64,000 bases of DNA, taken from NCBI GenBank assembly GCA_963920575.1, contig OY986975.1, positions 142,650-206,649 on the forward strand. Reading direction: 5' to 3'. A program made the translations under genes and the position numbers. Shown here piece by piece: positions 1 to 64,000 of the stretch. The notes under the pieces are model-generated. The model ran no database searches, was not told where the DNA came from, and saw only the letters and a program-made list of their open reading frames with translations. Source of the stretch: Narthecium ossifragum (Eukaryota; Streptophyta; Magnoliopsida; Dioscoreales; Nartheciaceae). The stretch's first letter is position 1. Each line of letters starts with the position of its first letter.

Positions 1-3000
1 TAGTGACAAGTATGAAATACGGAAGTAAATCTAAATTACAGAACCTTACTTAAGATTTAAGAAAAGTGCACCAATATCATAAGCTACAAACAGGAAACAT
101 TGACTACACTGAATTCATGGGGAACGAAAGCATAGAAATGCATGAGCACAAGAAGTAGGTTCATTAAACAATTCAGACAATGTACTAAAGATACTATTGT
201 CTTTGATTTGGTGCGACTTTTTGGAAGCATTCATTAGCTTTGGAACGGTCAAGGAAGGAATGTGACATCTTCGAGAAAGACTGACCTCCGAACTGTTCTC
301 CCGGATAATTTTCATATGAAGATCTCAGAAGTTCATTGAATACCACTAAATGTCAAAGAACATGCTGGGAAGCTACCCAGACCTCAGTGACAATATTCAA
401 AGTCAACAGAAAAAACAAGGATTAGTGCTAAGACTGAATACAGATCTCTTATAAAGTTGCATCTATAAAAACAAGCCGAAGATGGAAAGAACATGTACAA
501 CAACAGATTACACAAAGCAAGACATTGTTTTTCTGCTATGAACTTATCTCTATAACTTTGGATGATCAACTGCAGCAATATGGTGCAGTTGATCATTTTC
601 TTGCCAAAATAACACATGCGAAAAACTCTACTGCTTAAAAAATCTACCTTCACTACAAATACTTCACGCCTAGATTATCCAAATTCATATGAGTATTGTG
701 TAAAAGCGAGATGAATCAATGTTGCTGATGGACAAAACTATCAAAAAATTCTACATCATATAGGTGCAGAGTTGTTGAAAGCATAACGATTGAGAGCCTG
801 TATAAATTTTGTGTAGTATTGAGAGCATCACGATTGACTGCCGCACTGGACTTAGCGTCCATCATGTGATTAATCAAATTCCTACAAGAAAACAAAAACT
901 AAAGAAAAGAAAAGTGACCATGATAACAGTTCCATAAAGCAAAGGTGCCCAAAAGTTTGAACAAGTACGTGAAGAATAGTAAAAGCACACCAGTCCATGA
1001 AGCACAATAGTAGCTTAATTGGACCAGGACAACTTTCTCGTACCATTGGCAACTAGGAAGGCATTAAACACTGATTTGATTCATAACATATACAGGCTAA
1101 ACTCCATTAGGGAATCCAGGTAGAAGAATAGTTTTGTATGAGAGCAGTAAAGTCCAAAGATATCATTTTTAAGTGCTTAAAAGTAGGTATGAGACCTAGA
1201 AGATATTGTGCTTTGATATGCAAGCGTGTTATATATCCAACCAATTAGAGTGGAATCTGGAAATACCTTTTCGTTTTCTTGAAGAGCCAACTATTGTATC
1301 ATTTCCATCTGCAACCTAGAAATAATCAACTTCATCAAACATTGATAATTGCTTCTCACGTTCAAAGCAAAAATCCATCATTACCTCCGCTTCTGAGCTA
1401 AAATTGAATTCAAGGCCTTAAATTAAGGCACCCTGAAAAGTGACAAAAAAGCAATCCAATGCTTAATCCTTTCCTCTACAGAAATAGAAGCAGGGAACAG
1501 ATCATTTAGAAGCTCCATGTTCTGCGGCCTGAGACATAGCATGTAATGATTGAGCATCTAGCATCTAACGATCAAAAAAGTTCATACACAGAAAGGAACT
1601 GACCTGAAGTCTTTGCAATCATTGCTGAAGCATAGAACTAAAATGTTTACATGGTATTTGTTCGTAGTGTTCGTTAAGCATGACAAGCCCCTTAAAATAT
1701 GCAACACATTAGACCTCATAGGCTCATACAGCTCCAGCAACTTTTGCATTGCCATCTTCCTAACTGGAAGCTGAAGAAAACTGAATACATACAGTTGAAC
1801 CTATGCCCCCTTAAAAATGGACAAGAAAGCTAATGATTAGATGCACTGTCACCTTCTTGTCCCGAGGTCGTTCGGCTGCTTGCAATACTAAGTCAGATGG
1901 AAAACTCGCCAAATTCATTTTAGCCAGATCACAAACAGAGATAACAGTTTGAGTTCTCACTTTATCAGTAAAATCCAAGGGCCTCCCTTCAAGAGCAGCT
2001 AAAGTTGCCAGAAATATGAAAAGAATTGTATCAAATGTAAATACCAGGATCTCCAGTGAACCATGAAAAGTCAAATTCAATCTCACTGAGAATTCCCTCT
2101 GCTCCATTCCCAAAGGTGTTGACCACAAAACATGCTTTAGCACAATCCATTGCAGCAATCCTGACTTCTGCCGAAATTTCAGAAAATCTCTTCAATAACT
2201 CAATATAGACCAACTTATATTCCTCACCAAAATGGAGCTTAGAAAGGGTGAGAAGCTTCCCAATTAAGTGAACTGCCTTTAGACGCACATCCACCTGATC
2301 AGGCTGTGAATATAGCAGAACATTAACAGATGAGACAACAATGGTACTCTAAACGATCACAAGAAACAATCTCTGATTCTACTAGAATTGGCAAAGGAGA
2401 ATAACACACTTAAATTTACAAAGAAGATGGCATACTAATAATTCCTGAGCCAAATTGGGAATGACAGCAATGAGAATATGAGGGACGTATTAAAACATTC
2501 TGAAAATAATCTCATGGTACAATCACCTTGTCCAAAGTACATGATGTCAAGAACACAAAAATTGAAGGCTCCAGCTTTTCTGCACAGGTCTGGGTGAAAG
2601 AAATAGCGAGTCTGAAAGCTGCAGCCTGCAAAATATGCATAAGTAGCTTCCTTAATAAGTGTTCTACACCATTTATCATCTTGAAAATTACCATATTCCC
2701 CATTTCGAAGTGACATACATAAGAAGCATTACACAAGTATAATCCTGTTTCCAGCATTAAACTGATTAGATGGCAAAACATGAATTAGCCAGGACAGAAA
2801 CAATAGAAAGAAGTGATTAGTTCATATCGAACACTTGAATGTTTCCATCTTATTGGAAATTAACAAGTTAACGTCCTTTCGCTTCAATGCTCGCCGCCTT
2901 CTGCCACCAACCCTCACACTATGTCTACCCTGTTTACATTTAGAACTCTCAGTAATATTTGCTGATCGAAAAGAAAAATAATAAACCTCAGGAAAATGGG

Positions 3001-4445
3001 AAAATGGTGGTACCTAGACAAGTCCGTCGGTACACAAACAAAGGGATAAGTAGCTTCCCTGATTGATATAATACATGAGCATATATAATAGGTCACAGAC
3101 AGCACTGTAACCAATGCTGCTTAATAGAAAGTGCCATAGGTACTTTTCTCCAGAAAGAGCTTCTTAACTAGCATCTCTTGTATGCAATAAATATGGTCGG
3201 TATGACACAACTAACTTAACTCAAAATCTATGATAAACTTCAGCACGAATATAATGAAAAAAACAATCACAACAAAAAATGTGCTGCTGAGACTTTGTAC
3301 CTTTTCATCCCTTACAAGATTCAAAGGATCAAATCTAGAAGAGGTCATGTGACTTTCTCCTCCTAAATAAGTGGCACAATGCCCATCTTTGATTTGGACA
3401 TGCCCTGCAGATTTACTTCTCTAGGATAGCCAACACTTTCAGTTATCAGTATGCTTCCAAGGAAAAACATTAGAAAAGAAACAGAATATCACAGCAATGA
3501 TGAGCAAGTTGAAAATGGGAAATCAAAAGGCGACAAACACCTAAGACTAAGTGAATGATCACATATAAAAAGAAGAAACTCATACAAGTGATTGTTGAGC
3601 ATTGCCCTTACATTCTTGGACGAACAGGACATTTCTGGATGAGAGGCAGATGATGTCTACAAAGCTACTACTTACAGACAGCATACTTGCTGTAACTGTT
3701 GGAGATTGAAGGTTTCAGTTCCAAGCTAAAACTTTGTAAACAAAGGAGCACACAAAGAACATCCACGGCTCAGTGAAGACGAGCCTTACTTTGCAACAGA
3801 AAAAAAAAAACTTCAAACATTTCCAGCATTAGATCCTCACAGCCAATGTCCAGCATTAGCAGACAACACCTGAGAGCAGCTACAGTTTCCAATATCTTCA
3901 ACCTTCTTGTACAATATGGACTCCTCATATCAGCTAGCTCCGCAGAATTGTTGATTATAAGATTAAAACTGTCCCGTGGAATTCAATAAGATGAGAGACA
4001 GGTCAGAAACAGTTCTTGCGCCTGAACTATAGGAGATTTGAAGTCGCGGCCTTGCAGCCCAAGTGGACTACTCTAGAATTCTTTATGATGAAGCTACACT
4101 GGACAAAAAGAATATGGATGTGCCATCATTAAACAATAAAGACAAGTTTCCTCACGTTGATGAGAAGATTTAAGCTAAAACACAAATAAAACCACAAGGA
4201 CTGACACATTTGTGGTCATTGGAAACAAATATATATATATGGCAAAGAGACTCACATTAAATAATTCATCACCAAAAGGTGGACTTGGTGCCAGTACCGG
4301 GATGAACACACTCAAACAGACAGCAACCAACAGTCTGACATCTTTATCTCTATGTTGGAGCAAGTAATCCCGAACAAGAACATCACTTAATAAATTCTAT
4401 GCCTTCAAAGAAGAAGACTGACTTAAATCTGATAGAGCACTTTCG
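1..4445 (-). pseudogene. PDS5: Decayed PDS5 (sister chromatid cohesion regulator) copy, 3' end off the left edge
   Basis: PDS5 is a HEAT-repeat protein that binds cohesin on chromatin. Exon-like blocks lie in family order on the minus strand at about 4264-4443 (LLQHRDKDVRLLVAVC), 3791-3945 (ELADMRSPY then RRLKILETVAALRC), 3301-3385, 2524-2640 (TCAEKLEP), 2436-2521 (AVIPNLAQELL), 2044-2292 (VDVRLKAVHLIGKLL, AEVRIAAMDCAKAC), 1855-1990 (DKVRTQTVISVCDLAKMNL), 1735-1770, 1428-1535 (LFPASISVEERIKHW) and 1265-1420 (KALNSILAQKRR). The reading frame is broken in most of them: stops at 4397-4399, 3363-3365, 3345-3347, 2490-2492, 1423-1425 and 1291-1293, plus a one-base loss near 3322. Codons next to these breaks still match the family, so it is decay and not a wrong frame. 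I could not assign 1-1260; it may hold more eroded exons. Expression is possible but a full protein is not. Confidence 0.88.
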
Positions 4446-6480
4446 GCTTGCTGCAAAGAAGATTAAAAGGAAAGTAAGCCTGTCAACGTGTCTTGATAAA
4501 AGCATATAAAAGCATGTCAAACTTAACATTTTAATCAGAAAGAATAAAATATGCAAAGGTTCCCATTTGGCCTTATGACATAAACAAGCAAGTGCACTAG
4601 AAAGGCTATCACTTACGTTCTGGGTTGTAATACTTCATGACAGATGAAGAACAAGAGATTATAACAAATGTAATAGAGATCAATAAACATTATATCTGTC
4701 TAGCAACAACAGCAGAGATAGAGTCGACGATGTCATGGTTTTCATGCATCATACCATGCATAAAGATAGAAAAGAATCCTGAGAATCACCACTTGAGCAT
4801 ATTATCCAAACCAACTAAGGTCCATTGTGTGACAAAAATTGATTCAAAACTTGCAACCAGTCAAAGCAGGTAGGATATGACTTCCAAAAAGCTTAGTTCA
4901 GTGATAGCTACACACCTTTCTCTAGCAATTTGATCTATCGGGCTTAATAGTACAGGTCTTTATGGCCTTCGAGAGAGGATTATTCTTTTGCCTCTAGTAT
5001 CATGCTTTTCTGAAAAAGATCGAATTAACATCCATTTATTATTTCTTCTGGGTTTTGAACAAATGCACTATCCAAAGAACAGTGAGAATTGATGAAACTA
5101 GTTCAACCATGCTGCTAAATACAAGTGATTTATTCCTTCCATCGTATATATGGAGATCTTCTCCATTGCCAGCACAGAATTGATGAAACCAGTTCAACCA
5201 TGCTACTAAATCCAACTAATTAGGTTTGTAATATCTGCCACCGCAGCTGTTGTCACCCCTGACTTTATCAAGAGTATCACCTCCCCACCACAATAATCCT
5301 AAATCCTTCATTAGCAGACATCTCACTATACGTTATTATTAAATTTTAACTGTTAGTCAATATTTGCTAAGGCTTCTAGGTGAACTCTAGCAAACATGTC
5401 CAGACTTCTCTTCCACTAAACTAATAGCACGACTCATGCCTAGTTTAGTGGGAACGTGCATACATCGAGACCTAGATTATAAACAATCACTCCCGATATT
5501 ACATGAATAATACAGCTATATGCCAACTGAGAGCTATATAAATCCCTTACTATATAACTCCCTTTCAAAAACCAATCTGTAGTTTACATCATAACTCCCT
5601 TGTTGTATATATTTCGAGTAAAACAAATTTCACCCACTGCAACCATATCCACATGAAGCCGAAACAAAACTTCACCAACCCTCTGAAGATCAAGGCATGA
5701 ATACAACCAATATAAGCAAAGCTCATATTTAGATCCCAACTGTCAAGCAAGCTATGAAGCACCTAACTTAAAGATATCAACTTGATCACAACAAATATAA
5801 GCAGAACGAATCTTCAAAATGCAAGACAATGATTTCAGTACTCTAGACCAAGCAATATAGCATCTATGAACCCCTACATTCCACCACTAAAACGGAACGC
5901 AGATAGAAAAAACTAAAGAAAAATTAACCCAGCACCTCTAAAAGGACAACAGGTCTCGTCACATTCTAAGATCCAAGCACATTCCAATGAGTATAAGCAA
6001 AGCACAGATAAAAAACAAAACCTGCACAAAACAGACTCACCACCTCTCAAACCAGTATGAATACAACCAACGTAAACAATGCAGTAATTACTGAAGTATC
6101 TCGGCTTCAATCCAACCATCTTTAACACCACTAATCACTTCAACTTAAAAACAGACAAGATTTGCAGCATACTGACATAAGATTTCAGCTTAAATCCCAC
6201 AATTAACGACATACAAATGAACTTTAATCCCAGATCCAAGCAATAAAGCACTTGTAAAACTGCCATTATACTCCAACTCATTGGAATCTATACAAAGAAG
6301 CGTATGTGGAGAGAGAAAGAGATTACTTTTTCTGTCCTTCACAGAACCCGAGGCAATGAGGAGCAATTATAGTACAAAAGAGAGGCTGGAGACCGACATT
6401 GTCCTAACTCCAAGCCCGGAATCCTAAACCCTAGGCCCTAAATACGAAGCCCCTAATCTCTAAACCCTCTCTCGAAGAGT
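4446..6480 (-). other. 5' flank and probable leader/first introns of the PDS5 copy
   Basis: No open exon of the N-terminal part of PDS5 is recognisable here. On the minus strand 6480-6340 looks like a plant leader: CT-rich, with several ACCCTAA-like boxes (AGGGCCTAGGGTTTAGG) and a GT-type donor context near 6330. It is followed by about 1.8 kb of AT-rich intron-like DNA. The short ORFs in it (for example 4637-4873 plus and 5913-6131 minus) have no recognisable family. The start codon of the ancestral gene was not found. Confidence 0.4.
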
Positions 6481-7230
6481 TAAAGTTCAACTGAGCAGAC
6501 AAAATAGTTATATAAAGAGAGGATGAAAGAGAGAATATTTGGGACCCAGTAAACAAAAGCATGAAAACACATCAGACAATAAAAAGGAGGAAAATCAACT
6601 TCAAGAAACTTTTTGTCGTCTTTAAACTCTGAAAGGTATCCTGATCTAATCTATAGGTTTTATTTACTGTGGAATTTTCACAGTAGGGTTGACCCCATCA
6701 AGAATCATACTGGCCCTTATCTTATTCATCAAGAAACATTTCCTCGGGAAAACATACTGAATTCTTACTTTTCACCATCCTGAGGCTTAAACCATGCCAA
6801 TTCCAAAGATGATATTGCAATTACCGATACTATGACCAATTTAGGCAAAACTTCTGAATACTAACATTTCAGGCAAGCCTTGGAACATAGATAGAGAATC
6901 AAGAATCATGGAAATAGGCTGGAGAAAAATCCCCCAACACAAGAACTCTCATATCTACGAAACTATATTAAACACTCCACAAAAAAGCAAAGATGTAAGA
7001 GAGGTTTCTTTATCGTACCTCTTTCTCCTTCTCCTTCTCCTTCTTCTTGTTGTCCTCCTCTCATGGGAGAAAAGCGTATGATGGCTACAGATTTAATAAG
7101 AGAATACTTGCAAAGCAAGTTTTGAACATCAAACTTCATCAAAAACATTCCTCGGCATGTATAGACTCTGAAAACTTTAATCCAGCGGACATAACTCGAT
7201 CTTAGGCAAGATCGGACATCCTACAAAGAA
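6481..7230. other. Intergenic, AT-rich, nothing recognised
   Basis: About 750 bases with no convincing gene. A pyrimidine-rich tract lies at 7017-7060. The only ORF (6963-7148 minus) reads through that low-complexity tract and is not supported. Confidence 0.5.
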
Positions 7231-7821
7231 TCAACATCCACAATCAAGCACCCGGAATAGCGTCACCGTGCGGAGAGGGATAGAGGAGGGCATCACCTTG
7301 GCGATCAGGATGCTGCGATTGGCAAAAGGGTGGGCTGCGGTTTGGCGCAGTCCCGTCTTGGCGATGAGCTTATTCGCCATGGTCGTGACCTCTCCCCGAT
7401 CTTGGCCGTTCGAAATCCAACAAGTCTTCACAAGGGCGGGGCGAGAAGCGGGAGTTTTTCTTTTGGGGATAGAGGGGATCCATAGGGATTTGATGGGCCA
7501 TTTCAAAAGACCAAATGGATTGAGGCCGAGTCCGATGACTAGACCGAACCTGTTTTTGTCAATTGGCCCTTCGGCTTCTACGGGCTTCAAGTTCAAGGAC
7601 GACCTTAACCGGCCGTGCCTGCCATTTTCAGGTTTGGATCTGGGCGAGGCCGATCCGGCCCATGGAAATGATAGCAAAATAGCAAATGCAATGTAACTCT
7701 GGATCGCCACATCAACAAAAATGTTCATAGGAACCGGTAACTGCATCAAAAATCTTTCGTTTATTTTTAAACTAAAGACAAAAAAAAAAAAAGGAAAGAA
7801 GAGAATGTGAATAATTTCCAA
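7231..7821 (-). CDS. Unrecognised ORF, 196 codons (uncertain)
   Basis: The block 7260-7700 is clearly richer in G+C than its flanks and is open on both strands: 196 codons on minus, and 142 codons on plus at 7268-7696. The minus frame begins with a hydrophobic stretch (about residues 5-20), has a second one near residues 30-55 ending in FPWAGSA, and then a basic, proline-rich tail. I recognise no family. The A-run just inside its start (about 7778-7793) argues against the annotated ATG. Either strand could be an exon of a lineage-specific gene, part of a transposon, or chance. Confidence 0.2.
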   Translation of the reverse strand: MEIIHILFFPFFFFVFSLKINERFLMQLPVPMNIFVDVAIQSYIAFAILLSFPWAGSASPRSKPENGRHGRLRSSLNLKPVEAEGPIDKNRFGLVIGLGLNPFGLLKWPIKSLWIPSIPKRKTPASRPALVKTCWISNGQDRGEVTTMANKLIAKTGLRQTAAHPFANRSILIAKVMPSSIPLRTVTLFRVLDCGC

Positions 7822-8225
7822 TATACTATTTATTCTCTTTCTTGTGTTTTCAAATTATCTTTTATATTTCATAAATATAATAACAATAAAAACTCGGTGT
7901 AGGGTTTGTGGTTGTCCGGGTATTTACCCACCCTAGCCTAATAGGCTAATTTTTTTTCAAAAATATATCTTGTGTTGATCTTTCCTTCCCAAAAGTAGTA
8001 AAAAATTACAATTACTTTGTTTTTTCCATTAACGATAAAAAAATTTAGTCACGCCTCACATAGCAAGGGGCGGCTTAGAGAGTGTGATGAGAAGTGGCGC
8101 AAAGTGGGGCAGGGGCGGGAGGGTGACAGGCCACATGAAGGAGCAACGATCAGGGCAGCAAAAGGGGTCAATTGGTTAGATTGGATCAAGATAAGTTATC
8201 TTCGATCAACACATAAAGCCCAACA
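7822..8225. other. Intergenic, AT-rich then GC-rich, nothing recognised
   Basis: Low-complexity AT-rich DNA (7822-8030), then a more GC-rich block. The plus ORF at 8017-8337 runs across the A-tail boundary of the neighbouring LINE and is therefore unlikely to be real. Confidence 0.4.
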
Positions 8226-9075
8226 TTTTTTTTTTGAAGAGTTGAGCAAGAAGGCTAGCATCTACATGCTACTAAGACCCAATCCAGCATGGCGGTACAG
8301 GTACCTCCAACCCATAACTTATTACAACACTGACTAAAATCCTAGTTTATACATCAACCCAATCCCCCCTCTGATCGCCCTCCCTGAAAATGTGTAGCAA
8401 ATGAAATCTCCTGAGACAACCCGCTCTCCACCAAATACTATGTAACACCAAAACAAGGTCAAGAGAAGCCAAAATACGACCATTCACCAAATCCGCCTCT
8501 GCTCTTGAGTCGCTTTCAATGTGTACCTCCCAGAAGCCCCTAGCCTCATCCTCTTGCAACGCTATCAAGATGGCCCTCATCTCGCCAAAAATAATAACAT
8601 CAATGTTGCAAGCAAACACCTCCGAACTCGTCCACTACACTACATCACCATCCGCTACACATACAATACCCCACACCCACCCGACCATGATTGGAATCCA
8701 CATAGGCATCCAGTTGCAGCCTGAACCCTTTATCAGGTAACATCCTCTCACCCTTATACCCTCCTCCAGTGCACCAAATCATACTCTCGTGCCAGCCTAC
8801 GAGCCCGACGAGTGACCTCCTGAGCGACAAAATCTTGACGATCATATATCATTGAGCATCGCACCTTCCAAATACACCAAAGGGCATAGGCAACCACTGT
8901 TTTATTAAGACTACTATGCTCCTGTTTGGTCGTCCCTCCCATACACTCAAAAGCACCGTTAATAGTTCCATGAAGAGATCGAAATCCCATAGAAACCAAT
9001 AGTTGCTGCCACACCATCCTTGGCAATGCCACACCATCATTATTTGACCCAACTCCAAGGGCATCGTATTATACG
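8226..9075 (-). mobile_element. LINE (non-LTR retrotransposon) 3' fragment, degenerate
   Basis: On the minus strand two decayed pieces of a plant LINE ORF2 are readable in shifting frames. First comes a zf-RVT-like segment (about 9064-8754; VVAYALWCIWKVRCSMIYD resembles the family's tryptophan-rich ALWxIWKxRN block). Then comes an RNase H-like segment (8619-8347; EMRAILIALQEDEARGF followed by VHIESDSRAEADLVN, the AxxxAL..ESDS core). Downstream is a 3' UTR ending in a run of ten A on the minus strand (T at 8226-8235), the expected LINE tail. Frame changes between 8645 and 9064 show that it is dead. The 5' part is absent (5' truncation is usual), and I could not define a clean target duplication. 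Confidence 0.7.
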
Positions 9076-9111
9076 GATGGACCTCATGGTTTTCTCACAC
9101 CTCCCTTAAAC

Positions 9112-9182
9112 CATGAACCTCCTAAAGCCTAAAGCCTAAAACCCTAAAACCCTAAGTCACTCAATCCTAAACCCTAAACCCG
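9112..9182. repeat. Interstitial telomere-like CCCTAAA tract
   Basis: Imperfect copies of CCTAAAG, CCCTAAAA and CCCTAAA over about 70 bases directly upstream of the 5' edge of the LINE fragment. It matches the plant telomere repeat CCCTAAA with variants. It may be a repair or insertion scar, or a dense cluster of telo-boxes. Confidence 0.75.
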
Positions 9183-9560
9183 TGTGGTTATGGATTTTTT
9201 CTTTTGTATTTTCGAGGCGATCTTAGTTCGATTTATTAGTTGATTCAAATTCGATTCTTCTTTAGAAAGGAAAACAAAATCAGTTTTGATAAAAAAAGGA
9301 CTTAATTTAGTTATTTTTCAATTATTTGACTACCAATCGCATCTAATATCTTCCATATTCCTGAAATGTGGTCAAAACGGAGTGATTTGTCAATTATTCT
9401 TAGGGTGTTGTTCCACATTATATATAGGGAGATTTGTCATTTAGTCTTCTATGACACCCCAACTTGTCATTTGATCCCCTATACAATATCATAAGTTTTT
9501 TACTACCACTTTAAGAAAAAAAGACCATACTACCCCTATATTTATTTCTATATCTATCCA
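9183..9560. other. AT-rich spacer
   Basis: No gene seen. At 9415-9490 are repeated phrases on the theme TTTGTCATTTAGTC / CTTGTCATTTGATC, a short internal duplication of about 45 bases. Confidence 0.4.
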
Positions 9561-10210
9561 CCCCCAACTTTTTATATCTATCCACCCCCAATCCGCCGGC
9601 TTCCCCATTCCACCCCCACCGGCGTCCCCATCCCGCAGTGCGCGTCCGGCGCCCTGCAGCCGCCCCGCCGCCGCCCCCACCAGATCCCGAGGTCGTCCTC
9701 GTCCCCGTCACGATCCCGAGGTTGTCACCGTCCCCGTCCCCCCTGCGCGTCCGGCGCCCCACCCCCAGATCCCGCGGTAGCCTCTTTCGTCGCGTTCCCA
9801 TCCAGTTATCGCCCATCGATGATCTTGTCACCGGATCCCGCCTCCAGATCTCGTCGCCAGTCCAAAGCTCCCCGTCCAGACGCCGGTCCAAATCCCACCC
9901 CCGTCACTTTCTCGTTCCGATCTCGTCGCCGACATCAATCCAGATCTAGATCCGCCGCTGCCCCCCCACCTCCAGATCCGTCGTCTCCGTCACCGGGATC
10001 CGAGCCTCCGATGCCCTCCCATCCTCCAGCATCCTCTTCTTCGCGATGCCATCCGATCCCTTTGGATCTGACCCAAGGTCGCCGCCAAGCCCATCGCCCA
10101 GCCGGTCGCCGATCCCGACCATCACTCGTCGTCGCCGCCGAGCCCGACGCCGTCACCGACCATCGCCCGTCTCGAGATCCCCGTCGGGAAGAGGAGGCAA
10201 ACGACGAGCT
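9560..10210. other. GC-rich, proline/arginine-biased block, open on both strands
   Basis: About 650 bases of C-rich plus-strand DNA with overlapping ORFs at 9638-9949, 9819-10265 and 10046-10297 (plus) and 9511-9891 and 9935-10156 (minus). All are dominated by P, R and S or G and D, the result of CCG/CGT/CCC trinucleotide bias, with no domain recognised. It passes directly into the AT-rich word array at 10340. It may be the GC-rich subterminal part of a transposon rather than a gene. Confidence 0.4.
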
Positions 10211-10339
10211 GTCGCATTTCTTTTGTTTTTTTTCTTTTCTTTTTTATTTTTCAAAAGTAATATGACCAAATGGATTTCTTTCATTTTTGAAAAATAAACA
10301 GTGTCTCCTTTTTTTTTAGTAAATTTTCACTGATTTAAT

Positions 10340-11700
10340 ATGAAATTGATATGGTAGTAACTTTTTATTTTCGGAAAGTAACTACCAAACAATTGACATA
10401 TGATGGTAGTTACTTTTCAATATTTGTAGTCACTTTTCAATTTTGAAAAAATATGTACAAAAATAAACTAAAAAAATGCTGGTAGTTATTTTTCAATATT
10501 TGTAGCTACTTTCCAATATTTTATAGTGGGAAAATTACACTTCTCATTTTGATAGTTACTATTCATTTGCATTATGGTAGTTACTTTTCATATTCATTAT
10601 GGTAGTCACTTTTCATTTTCATTATGGTAGTCGCTTTTCATTTTGGTAGTCACTTTTCATTTTGGTAGTTACTTTTCGATATTAGAAAAAATACGGTAGT
10701 TACTTTTCACAAATATTAGCTAAAAAATAGTGACGGCCTCTTCTCCATGGTAGTTACTTTTCAAAAAAATAGGGCTAACTTAAGTGGTAGTTACTTTCTA
10801 CAATGCTGGTGGTAGTTACTTTTCACAATTTTATTAGTTATTTTCCATGGTAGTCACTTTTCACAAAAAAAATAAGTGCAAAAATTAGTTAAAATAAGGA
10901 AACTATGGGAAAATCAAGGAAATTAGTAGGGGAATTCCATTTTGCATTTTTTGAAAATGACAAATAACTTTAGTTTCTACCATACTTGTTTTTCGCGGTA
11001 GTTACTTTTCGCGATAGTAACTTTCCATGGTGATTACTTTTCACCAATAATATGTGAAAAATCAACTAAAATAAGAAAAATATGGGATAAATGAAAAAAA
11101 TTTGGAGGGCCTTTTTCACGGTAGTTACTTTTTAAAAAGTATGACTGACTTAATTGGTAGTTACTTTCCACGGTTGTTACTTTTTTTCAATTTTTATAGG
11201 GGAATTCACTTTTCAATATATGTAATTACTTTTCAGTATTTTGTAATTACATTCCAATATTCGTAGTCACTTTTGAATTTTGGGAAAATATGTGCAAAAA
11301 TCAGCTTAAATAAGGATGGTAGTTACTTTTCAATATTTGTAGTTACTTTCCAATATTTGTGGTCAATTTTCAATTTTGGGGAAATATGTGCAAAAATAAT
11401 CTAAAAAAATATTGGTAGTTAATTTTCAATATTTGTAGTCACTTTTCAGTATTTGTAATTACATTCCAATATTCATAGTCACTTTTCAATTTTGGAAAAA
11501 TTTGTGCAAAAATCAGCTAAAAAAAATGCTGGCAGTTACTTTTCAATATATGTAGTTACTTTTCAATAATTCTAATTACTTTTCGATTTGCGAACATATG
11601 TGCAAAAAAAATATAAAAAATACTTGTAGTTACTTTTCAATATTGGGAAAATATGATAGTTATTTTTTTAATTTGAAAAAATATGATAGTTACTAAACAA
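10340..11700 (+). repeat. Dispersed-word tandem array: GTAGTTACTTTTCA and variants
   Basis: About 1.36 kb in which a 14-base word (GTAGTTACTTTTCA, with GTAGTCACTTTTCA and GTAATTACTTTTCA variants) recurs several dozen times, nearly always in the same orientation, separated by AT-rich linkers. From about 11210 to 11620 a higher-order unit appears: word + ATATTT + word + TTTTGGGAAAATATGTGC + AAAATCAGCTAAAA, seen in about four imperfect copies. There are no ORFs. The array ends about 80 bases before the assembly gap. Confidence 0.9.
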
Positions 11701-11782
11701 CAATTATCCTACCATTTTTCTATCTTTTTTCCTCTATTTTCATCATTTTCTCTATAGGTCGCATGCCCAAGCTTTTTCCTAT

Positions 11783-11982
11783 NNNNNNNNNNNNNNNNNN
11801 NNNNNNNNNNNNNNNNNNNNNNNNNNNNNNNNNNNNNNNNNNNNNNNNNNNNNNNNNNNNNNNNNNNNNNNNNNNNNNNNNNNNNNNNNNNNNNNNNNNN
11901 NNNNNNNNNNNNNNNNNNNNNNNNNNNNNNNNNNNNNNNNNNNNNNNNNNNNNNNNNNNNNNNNNNNNNNNNNNNNNNNNNN
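11783..11982. other. Assembly gap (200 N)
   Basis: An exact run of 200 N, probably a placeholder of unknown true size. Repeats lie on both sides (word array at left, 61-bp repeat at right), which explains why assembly failed. Translated ORFs spanning it have no meaning. Confidence 0.98.
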
Positions 11983-12235
11983 CCTCGACCACGAAGCGGC
12001 CAGATCTGGCTATTTCCCAGCCAGATCCGGCCGCCACAGACGCCGTCCTCGACCTCCTCGACCACGAAGCGGTCAGATCTGGCTATTTCCCGGCCAGATT
12101 CAGCCGTCCTCGACCTCCTCGACCACGAAGCGGCCAGATCTGGCTATTTCCCGGCCAGATCCGGGCGTCCTCGACCTCCTCGACCACGAAGTGGCCAGGT
12201 CTTGCTATTTCCCGCCCAGATCTGGCTAGATCCGG
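11983..12235. repeat. 61-bp tandem repeat, about four copies, entering the gap
   Basis: Units of 61 bases start at 12047, 12108 and 12169, with a partial or variant unit at 11983-12046. Each contains CCTCGACCACGAAGCGG, then CAGATCTGGCTATTTCCC, then GGCCAGATCCGG. The last unit degenerates into extra AGATCCGGC copies up to 12248. The left edge is cut by the gap, so the copy number is unknown. Confidence 0.93.
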
Positions 12236-12279
12236 CCAGATCCGGCTGCCGGCGCTGAGCGCCGCCTCTCCCTTTGGGC

Positions 12280-12495
12280 AGTGGCGGATCAACCCGACCC
12301 AACCCGCCTAACCCGTTTATTAAACGGGTTAGGCGGGTTGGGTCGGGTTGACCCGTTTATAATTGGGTCGGGTTTGGGTTTATAAACCTGACCCGTTTAT
12401 TAAACGGGTCGGATTCAGATAGGGTGTTTTGTTAAACGGGTCAATGTATGACCCGACCCAAACCGACTCGCGAACCCGAATTGCCACCCCTACGT
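12280..12495. mobile_element. GC-rich hairpin element, hAT-like MITE (tentative)
   Basis: Contains a perfect 29-base inverted repeat with a one-base loop at 12291-12349 (arms starting AACCCGACCCAACCCG). Further degenerate copies of GACCCGTTTA / TAAACGGGTC follow up to 12460. The right edge read on minus (GGGGTGGCAATTCGGGTT) resembles the CAGGGGTGGCAA-type ends of many plant hAT elements, and the left edge CAGTGGCGGATCA is a loose partner. No convincing 8-bp target duplication was found. Confidence 0.5.
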
Positions 12496-12502
12496 GGAAG
12501 CC

Positions 12503-12796
12503 TCATAGTACGGGCCTGTGGGGAGGACGCTTCTTGAGGACGAAGAGCCAAGCGCTGTCATTTCCACCGGTGTGAAGGTCATAGAAGCGATGGAAATTGT
12601 CGCCGGAGATGAGGAAGGAGAGGTGGCGCGAGATGGACCGGAAGCGGAGGAGCTCCGGCCAGGCTAGGCGAACGAAGATCTCGTGGAGGAGTTCCGATGG
12701 GAGCAGGCGTAGCCCCACGGAAGTGGTCGGAGGCGGGCCGTGATGGTGCCCACCATCCATACGAGGGACGACCGGACGGGTCTCGCCATCACACAC
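12503..12796 (-). pseudogene. F-box protein fragment
   Basis: A 97-codon minus-strand ORF whose middle is a good F-box (residues about 31-70: LPSELLHEIFVRLAWPELLR followed by FRSISRHLSFL). F-box proteins pick substrates for SCF ubiquitin ligases. After the F-box only about 25 residues follow (SAWLFVLKKRPP) before a stop at the edge of the hairpin element, so the substrate-binding part is missing. Upstream (12797-12935) is a GA/CT-rich leader like those of real plant genes. The hairpin element probably cut the gene, though an unseen intron cannot be excluded. Confidence 0.6.
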
Positions 12797-12945
12797 GGAG
12801 AGAGATGGGAGATCGGGGGAGAGAGAGAGAAGAGATGGCAGTAGGGTGAGAGAGAGAAGAGATACAGAGAAAAGACGATAGGGAGAGAGAGTCGCGAGAT
12901 TGGGAGAGAGAAGGTGACTGCGCTGTCAGTCGTGAGACAGAGCAT

Positions 12946-13533
12946 TTAACACAAGGGTAAAACCGTTTTAAATATTAAATTTTGGTCAAAATTGCAACTG
13001 AAAATCAAATTGAACTTGCATTGTAAAATCGAAAGTAAATTAGATTTAAAATATAAAAATCTCCTGTGAGTACTGACAGACAACTTTATCCCTCCTCACG
13101 TGCTCTTTCGTCCGCCGTGTGAAAATACCTGCAAAAGTTGTTCCTCCCTTTCCTCTTCTTACTTCGGCGCCCACCGATGCGATGATCGCCGGAGCTGCGA
13201 GCCATGAAAGCTGATTGACCTCTAAGATGAAACTCTTCTTCACTTTCCTCCCTTCTTTTCCTCTAATTGCAAGTTTTGCTAATGGGGAGCATGTTCAGGA
13301 CCGCCATCTGATCAAGTTTTGACAATTCCAGCAACAGCTTTAGGTACTGACATATTTTTTTTCTTATACTAACTCCTACAGAATTTTCCTGTTAATCGGT
13401 CCTCTTTATTTTACCATACATGACAAGGCTGTCATATATATTCTTCTTTAGCCCATTCTTTCTGTTCAATTTGAAATAAGAGTTTGAAATTGAACTTGAT
13501 TTGGAAAGTAAAGTCTAACACTATTTGGATATG
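12946..13533. other. Intergenic, nothing recognised
   Basis: AT-rich spacer. The minus ORF 13046-13243 has no recognisable domain. Confidence 0.4.
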
Positions 13534-14230
13534 ATTAGGTTGGTGTTTGAGTTGATTTAGGATTATGTTTGGATTTGGATATGATAAGGATTGCTGGTTG
13601 GATTCAGAAACACATGTATATCTATAAAATACAGGTGATCGGCTGCTTTATCGTGAGCACCTTAGAGACCTGAGAGACAGAATAAGAAGAGAGCAGCAGA
13701 GGACGTCCTGTTCTTAATTTGTACGTACGTGAGCCTGCCTCTTCGTAAATGTAAGTCTACTGTTTCTTCCTTCGTGTTTTATCTGGCGTTTCTATTATCC
13801 GGCAGTTTCTTCTTTCTTCTTAATTTGCAGAGAAAAAAAGGATAGCAATTTTTTGTTTTCCCCATCAATAAAAGTTTTGCAGCTTCATCTTTATTTGATG
13901 CAGATTGTATAATATATATATGATGCCGTTTCATCCGAGGGCTGATATATGCTTCTAGATCCTTCGGATTTTGTGTTTGGTTTTCTTATTTGTTCAGATA
14001 TTATTAGGTTGGTGTTTGATTTGATTTATGATTTTGTTTTCATTCGGATTTGATAAGGATTCTTGGTTGGATTCAGAAACACATGTATATCTGTAAAATA
14101 TAGGTCATCGGCTTCTTTATCCTGAGCACCGTTTCTATTAGCCAACAGCTTCTTTCTCCTTTGCAGAGAAAACAGAGCAGAATTTTTTACTTCACCCAGC
14201 AATAAAAGTTTCGGATCTTCATCTTTGCTG
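13534..14230 (+). repeat. Direct duplication in the leader of the F-box/DUF295 gene
   Basis: The segment from 13534 (ATTAGGTTGGTGTTTGA) to about 13897 is repeated from 14003 to about 14230, offset about 469 bases. Shared phrases include GGTTGGATTCAGAAACACAT, TCCTGAGCACC/TCGTGAGCACC, TTGCAGAGAAAA and CAATAAAAGTTT. The second copy lacks about 140 internal bases. Each copy ends in a TTTGCAG acceptor-like site, so the gene may have two alternative leader exons. Confidence 0.85.
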
Positions 14231-14253
14231 CTGCTTCGGCTTCTCCTACTCTC

Positions 14254-15423
14254 ATGGGGCAAGCCCCGTCCAACTACCGCAACAACTACAAGAAGATCAC
14301 CAACGATGACGAGAAGAGACGATGGTCGGATCTTCCCGACGTTGTACTCCACACCATTGCCATGAAGCTAAGCAGCGTGCCGACCTATGTCGCGTATGGA
14401 AGGACATGTCAATCATGGAGGTCAGTATACAAGGAAGCCATGGCCGACTACATGTCATCGCTACCTCCACTACTCATGGCAGACATTGGGTGCTCGTTAT
14501 ATACCAGCTATATTTTCTATGACATCACTGAACGGAGACACCTGAAACGGCGCAAATCTCCGATGCCGAAAAGATCACTGTATCACTCCCAACGGCCCAA
14601 CCATTACGTCTTCCACTCGAGAAAGGAGTTGATCGAGATAATCCCTTACCTCACCCATCTGCACACTGGAAGACATATGGGCAGGTTACATGGCTTTTGC
14701 CGTCCTTTTCAAATCGGAGTCTTCTGGGTGATACCTGGTTCTACCGAATGTCGGTTGATATTGTTCGTTAAGAAGGGTGCCTTCCATCTTCAGATGGAGA
14801 TGGGAGCTGGCGGCTCCGAGCCCGTGGCCCTCATCTAAGCCGGCTGGACCTACTGGACCTACTGTCCATGGCCGCCATGTACAGCTCCACCTATTGATTA
14901 CCGAGATTACAAGGTGAAACATGCCATTGTTATCAAGAACACATTGTATACCGTCTCCCTCATGCGTTGTCTCTACTTCATGCAACTCGTTGGCCCTGGC
15001 GCCTTGAAGTTTCAGTATTTTGACTTGGAATTGGAGCAGCGGTGGGCAGGTCGGCTTCTGCTGGGGGATTGGGATGGTGAGCTACTGGTATTCCAAGACC
15101 GAGAGTGTTGTCACAAAAATCCTAGTAGCCGGTTTGTTGCCATGCGGTTGGACCTGGCAGCTAGGGAGTGGGTGAGGATGGACAGCTTGAATGGCCGGAC
15201 ACTGTTCGCATCGATAGGTGGTGAATGCCAAGTGCTGGATGCTGCAAGGGTGAAGGGGATCATGAGAGATTGTATCTACATTCCTTCAGAAGAGCTCAAC
15301 GCCTTTGAAGTTTATTCTTTAGATGGGGCAAGAGTGGATGCCGATTGGACCAAGTTTGGACATATTAGTTTTCCAGTAACATCCTGGTTTTTCCCTAAAC
15401 CTTCTATGATCAACGATGTGTGA
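14254..15423 (+). pseudogene. F-box / DUF295 (KIB-type) gene interrupted by one in-frame stop
   Basis: One uninterrupted reading frame of 389 codons from the ATG at 14254 to the TGA at 15421-15423, except for a single TAA at codon 195 (14836-14838). The N-terminal half has an F-box (about residues 24-62: WSDLPDVVLHTIAMKL, then CQSWRSVYKE). The C-terminal half has the DUF295/KIB-type beta-propeller end: FVAMRLDLAAREWVRM, LNGRTLFASIGG, and a D-CIYIPSEE-L box near its end. Family members are usually intronless in this part and about 350-420 residues long, so length and domain order are as expected apart from the stop. As it stands it would give a 194-residue F-box protein without the propeller end. 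It could be a fresh pseudogene, a strain-specific nonsense allele or a sequence error. Confidence 0.82.
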
Positions 15424-15516
15424 TCTAGGATCCTATGTAGTAGAGTGTTGTAAACCCAACCTTTTAGGCTCAATTCAGCAAAAAAAAAAACAATGTGTGA
15501 TCAAGGATCCTATGTA
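15415..15516 (+). repeat. A-tailed short insert flanked by about 23-base direct repeats
   Basis: 15415-15439 and 15492-15516 are near-identical (ATGTGTGATC then AGGATCCTATGTA, two differences). Between them are 52 bases ending in a run of 11 A (15480-15490). This is the layout of a short retroposed piece with a long target duplication; it includes the stop codon of the F-box/DUF295 frame. Confidence 0.65.
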
Positions 15517-15523
15517 TGTTCTT

Positions 15524-16325
15524 TCATCAGAAGATTGTATGAAAGCCAGCTATTTATGCATGAGATTTTTTTTTTTCCTAGGATAAACCCACCAGAGAGA
15601 GTTGCAATTAGCAGAAAAATAATTGACAGATTGATCCAAAATTTGAGCTTCTCTGACCAACCGATCAGCATTTAGCTAGTTTGTATTTACACTACATGAA
15701 TGTTAGTGAATCTTTCCATATCCTTCCAAATTTCCTGTAGTGAATCCCTCCATTATACGCATTAGATGTTAGTGCTTCTTTCGACAACTCATTTAGCTCG
15801 CGGGGATGGCCACCGTAAATGTACAAGATAGATGCCCGCAGCGAAGTACATGGCTATATTTAGGGAGCATTTTAATATTTTCTTATAATATTCCACTAAA
15901 ATCCCTAACTTGTCCTCATCTCCTTCCCCAATTCACCATCTCCCCAACTCCACCACCATCACCGATTCACCATACATCACCACGGCCACTGCAACGTATT
16001 TTCACCCTTGCTCGCGGCAATTGGGTTGTTGGCGCAGCCTGTTTTTACACCTTAAGCAAACTCCAAGTATCTTCAGTAAACGTATGCAAGTTCTTCTCAT
16101 TGCATGCCGAATCATGTGAAGCCAAAATTAGAGTATTCTTCAATAATTTACCGTGCGTCTCTTACCATCACAAACTGTTCCTGGCAGGATGATTTTCCTA
16201 CTACCAGAAATCAAAAATATATCCAAAATTACACTTTCAATACTGCCCAAAAGCAAATAACCATACATTAAGGAAGCCTTTTTCAAATACCTTTCATGGT
16301 AAAAAGCAACCATATGATTCAAACT
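15524..16325. other. Intergenic, nothing recognised
   Basis: Spacer between the F-box/DUF295 gene and the 3' end of the WD40 gene. ORFs at 15806-16192 and 15910-16119 (plus) are low complexity (CACC/CCA-rich) without domain signals. Confidence 0.4.
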
Positions 16326-19300
16326 TTAAGTGATCCTGTGCAGTCCAATATTTAGATCAGATGATATGGAGGTAATCAGGTGGAGTGACTCATGCCATAC
16401 AGCTTTGAAAACTCGTTTCTGGTGAGCTTGTACTGATTGAGAAGGCCCCTGACCACGATATCTGATGTCAAAGATATGGATCACAGGGTCCGCCGAGCCA
16501 GAAAAGATGTACCAACCATCAGGAGACCATGACTGATTAATCAGAGCCGACTGGGATTCACTGCTCTCTTGCATCCAGCCAAAAGCATGAATCTCAGTCT
16601 TCCTGAGGCGGATATCAAACAACCGAAGTTGTTTACCAGGCACACTACAAAAAGAGTCAAGAATGAGACTAAGCTTGAATAAGTACCAAAGATGAAGCCT
16701 CAAGGCATCCTTCAACAGAACTAAAAACAAGCTGAAACATTATGTCGTCCCTTCCGCTCAGAAACTACATCTGCACATTTTCTTTACAAAATAAGCCTAT
16801 AACAAAGAAAAAAGACAAAGTATACCATTTCATGGGTAGGCATTTTGCACAAATAGACCAAAAGTGAATTGCATGTGGAATGTCTCATTACAGATCTATA
16901 TCAGCAATCCTTCCAACGGCTGCTCCCCCCTCCTAACTATTTAATAACAAGGCTTCCTTTGCCCTAGAGGTACTTATACCGACAGGCTCAAGACTAAGGT
17001 AGTCATAATGTACAAATGAAGCTACTAAGCATGTCCCATGGGCTCAAGACAAAGGGAGCCATTATAGCTGCCACAAAAGAAGCTGCCAGGCATGTCCAGC
17101 TTTAAGATCAACTTGATGAATGAAAAATACATGGTAGTATCTAGGATAGCTTTTAATTCTAAGGTTTTCACATAGCATAATTAAATCCCTTCAGGCTGGT
17201 TATGTTGAAATAAAGATGCCAGTATCTAGGATAGCTTTTAATTCTAACTTCGAGGTCTTAACTGAAGAAGAGCTCGTATATATCTATAATTTGGCCAGCC
17301 AAGTTGAACCTTAGAGAAGCAATCTACAGTTGAATTCATGTGAAACTAATTGAATATGGCAGCATTAAAGCGAAAAAGGATCTGCAATTACCTATCCCCT
17401 CATGGGATATGAAAAGCAACAACTAGTTATACATCAACACCTAGGTCACAGCGAAAGGGAAAATCTGAAGCTTGCTTACCCTGTTTGCACCATAAACAAA
17501 TTGAAGTCTGATGGATTGGGCACCACGCTCATGCATTTGCTGTCTATTTGATGTTTGAATTGAAATCTTCCTTCTAACAGATCAAATCCAATAATCCTTT
17601 TGTCTGCACCAGCAGACATTATGGTCTTCTTTTGCTGCAAACCAGCGACTCCCATGACGGCAGAAGAATGCTCGTTTTTGTGTGTTACCTTTGGTTTCCA
17701 TGAACCATCTTTCTCATGCCAAATTATAACAGCATGGTCGCTACCACCAGTAACGAAACATAAATCATCCCATGGCATGAACATTATATTGTTTATAATG
17801 CCCTTCAGATGAGGCTTTTCTTCTAAGAATGTGACTCTTTTCTGTCAAATCACAACCAGAAAAACTTGAATAACTACTCATAAGTGCGAGCAGGAAAGAA
17901 AATTCATATTGTCCTGACATTCCAATATGCAGACGAGGATAACAGCTATAGTAACCAGAAAACTAAACAGCACTTTGCTCCATGCCGAAATGTATATACT
18001 TTGAACTTCAAGCCTTCTCTTTTCAACTTAGCAGATCTACGTGCAGTGGACATTAAAGACACGCACAGAGAAATAGTGCTATCAGATGCGACTCGATTTA
18101 TTCCATGCCCATAACAAGAGGTTTCACACAGCAGCAACCCAAAAATACTGAACTACATAAACTAGTACAGTGAAATGAGGGGTAATCACATAAAACTGTA
18201 AACAGCTGAAATTCTCTCAAAGACAAAAAAGCAACAAACGAAAAGTTGGCGTTTACAAAATAGAAGCATGTTGATCACAACTAATAAGAAAAAGCACCCA
18301 AAGGGTTATATAGAGGGCCTGCAGTACTTCATCAACTGCAGGCCCTGCGGTTGTCAATCCCACATGTTGGATATTGATCAGACAGGGGAGATCAACACCA
18401 CCTTTACTTGGAAAAAAGAAATAAATAAATGAGAGAGAGAGAGAGAGAGAAGTTGATCTCACCCGTTGGATCAAGATCAAACGGGTGAGATTCATCACTG
18501 CAGGGCCCGCAGTTGATGAATTCTTGATCTGACCTGTCAGATCAAGATCCAACTGGTGAGGTTCTGCAGTTGATAAAGTACTGCAGGCCTCCCAAATCCT
18601 TGAAGGGGACCCAGAGGTTTGACATACTATTGCATAGATTATACTTCAAGAATGCTAGGATAAAATAGTACGAGTTAAAGGAAAGAATACCAATTTAGAT
18701 AAGACAATGCATGGAATTTCGTGAAGTTAATATATGCAATGTAAGATATCGTTTCCAACATCACATGACTGATCCCAGCCTGCGCCCAATCCGTCGTAGC
18801 TCAGATTGCTATAAAGGATTCATGAATCTGTGGAGACATGGACTAGGGCTGAGCATACGATAGACACCTTTGCACAAGCTGGGTAGTGGGCACTAATGAG
18901 AAGCGCTAGAGGAGGACAACTGCCTCAGGAGTTGCATCAGGAAACTGATTTTCCCTCTTCCCAACTTCTCTTTCATCGCTTTATTGAGAATCTTCTACGT
19001 TCACTGATCCAAAGCAAATCGCATCTGCAATTTTCAGAGGTACTAGAAGTCTAGAAGACTCAAGTCCAAGAATTTTTCCTCCTCGATGGTCATAGAATCT
19101 AGGAAGATGAATCAAGGATCCAATCCTGGTACAGATTAAGGGAAACAACCTAGTCAAGCCCAAAATATGTTCTGCTGTATATTTACCAGATCAAATATCA
19201 CTACTCTCTTTTTCCAGCTCAGCTTGTTTTCTACCTTAATTACATCATACTTACTACGGACGCCCTTAGTTATTCACTTCCTGAGCCTTTGTGACTAAAT

Positions 19301-22300
19301 AATTGCGGACCTTGTTTTGTTTCTTATATGTGTTGACATGACTTTGACACCTTTAGTGAAAGATGTGTAATTCGTCATACCTTCAAGAAGAACATAACTA
19401 TATTGTATGACCCAATGTCTTGGCAGAAGGCATGTTTGAAAAGGATGAATGTGCAAACTTTTTTTTAACTAAGACAAACAAGAAGGTAAATTAAAATCAA
19501 TTAAGAAGATAAAAAATATTAGCAAACAGACTCACTATAAATATCACTTGGATTCAATTTCAACCAAGAAGGTACTTTACTTAATGTAATAGAGTTATTC
19601 CGTACTTCTCAGCAAAGAGCTTGCATCAGGAAAGAGAGACAACGTCCTTCCGACCATGCCAAGGGAGTAGAGTCAGGACTAATCATGCATGAATGTCTTT
19701 CCATCCAAGTATTAAAAATACAAATCCAAGGGTTTCAGCAAAACCAAACATTGAATACCCAATTTTATTATTGATCAAGGACCATTTTCAACCACACCCC
19801 CCCCCCCCCCCCCCCCCCCCCCCCTTTTCATGATAAGGGTTCAAATAGGAAAATGAGTTATGGTCCTTATGGAGGATGATATTTTTCACATTACCGAAGC
19901 ATCCAAGAAAAGTGTCATTTCATCAGCGTTCAATCCTAAGCACCTCCCACAGCAAGTTTCTTTAGGAATGTCATTATCAGGAGTTCAGGACACCCAAACA
20001 TCTGGGAAGTCTTCACCATTATCATTTTAAGAAATATGTTGCCAAAGTACCGCTCATCTATTTCTACATGTGCACATCTTAAGAAACCAAGTCGTCGTGC
20101 TTTACTCAGTAATCTTTCGATCTCATTTTCAATACAAGCATATATCTTCTTGATCTTAGTACAAAGGGCTTGAGCAACTCCATAAGCCAAAGAAAGTGCT
20201 TTCGAAAGAATCAAATCTACACGATCAACACTGCATGAAAAAACTAGAAGGTAGAATACTGGCAAACAGATAACATCTTACTTCTCCTAGACAATTGAGA
20301 TTCAGCAATGAGATTTGAGAATCACCACCATCTGCACTGTATGCAGCAAATATAGTATCCCCATCAGGATGCCATGTTAGATCTTCTGGCCATCGTCTTT
20401 GTTTCGGAGATACACAATTTGTAGTACTAAGCAATGAAGCACTTGATCTGAAATCATACAGCACAATCAGTATTTGGTGGACATTGGACCAAAGGCACCA
20501 ATATCGAACATGAAATCACAAGATGTTTTTTAATGATAACCAATCACTATAGAGGACAAGCATCACTAAATAGCTATATCTGGTAAGAAGCAAGCAAGCA
20601 ATCTGCTGCACTAATTAGCACTGATAATCCTGTTCAGGCATGGATTCTCAAGGGCCAAGAACAGAGGATCTGAAGATATGCCTGTATGGATGAGAAGTAA
20701 ACTGCCAGCCTGCCAACAACTCAATGGGTTTTACCAGCCATAGGCGCGGGTTAAATGTTACCATCATATCCACATGCTCGGAGTGGGAAGGATCAGGGAT
20801 GACAGGTGGGTATGCACGTTGAGTTTAGTGGATAATGAAGTCTAAAGGGTGTAAGTGAAGTGAATTAATTTGGCAAGTGTACCGGATACAAAACTAAATG
20901 AACAGGCACATTTCTTGCAAATGACTAACTTTTTAATTACTCGGAGGGCTGCCATCTGCCAGGAAGTGTAATAAACTGACAATAGTTATGTGCATCGGGA
21001 TGGAATGGAAAACTTCAAGCAAGTCCGTATTACGTCCCATGTGTATTTCATGCAGAGTGAAATCAACTTATAGTTGAATGGAACCCAAGGATTACTATAC
21101 TGGACGGCACATATTGGATACCGACTTTTCCATTGACTCAAAAATAGAAAATTAAAAACTACCCCCTTCTATCCCTACGCTTTCCCTTATCCCCCATGCC
21201 TCCATTTATAACTAATGCCTCTCTCTCTCTCCCTCTCTCCCTCTCTCCCCCAACCAGCAGCTGTGGCCAACTCTCCGGTATGAACCACAACATTTCATCC
21301 ACCGACTCCTCCAACCTCTGCTGCTCTCCCAGATCCTCTTACACGCCATCAACATCCGTGATTTATTACCTCCGTCTTCATCTTCACCTGCACCCGTCTC
21401 TTATGTCCTCACCTCACCCCTTCCTCTCCTCATGTCCCCACCCAATCATAGGCTCTACGAGGCTCTTTTCTGGGAACCCTTATTGGCTCGAAAAGCATGC
21501 CTCCACTCAACATGAAGTGTAGCAACAGTATATACCATGCTTGCAGAAAAGTGGCATGCATGTGCCACCGATGAGGAAAACCTTGGTTGAACCCTCTTGG
21601 CATATAATCAAGAGGCACAACAGACTTAACAACGAAGCACTCATATTATATGGTCTTTTTATTTTGAATGATTGGAATAATTCTCAGTGAACCAACATGT
21701 TTGAGACGGAGGGAAAAGAAAGAAAGGAGGAATGTCCCTAATGCAGTTCTTTCTATGGCTAGACACATCCTATTCTACTATAATAAGGATAGTACTAGGT
21801 TGTTCCTATGGCCAGATTGCATCAAATACAACTGGCACTTGTAACATGGTCTTACAACGTGCTCTGGTGGACTAGCAAAAGGAGAGCATTAAAAAGAGTG
21901 ACTGCTCAAATGTCCAAACTACATATAATTTTAACTCAATTTTTTTGTTATTTGATAAAATTGCAAACTAAGTCTTTTGCTTTCATTAAGCATGGTGTAG
22001 AAAAGTGAGCATGTCTTGCATCTAAAGCTTATTGAATTCGAGATCTTATGCCGACTGCATGGAGCTCCTCACGCTCCGGTAGATGGAGTGACACAGACAC
22101 TGTGCCGATTCATGTATCATGCCGATAAATTACCAGCACGATAGTCCATGCAAGCACCCCATCAGATCAGCATTAACACAATTCAAAACGCAAAAGCAGC
22201 AGCACAAATTTAAACTCGAAAGAGCAGCTACTATCATTATTTTAGATCTCAATTACGCTTCCTACAAACATATTTTAGATATTCATCACCCAAATAAACT

Positions 22301-25219
22301 ATTCTAGCACGTGTGCAAAACCATCTTAACGCAGTTTTTTGTAAGCTTCTGCGCAATTATGCAAATATAAATCTTTCTATAGTAAAAAACGACATTTATT
22401 TGAGATAAAGAATTCTACCCTTTGATCTGCACCTGCCATAGGTTCACAACTCCATCCAATGCACTGCAAGTTCATAAAACTACAAATTAAAAACTATGCT
22501 AAACACTTACTGCAAATGATATTTCAGGTGCAAAAATTAGGAGTGGCTTGTTCAGAACCAAATTCCAACAAAACAACAAAGATCAAACAGCATGAACCAT
22601 GATGTGCATAAAGTTACAAAGTTTCGGATCTAGCAAGAGGAAAGTTAGTGACAAGGATCAAACAAGGAGCCACATTGCTTCTGAACAATAAATAAAAGAG
22701 ATTTCTGTCCACAATCTGTATCGCAAGCAACCTTTGCTTGTACGCAATAATTTGCATCTCAATAAATTATGGGACAGAATCTATCAGGAAAGAGGTTCAT
22801 TCATGACTGGCTTGGCGTACCAACAACTACAAAGAATGTTCTCTGCAGTCCATTCATGACTTCGCCCATTATGGAAAATGCACCCACCAAAACTGCAGTG
22901 TAGCTTATGATAATCAAATCTAAAAGCATAACCATGTTAACCTTAACTAAAGAGTTCATATTGTCGCATCATCTATGGGTTGAGCCTGTACTTGATTAGC
23001 TCAGCTCACCAACCCACCAACTATTATCTGCAGCATGTACCATCAAATATAGACTACTGCAAAGTACAAACGGTCAGAGGTTTTTCTTTTCCTGATTAGT
23101 TAAGCCTTTTATCCCGGCTTAGGGTGGCAAATGCCCTACATTTCCAACAAAATTTGGGGGGTTGGGGATTAGAACCCAAGACCAACCCATTACCACCACC
23201 GGGGACTAACCATTTGAGCTGCACAGAAGGTTGCATCATGGCAAAACAGTTGTTTTGTTCCTTTGTCCATTTGTTAGATTACTTGCACAAGTCTCACATA
23301 AGAGAAACAAGAGTAACTTATGAGTTTTTGAAAGAAGAAGATACAGATACCAAAGGCAGGGATACAAGGGAAGGCAAAGTTTCAAGGACCAAGAGGAATG
23401 ATGTGATAGCAGAAATGGACACAGCTATACCTAGATAAATGAAAAGAGAATCAGGGGAACAAGTGGATAAGCTGCAAGAGTGTTAATAGTCATGTATAGT
23501 ACAAAAAAACATTTCTTTCAAGGGTGCATCTGTTGTTGACATAGCTACTTGCAGGATATGGTTGCACAATCACAAAAAAAAACCCATCCATTACTGTCAA
23601 GAAGAAACTAGTGAAGAGGAAAAGCAATTGATTGCATCATATGATGCCGAACAGCTTTAACAATGTGATTTTTTGTTGCATATTTCAACCATTTCATATG
23701 GCCGGTACTGAAACTAATTAGTAAGGTCTCAAAACTTCTTGTGTACAATGCACCTCTTGCATTGTATCCTGCTTCATAACATGTTCAACAAGAGAAGACT
23801 AGTAGCGCACATAAACCCGATGGTCTTTCTTATCATAATTTAAGGCCATGTTTTAGATGCCTGCAGACATCAAAGTTACAGTTTAAAGGCCATAACATAC
23901 ATTCATCTTGAGCAAATCTTGGAGAGCACAAACATATACACCAATATGCATTCAGAAGGACTTCAGTTAGTCCAGCTGTCCAAGAATGGATAGCATGACC
24001 AACTGTCTAATCATAGCTCCACTAGAGGTAAAATAGGTGGTCAACATCATAATAGAGAATGATATCCTTAGTTAGAGATGATTTTGCGATCATTTTATAA
24101 CTTGTCTATTTATCAGAACAGCCATCACTTGATACAATACTTCAAACAATAAGCAAGCACAAATTATTGGAAATACATAGTTATAGTGCATACTCAACTA
24201 CCTAGTAGCGAACATTTGATCATTGACTGGATTCAGCACAAGGCTTCTTAGCTTCCTTTTGTGCTGACTGGAGATATGGTTGCCAGGTTGGACACTGATC
24301 AGGCATGGTGATGCACAGGTGCGTATGCTTGGAATCAAATCATGATGCACTTTCGGAACTGTATGTCAGTGATAACCAAAAGTATTTCGAACGTTAAAGG
24401 AGAAATTTGTTATTAGAGTCCTAAATCAAAATATGAGAGCATTACCAGGGCTCTTTTTGTTCCTCTTTTCTCTTGATTCCACGGATCTCTCTGAGATTGG
24501 TCTACTTGTGGAGTCTAGTTTCGATCTCTCTGCCAGGCTCGAGTGGGCAGGGGAAGCGGACGAAGCAGTCGGCCTGCCAGCGCCTGTGCTGGCCCCTCCG
24601 CGGATGACATCTGTCTTGGCAGACTGCCTGATTCTTGTTGTCTCCACTAAGTGGTTGTGGTTGGTGATCTTCGAATTAATTGCAGGTATGACAAGTTGTG
24701 GTCGCGATGGGTGCGGCATGGCTGCTCGGTGATGGCCCCCGGTGAAACCGAAAGGGCTTGAGGATGCGCTCTCGACTTTCTTCTTGAGGGAATGGAGTCC
24801 ATTCGATACAGCTGTCTTAGATGAGGGGTTCCCTACTGCGGAGGGGGATCGGAGGCCAGCCAGATTGTCCCGAGCATCGCGCAGTTTCTTTTGAGCATCC
24901 TCCAGCTGCAGTTGCCGCAGAGTGAGAGAATTAGACAAGCTTGCTTAGGAGATGTTTATGAATTATGAATCGATCCCACGTGAAGAATGCAAGGATGAGA
25001 GAGAGAAGAAGAAGAAGAGACCTGTGATTCGTACTGGGCTATCTTGCCTTTCATAGTTTGAACCTCCTTTGCTCGATGCTCGATGAGAGCAACGAGGGCT
25101 TCCTCCTGCTCGGGGATGAACTCGGCATCTACATGCCCCGCTGCTCCACTGGATTCGGCGACGCTTTCTCCGTCACCAGATCGCTCGATCTTTGGCTTTT
25201 TTATCTGATGGGGTTCCAT
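16326..25219 (-). CDS. Coiled-coil WD40-repeat protein, 568 aa, seven exons
   Basis: Exons on minus: 25022-25219, 24446-24905, 24202-24358, 22419-22463, 20282-20447, 17480-17841 and 16326-16644. They sum to 1707 bases, 569 codons exactly, each intron GT..AG. The N-terminus (MEPHQIKKPKIE) leads into an acidic stretch and a coiled coil (about residues 35-85: QEEALVALIEHRAKEVQ, LEDAQKKLRDARDNL). A serine-rich linker follows (about 86-215), then WD40 blades (LRSLVLNPVNDQMFATSALD, EDLTWHPDGDTIFAAYSADG, FVTGGSDHAVIIWHEKDGS, IMSAGADKRIIGFDLLEGR, SWSPDGWYIFSGSADPVIH, AHQKRVFKAVWHE). It is a conserved single-copy type of plant WD40 protein with no role I can name safely; blades usually act as a protein-binding platform. 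The 45-base exon 4 is a microexon. It is divergent from the tRNA-binding gene. Confidence 0.93.
18315..18590. mobile_element. MITE in intron 6 of the WD40 gene
   Basis: Terminal inverted repeats of about 27 bases: left GGGCCTGCAGTACTTCATCA, right (read inverted) AGGCCTGCAGTACTTTATCA, both followed by ACTGCAG. Inside are a (GA)n run at 18431-18451, a hairpin at about 18459-18490 (CTCACCCGTT...AACGGGTGAG) and a second ATCAACTGC-type motif. A target duplication is not clear, so the superfamily is open (PIF/Harbinger or hAT). Confidence 0.7.
19797..19824. repeat. Homopolymer: 28 consecutive C
   Basis: An unbroken C28 run in intron 5 of the WD40 gene (between exons at 20282 and 17841). In the transcript it is G28. 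Its true length may be uncertain because homopolymers are error-prone. Confidence 0.95.
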
Positions 25220-25747
25220 AGATTGGAGTTATGGTAGGCCCGACCAGAGCAGGAGCAGGGTCTAAACGAGGAGTCACCCTCGGCCGCGGGTGCGTGGACG
25301 AGCGAACGCGTAGATCAAAGGATTCCTCGTTCAATACCTGAGAAGACGGAGGAGTGTGCAAAGGCGGGAAGGTGACAGGATGCCAGGCCAGGAGGCGGAG
25401 GGAGAAAGATTCGAAACAAAGAACTCAAAAAGAAATTTTGAGGCCTGTATATGTGTAGAGATTGGGAGCGAGCAAGCCCTCGGCCCCCCCTCTTGTTATT
25501 GTTCCCATCCCATCCCATCCCATCACATCACATCACATCGAGTGAGTTAAAGTTGGCGCCTCCTCCGCCCCGCCAAATACCGGACCACATTAAAAACTCC
25601 CTCCTGCCTCAACTCAATTCAGTTGGGTCCAGGACCCAATGGTGGAACCACGTACTTCTGACTCGACTCCTATCACCTTCGGCACCCGCAGAGAACGAGG
25701 AGGAGACGAGAGGATAGCGTGCTTCCATTCCACCTGAGGTGAATCTG
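25220..25747. promoter_or_regulatory. Divergent promoter between the WD40 and tRNA-binding genes
   Basis: 528 bases separate the two start codons, so both 5' UTRs and core promoters must fit here. It holds short tandem repeats CATCC and CACAT at 25503-25541 and is GC-rich on both sides. No TATA box is obvious, as expected for housekeeping genes. Confidence 0.75.
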
Positions 25748-28700
25748 ATGGCTTTAGCGGCGGTGCCGAGGAGCGGCGCCATCCTCCGTATCTCCTCCGC
25801 TCTCCCTAGTCGTCGGTGTGTAACCAATTCCCGCATCCCAATCCCTCGAGTTCATGCGCTGGCCCGGGGTTCTTGCGGACGCTGCCTCCTCCTCTCGCTT
25901 CTCCCCTCCTCCTCTTCTTCCTTCTCTCGCGCTAGGAGACTCTGCTCCTCCTCGGTGCCGTACGCGTCGGACGCGCCCACCGAATCGGCGGCTGCTTCAC
26001 CGCCGAACCCAACCTCCTCTGACCCCGTGAGCGAGGCAGCAGCCGCACTCGATATCAGGGTGGGACGCATCCTGAAGGCGTGGAGGCATCCGGAGGCGGA
26101 ATCCCTTTATGTGGAGGAGGTGGACGTGGGAGAGGCCGAGCCGAGGACCATCTGTAGCGGCCTCGTCAACTACGTTCCCCTCGACCAGCTCCAGGTTCGT
26201 CCCTCGGAGCTGATCATTCTCCACTCCATCTTCTTTCTCAGATAAGTTAGAACCTACGTGTGTTTTTGCTTATGCTGCAAGCCTGCAGCCAATTTAAAGG
26301 GGCCTTAAGGTTTTGTTCACGATTAATTGTCCTACGGTGCTGTTTGGTTGCTACTTGCTACTGCATTTGATGAAATAGGCTTCAGAAATTGATTGTGCTA
26401 AAATTACTTTAGCACTATATTTATTAATTGGAGTTTTAGCAAGCTAGTTCTTTTTTTTTTTTTTTTTCTGTAACTGGTCTTGAAAAAACTTTTGAGATAG
26501 CAAATTATGTTTGCTGAAAAACGAGTCGCGTGCCTTCTGCAAAAAACCTTTGTTTAACTAGTATCAACCAAATAGCTTTTCCATGTCCCAAATGTTAAAT
26601 GAAGGAAGATTGTTACTTTTGTGCACACTAGATAGCAAAAATACATAGTGCTAAATGCATGTCGGAATGGGTCTCAAATTTGGCACCAGAGTGCATGCGA
26701 CCATAGTATGCGGCACATGGAGAGTCGCAAATTGAATATAAACTTTCTAGAACTTTAACTTCAACATTCTTATTGGTTGAGGATTATCAAAATTGAGCAT
26801 GAGTAACAAGTAATAACCTGCATATTTGGATTAGTAACCCTTGTCTTTCTGTTTGAAGAGGATATCAACGAAATGAGGTCTCATTTCCATCCTTTCCTAC
26901 TCTACTAGGGATTACCTTGGGAAAATTCTGTGTTTTGAACAGGTTGGTGATAAGTACTGTTGTATTTGCTCCTTATTCGTAGGGGAGTTTTTGAAGGTTC
27001 AAACAGAAAGTTTGAGTGAATTTGACCACTATGTGAAACATTAATCAGCACTTAGAAAAGGTTTTGCTCATCGACCTATGAACTCATACCACCATTAAAA
27101 ACTTATGGGCTCATGGTTAAAGAAATTACCCGTTTTGACCTATAACCAGCCTTGCCAGTACATGTGAGGTAGAAATCACGTGGATTTGTAAGTAGTTGAT
27201 GCTTCCAAAAGGAAGATATACGGAAACTTGAGATTACAATCGCCACACCCCAAATATTAGTAGGCATGTTAACCAATAATAATAATACTTCTTGAGTTTG
27301 CTGTATAAACTCCAAATAACTCAAACAAAAGCAACTAAGTTTTATAGTTTCATGAATTAAATTGTGTTAGAAGGATAACCTGAGATCTCAAAATTTTATA
27401 ATTTAATCAGACTCGGATCTTGTTACCATGATAAGCACTCAACACATGTTCTAGTTCATCAAAGATAACTGAATTGACCTGTAGTTAAGATGGCTTTGAA
27501 TTCCTGCCAACTTGAATCACCAGATCATCTCTTTCAAATCCCAAAACTAGAGGGGCTTTTTTGTGCTATTAGCCGACGAACCAGCTCAGTAAGTAGGTAG
27601 TTGGACTAAAGTATGGAATTGATCCATCGAGTGAAACCTTCCTTGGCCAAAATACCATTAACCAATAACCATTTCAGAATTTAATTTCTCATGAAATGAC
27701 TACAATGTTTGCAATCAATAAGCCTTTAAGAATCTAATTTCACATGAAACAACTACGATGTTTGCTAGTTTAATTTTGTAATATCTGAAACATTATAGAG
27801 CATAACATACTTTGTCATTTTCAAACCTCGCTAAAATCCTCTCAGTATCTTATTGTTCATTGTTAGACACTTCCCTCATCTGCTATGCGGTTCCCTGTTA
27901 GAACTATGACCTCTTCTTTGTGCTAAGAAGATGCAAACCTCATTTTTGGAGCCATTAGCGTCTGATATCCTCTTTGAAAATCATTGCAAGATGTTTCTCT
28001 GTCTAGAAACATGGCTGCACCTTCTCTCTTACTGTTCCCACTCTCCGCCCTGACAACACAGTAGCCGCAATGAAACAAAAAAAAGAGAGAGGGCAAAGCC
28101 TTCTTTATTTTTCCTGTTGTCTCCTCCGGCTTCCTTATCTTCACCTCATCAGAGGAGGAGAAAAATATAAGCTCCTGGGTCCTCTCTCCTCATCCTCCCA
28201 CTCTGAGTCATGGAAGATGAGGTTAGTGAGGACGCAATGAACAAAAAATGATGAGCATCAATCGCCATATGATTTGCTGCTAAGAATTCTCATGTCAAAA
28301 AAAACATATGCCAATGAGATATGGTCTCTAAATGGTTCTTGTTTTAGTTCGTCCTAGAAGATTATACATCCCGAGATAGTCTCATCTAACAGTTTCACCA
28401 CTAGTTAGTCTTACGGCTGCAATTCTGAATCCGCCTAGATAATTTCACCACTAGTTAGTCTTACGGCTTGGCATTCAAAGCCAACCTATCTAGCCTGTTC
28501 TAACCATTGAAATTGTCATCCACAGTTCAGACCAAACGCTCACCATCTGTCATTCTCTTTCTAACCTTGTATGTGTGACCCAGCACACTGATTGGTCCAA
28601 GTTGATGGAGATGAGAACAAAGCCAAAGAGGAGGAAACCCCTTTATCACTTAGGAGGCTTTTAATTTTTGTTGCCTTTTTTTGGTAAACAGAATTGATTG

Positions 28701-29920
28701 AGGGTTAAATTTGAAAATTTACATACCTAATGTATCTCACAGTACATTCTTCTAAGTGGCTATTAGTATCTGCTCTTGCATAAATCTCAACAAATGAAAA
28801 GAGATTGTGATCTATGACCTTTAGGTGTTATGCCTTATTTTTCATGGAAGCGTATATTTATGCAGGACAGTAAAGTAGTCGTCCTAGCAAATCTTAAAGC
28901 AAGGAACATGAGAGGCATTAAGTCAAATGGAATGTTGATGGCTGCTTCTGATGCATGTCATGAGACTGTTGAACTTCTTATACCTCCTGAAGGTTCAGTC
29001 CCTGGGGAGAGGATTTGGTTTGGTATGGAAGATGAAAAAGAACAGCCAGATGCTGCCACACCAAATCAGGTAACGAACTATTGCATCCCAACTTCATGTT
29101 TGCTTGGGATGTTTCAGATTCCATTTTTTCCTGGAGCTATATCCCCAAGTAAAAAAATCTTGACTGGTATGGATGTCTAATCTCCCTGCATCTCACATAT
29201 TTATCTTCTTCTTTTGCCACCTAAAGAATGTGATTAAAACAAAGCATCCACATGCATTTACATAATCAAGATGTCATGAATTGACCCTTGTTAGCTTGCT
29301 AAAAGTAAAACCTGCGTCCTCCCCCACTGTTGATGTAGTCAATTCCCATCACCAATACTTCGTAGACAATTTAAGCAGCTATTAAGCATAAAATCATACC
29401 CGCTTGTCATTTTTTTTTCCAAGCACTATCCTCGATAAAGTAAGCATCGTGAATATGTAATCTAATCACATTCTCTTGGCCATCTGATGCTGATATGTGG
29501 ATGTGCAAGCATCAGGTTAAATGTTTCATTTTTTCTGCTTTCTTCTGAGCAGAATCATCAGTATAAACAGCTGCCACATTCTTAGCTTAGGTGACTCTAA
29601 AAATTTAGCTGTTCACAGATTTTTTTTTAATGTGTTAATGCATAATAGCTGCAGTCTAATATTCCACTTGATGAGTTCAAGAGCAACCTAGTGTGTGAAT
29701 TTTGTTTTTACTGTTTCCATTCTTGTTATGGACTGATGGGAAGTCCTGTACTGCTACGAACATGGTCGTTCCCCAGGTTCAAAAGAAAAAATTGTGGGAA
29801 ACTGTGCAACCCCATCTGAAGACTACAGATTCGTGCATGGCCGTGCTTGGCGAGCATCCCATGCGAACTTCAACAGGCATGATCTCGTGCAAATCTCTGA
29901 AGAATGCAAACATATCCTGA
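25748..29920 (+). CDS. tRNA-binding (EMAPII/ARC1-like OB-fold) protein, organelle-targeted, 264 aa
   Basis: Exons 25748-26194, 28866-29069 and 29777-29920 (447+204+144 bases, all phase 0) give 264 residues and a TAA stop. The upstream in-frame GTG at 25739 is not used; ATG at 25748 is the first. The first 75 residues are rich in S, R and A without acidic residues ([20 protein letters not shown]), like a plastid or mitochondrial transit peptide. The tRNA-binding OB fold follows: [60 protein letters not shown], then WFGMEDE and the C-terminal [11 protein letters not shown]. This fold also occurs in bacterial MetRS C-termini, yeast Arc1 and human AIMP1, where it raises tRNA affinity of synthetases. 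It is probably a short organellar version. Intron 1 is 2.7 kb and holds a possible MITE. Confidence 0.92.
26337..26575. mobile_element. Possible MITE in intron 1 of the tRNA-binding gene
   Basis: Imperfect terminal inverted repeats: GCTGTTTGGTTGCTACT at the left edge and, read inverted, GCTATTTGGTTGATACT at the right edge. An internal TTTAGCA/TGCTAAA palindrome and a long T run lie between. No sure target duplication. Confidence 0.5.
28393..28490 (+). repeat. Short tandem duplication, about 49-base period
   Basis: TTTCACCACTAGTTAGTC followed by TTACGGCT occurs at 28393 and again at 28442, inside intron 1 of the tRNA-binding gene. Confidence 0.8.
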
Positions 29921-30120
29921 TCCTGTACCTTCCCGTGAAGTTAAGGTTGACTTGGTTCAGCATCGTGTCATTTGAAAGCTCTCCATTTCTGCGCCTGCTT
30001 GGCTCTTATTACGAAAGTTTTGTCGTACATGTCAAAGAGTACATAGAGATGAAGGGAGTTTTGATTCTAAGGAAGCAAATGAGTCAAACTGCAACTACTA
30101 GTGTGGTGGTGTAACTGTTA

Positions 30121-30312
30121 AGACTTGATTTTTGATTTCTCTTTTTTTTTCTCAATTTTGTTCTCAATTTCGTGTTGTTGTTTTTTTTTAAAAATAGTTT
30201 TGTTTCTTTTTTTTCATTAGTTTTGTTTTTCTTTAATCAGTTTTTTAATTTTATTTCTTTTTTTATCAGTTTTGTTTTTCTTTTTGGATAAACAGATTTT
30301 TTTATTATATGT

Positions 30313-30343
<31 letters not shown>

Positions 30344-31430
30344 TTTTTGGGAGTGATTATTTGTAAAATTTTTATAAAAAAAGTATAAAAATATGGATCA
30401 AAATAAAAAGTATATATATGAAAATAACAAAAATACTAACGGTTAAAAAATGCATTGTGGTTTGTGAAAAGCCTTTTAAATCAATATTGATTTAGCAATA
30501 TTCAGATAAGAGTACATGTAACAATACACCAAAAAAAAAGATATACATAAAAATGTATAAAAATATAAATTCTAATCAATATTGCTTTCAAATTTTGCTT
30601 CTGGCGCGCTTGGTGTTGTATACTTCGTATCACAAATGAACACGTGTCATATAACGAGTAGCCCATCCTTTAGTTTCGTACAATGAATGTTGCCACCACC
30701 ACATTGGAATGGGTGATAAAGAAAACTTGCACAAAGTGATTGTCAACATGGACAATAGAAGAATTCATGTAGTGGTCATCCACATATCACAATATTTTGA
30801 AATGTTTACAATTTTAAAATTTGAATTTTTTACCATTTTAAATTTCTACAATTTGAAAATTGAAATTTAAAATTGTTATGAATTGAAAATTGAAATTTTT
30901 ACATTTGAAATTTTAATTTTTTTGAAATTTATACGATTTGAAATTTTAATTTTTAAATTTTTAAGATATGAAATTTGAAATTTTTACGATTTAATGTCTT
31001 AATAAATTAAAATATGAAGATGTGTTTTGGAAAGTGTATTTTCAACTTTTTTTTTCTCCAAAATAGGCTAAATACCTAAAACTTCATGTAGCCAGTTTAA
31101 TTGCCGGATTGGGTCCAAACAAAGCACCCCCGATCTCTTTTCGTAAGAAATAATAAACAAGACTGATTAAAAAAACAAAACTAATAAAAAAACTAAATAA
31201 AAATTAAACAAAACTGAAAAAAAAAACAAAGGAAAAAAAACTCACAAAAAATGGGGAGGGAAATTAAAGAAAACTGAAAGAAAGAAGAAAATATGGCAAA
31301 TAGAATAAATATAGAGAGATTTAGAGAGAAAAGTGGGAAATGGGGGTATAACGGTAAAAATGCAAGGGATAGTGCGGGTGTTAGAGGGGGGCGGGGGCGA
31401 GTAGCATTGCATGTTAAACCGTCAATTTAT
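30121..31430. repeat. AT-rich block with a likely long inverted repeat
   Basis: Left arm about 30200-30300 (ATTAGTTTTGTTTTTC then TTTAATCAGT) matches the inverse of the right arm about 31150-31240 (ACTGATTAAAA then CAAAACTAAT). Between them is very AT-rich DNA with many AATTTGAAAATTGAAATTTT-like palindromes (30795-31000). The right flank is purine-rich with GGGG tracts (31330-31405). It separates the 3' ends of the tRNA-binding and GRAM genes. It may be a fold-back element, but low complexity makes chance matches possible. Confidence 0.5.
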
Positions 31431-31716
31431 AGTGATATCTCATGTTTGCACAGGCCCGATGGCAGTTGAAACAAGATGCAGTCATCAGCATACTATGTTT
31501 CACGTTGATCCTCACACCAAGCAAGTTTTCATTCTCCGAACAATTTTTTTTTTGTTTTTTGGAACTTCCATTGTCCATTCCTATTATTGAACAAAAAACA
31601 AAAAACGAAATGTGTCATGGTACACAGCCATCCAATATTGTATATACAGTCTTCTCGTTCATGTGTTCACAAATGCATCATCACATTATAAGAGGCTTTT
31701 AGCAGAGAGATGATAA

Positions 31717-34700
31717 CTAGTAGGAGCTTTCCACTGGCTGGGAATGATATGCCCTTCGCCTTAGCTGTGACTCTGGTGCAGGTTGCTGCAAGAAGATGCG
31801 AGTCGGATCGTTTGGATCCACATACCTGCAACAATTGCAAATGCTATTAGCATGCAAACCAAATGCCTCCTCCATCATTGAACGCACCGAATACGAAGAT
31901 CAGCGCTCCATCTGTTTACTTACGCCTGTCTCATCATTTCATCCACTGGAGTTTGAGCAGCTTGTAAAGGATCCACGTGAGGTGTGGCTTCCTGAGCAGG
32001 AGCTGCAAACTGTTGATGGTACTGCCTTACTGATGCGATCAGATTCATGAAAAGAGGAACGAAGGTTGCACACCCACCATTCTTGAACAAGATTTTGAAA
32101 GAATGAGTGGAGGAGAGAGCCCTGTTCTGGTCTTCATGGACAACCTATACTCGTTGGAATTAGGATAAGCTATCAGGGATATATATAAGCAGGAACATGA
32201 GTTAGCCAACTGAAGGATAAACTTACAGGCTCCACAAATCCAGATATATTGTTGCAAGCGAAAATTGGCTGGTTGAATTTTTCGCCATGCACATACAACT
32301 GCAAAAGACAACGGGTTGAGCTCTATGTTGTCAAGTTAAGTGGATATGAACGAAGCAATTATAGAGGCATATGCCATTAATGAACCTTATGTGTAGCTAT
32401 CATGACTGTACTTTACCCCAATATGTGTTTTATTTTACTCATTCAAAAAGAACCTGAGGGGAAGGCAAATGACTAAAAAATGCAAATAATTTGCAAAAAG
32501 TAGTGATTTAAGTTTTATGAAGATGACCATTTGGTGAGACATTTTAAAGTCTCAACTCTTTAAGTCCATTGGAGATAATTTTGAGGATTTTCACACTACC
32601 CCCACGTTGTGAAAGAGCTTTCATAGCATGGAGGAACCATAAACTTTAAACCACACCCACCATTGAGACATATGACTTCTTTGCTATGTGCTTGGCGACT
32701 TAAATATGTGAAACACTACAAAGTTTTCCTAGTCAAATACTATTTGCCCTAAAAATGAATAAAAGCATGACCAAAATAGAGGACAAACCGAATAATAGAA
32801 AAGGTAAAGGAGGTCAACACAAACTTATGAAGGCGGGGAAGAAAGTAAAGTCTCTCAAAAGGGAGGCGGCAGCTCACAACTTTGAAGCGGTCAACCAATA
32901 CAGAAGTCTAGGTCGTTGCAGAGACAAGATGATTGGAGATGAAAGCCGAGTATAAATGATCTTTACAGAAACACTCGCATGATGTATCCAACAACTTGAG
33001 CTTAGAAACTTAAGATATTGACTTCACAAGAGGGACCTATCTCATTTGGTCCAGGATAGAAGAGACTCCCCAATGGTCGTTATCCAATGACAAGGACACT
33101 AACCAGCTCTTTACTTGCATTGATTTTAAGGTTAGAATAGCTTGCCTTTATTTTAATATTTAAATGCCTAAAGAACCTAGGGTAGTAAGGATTGATGGAG
33201 AGAACCAAAAGTGCAAGGCTTTCATATTCCCTCTTCTTGGTGTCCTAAAGAACAAAGCTTAATAGCTTAAAAGTACATCAGACAGCACTCACAGAAAACT
33301 TCATGGTTGGTTCCCAGTTCCAAGTAGATATGATCTTATATCCAGATAGTTCAAATAACAAATGGATAAGAAACTCTCTCTCATTTTCACTTAAGAAAAT
33401 TTGATCAATAACAGTACTAGTTTTGATTCTTTATGGCTGATAACTTAAATAGATAACCTGCATATCAGTTGAGCCCATGTACACGTACTAGATAAAAACG
33501 GGCACTTCTTACAAAGCAGCATGACCACCAAGATGAAGCAAAGCAATTAGAGAAGTTCTGTACAGTAGGTATTTAAACGTTGATTAAGTAACTCAGCAAA
33601 CTGTTTCAGAAATATCAGCATGAAATTGAAAGTGCTTAGGGGAGAAATATCTAGGAATTCATACCAGCGGCATGTCAAAAGCCATAAAGCTTCCCACAGG
33701 TTTATCTGCCACAAACACCATTCGAATATTTGACAAGTATATAACCCCATGCACTTTGACATCACCACCAAGAGTTCTGAAAGGGAGGGTTTAAGACAAA
33801 ACTTGTCAGTAGAGCATAGCCATGTATCCACACGAATAATCCTATGAGTTCTCGAAGCTGAGCAAAAGCACAAATTTCCCAGCTTAACAACAAGTACATA
33901 TAGATATCAGTCAAGGGCCAAGGCACACTAAGTGGGTAACTCTAAGTTTAATCGAGTCAAATTCTAATGGCTTACTTTGAACTTTTTCTCTGTAGACAGA
34001 GGGGAAAGTCCACAAGTTGAAAAACTCTACACAAAGACACTAAAACTGCAACATAGGAAATGGCAGGAGCTTCAGCCTAGAGTTACTACAATAAATATGT
34101 AAGCTCTAATACATGGATTTATTCGATGCATTGGACAATAAACGGCAGAACAATCTAGTATACATTACACCTGAGCTTCAACATTGTTATACACATGCCA
34201 AGCACTATGGTAGTAAGTCTAACAGAAAGTTATCCAAAGGGATTAAGTTTCTTAAGTCTGTAAGTCTGTACAGAGCAATATATGTAGCAACATTGTACAA
34301 GCAAATAGCACATAGGCTATGACCGATACATTCCTCTAAATATAACTTTGTAAGGATCAACACTTCATATCCAATCTTCAATGAACTGGTGTAGGGCAAT
34401 TAATGGAATCTCCTTGATCATACTACTGGAGTTTGACCTCCATATAAGATGCTAGTCTTATGATGGGAGAAACACTTCCAAGGTCCCCCTCCTGCTAGGG
34501 GTAAAGCTTTGAGAACTCCAATCATCCTCAGCATCAACGGTTGGAGAAGATCAAAGAAAAAAAATTTGAGGACTCCAATAATCCTCAGCATCACGGATTG
34601 GATAATAACAAAGAGAGCAGACCAGATACCTTACGGGCTCGTGTAGTTGTACATCGATGAATGGCTACAATGTATTTGATGCACAGTAACTGAAATGATT

Positions 34701-35416
34701 TAATGCCAGCATAAAAGACAATTTTTTGACAAGAAATATAGAGTAATCCATGCATTACAGTTTAGTTTTGCTAATGATGTAAGACTTCCAATGAGTACGG
34801 TTGTTTTCATAGATAGATTTTAAGCTCGCCCCCTGTGCGTTAATCACTACTTGGGGTTCCAAATTCACGCATGGTATAAGTCCCTTGAAGAAGTCACTCG
34901 AGACAAAATTATGACCTTTTCTTCCCTTACAAAATGCTCTAATATGCAGTTGCCACAAGCAAGAAGATATGAAGGCTCTACCAAAAGCATGTTTATATCT
35001 CAATAAATAATTAAAACCGAGGAATTATTGGAGCCATTATACAAGCACCGCGCAGTCCCTGCGATGATCTAATTCTAGCCAGGGCCAGAATAGATTAGAG
35101 CCATTTTTCTTCCGGCGAAGTTGCTAATCAATATTGTCTATCACGTGAAACAGGTCACAGTTCTGACGATTCTTATTCTAATCGAAAGATCTAAAATTCA
35201 TGAGGTATTAGGTTGGAGGCACAGGATTACTTGAAGACGGATGGAGCATAACACGCTTTTAGATAAAGAGATCGATGATAACAGAGGAAGAGGAAGAGAG
35301 ACGGACCCGGGGATTTTGTTGACATGGAACTCGACGGCATCCCGGGAGAGGACGAACATCTCGTTGACGAAGGGGACGGGCATCCCGTTTGCAAACAGCT
35401 GGGGGTTCACAGCCAT
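31717..35416 (-). CDS. GRAM-domain WBP2-like (stress-induced UPF0664 type) protein, 207 aa
   Basis: Exons on minus: 35307-35416, 33665-33776, 32227-32298, 31924-32144 and 31717-31825. They sum to 624 bases, 208 codons, with GT..AG introns. The start is the ATG at 35416 (MAVNPQLFANGMPVPFVNEM); the longer upstream open frame is 5' UTR. The GRAM/PH-like core covers about residues 20-135 (VIYLSNIRMVFVADKPVGSF, LYVHGEKFNQPIF, THSFKILFKNGGCATFVPLF). The tail has VDPLQAAQTPVDEMMR and YVDPNDPTRIFLQQP. Homologues in plants, fungi and animals (WBP2 N-terminal domain) bind lipids or act as adaptors. The PPxY motifs of animal WBP2 are not seen. It is divergent from the DUF1350 gene. Confidence 0.93.
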
Positions 35417-35976
35417 CTCCTCCTCAATTCCCTTTCGATCCGATCCGATATCCGTCTGGGCACGCCAATATTGCCGACGAACGTCCTCTTTCGCTACTTC
35501 TCTTCGCTCGGGGCCAGAGACTTCCAGATGGGTGTCGACGCTTCCCACCAACGCGTCTTCGCAATTGTTCCGTTTGACGACACGCTACCCGTTTTACGTA
35601 CTCTTCTAACAGCTTATCATATTACACTGTACCCGTGGGGAAATAGGACAGCCCAGCCCAGCCCAGCCCAGCCTAGCACAGCCCATAAAGTAAGCGGGTG
35701 CCTCTGGTGTGGGTGTGGCCCCCGGATGGCCATCCAGCTGTGTTGCTATTGCTAGGCAGGCAGAGGGAGGCTTTTCTTATAGTCGTTGCCCGGTTGTTAT
35801 GCCGGGCAAGCGTCCCCTCATTAATCTCATCTTGATACAAGAAGACTTCCTTACATACGGCAACATAATGGTGTTCTACTTGGGAGTACCACTGTCTAAA
35901 TCGAGTGGAGGTGCATTGGTATAGTGTGTGTGTGAGAGAGAGAGACGAAGGGTAGGGTAAGGCACAGGCACGGGGG
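35417..35976. promoter_or_regulatory. Divergent promoter between the GRAM and DUF1350 genes
   Basis: 560 bases between the start codons. It contains (CCCAG)n at 35649-35672, an AGGC-rich middle and a GT-GA microsatellite at 35925-35944 just upstream of the DUF1350 start. The overlapping ORFs here in several frames are shadows of this GC-rich leader. Confidence 0.75.
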
Positions 35977-38900
35977 ATGGAGATGGTTAGCTGCTCCATG
36001 TTGTTCGGTCGTGGTCTCCCTTGCTTGGGTCCCCGTCATCCGGCCGAGCCGTTTCAGCGGCGACGCTACTTCTGCCCGAGTCGCCAACAAGGCGGCGGCG
36101 GCTTCTTCCTCTTCCTTCGGGAGGGACACCACCGGCGGCCGCCGCAGCAGAGACTCAGGACCTTGCGGGTTGCCTGCTCTGCGGATGAGGCCGAGAAGAG
36201 AGTGATTACCAACGATTCCATTCAGGTCTATTCCCAGATCGAAAGGTACGCCCCCACCTGTTTTAGGTTGTTTCTACTTGTAGCGAATTTTGCTTGTATC
36301 TCTCCATCCTTTGATCATCCTCGAATCAAAGGCTGTCTTCATCCCATACGAATGGCCTATTTCGACACTGAAGCATAAACTGGCCAGCCGTTGATATTGA
36401 CCATGTGGCGGATTCATTGTTCCTCAATTATTATGTCTTGGTTGAACAATGAACAGATGCAAAAGGAACATTATAGAGTTATCATTCCTTTAAGTCTGCT
36501 ATTTTGACGACTGGATGCTTGTAGATGGCAGAGGACGAGCTTTGCCATACCATCCGAGATGTTGAATACGGATAGGGGCATTAAATTTTTTTAACATAAA
36601 ATGAATTAAGGTGGTATATGTAAAGATTGAGCTGGAAATTAGTATGATGAATGGAAGTGATTCGGCTGAATGTGATCAGCTAACTGTTTGAGATGGTCTC
36701 GTTGTCTAGAATATGCCAATTTCAGCATGGTCTCATTCTATAGGGTATGCCAATTTCATCATATTTGAGTACGCATCCTTGAGTTCAACTGAATAATTAG
36801 ATGAAAAGCTGATTGCACTAAGAACTTGATGGTAGTAGCTAGGTAAATGTTACCTTTTCTTTGTCTTCGTCGTCACTTTTTCAGTATCATTGCATAGGAT
36901 ATACTTCCAGAAGGGCTGGCCAAATTGGTTGATGTGGATGCTCTAGGATTTGCTGGGTGTACACCACACCCTATTGTACTGCTAATTGATGGCAGAAAAT
37001 CTGATCGACAATCCTGAGTGACAATTTTCCGCATTTAAGTGCAGATTAATAACAGAAACAGCGAGGCGGTCTCAAGATGGATGGGGCACTTCTGGAAATT
37101 GGAATGAGATTGAGGTCGTCTTCATTACACTATATATGGCTCTTAGTTCTATGCATGGTGAAACTTGCGACGCACTTTGACTGATTGATAAAATTTTTTT
37201 GCTATAAACTGATGTTTGTTAGGGTACAAAAGCACGAATTTATGAGATTTATTATAGAGGAAGAAAAAAAGTGGTGGAGAAAGTTTTGATCGTCGTACTA
37301 ATTGTCTTTTGAGTGATGTTCTTGCAATTGAATAGGCTAAATTATTTGAGAGTTGGAAAATATACACATATTTCTATTATCTCATTCTTAAATTATCCCC
37401 ACTCTACACAAAGAATACAATATACTTGAATACTTTATGCTACATACATTGTATGGTCTGTGTATTGTAAGCTACCAATTCCTTTGTGGTATGCTTGTTG
37501 AATATGGTGTTGCAAATACATGCTCAAATGTTCTTGCTATTTTTTTAAGAATGCCAAGTGTATATGTTAAACAGGTTATGTTTGAACATTGTGTTAATGC
37601 TAGTGGTCCAGTGCCACCAGATAAAACTTAAGATATGCGAATATTGGACTTTTCTTGAGGCTTAATAGGGCAAAGAGGAATGTGTGCCTTTTGCAGCACA
37701 CATGGTGGAAGCTGAATGTGTCTTGAGTGCAACCTTCAGCTCCTGTACTTGATAGTTCTAATATATGCCCTGCATGCCTTAACCATTTCAATTGATTCTC
37801 CATGAATTAGACCTGAATTATGCCATTTCCATTTTTATTTAATAAATTCATTTCTCACCTTACCATGTGGAGTTTTCCTTCTTATTTACCTTTTTGTTTT
37901 TGTTTTTATCTCTTGGTGCTTTACTTGTATTTACTTTGCACTTGTAACCAAGACAATAGTATGCTTGCTACCATTTGTAGTTTAGCGTTGATCACGGAAG
38001 ACACATAATAGGCCGAAACCCCATACATTGCTAGCCCACCAGCTATTTATTCAGAAGACTACACTATCTTGCTCCTAGCTTGCGGAATAAACTAAGATTT
38101 TAAACTTAAACCTCAGGGATCAAAATGTTAGATATGATCTTCGGTCCAGGCTTTTACTTCATTTTGTTATTTGTTAAGCATCAAGCAAAACTCATATCCA
38201 CCCACTCTGTCCTCCAAAATTCAAGCATAGTGTCCTGAACTCTTCTCCTCGATTAAACTAACGGACAACCTGAAAACTCTGTTCATTGATTGGTCATGAT
38301 TTGCGAGTGTCTCCTAGATAAGACTAGCTTTCTGGCATAGACATCAACATAGATAGAATTTGATTGTCTTTGGGGTTTACTATTAAATCTGTGTTAATGA
38401 AATAACCCACTTATTAGGGACTAACTTCCTAAATACAGTTCGTTCTTGCTGATGCTGATCAAGTTGCCCTTCTTGCATGAAGATGTATGGAATGTGTCAA
38501 GGTTGTCAAATGACAATAGAATATAGATCTTGGAAAGATTAGGTTACTTACTTCAATAGATGATGAACAAATGATGCTTTGTTACGAAACCACTCATATT
38601 TGTGCAGACTTACTTTCTACTTTAGGGTGTGTGGGTGCTCAAACCAAAAAACATGAGGCCGACAGCAGTTATTCATTTTATTGGTGGTATATTTGTTGGT
38701 GCTGCACCTCAACTTACATATCGCTTGTTTCTTGAGCGACTCTCAGAAAAGTAAGTTGATTTCACTCTTACTTTTTCAATGTCATGTCTTTATAGTTTTG
38801 CGCTTAACCACACACTCTACTATAGCAAGTTAAGAAATTAAGAATTCACAATCAGGTAGGCAACTGTTAGTTCCTTGCATTTAAGGTTTAGATAATTCAA

Positions 38901-41900
38901 CCATGAGTGGTGTGAAGGAAAGGGCAATAATTTGTTTCACTAATGATCTTCTTTTCCTAGGTGCTAGTGTGTAACCATTGAAGGTACCATGAGATGTTTA
39001 TTTTGCTGTACTTGTTTTATATAATTTGCACTTGTTGGATAGCAAGAAGGATGACAGTGGTATCTCTTTAGTTAGTTGCTCTTTGATGCAGCTATCTTGC
39101 AAAAGTTTACAACGAGCACAGAATGTATGTATGGCTAGATAGTCAGATTCTAATGAAGAGAGTAAGACTTATAAACCTGTCACAGTTTTTGTTTTCATCT
39201 TTTGCTTAACTGGCACTTTAGTCTATGCAAAATGACTGATGCCTCTCTGCATTTACCAGCAGTAGGCTCTTATCGAAGCACCTCAACTAACTTTTGTCAG
39301 ACAATGTGTCATGACTATTGTCTCTACCAACAGCATATCCTACGTTTTGACTGTTGGATTATTTTTACTTGTTGATATCTATCTGTGAAAGGCATAGTGG
39401 CTCATACTGGCATTTATCTCAGACTTGAAATTTGGTTTAACTATGTGTGAAATGTATGGAACCCAGTGCTTGCTTTATTTGGGCTGACACTCAAACGTCT
39501 GTCATTAGAAGATTTTTCTCTACGGAAGATGTGAAGATACAAGTTTCTATACAACTTTTGACATTGCACTCTTGTTATAGAAGTTTTACTGTATTTTTCT
39601 TGCAAGACTGACTTTTAATAAGACTGTATTTTAATGAAGATCCTCTATCGTAGTCAATTTGACTAATGGATCTCTGTATATCGTCTTACATGTTTTGCTA
39701 GTTCTAGTTGATTTGTTTAATCATTTTTCTGTGATATAGGGGTGCTTTGGTGGTTGCCACGCCTTTTGCTAGCGGTTTCGATTACTTCTTCATAGCTGAT
39801 GAAGTGCAATTTAAGTTTGATAGATGCCTTCGAATCTTAAAAGACACTGTAAGTTCATGAGATAACATGCATAATTCATTAGAATGTTTCCTTCTGAAAT
39901 CTTGATCTTATGTTCTTGGAATTCTGCAGGTGAGCGACCTTCCAATATTTGGGCTTGGTCACTCTTTAGGATCTGTCATCCACCTTCTGATCGGTAATTA
40001 TTACATATATGTTTAACTTTCCCTCTTAAATTGCCAGTTTGTTGGAAAATTTATTCTGCTACATTATGACGCAAAGGATCGAGATATGCTGTTCAAAGAA
40101 GTGGCAATGCACTAATGGCTTTCAATAACAAGGTACTAAAGTACCTCCTCCGTCTTTTTGTAGATCATTGTATTAAGGTCATTTCTTGTATGTGATCCCT
40201 TGAAGATAAGTCTATGCCTCAGTACATGTTAGTACACCAACTATGCCTTTTGTGGGGAAGGCACCGTTGCTACTCTTATTAGGCAGCAAGAATTCCAATC
40301 CTGTTCTATATCCCTGTAGGTAGTTGGACAGAATTTGGCGCCCTAGGAACTAACTGGTTTATGGGTTCACTTGCTAGGGCCAAGTATTGGTAGCATTTTG
40401 GAGGATCCAATGTTATTGTGTCTTCATTATAATCCACAAAAAATTAATATGAATCACCTGAAGATATTCACCATGGAGTTTGATTGGGCGATTCTCATGA
40501 AATTTTCGCAAAAATAGCTTTATCTTTTTCCACTCAACATCCTGTTTGATGTATAATAGTTCAGGAAAAGAAAATAAACTTACAACTTCAAGAATATTAT
40601 CATGTATAACTTTATATTCAAGCACTTATGTCTTCCTGGTACAAATTTGTATCATCTGTATGATTATACCTTGCATTTTGTAGTTAAAGAGCTTTTAGTT
40701 CTTGAAAATTGGTCTGCTTTCAAACAAGCTTCATTGTGCAGGAGGCAAGCGAGGCTATCCCATTGTTCTCTCCAGTTATTGTGCCGATGGCTCAAAGTTT
40801 TGGTCCACTTCTATCTCAGCTCACCTCATCTCCAACAATTGTTCGTGGTGTGAGCACTTGAGTCCCATGATTACCATACACGTGTCAGCTATTGCTTATC
40901 AACTGATTCAACTAAATGATTCCTGTCTTGGCCTACATTTACCACTGATTTAGAAGCCACATATTTCCTGTGCATAACATTATACTTGAGACAGCTCATT
41001 TCACATATTCGAACATACCATTCTGTGGTGCATATAAGCTAACTCCACTATATCAGATGGATGATAGATAAATAAGTCGGCAGAAACCTTAATAATAAGA
41101 TATTATAGATCAAGCGCCTCTTCAAATTTTGGAATTACGGCCCGAGGTAGCAACAAATTGTTGTTTTCTACCATGGATTGCCTCTTGCTCTTAGTACCAT
41201 TGTCCTTTTTGTCATTAGCTCATTTCCGTTCGATATTACATCATAGAGCTTTGCTATCATTTAGTTATCAGATATTATACGACATGGAGAACTTGAAGCT
41301 TTTTTGGGTGCCCTATCTAGTAATGGGCTAATTAAAACTTGGAAGGTTGTTGACATCAGGGATTGTTATGCCAGTCGACACATATTGGTGCAGATCAATA
41401 CTTATTGTGCTGTTTAAATTATCAGCGCGAAGTCTGTATCAGCACAAACCCTGTGCCGATACATCTATTAGCCCAGATGATTGCCTCGAATGTCGGCATG
41501 AATCCGTGCCCTGCGTCGGCATCTACCACATTCTTGATTGATATAGATGCTTTCTGCATTGAACTGATCTAGGCGCGTGACATTGATAGAAAGGAAAATG
41601 AACTAAACCCTTTCAGCATAGGCACTCCATGTTAATTAAAAATGATTCTTTCTGCCTTCCATTGAGGATGTGTGAGCTCTATGGCAGTCCCTGGAAGTTT
41701 CCAGCTATGTGGGCTCGCTAAACCTACTATGCTCCCTCTTTCTGTATAAGCTTTCTTGTCATGTAAAGAATTTTAAGTTGCGTTATCTTTCGATAAAAAT
41801 AGAACAAATGGTGGATTGGAATAGTACTTTAATTAGTACTTTGATTTTATTTCAAAAGATAGCATATGGTTTCGAAGTTTATTATCATCTTCTTACAATT

Positions 41901-44900
41901 TTTTCTCAAAAAGTGTGTTTTCTACTGATATGTTGTCCATAACCTCCTGTATATAGGCTGAAATAGCCATGAAGCAATTAGAAAATCTCAGTCCACCAAT
42001 TATGAGGCAGGTACTGCCTCTGGTTGAGCAGCTTCCTCCATTGTACATGGATTTAGTCCAAGGAAGAGAATATTTTATCCCAAAACCAGAGGAAACTCGG
42101 CGATTGGTATGCAAATTGGCTTGTTAGTCCTATATTGTCTCTCTGCCATGAAAATGTGTATGTGCGTCTGACCTTTTAATATATTTTTTGCTTAAATATC
42201 TCCTCTCTTGGATATTAATAAGATGTGTGCTCTAGAAACAAATGTAATTCCTACTAGAAATTGTGATCTTTTTGATCTAGTAGGTTGTAGTTCCATGTAA
42301 TCATAGAGTACTTTTGCCCGCTATTCTGAATTTATCTTTAGGACTCATGAAATATTTTGCAAGTTTTATTAATAGCCACAGTGAGCCTATATTCGAGATT
42401 CTCTAATGTTGTGTTAACTTCAAGAGTGTATGAGCACATGAAGAGAGGCAGCCTGCTATAGCGGCCTGAGTCCGCCCAAACCACTAGATCAAGGTCCCAA
42501 CTGCTGTGTTGCTTCCCCACAGGAGGGCAATCTTGACTCAAAGTCTTCTCCACAGGAGACCAATTCTTGAGGGGATGAGCATGCAAGGTGTCTTGCTGGA
42601 GACCATAGGTTATCCTTTCAATGGCAGTTGTTGTCACATCCACCTTGATCCTGAGCGATTGTAAGAATATGTGTGGCCCTTATTGCCGGGCTCGTGTGGT
42701 GAGTAGCCGTCGTGGAAATCCCCACATCACTGTCGTTGTGCTAGAGAAACTTCAGGTCACTTATGATGAGGTCATGAAAATTGAAATGCTCTGCCATTGA
42801 AAATCTTAAAACATTTGGTTTGGTTGATCCTTAGGTGGCAGACTTGGCCTGGATGTCCTCAAATGGTCCCTCTTGTCCCAATGGAAGACACAATATCCCT
42901 TCTTTTTCGTAGATATGGCAAGTAGTGTTGGAGGAAATGTGGTATGATGAGATCCCGATCTGAGAGAGATCTCACCAGGTAGTGGAAGAAGAAATAAGAT
43001 GGAGAAGATGATAAAAACTGATCATTTAATGGCCGATGACACCCCTTTTAACCAATTGATGGCTAGAAGAACTCCTGACCCAATTAACGACTAGGAAGAC
43101 CCCTTTCTTTTCTTTACTGATTTCTTGAACGATAACAGGCAGAATCTAGCCTCTTATTTATAGAGGCATACAGAAATCCTAGGACTCTCAAATACCTAGA
43201 TAACATCGTAGTCATTGGATGTGTAGCCACCTAACGAGTGCCTCAAATCTAGCCTAGCTCACAACTGGCTCACGCCCAGCCTGACTCCATCTCAACTCCA
43301 CTTGACTCAATCGCAACCTCCTACTTAATTAGTAGAAATATGATTGACCCTTCCTGCAGCAGAACTCCAACCTACTGATAACTTGGGCTTGGTCTTCTGG
43401 CTTGACCTAGTATCAGGCTTCTACCATTCTTCATTCTTGAAATTCACCTTGTCCTCGCGGTTGAGCTCGTGTTCGGCAGGTTGGGTTCGTCGACTCGATT
43501 TCTTTACTAATTTGTTGCATGAATAACCGACGGGCTCTAGCCTCCTATTTATAGAGGCATAAAGAAATCTTAGGACTCCCAAATACCTATATAACATCAT
43601 AGCCATTGGATGTGTAACCGCTTAACGAGTGGCTCTTATTTAGTCCGACAGAGTCATGACTGACTCAGGATCACACCCAACCTGGCTCAATCCTAACTCC
43701 ACTTCACTCAATTTAACGAATACAAATATTACTCATATTCCTGACTCTTATGTCAAGACTCCAACCTACTGATTACTTAGGCTTTTCCTTCTGGCTCGAC
43801 CCAAGATTGGGTTCCTATCACAGTATGTCCTCACAAAATAAACCTGGTCTATCTGCGGCTGAAGGCTCTCATTGTTTAATTGGCAAGATGATATTCATGA
43901 GATTGTCTCTAGTTTTCTCATGCTCCCATCTGGATCTGCTTCTGAGGCTCCAGTTGGAGTAGTGTTGGGAGTTCTTAGTCAGATCGCCACTGATGTTGGA
44001 GTTCTTCTCACCTTCGGTCTTCCCATGAAGAATGCTGGTCGATTTAGGTTTGTACATGTGTCTATGGTGTTAGATTTAGAAACCTGCTTCCAGTCGGGTA
44101 CTGAGAATGACTGAAGGCTGTGGGTGTTTTTCATTCACTTCACATTGAGGGGATCATGGTTTTTCCCAGCTGTGCACTGATTGGGCATTTGGCTGATGTG
44201 TGCACTTTGCCCTGCTCTGAACAGTGTCCTGATTTGTTGCCACTGCAATGACGACGGTGGCAGTAGATAGTAACTCAATTGGAAAAGTAATCTATCAAAG
44301 TTTCCTCCCGTGGCCTCACCAGAAAATTGGCATGTGAAGAAGGGCTATGCTGATACTAAGCGTGGTCTTACTGGTGAGTTGGATCATTGCTTAGCTCAGA
44401 CGTCGGGGCCACTGCACCAAAGCCTGTCCTGTGATCCGTGGGCTGCTTATCGTAGCTTCTATTTCGACTCAGATGCTTGTTCATCCGCTAAAGTAGGTAT
44501 CTGTAGGTTTTAAGGCAGGCAGTAAAATATTGGTCGAAGATCCTGTAGGGAATAGGGTCAGGGTGTGTTATTTCCTTTTTAAATTAGCACTTCCCTTGGT
44601 TGTCATGAAACTGTTCATGCATCTTGCAAATTCTATTAAAACATTAATCAACTTCTGTGTTAGTTATCCTGTGTTCCTCCAGATACTAAGATTCATTGTT
44701 ACCCGTTTCTACAGATAAAATCTTACTATGGGGTTTCAAGGAACCTCCTCGTAAGATTTAAGGATGATACAATTGATGAGACATCAGTGTTAGCTCAGCT
44801 TTTGAGTGTTGAGTCAGCCATAAGTTCACAGCTGGATATGGCGATACGGTCCTTGCCTGGAGATCATGGACTTCCACTACAACAGGTACGTTTGATATTT

Positions 44901-44905
44901 AAGAG

Positions 44906-44937
<32 letters not shown>

Positions 44938-45362
44938 CAATGTGGAATAAATATCGAGAATGAGCATAAATAAACAGAAACCATGGAGTCGAGAAATCCT
45001 TGATCCCTTGCTTTGTATTCCCTAGCCTGCTTTGGTTATCATCCCGTTATCTCAGCAAATGGTGCCTCACATTTGCTTTACACATTTTGGCTCTTATATT
45101 ACTCATGTAACAATGAACTTATTTGCAGGTCTTCCCAGATGTCCCACCGGCCATGGCTGATGCTGTTAACCGTGGGGGTGAGCTGCTTGCAAATTTGACT
45201 GTTGGAACGCCATGGGAATCAGTGGCTAAAGAAGTGGGTGGCACATTGGGCACAGACTCGGGGATCCTACGAGCTCAGATCTCGAAGGACGTTGATACGC
45301 TTGTAAATGCAATCATGTCATGGATGGATTCAAACGCTGGTCCCCGGCTGCTTCGGCAATGA
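35977..45362 (+). CDS. DUF1350 alpha/beta-hydrolase-like plastid protein, 448 aa, ten exons
   Basis: Exons 35977-36245, 37045-37114, 38626-38750, 39740-39848, 39930-39993, 40077-40132, 40742-40840, 41957-42106, 44715-44885 and 45129-45362 total 1347 bases, 449 codons with the TGA stop. Residues 1-70 are basic and lack acidic residues early (MEMVSCSMLFGRGLPCLGPR), a likely chloroplast transit peptide. The hydrolase-like core has HFIGGIFVGAAPQLTYRLFL, GALVVATPFASGFDYFF and a nucleophile-elbow GHSLG at about residues 201-205. The C-terminal half has LENLSPPIMRQVLPLVEQLP, SYYGVSRNLLVRFKDDTIDE and FPDVPPAMADAVNRGGELL. Cyanobacterial and plastid relatives are known; the substrate is not. Exon 7 ends at an unusual donor (GTTCGT). 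Intron 8 (2.6 kb) is filled with repeats. Confidence 0.92.
41340..41560. repeat. Repeat-like segment rich in GTGCCGAC / GTCGGCA phrases
   Basis: Intron 7 of the DUF1350 gene contains CAGTCGACACATATTGGTGC, CTGTGCCGATACATCT, GTCGGCATGAATCCGTGC and GCGTCGGCATC. Related phrases occur at 22050-22125 (ATGCCGACTGC, CTGTGCCGATTCATG). It looks like a dispersed non-coding repeat. No ends defined. Confidence 0.4.
43111..43840 (+). repeat. 390-bp tandem duplication, LTR-like, in intron 8 of the DUF1350 gene
   Basis: 43111-43500 and 43501-about 43840 are diverged direct copies. Shared landmarks are TCTTTACT, CTATTTATAGAGGCATA (a TATA-box-like site), AGGACTC-CAAATACCTA, CATTGGATGTGTA, ACTCCAACCTACTGAT and TCTGGCTTGACC/TCTGGCTCGACC. 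The TATA-like box with dense short motifs resembles LTR DNA, but TG..CA borders and target duplications were not found. Confidence 0.75.
44908..44936. repeat. (AT)n microsatellite
   Basis: Uninterrupted AT dinucleotide run of about 29 bases in the last-but-one region of the DUF1350 gene (intron 9). Confidence 0.95.
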
Positions 45363-46230
45363 ACATACTTATTGGTAAAATTATACTTTACATGCGATCC
45401 TTATTGGTCATAGCGTTGAAGGCTATAGAAGATCCACATTGACTTCATAGCTGCGGTTTATGTACAGCATCTCCACTCTCCAGTTTGTGCAGGACATAAA
45501 AATAAAATAAAAAAACCTTCAGAGACACAACGAAGGTAGAATTTACTGTGGTCATTCGTGTGAACTGTAACAAAACTTTCAAACTAGCATTTAAGACAGT
45601 TGGGGAATATGCTTTGTATATTTTAGGTATGATAAATTCAGATGCCGGGAGTGAATTAGGATTTGATCATTATTTTGGCGTTACTTGTATCAGCATAGAA
45701 CATATATTCAGTACAATATTCTATGTATAAGCTTGTACAGCTAATAAGCTGAGGCATTGTCAATGAAAGATGCCAAAGAGACGCTTGAACATCCCCAGAA
45801 ACAATCTTGGGCATTTTTTTATTCAACTTGAATATAACGAGAATGTACTTCTAGGGATGTGACAGGGCGTTGCATGCTAGAGCTCATCAAAACCATAGGG
45901 CTGTGCTTGGTTTGTGGAGCTCTTCAATTTTTTTCTGAATGCATGTACACAGAAGACAAATTGCTTAGCTAGAGGAAGCAATCACGGTGTGCGGATGTCA
46001 GCCAGGATCAGAAAGGGTCTCTCTTCTCTCTACTGGGATCTAGAATCTGGCCTCCCACCGCCTGTTGATCTCTCTACTCTGGTGTAGGAACTTTTGTGTT
46101 TTTTTGGGTTTCTGTAATTTCTGCTTTCCTTGGCCTGTTCTAGGCTCAACTTGTAGAAAAAAAACAAGAAGCAGTCACGGTTTCTGACACAGTATGAATT
46201 ACCATAAGTTTAAAGATCTGTGTACATTCG
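45363..46230. other. 3' flank of the DUF1350 gene
   Basis: Holds the DUF1350 3' UTR. T-rich and TGTA-rich stretches near 45590-45730 (TTGTATA, GTGAACTGTAAC) could be polyadenylation context. No gene recognised. Confidence 0.4.
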
Positions 46231-46412
46231 TATCTAATTCATCGGTAGAAGTTCTACCGATGGATTAGAAGAACCAATTGGTAGTGTTCTACCGATTAGA
46301 TCATTGATATATTCAATCGATAGATTGATCTAATCTATCAGTAATATTTATTACCGATGAACTAGGTGAATCAAGCAAAAGATATCTACCGATTGAATGT
46401 ATTCAAATCAGC
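46231..46412. repeat. Cluster of ATCGGTAGA / TCTACCGAT hairpins
   Basis: A perfect 11-base stem with a one-base loop (CATCGGTAGAA-g-TTCTACCGATG, 46240-46262) is followed by at least four more half-sites (TTGGTAGTG, TTCTACCGATT, ATTACCGATG, ATCTACCGATTGA). It lies in the 1.28 kb spacer between the tail-to-tail DUF1350 and RAD52-2 genes and is probably a small fold-back MITE; ends not defined. Confidence 0.6.
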
Positions 46413-46644
46413 GTCCTTACCATAACTTGAAAACAGGCTTGAAAAACTGTATCTCATATGTGCCGGTTACACAACAAACTCAATGGCAAATGACAGTCGC
46501 CAGGTGATTCATACAAAAACATCTCCATTAAGCCTCAAAAACAGGATAGATTTATATCATATTAAAGAGCATAAAACCAGTTCACCCACTAAATATCACT
46601 TAAGGTTGCAAAATGCTTCATGGAAATTTAGCTTAGAACTGCTT

Positions 46645-49600
46645 TTACAGTACTTCTTCTTCATGATACAGATATAAACCTAAGCCAAACCGGGCACAGG
46701 CTCTGCAGAAAGCAATTTCTTCTGCTGCTGCAACGGGGTCTTCGTATTTGTTATCGTCTGAGGACACTGTTCCTGTTGATTCCCGATGTGCCTGCATCAA
46801 CAGAAGTAGGAGTTTGGCATCAGCAAATTAGCAAGCTCGCATATATAAAGCTATAAACAATTATCCTTCAAGCTCATGTTCGTGGCATGGTCTTTTCCCT
46901 GATCTTCGAAGTATAAAAGAAGCAAATAAACTAGCCACAGTAAATTCAGATCAAATTTTGTAAAACACATCAAACAGTGCAGTCTTTCTTTTCCATCTAT
47001 GTTTCTTTCCTTTTTCATTTTGCTTTTCTTCTCTTTTCTTGTTATGGATAACTCAGTGATTGATCTACTTCCCTGAACTCTATCCGCAAATTCCCAACAA
47101 TACAAACCACCTCTTCCACCCTCCCAAATGACAATATGGTTCATCTTCTTAAAAGGTCCTACTCGACCTTGTTTCACCCTCCTTCAAGTCTGTTACCCTA
47201 CTCCAATACTCGACTCACAGCCACTCAGTCTGCCAAAATAGTCACTAATGCACCTATCTAACACATGGTCCGCCCTTCGAAATGCTCCATGTATCATAAC
47301 TCTGCACCAAGCACCCATTACTTTTGGACATCGATAAAAGTTTTATATTCACTTCGTGGTTTTCGCATCAAATAGGGATAGAAATGCTGCTGCAGTCAAA
47401 GAAATCAGACGATTCAAGGTCCACTATGACCCTGTTAGGCTGAGGCTTCAAGGCTCTATAGAATGAGGATATGATGAGGCATCAATGATTAAATTGTTTT
47501 AACAAATCCACACTGATCCATCGCACCCCATTCCCTCCTTCCCCATACATACAAAATGTGCATTTATTTTGTGTTGAGCTGTATTTGTGAGCATGCGTGT
47601 TGCATCTCCAAGCATGTGCGACAAAAGTGTGCATATGCATGTCTGTGCTGTGTTAAAGGGACAAAGAATGTTATAGAAGCATCAACAATCTTCAACCCTG
47701 GCCGCTAGAGTTGAAACTAAGCATAGACTATCAAATTAAAGGAAGCCAACTAGTACTTGATCTAATTAACCAGTTCCTGAGGAGTCATAACCCAATTGAA
47801 CTTACGGATAATCCCTCTCCAAACTCTACAGAAAGGAAAGAATTGCTTCTGCTCCAAATCTCATTTGTACCAGAATCAGTTTTCAGGGGCTATTTAGGCT
47901 CCATTTGGTCGTGCGTTGTGTTTTTTATGACCGTGGTGAGGTGTGGTGTGTTTGTAAACTGTGGTGAGGTGCGGTGCAGTAACGACCCCAAAACTGTTTG
48001 GTATGACAAGTTAATAACTGTGGTAGAAAAATGTGTTCATGTAATTTGTTATTTGGGTGTGCGTTTATTTTCAAATGTACAGCGTAAAATATTAGTTTGT
48101 TATTTTGTTTCTGTGTTTGTTACGCCGAAACCAAGGTGTGGTCAAATGGAAGCACTTATAAACTGCTTCGTCTCTGACGAAGTTTTGACGTGGTCCCCAC
48201 CAGTCTGCTATTATTCCCAAACGGGGTTTTTGTGAACACGACTGCGTTCGGTCCAAAGATCCAAAAAAAAGCGTGTTTGGGCAGCATGAACGCACGCCCA
48301 AACAGAGCCTTAAAAACATTAGCTGGCCAAAACAGGTAACTTTCGGCACAGAAAACGCTGACAAGGGACCAAATGTTAACCTAGAGCAATGGCCTGGAGC
48401 TTGTCAAATTATGAGCCCTTTACAAAGCAAAGCTGTCGCAATAAACTATATTGTAAATGTTGCTTAATGATGATGATGGTGATGCTATACTGTTTGGTGA
48501 GGTTAAGTTCATGGGGACCTGTCATCATCCTCAATTTTAGCTTAGTTAAACAATCAGCAAGTGCATGCTAACATTTGGCATTATCACGGAACTGGTCAAC
48601 AGGACACTGAAAGTTGAAATCAACTACATCTCCGTCACGATTATGAAAGAACAGAGAAAAAAACAAGATGATGCCCAACATAGGGAAGACGAAAGATAAC
48701 AACTGGCCAAATTTATGCTCATGAATGAAATCCATCATCCATGGGTAAACGATTAGGTCTAATTACTTATATCCATTGTTCAATCAGACTTTCCACAAGG
48801 ACAGGACAAGCAAGCACATGGTCGCAATGTATTGAACTCTTTTAAAGTAATAATAAAAACATGAAATGCATTCAACCATGATATAGAAGTGGGAGGACAA
48901 GGTGGTAGTGAAAGAGAATACCTCTCCATCAGATCCTCTTATTGTAACACGATACACCACTGTCACATTTCCGTTCTCTGATAATATGACATCACGGATT
49001 TCTCCACACCAGCCTACAAATAAAGGATCAGTAATATCTGTTAAGGGAGAAAAGAACACTTCTTAACATGATGCAATAGAATCTACTAATCTGCTAACAA
49101 GGAAATAAGAACATCCCCAGCTAATTACAAGGACAAGTCAGGTCAACAATAGTATAAATGGCAGGTAGATTGTGTGCAGCCTATTTATTCGCACCAGAAT
49201 CAAAGAAGAAGAAGAGAGAACAACAAATGTTTAAAAAGATTGCATATTACACATGGTGTCCATTCAGAAATATGCTAATTTATTTACTTTGACAGAAAAG
49301 AATCTAGGCAAGAACAAGTTGTCAACTCTAGAAGATCAAGCTGTCAAACCTAGAGAGACACTTCAACTTAGAAAGGAAAGGCAAGGGTAAGCGAGATGCA
49401 TAAAGTACTCAAGTTAAGCAGAATGAAATATCTGTTAAACTATTAAAGTATAGAATCACTCAGTCTGACTTTTAGACAATGCAAGCATCAATAACGCCGT
49501 AATAGCACTATATACGCTTTAAGATAGTTAAACATGATTACCGTGCAAGAATGGCAGTAGCCTTCTAATGCTTTTATTTGGAAAAGAAAAGACATACATA

Positions 49601-51566
49601 ACTAAAAAATACTACAACAACATACGCCAGAAAGAAGGAACACATTTTTACCTGGGGCATAGAAGCTTAGCATTCTATTGGCATGATACCTATATAATCA
49701 ACAAGAAACAAATAAACTAGTCAGATGCAAGTTTATAGTTGCATGGCCAACACAAAAACATATTCAATATACATATAATGGTAAGTAAAGAACAGGACCA
49801 CCACCAAGAGAATTTCAGTAATGCAAAAACTTCTTGTCTATTGTCAACAATATTACATTTCCGGCATATGCACTAGTTTGTCAACTGAACAAGTTCTTAA
49901 TTTAATATTACCTAGTATGCGGCTAACAAAACATATTTTCCTGGGGAAAGATTCTGAAAGAGTGAAAGGAACATCAAACAGGCCCGATACAAGTTGTAAG
50001 CAGAAGGGACTAAAAAAAACTAGCATGGCATATAGCACAAGACAGGATATAAAACGCTCAGGAAGTTTTGCAAACGAAATGTGAGACTGCTAGGGACGTG
50101 AAAAAGAAAAAATAGCAAATGGAAGTGAGGTGCGTCTAGAAAAGCATGTTCAACAATAGGTGTAGTTTAACTCCCCAAGTCTCTGGTACAAAGTAAATAA
50201 CTGTCAAGTCATCTATGAAAATCAAATGACAAACTTGCAACAACTAACAAGTTATTTGCTTCAATTTTTTTACCATAGAATATGCATGAAGCCCACATTT
50301 AGAGGAAAGAATGTGCAAGAAGTTCCACAACTAATATAAGATCTGAAGTCATTGAAACCCACAAGAAGAATTATTATTCAGGTGTGTATTCTCTTTTCTC
50401 GCACTTGGATTGTCAAAGTGTTTAGCATAAAGAAATTAATCCAGTTCCTCTTATGCCTAAAACATTCTTAATAATTGCACTATGTTTCTTTTACTCCTTC
50501 AGACAAAACTCCTCACGTGATAATGCTCAACTACAGGATATAATCGACTCATTAACTAGGGTGGATCAAAAGAATGAAGATTTAGAGAGCAAAAGGGAGG
50601 AGAATTAAGAATTTCTAAGTCCAACTTTCACATAGACTTTCAGTTGAGACAAGAGCTATTGGAACTTAATCAGACTTGAAACGTGAAAAGTCAAACAGCA
50701 TATTAAACATGCATCCAAACCGCTGAAATACTTGAGACCTCCCGTTTCATACAGTAGAACCAAAATTACTCTCTTGACACCTGATCAGCCCGCCTATCCA
50801 CATCCGACCATTCCTTAAAAGAGAACAACTGATATTATGTTCACTTTGCCAATGAAATGACTTAGTAACGGAACCAAAGATGCTGGAGCATCATCGGGGT
50901 CAGCTGCAGTGGCTCTGATGATCTTAGTACCAAGAGCAGTTTAAAAAGCTATAATATGGTTAGATTTATAAGTCAACAAGCATCGCGTGTTAAATATTAG
51001 CAACAGCAAACGCATATAGATTTGCTACCGCTGTCCCCCTTGCTTCTTGAGCAAACCGACCCACACACCCACGAGTATCAAAAGGGGGCGTTCTTCCTTA
51101 GAAATTGTCCGGTAAGAGGGATGATTGGAATTTTCCAAAGTATCGCTGATGCAACAACAGTGCGTTTGCGATAAAAAGGAAAGAATTGGGTTGTTTACCA
51201 AGGGATGGAGTTGTCGTTGGGCTTAATGATCTTGTCGGGGACCCTCTTGTTCAGGTCGCGGAGGATCTCGGCGAGGGGTCGGGTCAGGGAAGAGGTCTTG
51301 TCCAGCGGCACAACATAGTTGGAGTTGGGTACCCCACCAACACCCTTCTTCCCGTTGCTGCTGCTTGTAGACCCTCCTCCTGCGGCCTTCTCCAGCGAAG
51401 CCGACAACCTCACCAGCTTACCGGCCGATCCCCCTCCAACGCGACCGAAGCTTAGTCCCTCCCACCGCCGTGGCGCTGGCAGCGCCAACCGAGGCTCCCG
51501 GATGGAGAGGAACACGGCGGCCTTCCCCGGCGCGGCCTTGAAAGCAGCGGTGGCAGCAACCTCCAT
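46645..51566 (-). CDS. RAD52-2: RAD52-2-like organellar DNA-binding/repair protein, 214 aa, four exons
   Basis: Exons on minus: 51199-51566, 49652-49689, 48922-49013 and 46645-46791 (368+38+92+147 = 645 bases, 215 codons), GT..AG introns. The ATG at 51566 is chosen because the frame upstream runs through a CT microsatellite. The first 60-80 residues are a transit-peptide-like stretch rich in A, S, R and G. The conserved core follows: SNYVVPLDKTSSLTRPLAEI, LRDLNKRVPDKIIKPNDNSI, WYHANRMLSFYAPGWCGEIR, VTVVYRVTIRGSDGE, then EDPVAAAEEIAFCRACARFG and LGLYLYHE. Plant RAD52-2/ODB proteins bind single-stranded DNA in plastids and nucleus and help recombination repair. The length fits the family. It ends tail-to-tail with the DUF1350 gene. 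Confidence 0.95.
47897..48309. mobile_element. Tourist-like (PIF/Harbinger) MITE, 413 bp, TTA target duplication
   Basis: Termini GGCTCCATTTGGTCGTGCGT (left) and, read inverted, GGCTCTGTTTGGGCGTGCGT (right), flanked by TTA at 47894-47896 and 48310-48312. GGcctgTTTGG-like ends with a 3-bp TTA/TAA duplication are diagnostic of plant Tourist MITEs. It sits in intron 3 of the RAD52-2-like gene. The plus ORF 47711-48235 across it is an artefact. Confidence 0.88.
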
Positions 51567-51603
51567 TAGAGTCGGCCTCGAATGACGAGAACAGTGGGAG
51601 CGG

Positions 51604-51605
<2 letters not shown>

Positions 51606-51643
<38 letters not shown>

Positions 51644-51750
51644 TCGATCGAGGGAGGGGACAATGGAGGAATGGGGAGAGAGAGAGAGCGCTGAGTTGGT
51701 CACACGATTCACACACCCACACACACGCGCGCGCACACACAGAGAGAGAG
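51606..51750. repeat. CT and CA microsatellites in the RAD52-2 leader
   Basis: (TC)n at 51606-51640 lies within 75 bases upstream of the RAD52-2 start codon, where in the transcript it is (GA)n. An AC/GC-alternating tract (51708-51740) and GA run follow. GA/CT tracts are common in plant core promoters and leaders. Confidence 0.9.
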
Positions 51751-51886
51751 CCCTTTCTTTCTCACCGACTGATGTCTGCTATAGACTTTGATTGGCCGCT
51801 TGGTTCGCCGTGTAAGGTAACCTATAGTATAATATTATGCATTGACATCCTTATTACTGTGTGCTGGAATGGACAATATAAAATTA

Positions 51887-52274
51887 CTAGTACTCACCTG
51901 TGCCCCTGACACAATTTTTACTTATTGTTAATATAAAATTTTAACAAACTCCATGTAGTTTGTCTGATTAGACGGCTGTGTTGACCCGTAGGTGGTCCAG
52001 AGTTTGAAGGTTGGTCATAGCTTTTTGTTCACTACCACCATAAAACATAGCCAATAAAATATAAAATAAAATATTATAAGTCTAACTTAGGGTATATAAA
52101 TATAACTTAGGGCATATTACATAATATAATATTATATAATATATAATATAATAGAACTTAGGTTGATATGAATTAATGCAGGTTTATATAAAGCAAACTT
52201 AGAGAATATATATAAAGAAACTTAGGGGATATGAATTAATGCAGGTTAACCGTTATTGCTCCTTATAAGGTTGA
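51887..52274 (-). mobile_element. Non-autonomous Helitron (family A 3' end)
   Basis: Read on minus: 5' end TCAACCTTATAAGGAGCAAT at 52274 preceded by A, 3' end at 51887 with CTAG followed by T. A short hairpin (GTGTC...GGGCAC type, 51899-51914) lies about 9 bases before CTAG. A|TC...CTAG|T with a subterminal hairpin is the Helitron signature. A second 5'-type terminus at 52422 means the block is nested, so the pairing of ends is an inference. Confidence 0.65.
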
Positions 52275-52303
52275 TGTATGTATGTATGTATGTATGTATG
52301 TAT
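52275..52303. repeat. (TGTA)n microsatellite
   Basis: Seven TGTA units directly against the Helitron-type 5' terminus at 52274. Confidence 0.95.
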
Positions 52304-52422
52304 ATTTAAAATAACCTAGGGAATATAATAAAAATATACAAAGTTAACTTAGGAAAATATACATGTAAATAAACTAATATAAGGGAAACGGTTGTAACCG
52401 TTATTGCTCCTTATAAGGTTGA
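52304..52422 (-). mobile_element. Helitron 5'-part fragment
   Basis: On minus starts TCAACCTTATAAGGAGCAAT after A at 52422. Its body (for example GTTAACTTAGGAAAATATAC on plus, then AAACTAATATAAGGGAAACG) is nearly identical to 59545-59665, the 5' part of the complete Helitron there. Confidence 0.7.
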
Positions 52423-52456
52423 TATAATATAATGAATAATTTATTATATAATTATA

Positions 52457-52648
52457 CTAGTACTCACCTGTGCCCCTGGCACAGTTTTTACTTATTACTA
52501 ATATAAAATTTTAACAAACTCCTTGTAGTTTGTCTGGTTAGATGGTTGAGTTGACCCGTAGGTGGTCCAGGGTTCGAAGGTTGGTCATAACTTTTTGTTC
52601 ACTGCCAACATAAAACATAGCCAATAAAACTTAGGGTATATAAAATAA
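52457..52648 (-). mobile_element. Helitron 3'-part fragment (family A)
   Basis: About 175 bases nearly identical to 51887-52060, ending on minus in hairpin TGTGCCAGGGGCACA (52469-52484) and then CTAG|T at 52457. Its 5' side is cut at the next Helitron. Confidence 0.75.
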
Positions 52649-52867
52649 CTAGTTTGCCTCCCTACCACCTGGTAGGGTAACCATTCACTCTCCTCCCCCC
52701 TTTCTCCCCCCACTAACTTCCCATCTCTCCCACTAACTACCCCTCCACATAGTTCCTTGCCACGTAGGACGCCAGCTAGGACAAATCAAAGATTAACTTC
52801 TTAACCTGCTATATAAGGATGATAATAATAAATGTAGATTAATCGAAACTGCTCCTTATAAGGTTGA
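52649..52867 (-). mobile_element. Non-autonomous Helitron (family B), 219 bp
   Basis: On minus: A|TCAACCTTATAAGGAGCAGT... 5' end at 52867; 3' end with hairpin CCCTACCA-GG-TGGTAGGG (52660-52677) then CTAG|T at 52649. Both ends, the hairpin and the A/T flanks are present. No coding capacity. Confidence 0.82.
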
Positions 52868-53524
52868 TAATTTTCCTCTAAAATCGTATAATAATTTTAT
52901 ACGACACCAATCGTGTTTATTTTGTTTCATAGAATACCATAATTGCCCCTATATTATAATATTCGTCTCTTTCTTTTTTAAATACACGACGCTCCTTCCA
53001 GGATTAGGTCCCGACTAGATTTTGATGATGGTAAGAACTACACATCTCTCTTTGATTTGTTGCATGCATCGTATGGAGAGCGAAGCCGCTTCTCTTCTTT
53101 CTTCTCTTTTTTTCCTCAACAGAGTTATGTCCTTGTGTTTGAGGAACCCATCAGGCATCGGTGCTTTTTTTTGCTTTTATACATGAATGGGTTGATGAAT
53201 TTATTTTGTTTTGTTATACATATTATGTAGGTTACTTTTACATCAAAAACTTATGAAAACATTTCATATTTGCATCACAAACTACATGGCAATGACTGAC
53301 ATTGTGTGCTATCTATATGAGAAGCACAGCTTGAATCAAAGGTCTTTTGTTAACCATGGGTGAGGAGAGAATTGGCTTGACAGTATTCTCGTCCGTGATG
53401 ATAATGTGGCATGCATTGAGCAGCTGCGGTTAGACATACATTCGTTTAGAATCCTATTTAACTTTCTTCGTACTGAGTGTAAGTTGAAGAATTAATGGTA
53501 GAGTATCTATGGGAGAACAAGTTG
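52868..53524. other. Intergenic spacer, nothing recognised
   Basis: AT-rich DNA between the Helitron cluster and the MULE. No ORF of note or repeat ends seen. Confidence 0.4.
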
Positions 53525-53533
53525 TAATATTTA

Positions 53534-53844
53534 GGAAAATTTTTTAAAATAATCTTATTTTAATAAATTATTATTAAAATAACCCTCTCCAAAAACTATT
53601 TACCGATCTATGCCTCGTTTGGCCACGTCAGCGCCACGCTGGCGTGGCCTTTCATTTTTTACTCCCGCAGTCAAAGACGTAACTTCAAGTTACGTCTTAA
53701 ATTGAAGACGTAACTTTGAGTTACGTCTTTGAGCGTTGACCACAAAGTGCGCCGCGACCAAGTGCGGAGCCTAGAGACACGCCTAGTAAGACGTAGCTCC
53801 AAGTTACGTCTCCATAAGAGACGTAACTGCAAGTTACGTCTTCA
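53534..53844 (+). repeat. MULE left terminal inverted repeat
   Basis: Pairs with 57019-57329. It includes an internal GGCCACGTCAGCGCCACGCT segment with its own GCCACG/CGTGGC dyads, and four near-palindromes of the ACGTAACTTCAAGTTACGT type (about 53675, 53706, 53789 and 53818). Confidence 0.93.
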
Positions 53845-53985
53845 TTTGAAGACTAACGGCTTAAAGAGCCAAGTGTTAGTGTTATTAGTGGGGTTAGTAT
53901 TAAAACGTAACTTGGAGTTACGTCTCTATTAATGGAGACGTAACTCCAAGTTACGTCTTCGAAAGGAGACGTAACTTCAAGTTAC
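53675..53985. repeat. Array of ACGTAACTTCAAGTTACGT near-palindromes
   Basis: Seven copies at about 53675, 53706, 53789, 53818, 53904, 53934 and 53966. The last three lie inside the element, beyond the inverted repeat, so the array is not only a by-product of the terminal repeats. Each is a 19-23 base dyad (AGACGTAACT - 2 or 3 bases - AGTTACGTCT). The arms are much better conserved than the spacers between copies. Confidence 0.92.
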
Positions 53986-54218
53986 GGTTTAATATAAAAC
54001 ACACAGTAACCCAACACTTGGTTATATTTGACACTCTGTGTACAAACATTCAACCAAACACAAAATTTGAAAATAAAACATCACAAACCAAACATCACAG
54101 ACCAATCATCCACCCCAATTTCTGTACCCAATACATGATTACACCCACCCCATTCACATCTAAACGCAGTGCATGTATAAATCAAAATCAAACGTCAAAC
54201 ATCGTTAATAATCAAACG

Positions 54219-56449
54219 TCAAAATCTCCAAGTTCTTTGTTTCTTCTTCATTGACAACTTCTTTCTCCTCAACGACGGTCCAGCCTCCTCTCCCCCCATC
54301 GTAGCACCGATATCGATATTATGCTCAACATGTCCGATTGGATCCTCCTCTGTAGTGCCCATGACTGGATATGATGATGGTAAATCTTGAGATACCGGCA
54401 TGTCATAGAAAGTAGTATGCTCGGTAGTCGGCTGCGACTGCTGTGAACTAACAGGAGCTCCGCCGCAAATCCGTAAATCCTCCATCATCGAGTAGAATAC
54501 CGGTGCAAAACGATCGGCGAGCTCCTCCCCAGAACGACCTTGGCAGACAGTGTAACTGTCCTCGGCGGTGTCATACTGCAAGTTTAGACAATTTGATTAG
54601 ATTAACACAATATAATATTTAATTATTAACAAAAAAAATATATTTATCATCTTTCGTAAAAGGTGTATGTTCGGCTGATGGACCATTCTGTCCTCCAATC
54701 TAGGCCTACTGACATACCGCCTGGTGATCCCCCAGTACCACTGCAAGTATGACTCAGCATCCTCACCATCGTTCACTGCACCGTCAATGACCCTATGGTG
54801 CCGCTCCTCCCATTGGGTGATATACTGGTGATGTGTAGTGACCAAGTTTGCAGTAGCATTGCCCCGACGGCTTGCACGTGATAGCCTCTCGGTCACCGGG
54901 GATGGTATCTCCTGTCGTAGCCCAAACTGCCGCATCACCCGTGGTGCCTCATGCATCTCCACTATATCGAAACAGATGAGCGGCACATGACTCCTCCAAA
55001 TAGCGAAACCCGCAGTACAGAGAGCTGGTAATTGTGCTAGACGCTGCGGTGTATATGGACACCACATAACCTACAAGTTTAAAATACAAAGTCGGTTAGA
55101 TCACATGAACATTAAAGTAGTTAATAAAATCTTGGATCGTGAGCAATAATACCTGAGATGACAACTGTCTGTCCAGCTGCTCTCGGTAGTAGGCTAAGTA
55201 ACGGCCATGCGGGTTTCCTCTACCGCTGTGTGGTGCTGTCCACCTGCATTGTATATCAAGAGTTAGATGTTAATGCTAACTAAACTTCAAAAAATATTTG
55301 TAAAAAATCAAAAATTCGTACTGGATTGCCAAGGGGCCTTCAATGATACGCATATCACGCTCCTCGGTCTGCTGTTGGGTAGCTAGCGGTCGTCGCGGCA
55401 TTAGTTCAGGCCGTCCAATATGGAGGTGCTCCCATGACCAAATCTGTGATAACAACTTCATATTAGGTATAATATAAAATACTTAAAATAACTATATATA
55501 ATATATAAATGACAAATCACCTGTAGCAGGTAAAGGCATCCAGAGATCTCATGCTTTCCTCCTTTTGAAGCTTTACCTAACTCCCGAAAGAGATTTGCAA
55601 GGCAGGCCGCCCCCCAAGCATACTGTCCACATATATCCAAATCATGCAACAAAGGAAGGTACTTCATATGTACCTACAATTGAAAGACTATGTTAGTTAA
55701 TCTAATAAATCGATAAATGAAACATGAATACGCAATTATACTTACCCTGGAACCACTCGCGTCAGGTACTACTAAACAACCCAACACATATAGGATGTAG
55801 GCGCGCGTAGCCTGATATACGAACAGATCCGTGGCGTCTGGACCAATATGCCCGAAAGTAGCACGTAGCCACGACAACTCAAGCACAGCCGGTCGGCCCT
55901 CCTCGGGTACAGCACCGAGCAACTCCAAGCATATGTCATGCCAAATGCCTGCCGTGCTTCCTGAAACTACCCCCCCATCAACAGATAAACCCATCAATAT
56001 CCCAACATCCTGCAGTGTGATCGTCATCTCCCCGTGTCGCAAGTGGAAAGTAGTAGTCTCTGGTCGCCACCGCTCCACTAGCGCTGCGATCAAACACCGA
56101 TCCATCCGAATCGGCAGCAGTCTACTAACAACATAAAACCCTGAACGTCGAAGCAAGTCTATCTGACGCTCATCCACAATCGGCCAAGACTGCAAACGCA
56201 GTAAGTGCTCTGTACACTTAAGGCCGAGGTCATCGTCATCCTGTTTGTAAAACATAAAAGTTAGTAGGGGGCTTTTTTCAATAAAATATGAAGAGCTAAT
56301 AACAATAAATTTTCTACAAATTTAACATTTACCTGGCCATCCCAAACCGCCGTGGAGCGGTGCTTATCCTGGTCCCAAAGTACGTCTGCAGAAATCGGAC
56401 CAGGCTCACCCTCATACGGCCTCGGGTCAAAGGCCCTCGTGTGAGCCAT
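54219..56449 (-). CDS. Plant mobile domain (PMD-C, MAIN-like) gene inside the MULE
   Basis: Exons on minus: 56333-56449, 55746-56240, 55521-55673, 55322-55443, 55153-55243 (978 bases, 326 codons), then exon 6 from 55070. PMD landmarks run in order: LRLQSWPIVDERQIDLLRRS, GFYVVSRL, ALVERWRPETTTFHLRHGEM, TITLQDVGILMGLSVDGGVV, a W-GAACLANLFRELGKASKG stretch, IWSWEHLHIGRP, and WCPYTP then WYWGITRRYVSRP. PMD proteins (MAIN, MAIL1) act in the nucleus in gene expression and silencing; many PMD genes travel in transposons. Exon 6 stays open to a stop at 54597, giving about 483 residues. A further plausible exon (54219-54565, YDTAEDSYTVCQGRSGEEL) has a good acceptor, but I see no GT donor to join it. 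The frame is otherwise free of lesions. Confidence 0.85.
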
Positions 56450-57018
56450 CTCGACCCTATTGCATGTAGAAGAAAAATGTTAGTATATAGTTCAAAATGA
56501 AAGATATGTACAGTCGTCAAAAAATCAATTTTGCATAAAAAACCCTAATTTTGCATATGTAAACCCTAATTCTCAAACAACAAATACATAGTAATTATGA
56601 TGCATTACAGCATAATCAAATCAATATCAAATTTTGCATAAAAAATCAATTTTATACTCTGAAAAAAATCAATTTTGCATATATAAACCCTAATTCTTAC
56701 ATAACAAATACATTGTTAAAATTTTAAAGAAAAATCTCACTTGGAGAGGAAGATGGAGAAGATCCAGAAGTTTGGAGGTGTTTTCGTCGGAGAAACGCCG
56801 GAAAATCGCGCCGTACGAGTAAATGGGGAGGGAGGTATGCTCGGTTGGGAGGGGGGGCAGGTGGGGAAGGAGGAGGGGGCCCGCTGGCCGCGTGCGGACG
56901 CCCGGCGACGAAGATCGCCGGAAAATCACCGGAGATCGAGAGAAGTAGAGGGGTTTGGAGAAGGAGAAGGGTGTCGGGTGGGGAAGGAGGCGGGCTGGCC
57001 GTCGGGGGTAATTAGAAT
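56450..57018 (-). promoter_or_regulatory. Promoter/leader side of the PMD gene
   Basis: Holds a near-duplicated phrase (TTTTGCATA-AAACCCTAATTC) at 56530-56580 and 56670-56700 with three ACCCTAA telo-boxes, which often drive expression in dividing cells. A GC-rich stretch follows (56800-57000). The plus ORF 56741-57142 runs into the terminal repeat and is a shadow. Confidence 0.5.
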
Positions 57019-57329
57019 TGGAGATGTAACTTGCAGTTACGTCTCTTATGGAGACGTAACTTGGAGCTACGTCTTAATAGGCGTGTCTCTAGGCTCCGCA
57101 CTTGGTCGCGGCGCACTTTGTGGTCAACGGTCAAAGACGTAAGTCGAAGTTACGTCTTCAATTGAAGACGTAACTTGAAGTTACGTCTTTGACTGCGGGA
57201 GTAAAAAATGAAAGGCCACGCCAGCGTGGCGCTGACGTGGCCAAACGAGGCATAGATCGGTACATAGTTTTTGGAGAGGGTTATTTTAATAATAATTTAT
57301 TAAAATAAGATTATTTTAAAAAAATTTCC
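57019..57329 (-). repeat. MULE right terminal inverted repeat
   Basis: Inverse of 53534-53844 with a few substitutions. It carries the matching four near-palindromes (57021, 57051, 57135 and 57166). Confidence 0.93.
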
Positions 57330-57342
57330 TAATATTTATCTA

Positions 57343-57875
57343 CATATTGACTCGTTATGTAAAAAATAAAGGGATAAAACGCACCTTTATTAGATCAGGT
57401 GAGACAGTGAGCAATTTTGAGATTTCATGGAACTCAACTTCACACTCCGGAACCTATCACCAAGGACTGTACATGATGATACACAGTTCTGGAAGTAGGT
57501 ACACACGAGCCTCAGGAACGTCGAAGAAGACATGAATTGCAGAGCGGCGATCGCACGTGTAGTCCAGTGATATCAACTCGAGAGAATTTTTTGGGGCTGA
57601 GAGTATGTGTGTATGAGTGTGTGTGAGAGTTCACCTTTGACTGACAGTCCATCTGCTATTTATAGGCGGAGGGATGAGATTGTTAGAATCCGTGCAGTTA
57701 CGGAGTTACGATTTTCTTATCCAAACTCAGAAGAGATTTGATTATATCCAATGTGAACCGTTGGATCTCAACTCGTGTGATCCCAACCGATGTGATTTTA
57801 ACATATCTTGATCACGGATGGCAGGCCAAATCTCATGTTGTTATGACAACCCAACAGATCTTGATTTTTGAGGAC
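57343..57875. other. Spacer between the MULE and the solo LTR, probably old transposon DNA
   Basis: Contains CTCGAGAGAATTTTTTGG, a TGTGTGTGAGAG tract and CTGCTATTTATAGGCGGAGG (TATA-like), features seen in plant LTRs, but no borders. No gene recognised. Confidence 0.4.
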
Positions 57876-57880
57876 GTTAG

Positions 57881-58628
57881 TGTTAGGAAATCCGGCGGGG
57901 ATCAAACCAAGATGGGAGAGCACCAAAATAGAACTAGGAGGAGAAAAGAGACACCAGATTTAACGTGGAAAACCTCCCGGCAAATCACCGCGAAGGAAAA
58001 ACCACGGGAAGAAGATCTTCACTATATGAGGAGATTTACAAGACTCAATCTCTCAACTCTTACACAGATCTTCTCTCTTCCCTCCCAGTACGTTCTCACG
58101 CACTTACAGATCTCTCTCTGCCTTCTTGCTTTCTCTCAAGCCCTAAGACCTCTCTCTAGGCCTCCAAGATGAGAACCCACGTTCTGCCAATTAGGGTTAC
58201 ACACAACCCTATTTATATGGCCTAATACAATTAGAATCGGAATTGATCCTAACCGTCCAAAAAAACCCAGTCTACTGTTTTCGGATCGATCCAAAGATGC
58301 CTTGGATCGATCCAACTGTGCGACGACCAGACCAGTTCTCTGTCAACTGGTCTGGGATCGATCCACTGTTGCTCTGGATCGATCCAACTTTGGTTTTGGA
58401 TCGATCCAAGGTGGATTGGATCGATCCACTTTGCCAGACTATAAATACGTCTCTGGAAAGAACGTTCATATCGATCCAGACAAGTCTGGATCGATCCATA
58501 CTCACTTTGAATCGATCCAACAGGACCTTGCATCGATCCAAGTTCCAGAACGAGCCCAAAAACAGCAACCATCACTTTGTTCTCCGTTGAAGTCACTGCC
58601 AGCCTCATGAGGAGGGATTTTCCCAACA
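57881..58628 (+). mobile_element. Solo LTR, 748 bp, with 5-bp target duplication GTTAG
   Basis: Starts TGTTAGGAAA and ends TTTCCCAACA (inverted ends TG..CA). It is flanked by GTTAG at 57876-57880 and 58629-58633. No internal retrotransposon DNA or second LTR follows, so it is a solo LTR left by unequal recombination. From 58285 to 58545 it carries about ten copies of the palindrome GGATCGATCC or one-base variants. Confidence 0.92.
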
Positions 58629-58633
58629 GTTAG

Positions 58634-59242
58634 AAGCCAACACTAAGACGGTTAATCCATGTCCTTTTCGAACGGTACAAGGAGATAGATTATTGACCCT
58701 ATCCATTTGATCAGAAGGGATACATGATGCATGACATGGACATCATCTTCATGGCTTTAGACGGTTAAGGCATGGGCAAATATTGCACTATTAATACAGA
58801 TCCTAGATCAGCTCCTGATGAAGACTCTTTAAGGTAGTTACTCAAATGTGGTCATGAATACAAGTCTTTTATTTTTATAAGCTAAATTTGGATGTTTTAT
58901 CCTGTGTTTGTGCGCTTGTCCTAATCTCCTAAAGATTGTATGTTCTATTTCTGTTTTATTAAAATCACATTAAAATATGTATGCGCATTTACTTTGGTCA
59001 AATAATTCACCTAAAAAAAACATGATCTTGCAAATGTAATAGCCACTACTCCATGTGCTTGTGTATATGCCCAATATATACGTGTATAGGCCCTTGCAAT
59101 GTGTTCGGTGCTTAAGGGCATGTTTGTCAATTCATAAAACTTTATACTACACATCATTTATTTGTCATGTTACCAAACATTGTATAGTATAACTCCAATC
59201 TGATACAAACTTATTCAATGTTGTTTTAAACACTATATAGTA
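58634..59242. other. Intergenic, nothing recognised
   Basis: AT-rich spacer. TATAGTATAACT-like phrases near 59170-59240 are related to those at 59690-59830. Confidence 0.4.
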
Positions 59243-59402
59243 CTAGGTGGGACCCTTGCCACCTGGCAGGGTAACAATCAGATTAATGGATGATTCGGTT
59301 ATAAAAATCGAATTTGATTAATGTATTAGTATGGATATCATATAATGTTAACATTATAAGGAGATGGTTATGCATAACCGTTTTTGCTCCTTATAAGGTT
59401 GA
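59243..59402 (-). mobile_element. Non-autonomous Helitron (family B), 160 bp, downstream member of a tandem
   Basis: On minus: 5' TCAACCTTATAAGGAGCAAA at 59402, 3' hairpin CCTGCCA-GGT-GGCAAGG (59254-59270), CTAG at 59243-59246 followed by T. Its 5' end abuts the CTAG of the next element with no base between them. Confidence 0.85.
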
Positions 59403-59665
59403 CTAGGTGGGCCCCCTGCCACCTGGCAGGGTAACCATCAATTTAATGGGTGATTCGGTTATAAAAACCGAATTTGATTAATGAGTTAGTATGGATATTA
59501 TATATGATTGATTATAATAGATATCAACCTTATATAATGATGTATATTTAAAACTAACCTAAGGAATATGATAAAAATATACAAAGTTAACTTATGAAAA
59601 TATACATGTAAACAAACTAATATAAGGGAAACGATTGTAACCGTTATTGCTCCTTATAAGGTTGA
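59403..59665 (-). mobile_element. Non-autonomous Helitron (family B), 263 bp, upstream member of a tandem
   Basis: On minus: A|TCAACCTTATAAGGAGCAAT from 59665, 3' hairpin CCTGCCA-GGT-GGCAGGG (59413-59431), CTAG at 59403-59406, immediately followed by the TC of the 160-bp copy. Its 3' 100 bases are nearly identical to those of the smaller copy, while its middle is longer. Confidence 0.85.
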
Positions 59666-59880
59666 TTAAACATGATGTTAAATTATACGTTGTATAGCAT
59701 ATACAATGTATAAAATTATACGTCCCTAACTCCCTATTCTATACGGCGAATCAAACGGCCCTTAAAGACCAAAATAAATCTGGTATTAAATTATACATTG
59801 TATAGCTTATACAATATATAAAATTATACATCCGTGCCTATACGGCGAACCAAAGGGACCTCAAAGACCAAAAAAGAGAA
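59666..59880 (+). repeat. Tandem duplication, about 100-base period
   Basis: AAATTATACGTTGTATAGCA, ATACAATGTATAAAATTATACG and CTATACGGCGAATCAAACGG (59690-59760) recur as AAATTATACATTGTATAGCT, ATACAATATATAAAATTATA and CTATACGGCGAACCAAAGGG (59793-59860). The ends (GGCGAACCAAAGGG) look like the inner side of a MITE terminus. Confidence 0.75.
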
Positions 59881-60331
59881 CGGAAATCGATGCGTGGAAT
59901 TAGGATTCGAGGTCAGCTAGAATAACGGACGCAAGTCTCAAAATCGGACTTAATCTTATTAAAATCGGGTTAATCTTATTAAGATGGTCCAGTCACGTTA
60001 GATTGGACACCACCCATGGGACGTGCCCCTTTCGAACAAGGCTAGGGGGCCAGGACAAGGTCGAAACTGATTTCTAAAAAAGTCAAAAATTGAGTTCGTT
60101 GTTAGCAAGGATAACGCAATTCCACGTCTGGACTGATATGATCATATGAGGGTACTAAATTGTAGTTTAGCATAAATATTAGCATTTATAATACATAATA
60201 GTGATTTGTTACACAATTTAATTATATTATGTAGACTAAGCCTCAATATGAAGATTCTGATAGACGTAACCTTGATATATTTATGTTATGATAGAATGGG
60301 ATAATGACGTACAATGAAAAAAAATTAAAAA

Positions 60332-60749
60332 GGCTAAATTTCATATTTTGCATCGAGTAAAATATGTGAGTCACCATTTAAATACCTTAGCTTTTTTATT
60401 TACAACCAATATAGTACCTACTGTCAGCTGTCGTTCTCCTCAGTTGATGGTATTCCGCTCACGTGATATCCACTTGAACGGTTTTGGTGGTTACCACTTG
60501 AGTATCTACTGGTTAAATTTCAAATTTTATACCTGTAAAATATGTGAATACTGAGCTTTTCTAACACTGGTCATGTGCAAGTCACGTGTTGCAAGTAACC
60601 AGTTTTTCGTTAGAATTTTGACACCGTTCGAGCTTCCGATCAAATTATTATGATATTGATACTTGATGTAACAATTTTGTAAATAGAAAAGCTTATATAC
60701 TCAAACAGTAACTCACATATTTTACAGGTAATAAATATAAAATTTAACC
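60332..60749. mobile_element. MITE, 418 bp, MULE-like
   Basis: Terminal inverted repeats of about 70 bases: left GGCTAAATTTCATATTTTGC and right (inverted) GGTTAAATTTTATATTTATT, both continuing into GTAAAATATGTGAGT and ...TTTCTATTTACA-like DNA. Flanks AATTAAAAA (60323-60331) and AAATAAAAA (60750-60758) look like a 9-bp duplication with one mismatch. A third, direct copy of the terminal sequence lies inside at 60511-60556. Confidence 0.75.
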
Positions 60750-61604
60750 AAATAAAAAAGTAAAATGAATACAAAGATAAGCCATGTGACGGACAAAGAT
60801 ATTTAACAACCTGTCACTCTTTATATCATGCCACTGCTGGAGAGAGTTTTGTTGGCGTTCTTTGTTCACTAATCCGAGGAGCTGACCTGAAAAGATCCAG
60901 TAATCAAACCGAGCTTCATCGAGCACGGTTCTGATCAACCTTGGCTTACAGGTGATCAACCTCGGCTTGAAATTAATTTCAAGCTCAATATAGGTGATCA
61001 AGTTTGGCTTCATTACTTTGGAGCCGCGCCTAGCTCAAGCCTCCAAATGCGCACATGAAGCGCGAAAAACTGATGAACTCGAATAAGTATTTTCAGTTCT
61101 ACCAGTGGATCCAACACCCAAGTCCATTCATCCACATTATTTGGCATATACGAATAGAATCCTTGACCAAGACCACTTTCAGGTAATGCAATCCAAGGAA
61201 ACCTGAATATTATATTCATTAGCAGAGGAGAAGAGCTCCCTAAACAAGGGAAATGAGCTAAGATATACATTACAGTAGTTAGATTTGGGATAAGAATTTG
61301 TTCGATTACCAACTACATCGAAAAATTACACCTGCTCTTACGAAGCAGATCCGAGAGTGCATACAGGCAACAAGGATAGTCAGCTTGCATCTTCGACGGT
61401 AGCACGTACAGGTTGTTCAGAGAGAGAACAGCCAATATCTTGATGCCCCCCACAAATTCACATCAATCGATCTCATATCATTTCCAGAACTAAATAACAA
61501 TCAATTTTTCATTTCACGTGGGAACCCATGTTTCTTGCTGCATCATAATTCCAATCAAACATCAAAACTGGCTAACTCTGCAAATGGATGGATAAGCAAG
61601 CACA
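60750..61604. other. 3' flank of the SIL1/Fes1-like gene
   Basis: Contains the probable 3' UTR on minus. Around 60930-61015 a GGTGATCAACCTCGGCTT-like phrase recurs two or three times. The minus ORF 61013-61312 has a conserved-looking core (WIALPESGLGQGFYSYMP) that I could not assign. Confidence 0.4.
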
Positions 61605-63246
61605 TCATAACATCAGACACACCTTTTCAAGCTTCCTGTGGAAAATAAGAAATACTTCTCTACGGAGGCCTTCCACGTCTCTAGCATATTCTTTGAGGTC
61701 ATCCTCCATCATCAAATTTCCCAAATGATCCCTCATCCTCTCCAGAGCCACATCAAGATGACAAATATCTTTCAAAACTAATAGATCAGTTGAGGTAAGC
61801 TGGAGCAGGCTCCTAATTGCCAATAAAGCCTGCATGAAATAAATTGCACACAGAGAGATCACTCGCGGCCATACAAGAGGAAAGGAGTTTAACCTCCATT
61901 TCTTCCTACTTAACAAAATCTTCCTCAACACTCAACTATGCCTTCTAGTGCCATTTATTAGACTGGGACAAGCTGTAAGAACATTTATGGCAGACCAAAA
62001 ACAGTCACATGAATCTTTAGCAGGTAACCATGAATCTAATCATGATACTTGGCAAGCTAGACAGGGTGCTCCTGACTGTAATCATTTTACACGATATTGC
62101 ACACAAAGATTGCTACGACCATAACAATTGGGGCCAGACATCAGATCGAAAACAGTGACTCAAAACAGATAGATTATACTATACTCTAGTTGCTAATTAT
62201 GAATTCAGTCTAGATATGCAGGAAAACCAGACAGTTTGCGTCCCAGACTCACTTTTTAACACATTGATCTTCTAACTAACAGGCCTCTGCGAATGATTTC
62301 TAGGGCAGGGCAATCATTAGAAATAGAGAGCACTCTTAGTCTAAACAAAGTTGTCTTCAACTCATCCAGCAGTCCTGATGGAGAACTACTCTACCTGGGC
62401 ACCCAATAAGCAGATATCTTCAACATTCTCCAACATCCAAACATTAGCATACACTAGATATCACTTTTCCACAATGCAGATTACAGATAATCAGGCTAGT
62501 CAATACATAAACTCATGGTAGTTGCATCATCGCAATATTGCAAAAAGAAAGAAACCCATCCAGCATGAGTGAGAAATTGCTCATTCTTCTAAATGCATTA
62601 TGATGCTACTGAAAATATTAAGAAACCAGTTCAACATCAGACAAGAACTTGATCATTCTTCCACATATCCAACGTCAAATGAACCGGAAAATAGACTGGC
62701 TGTCATTAGTAGCTCTAGAGAAAAATTTATCCAGCTACATTTTGATTACCAAAGCTAGCGTTATGTTTTTTATTACATGAATGTTGGATGTCATTTGCCA
62801 TCAAAATTATAAGGGAGCAAAGGCGAACCTTTTCTTGGAGATCAAGATCAGGCGACGATGTTAAGTCAACCACAGACTTCAACATGATGTGGTTGCTGAA
62901 GAAGGGAAGTCTCATAGTATCAACATCGTCCAACTGGTAATCTGCTAAATCTGCTACTAAAAAGATGGCTTTCTTCTGAAGTCTGATATCAATGCTAGAG
63001 TTGCTCAATATGTCCTACAAATCAGAAGACGAAAATCCAATCTAAGACTCATAATCCAACTTCCCTTTTCCAATTCTGTTAGTTTACCTGTAGCATTAGA
63101 TCTCCATTCACTTGAAAGAACGATTGTTGGCCAACAGCATTGTTTCTGATCAGAGCTGAAATGGCATAAAAGGCTTTGATGGCTTCCTCAATGAAACTGG
63201 ATTTTACCATCTTCATTAATTTGGTTAGTGCCCCAACTGCAAGGAT
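61605..63246 (-). CDS. SIL1/Fes1-like armadillo Hsp70 nucleotide-exchange factor, 3' half (partial)
   Basis: Three phase-0 exons on minus, 63088-63246, 62829-63014 and 61605-61829 (53+62+75 codons), joined by GT..AG introns. They encode ILAVGALTKLMKMVKSSFIE, AIKAFYAISALIRNNAVGQQ, SSIDIRLQKKAIFLVADLAD, LKSVVDLTSSPDLDLQEK, then ALERMRDHLGNLM and YARDVEGLRREVFLIFHRKL before a TGA/TAA-type stop at 61605. This is the armadillo region and C-terminus of the Fes1/HspBP1/SIL1 family, which releases ADP from Hsp70 or ER BiP. The N-terminal exons, and hence any signal peptide, lie beyond the right edge, because 63247-64000 reads as intron. Which compartment it serves cannot be decided here. Confidence 0.9.
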
Positions 63247-64000
63247 CTGAGGAAATCAATTCAATGGAGTAAGAAAGCTGTTCAGAGATGTTATACTGAG
63301 AAAGTTCTGTTTCCTCATACCATCACTTCTCTCATATCACCATATCAACAGCCCAGATCCATTTGAATCTCCTCCATCGGTTCAGATTATTAATAAAATA
63401 CTGACTGGGATTTAGATGCTAAAGATCTCGGCCGTTGGATGAGAGTCAAATAAACTGTACGTTGGTATGATGGTTTGAGGGAACTGATGGTATGAGGGAA
63501 ACAAAAACCCATACTGAGAACAGTAGAAAAGCAACAACAGATTCAAATATGAATAGCTTTAAGATCTAAGAGTCCAGTAACTATAAGCATTGTACAAGGA
63601 GAGTCACAAAACAAAATAAAAATAAAAATGATGAAACTTCCTCCTGGTTGTAAAAATAGTCTTAACCTCAGAATAAGGTCTTGATAAACAGTCCACATTA
63701 GTCAATCCATGGATTCCAAACGAGCATTAAAACATAACAGTGTATACGCTCCAAATGACAAGCTATGCACATTGCTATTAAGCCTATTATAGGATAGAAA
63801 GTTTTAATGCAAACTTTACTCCAAACATAAGATTACTGAGATAATATCCTATAGTACATAAAATTTGGCCACTAGATTCACCAACAAAACTGTGAATAGC
63901 AAAAGATATTATTTGCAGTCATAGAACGCTACATTCATCCATTTATTGTTTTTAAAGAGTATGTTCTCTCATGAAGCTTATTTCTCATCCTAAGTGAATA
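63247..64000 (-). other. Intron of the SIL1/Fes1-like gene
   Basis: AT-rich DNA upstream of the first visible exon (acceptor at 63247-63248). No exon of the N-terminal part recognised up to the window edge. Confidence 0.6.

Follow-up and report, generated by a model that had tools for sequence, protein, structure and literature searches.

Elements of the MULE type (Mutator superfamily) that carry a plant mobile domain (PMD), and the idea that this domain counters silencing, are already published, as the accessible parts of two papers show (PMC5418596, PMC6446971). Ikeda et al. 2017, in the sections available, describe the capture of PMD-C by grass and Amborella MULEs, suggest an anti-silencing function and report transposase-PMD fusion proteins (PMC5418596). 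Table 1 of Dupeyron et al. 2019 gives MULE-Monocots, MDR, MUDRAVI2 and MUDR as PMD groups, and the available text describes a PMD in most MULE-Monocots, sometimes antisense, and terminal inverted repeats (TIRs) of 14-421 bp (PMC6446971). The proposal that a silencing domain of the host is put to use by transposons in copies of their own has stood open since 2017. We found no dN/dS test on a MULE-borne PMD in the PMC literature searched, a body of text that leaves out most subscription papers.

The window analysed here is a stretch of 64,000 nucleotides from Narthecium ossifragum (contig OY986975.1), and relatives of the MULE that it contains were sought in the same 379-Mb genome. As far as the available descriptions go, the family resembles known PMD-bearing MULEs in having a SWIM-finger transposase and a PMD, 9-bp duplications and long TIRs. 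It differs from them in that deletion has left the window copy with the PMD alone and in that selection on the MULE-borne PMD is measured, a result that is the useful part of the analysis. Unlike the fusion proteins in the accessible text of Ikeda et al. (PMC5418596), the transposase and PMD occupy separate frames with a stop between them, one copy having been scanned for splicing. VANDAL elements with VANC, in the part of PMC5735166 available, are likewise MULEs with a second gene and dense short non-coding motifs. However, VANC is a DUF1985/DUF287 protein, and a Pfam scan of the window PMD protein returned no such match, only PF10536; the window family also has 308-bp TIRs, and anti-silencing, the function there, is a candidate function here. 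Pack-MULEs share with the window copy MULE ends, a 9-bp duplication, the absence of transposase and a host-type gene inside, but the window PMD belongs to the regular full-length layout of its family and has long been under purifying selection, rather than being a recent fragment. Like maize MuDR (mudrA, mudrB), of which deletion derivatives without transposase exist, the family is a two-gene MULE. Unlike in MuDR (described in part in PMC6446971), the second gene is a PMD, on the same strand and downstream. The host PMD-C proteins MAIN, MAIL1 and MAIL2 have the same domain as the element PMD, which differs in being present in tens of mobile copies.

The window element is very probably a non-autonomous, internally deleted copy of a TIR MULE family with a MURA-type transposase and a resident PMD. 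Sequence comparison shows that one deletion of about 2.99 kb removed the transposase and placed the PMD gene right behind the 5' end of the element. Transposase-less MULE copies move by the transposase of a relative, and the window copy would move only with one supplied in this way. The PMD itself is the family's regular second gene and no fresh cargo.

Structure of the window element

The element is flanked by identical 9-bp target site duplications, TAATATTTA, at 53525..53533 on the left and 57330..57338 on the right. Arm comparison placed the left 308-bp TIR, on the side of the PMD 3' end, at 53534..53841 (plus strand) and the right 308-bp TIR at 57022..57329 (minus strand). The left arm is 97.4% identical to the reverse complement of the right (8 mismatches, ungapped over 308 bp), and one BLAST alignment extends to 314 bp. 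Divergence between the arms was dropped as an age estimate because a MULE can insert with arms that already differ. The left arm, together with the sequence immediately internal to it, has seven 21-bp palindromes of the GACGTAACTNNNAGTTACGTC type (53676..53988), and four more lie in the right arm (57023..57187; scan tolerance, at most 4 mismatches). At a distance of about 2 kb, the element lies upstream of a RAD52-like gene. The best named matches to a RAD52-2-like exon come from Dioscorea (56% over 89%), Phalaenopsis (55% over 79%) and Elaeis (89% over 37%), and some eudicots follow closely; a monocot host would fit these matches.

The 9-bp duplication (class range 8-11) and long TIRs of the window copy are those of a TIR-MULE, and the transposase of this class, which the window copy lacks, is found in the family's autonomous layout (17 of 25 paired elements). 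When two database MULE transposases were used as tblastn queries (E up to 1e-4), no match was obtained in the window element; the same search detected transposase in the 17 elements just mentioned.

The PMD gene lies on the minus strand in seven coding exons: exon 1, with the ATG, at 56333..56449; exon 2 at 55746..56240; exon 3 at 55521..55673; exon 4 at 55322..55443; exon 5 at 55153..55243; exon 6 at 54651..55070 (subfamily B places the ancestral end of this exon at 54648); and exon 7, the C-terminal tail, at 54219..54575. It has zero stops and zero frameshifts, and residues 80-438 of the protein match Pfam PMD PF10536 (E=2.7e-90). Compared with its subfamily majority, the window PMD differs at 14 codons (10 missense, 4 silent). 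One of these, residue 402, is Leu; the 79 aligned relatives, 25 of which are gapped at that place, have Trp in 49 of the 54 with a residue there.

The first-pass annotation, made from this sequence alone, was right about the intact MULE ends, the perfect duplication and the lack of a readable transposase. It gave the arms as 311 bp, and it was also right that the gene encodes a PMD, though not in its count of six exons. Its description of the gene as nearly lesion-free fits the open frame but was too kind, given the 14 divergent codons, residue 402 among them.

The intron-6 donor is AT instead of GT. We rejected this as a lesion of the window copy: AT occurs in 16/16 copies examined of subfamily A, to which the window belongs, and GT at the matching place in 8/8 copies of subfamily B, a pattern that marks the AT donor as a subfamily trait. 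Exon 7 is probably missing from the protein if the AT donor goes unused, and the subfamily A PMD may be truncated, at 483 aa versus about 585.

Domestication of the window PMD, with retention for a present host function, is extremely improbable. The open reading frame and the RAD52-like gene about 2 kb downstream are compatible with such a role. However, missense differences from the majority outnumber silent ones, the well-kept residue 402 is among those changed, and many near-identical copies exist elsewhere.

A two-gene family and an internal deletion

The arms recur in the genome, where a first look gave 548 candidates, 40 of which were scored. Paired elements number 25. A MULE transposase and the PMD are both matched in 17 of them, the two on one strand with the PMD downstream, and in four of the 17 the PMD is matched only in part (L014, L027, L029, L030). 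Seven, the window element included, match the PMD without a transposase protein match, and one matches neither. The 9-bp flanks are identical, beyond what chance would give, in 23 of the 25 (18 unshifted, 5 after an end shift of 1-7 bases), although in two of these, L030 and L035, the flanks are simple sequence; the exceptions are L010, with mismatched flanks, and L028, whose left end was unread. The arms are not found once only, and copies with a transposase, which the first-pass annotation had asked about, do exist, all with a PMD match. Its further question, whether every copy carries a PMD, is answered by a match in 24 of 25, counting the four partial ones, and none in the one with neither gene.

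Full-length members measure about 6.8 kb. Transposase exon 2 of L021 matches PF10551 (E=2.5e-18), PF03108 (8.7e-8) and SWIM (2.6e-5), and the transposase frame reaches a stop codon before the PMD ATG. For an in-frame splice fusion of transposase to PMD, the one copy scanned, L021, offers no good donor, the one of the right phase (phase 2) being weak (score 0.6 with assumed donor weights). Two subfamily B loci have the common arms, transposase exon 1, parts of exon 2 and the PMD; therefore, the common ancestor had both genes. One further locus, L024, has one arm, a weak transposase match and no PMD match in the stretch examined, and is possibly transposase-bearing kin without a PMD. No relatives were found among viral contigs.

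Compared with a full-length element, the window copy lacks a single internal block of about 2.99 kb, in which the entire transposase lies. In gene orientation, its positions 1-811 match 1-832 of L023 and 810-3794 match 3817-6829, so that the junction is a 2-bp overlap at 56519..56520; it is identical against L009, L012, L013, L016, L021, L026 and L032 (eight full-length copies with L023). The 5' part common to full-length elements (56521..57021, minus strand) lies upstream of the transposase in those elements and directly before the PMD gene in the window copy. By these alignments, the transposase is missing through a secondary internal deletion. Four of about 12 deletion copies span the whole PMD (window, L011, L022, L025), and the PMD is not clearly favoured among such copies.

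The first-pass annotation had offered captured cargo as one explanation. In a Pack-MULE-like form of it, an element without transposase would have acquired a host PMD gene and kept it as a passenger. A copy with a host-type gene and no transposase invites this reading. However, the secondary deletion accounts for the missing transposase, full-length relatives have both genes together, and the two subfamily B loci share their layout. Passive carriage is largely refuted by these two-gene copies, and we regard it as very improbable.

Selection on the PMD and the transposase

Selection was measured between two subfamilies of one genome by comparing site-by-site majority sequences, one built from 15 A copies and the other from 8 B copies. 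The A copies were those with the highest-scoring arms, and hand-picked open exon-6 matches at 83-84% identity served as B copies; of the latter, L041 and L043 are rearranged, L044 is gapped and L040 has a divergent tail. For PMD exons 1-6, dS was 0.297 and dN 0.040, giving an omega of 0.136. Omega was 0.125 for the PMD domain and 0.199 for the whole PMD gene, with weaker constraint in exon 7 (0.46). Transposase exon 1 gave 0.143-0.166 and the N-part of exon 2 gave 0.127-0.145. Residues 373-631 of the transposase gave 0.46 on 30 changes (A versus B2), but this stretch is 95.6% identical and looks to have been exchanged between subfamilies.

Private changes of A copies in exons 1-6 numbered 83 N and 43 S, compared to 42 N and 80 S among A-B differences (Fisher p=1.1e-6); for the whole PMD gene the N:S counts were 103:52 and 76:99 (p=3.9e-5). 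Neutral simulation with the observed mutation spectrum gave means of 108 N, 41 S and 11.6 stops, whereas 71 N, 89 S and 0 stops were observed; the 1000 runs went no lower than 90 N and 3 stops and no higher than 59 S. Judged by these substitution patterns, purifying selection has maintained the PMD in the lineage that transposes, with a strength close to that acting on most of the transposase. Since its omega in exons 1-6 is like that of most transposase pieces, the PMD serves the element, for which its worth has been similar to that of most of the transposase. The other explanation offered in the first-pass annotation, that the PMD takes part in the cycle of the element itself, is supported by this omega, by the recurring arms and by the two-gene sister copies.

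A dN/dS below 1 between copies, the check suggested in the first-pass annotation, holds across the subfamily split, while young copies are near neutral for both the PMD (0.84) and the transposase (0.80). Because young-copy ratios cannot tell either gene from neutral, the older A-B split was needed. Changes common to at least two A copies, few in number and without sign of constraint, came to 17 N and 6 S in the PMD (ratio 1.09), 9 N and 6 S in exons 1-6 (0.57) and 16 N and 2 S in the transposase, and pairs among four B copies gave 0.36-1.33. The near-neutral private changes of young copies and the 17 N and 6 S common changes are what passive carriage would leave, but the omega of 0.136 between subfamilies is not.

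Relationships of the element PMD

The best-scoring database proteins are 44% identical to the window PMD over about three quarters of the query, and one shorter match is 48% identical over 40%. The element PMD grouped with proteins named MAIN-LIKE 2 and grass PMD proteins (98 SH-aLRT), a placement that favours a captured host gene. Against such cargo, two host PMD exons, L049 and L050, are only 55% and 49% identical to element exon 2, so that capture, if from these, is old. A single clade of MULE-borne PMDs was not supported (lnL 603 worse, p-AU 5e-36) when nine two-domain database proteins, A and B were constrained in a quick tree of 50 rows. Such a clade is not required by Ikeda et al., who in the available text infer more than one capture (PMC5418596).

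Candidate roles of the PMD

As a resident gene, the PMD could act as a trans-acting helper of the family. Its mechanism may lie in disturbing host silencing, for instance through competition with host MAIN/MAIL1-type PMD proteins for partners such as PP7L, or in direct aid to transposition or integration; we hold either tentatively, and something else again is a somewhat more doubtful option.

The anti-silencing reading, in which the PMD would act in trans, for example as a MAIN/MAIL1 competitor with PP7L, and the palindrome arrays would be its address, is possible. Host MAIN and MAIL1 silence transposable elements (PMC5418596, PMC7156037), and VANC of another MULE group removes methylation via non-coding motif arrays (PMC5735166), according to the portions of these papers available. 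The purifying selection on the PMD is consistent with this reading, as are the palindromes, which occur in both subfamilies though the arms otherwise match at 66-77%. Their core, ACGTAACTNNNAGTTACGT, has 681 exact matches genome-wide, irrespective of family membership, compared to 0 for the reversed pattern. However, the palindromes may simply bind transposase, and the possible truncation of the subfamily A PMD also speaks against this role. The excess of C>T/G>A in PMD copies (121 of 189 changes) is the pattern that cytosine methylation leaves and that is seen in silenced DNA, and 0 of 11 copies with exon 2 aligned have both transposase exon 2 and PMD undamaged. These two observations lean against a strong protective PMD effect today. 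Tea PMD genes, moreover, themselves yield phased siRNAs in the available part of PMC10673657. The anti-silencing step of the first-pass annotation stays inferential, the status it already had in the proposal of Ikeda et al. 2017 (PMC5418596, available in part). We think it unlikely that the PMD is a palindrome-addressed, trans-acting anti-silencing factor working via MAIN/MAIL-PP7L and that PMD-only copies are, in addition, shielding helpers without transposase.

It is equally conceivable that the PMD assists the transposase in excision, integration or nuclear entry, by analogy with what has been proposed for mudrB of maize MuDR. The constraint on the PMD resembles that on most transposase pieces. 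The PMD also lies on the strand of the transposase and downstream of it, an order that recurs in 9/9 listed database proteins with domains of both. Deletion copies without an intact PMD do occur, which argues against an accessory role, though a PMD acting in trans could serve them. Natural copies with both genes, with the PMD alone and with neither (1.4 kb) are present in this one genome and offer a direct test.

A PMD-only copy derived from a two-gene element

The Mutator-like element (MULE) in the window spans 53534–57329 (3796 bp) between perfect 9-bp target site duplications at 53525–53533 and 57330–57338, as the first-pass annotation had described. Its long arms are present and ungapped (97.4% identity), but measure 308 bp rather than the 311 bp given earlier. 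Similarly, the plant mobile domain (PMD) gene on the minus strand is open, with no internal stop or frameshift in the gene model, but has seven coding exons (584 codons plus stop, as first modelled) rather than six. A Pfam scan of the protein detected the plant mobile domain (residues 80–438, E = 2.7e-90) and no other domain. The reported lack of a readable transposase was confirmed by a transposase protein search of this copy.

In gene orientation, positions 1–811 of the window copy match 1–832 of copy L023, and 810–3794 match 3817–6829; the break is identical against L009, L012, L013, L016, L021, L026, and L032. Hence one deletion of ~2.99 kb, with a 2-bp overlap, took out both transposase exons, and alignment to full-length copies places its junction at 56519/56520. 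The full-length copies have transposase open frames of 178 aa and up to 732 aa, the second of which carries MULE, MuDR DNA-binding, and SWIM domains and reaches a stop codon before the PMD ATG. Relative to these copies, transposase loss in the window element is therefore a derived state.

We searched the host genome (379.4 Mb, 150 contigs; window in C13) with the left arm, yielding 548 first-look candidates. As only the best 40 were scored, the sample is tilted to young copies. The arms do recur: in 28 fetched stretches they were paired into 25 elements, including the window copy, 23 of which have identical 9-bp flanks (5 of these after small end shifts). L024 and L033, with a single arm within the fetched stretch, were left out of pairing, and the left arm of L028 is incomplete, adjoining unread bases. 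The first-pass annotation had asked whether some copies carry MUDR transposase and whether all carry PMD. Of the 25 paired elements, 17 match both transposase and PMD at the protein level (four with PMD only in part), and seven have PMD without a transposase protein match (window, L010, L020, L022, L025, L028, L035); four of these seven (L022, L025, L028, L035) still contain remnants of transposase DNA. L015 (1.4 kb) matches neither gene.

Single-armed L024 (G000:C7:5256000-5265927) weakly matches transposase but not PMD within the fetched stretch, and could be a transposase-bearing relative without PMD or a damaged copy. Several copies are well above 6.8 kb, with extra DNA inside PMD exon 6 (L018/L019, 14.6 kb) or inside the transposase region (L017, 9.1 kb; L030, 8.2 kb). 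Two 1.4-kb copies on contig C1 (13706155-13707583 and 13750978-13752406), 45 kb apart with equal arm scores and spacing, are possibly a segmental duplication.

Constraint on PMD between subfamilies

A genome search with the exon-6 peptide gave 308 candidates. The 150 scored comprise one group at 93–100% identity, a second at ~80–86%, and others down to 58%, many of these lower-identity matches containing stops. Eight genes of the second group, picked for open exon 6, represent subfamily B (the window copy belongs to A), and flanks were fetched for two. Both flanked loci have an arm (66–77% to A) and transposase exon 1 (87–88% identical as protein); exon 2 is retained in part in both, other parts being lost. 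This indicates that the two-gene layout predates the A–B split.

Between the A and B majority sequences (15 and 8 copies), PMD exons 1–6 have dS 0.297, dN 0.040, and omega 0.136; omega is 0.125 for the PMD domain, 0.464 for exon 7, and 0.199 for the whole gene. Of 317 PMD intron sites, 62 differ. Transposase values are similar for exon 1 (0.143–0.166) and the N-terminal part of exon 2 (0.127–0.145), with 0.46 on 30 changes for the C-terminal stretch against locus B2. The stretch giving 0.46 looks exchanged: in L047 with L042 (G000:C11:22474600-22481220), transposase query positions 2883–3661 are 95.6% identical to A while the surroundings are 80–86%, which probably reflects recombination or gene conversion between subfamilies. 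For PMD exons 1–6, the A–B substitution pattern differs from that of private changes inside A (Fisher p = 1.1e-6). The A–B pattern in PMD also departs from 1000 neutral simulations.

Two readings of the PMD gene had been proposed, a role in the element's own cycle or captured cargo. The second is largely contradicted by a two-gene layout older than the A–B split and by the derived transposase loss. The first agrees with that older layout and with the constraint on PMD, because of which we read the gene as one kept for its use to the element. As to whether PMD dN/dS is below 1, it is well below 1 between subfamilies, while in young A copies private changes in both genes are near neutral (PMD: 103 nonsynonymous, 52 synonymous, 12 stop, omega-like 0.84; transposase: 59, 27, and 2, omega-like 0.80). 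Changes common to at least two A copies reveal no constraint in PMD (17 nonsynonymous, 6 synonymous) or transposase (16 and 2), the counts being few. C>T and G>A account for 121/189 PMD changes, an excess expected of methylated DNA.

The PMD start, frame, and splice sites of introns 1–5 are intact in 5 of 15 whole-gene copies (window, L013, L016, L022, L031), counting as intact a 3-base gap in L013, L016, and L022. Transposase exon 2 is free of gaps and stops in 3 of 11 aligned copies (L009, L021, L034); in L023 it lacks stops but has a gap of 12 bases. PMD is undamaged in none of these four.

Plant MULEs with PMD as a second reading frame are already documented (PMC6446971 Table 1; PMC5418596), and an anti-silencing role was proposed in PMC5418596 and repeated in PMC8616336. 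We add a structural description of a deletion copy that retains only PMD, and a measurement of the constraint on PMD, which is similar to that on most of the transposase. Anti-silencing and an aid to transposition are candidate functions, rated about equally likely.

Intron 6

All 8 B copies have GT three bases past the first-modelled exon 6 end. All 16 A copies examined have AT at the modelled exon end, the window copy reading ATG|ATAAAT. If this donor is unused, the A protein would end inside intron 6 at ~483 residues and lose the tail encoded by exon 7, in line with the weaker constraint on that exon.

Origin of the PMD gene

Among the matches listed, the top-scoring database relatives of the window PMD cover about three quarters of the query at 44% identity. 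A 50-row quick tree places A and B with 20 other rows in one set (support 98) that includes proteins named MAIN-LIKE 2, grass PMD proteins, and host exons L049 and L050 (55% and 49% identity to the window PMD over exon 2). The place of A and B within the set differs in a 94-row tree.

At least nine database proteins (best 120 listed per search) combine MULE transposase and PMD domains (Heliosperma 5, Setaria 2, Senna 1, Lupinus 1), and in the nine listed the transposase is always first. Constraining these with A and B to one clade was 603 log-likelihood units worse (p-AU 5e-36, 50 rows), in trees with a short search, long branches, and many unlabelled rows that may be MULE-derived with split gene models. 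MULEs have likely recruited PMD repeatedly, judging from these sequences; Ikeda et al. inferred the same in other species (PMC5418596).

PF10536 gave 2033 first-look candidates over the whole host genome, of which 117 were scored; they fall into several size classes, and many have open frames of 220–500 aa. The genome is rich in other, probably mobile, PMD families.

Palindromes and surroundings

Eleven palindromes of type GACGTAACTNNNAGTTACGTC lie in the arms of the window copy and just inside its left arm, with comparable arrays in A copies and both B loci scanned. A genome-wide count gave 681 occurrences of the core and 0 of its reversed pattern. These palindromes are candidate binding sites for transposase, PMD, or host factors. 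Repeated palindromic TGGATCGATCCA units also lie just past the element (58283–58498).

A run of unread bases at ~11780–12000 (X in translated frames) is a masked or gap stretch of the assembly. At 14206–15423, two same-phase open frames parted by a single stop have a putative F-box-type look, judged by eye. The first exon of a RAD52-2-like gene occupies 51195–51761 (minus strand); the MULE lies upstream, ~2 kb from the likely start codon of this gene.
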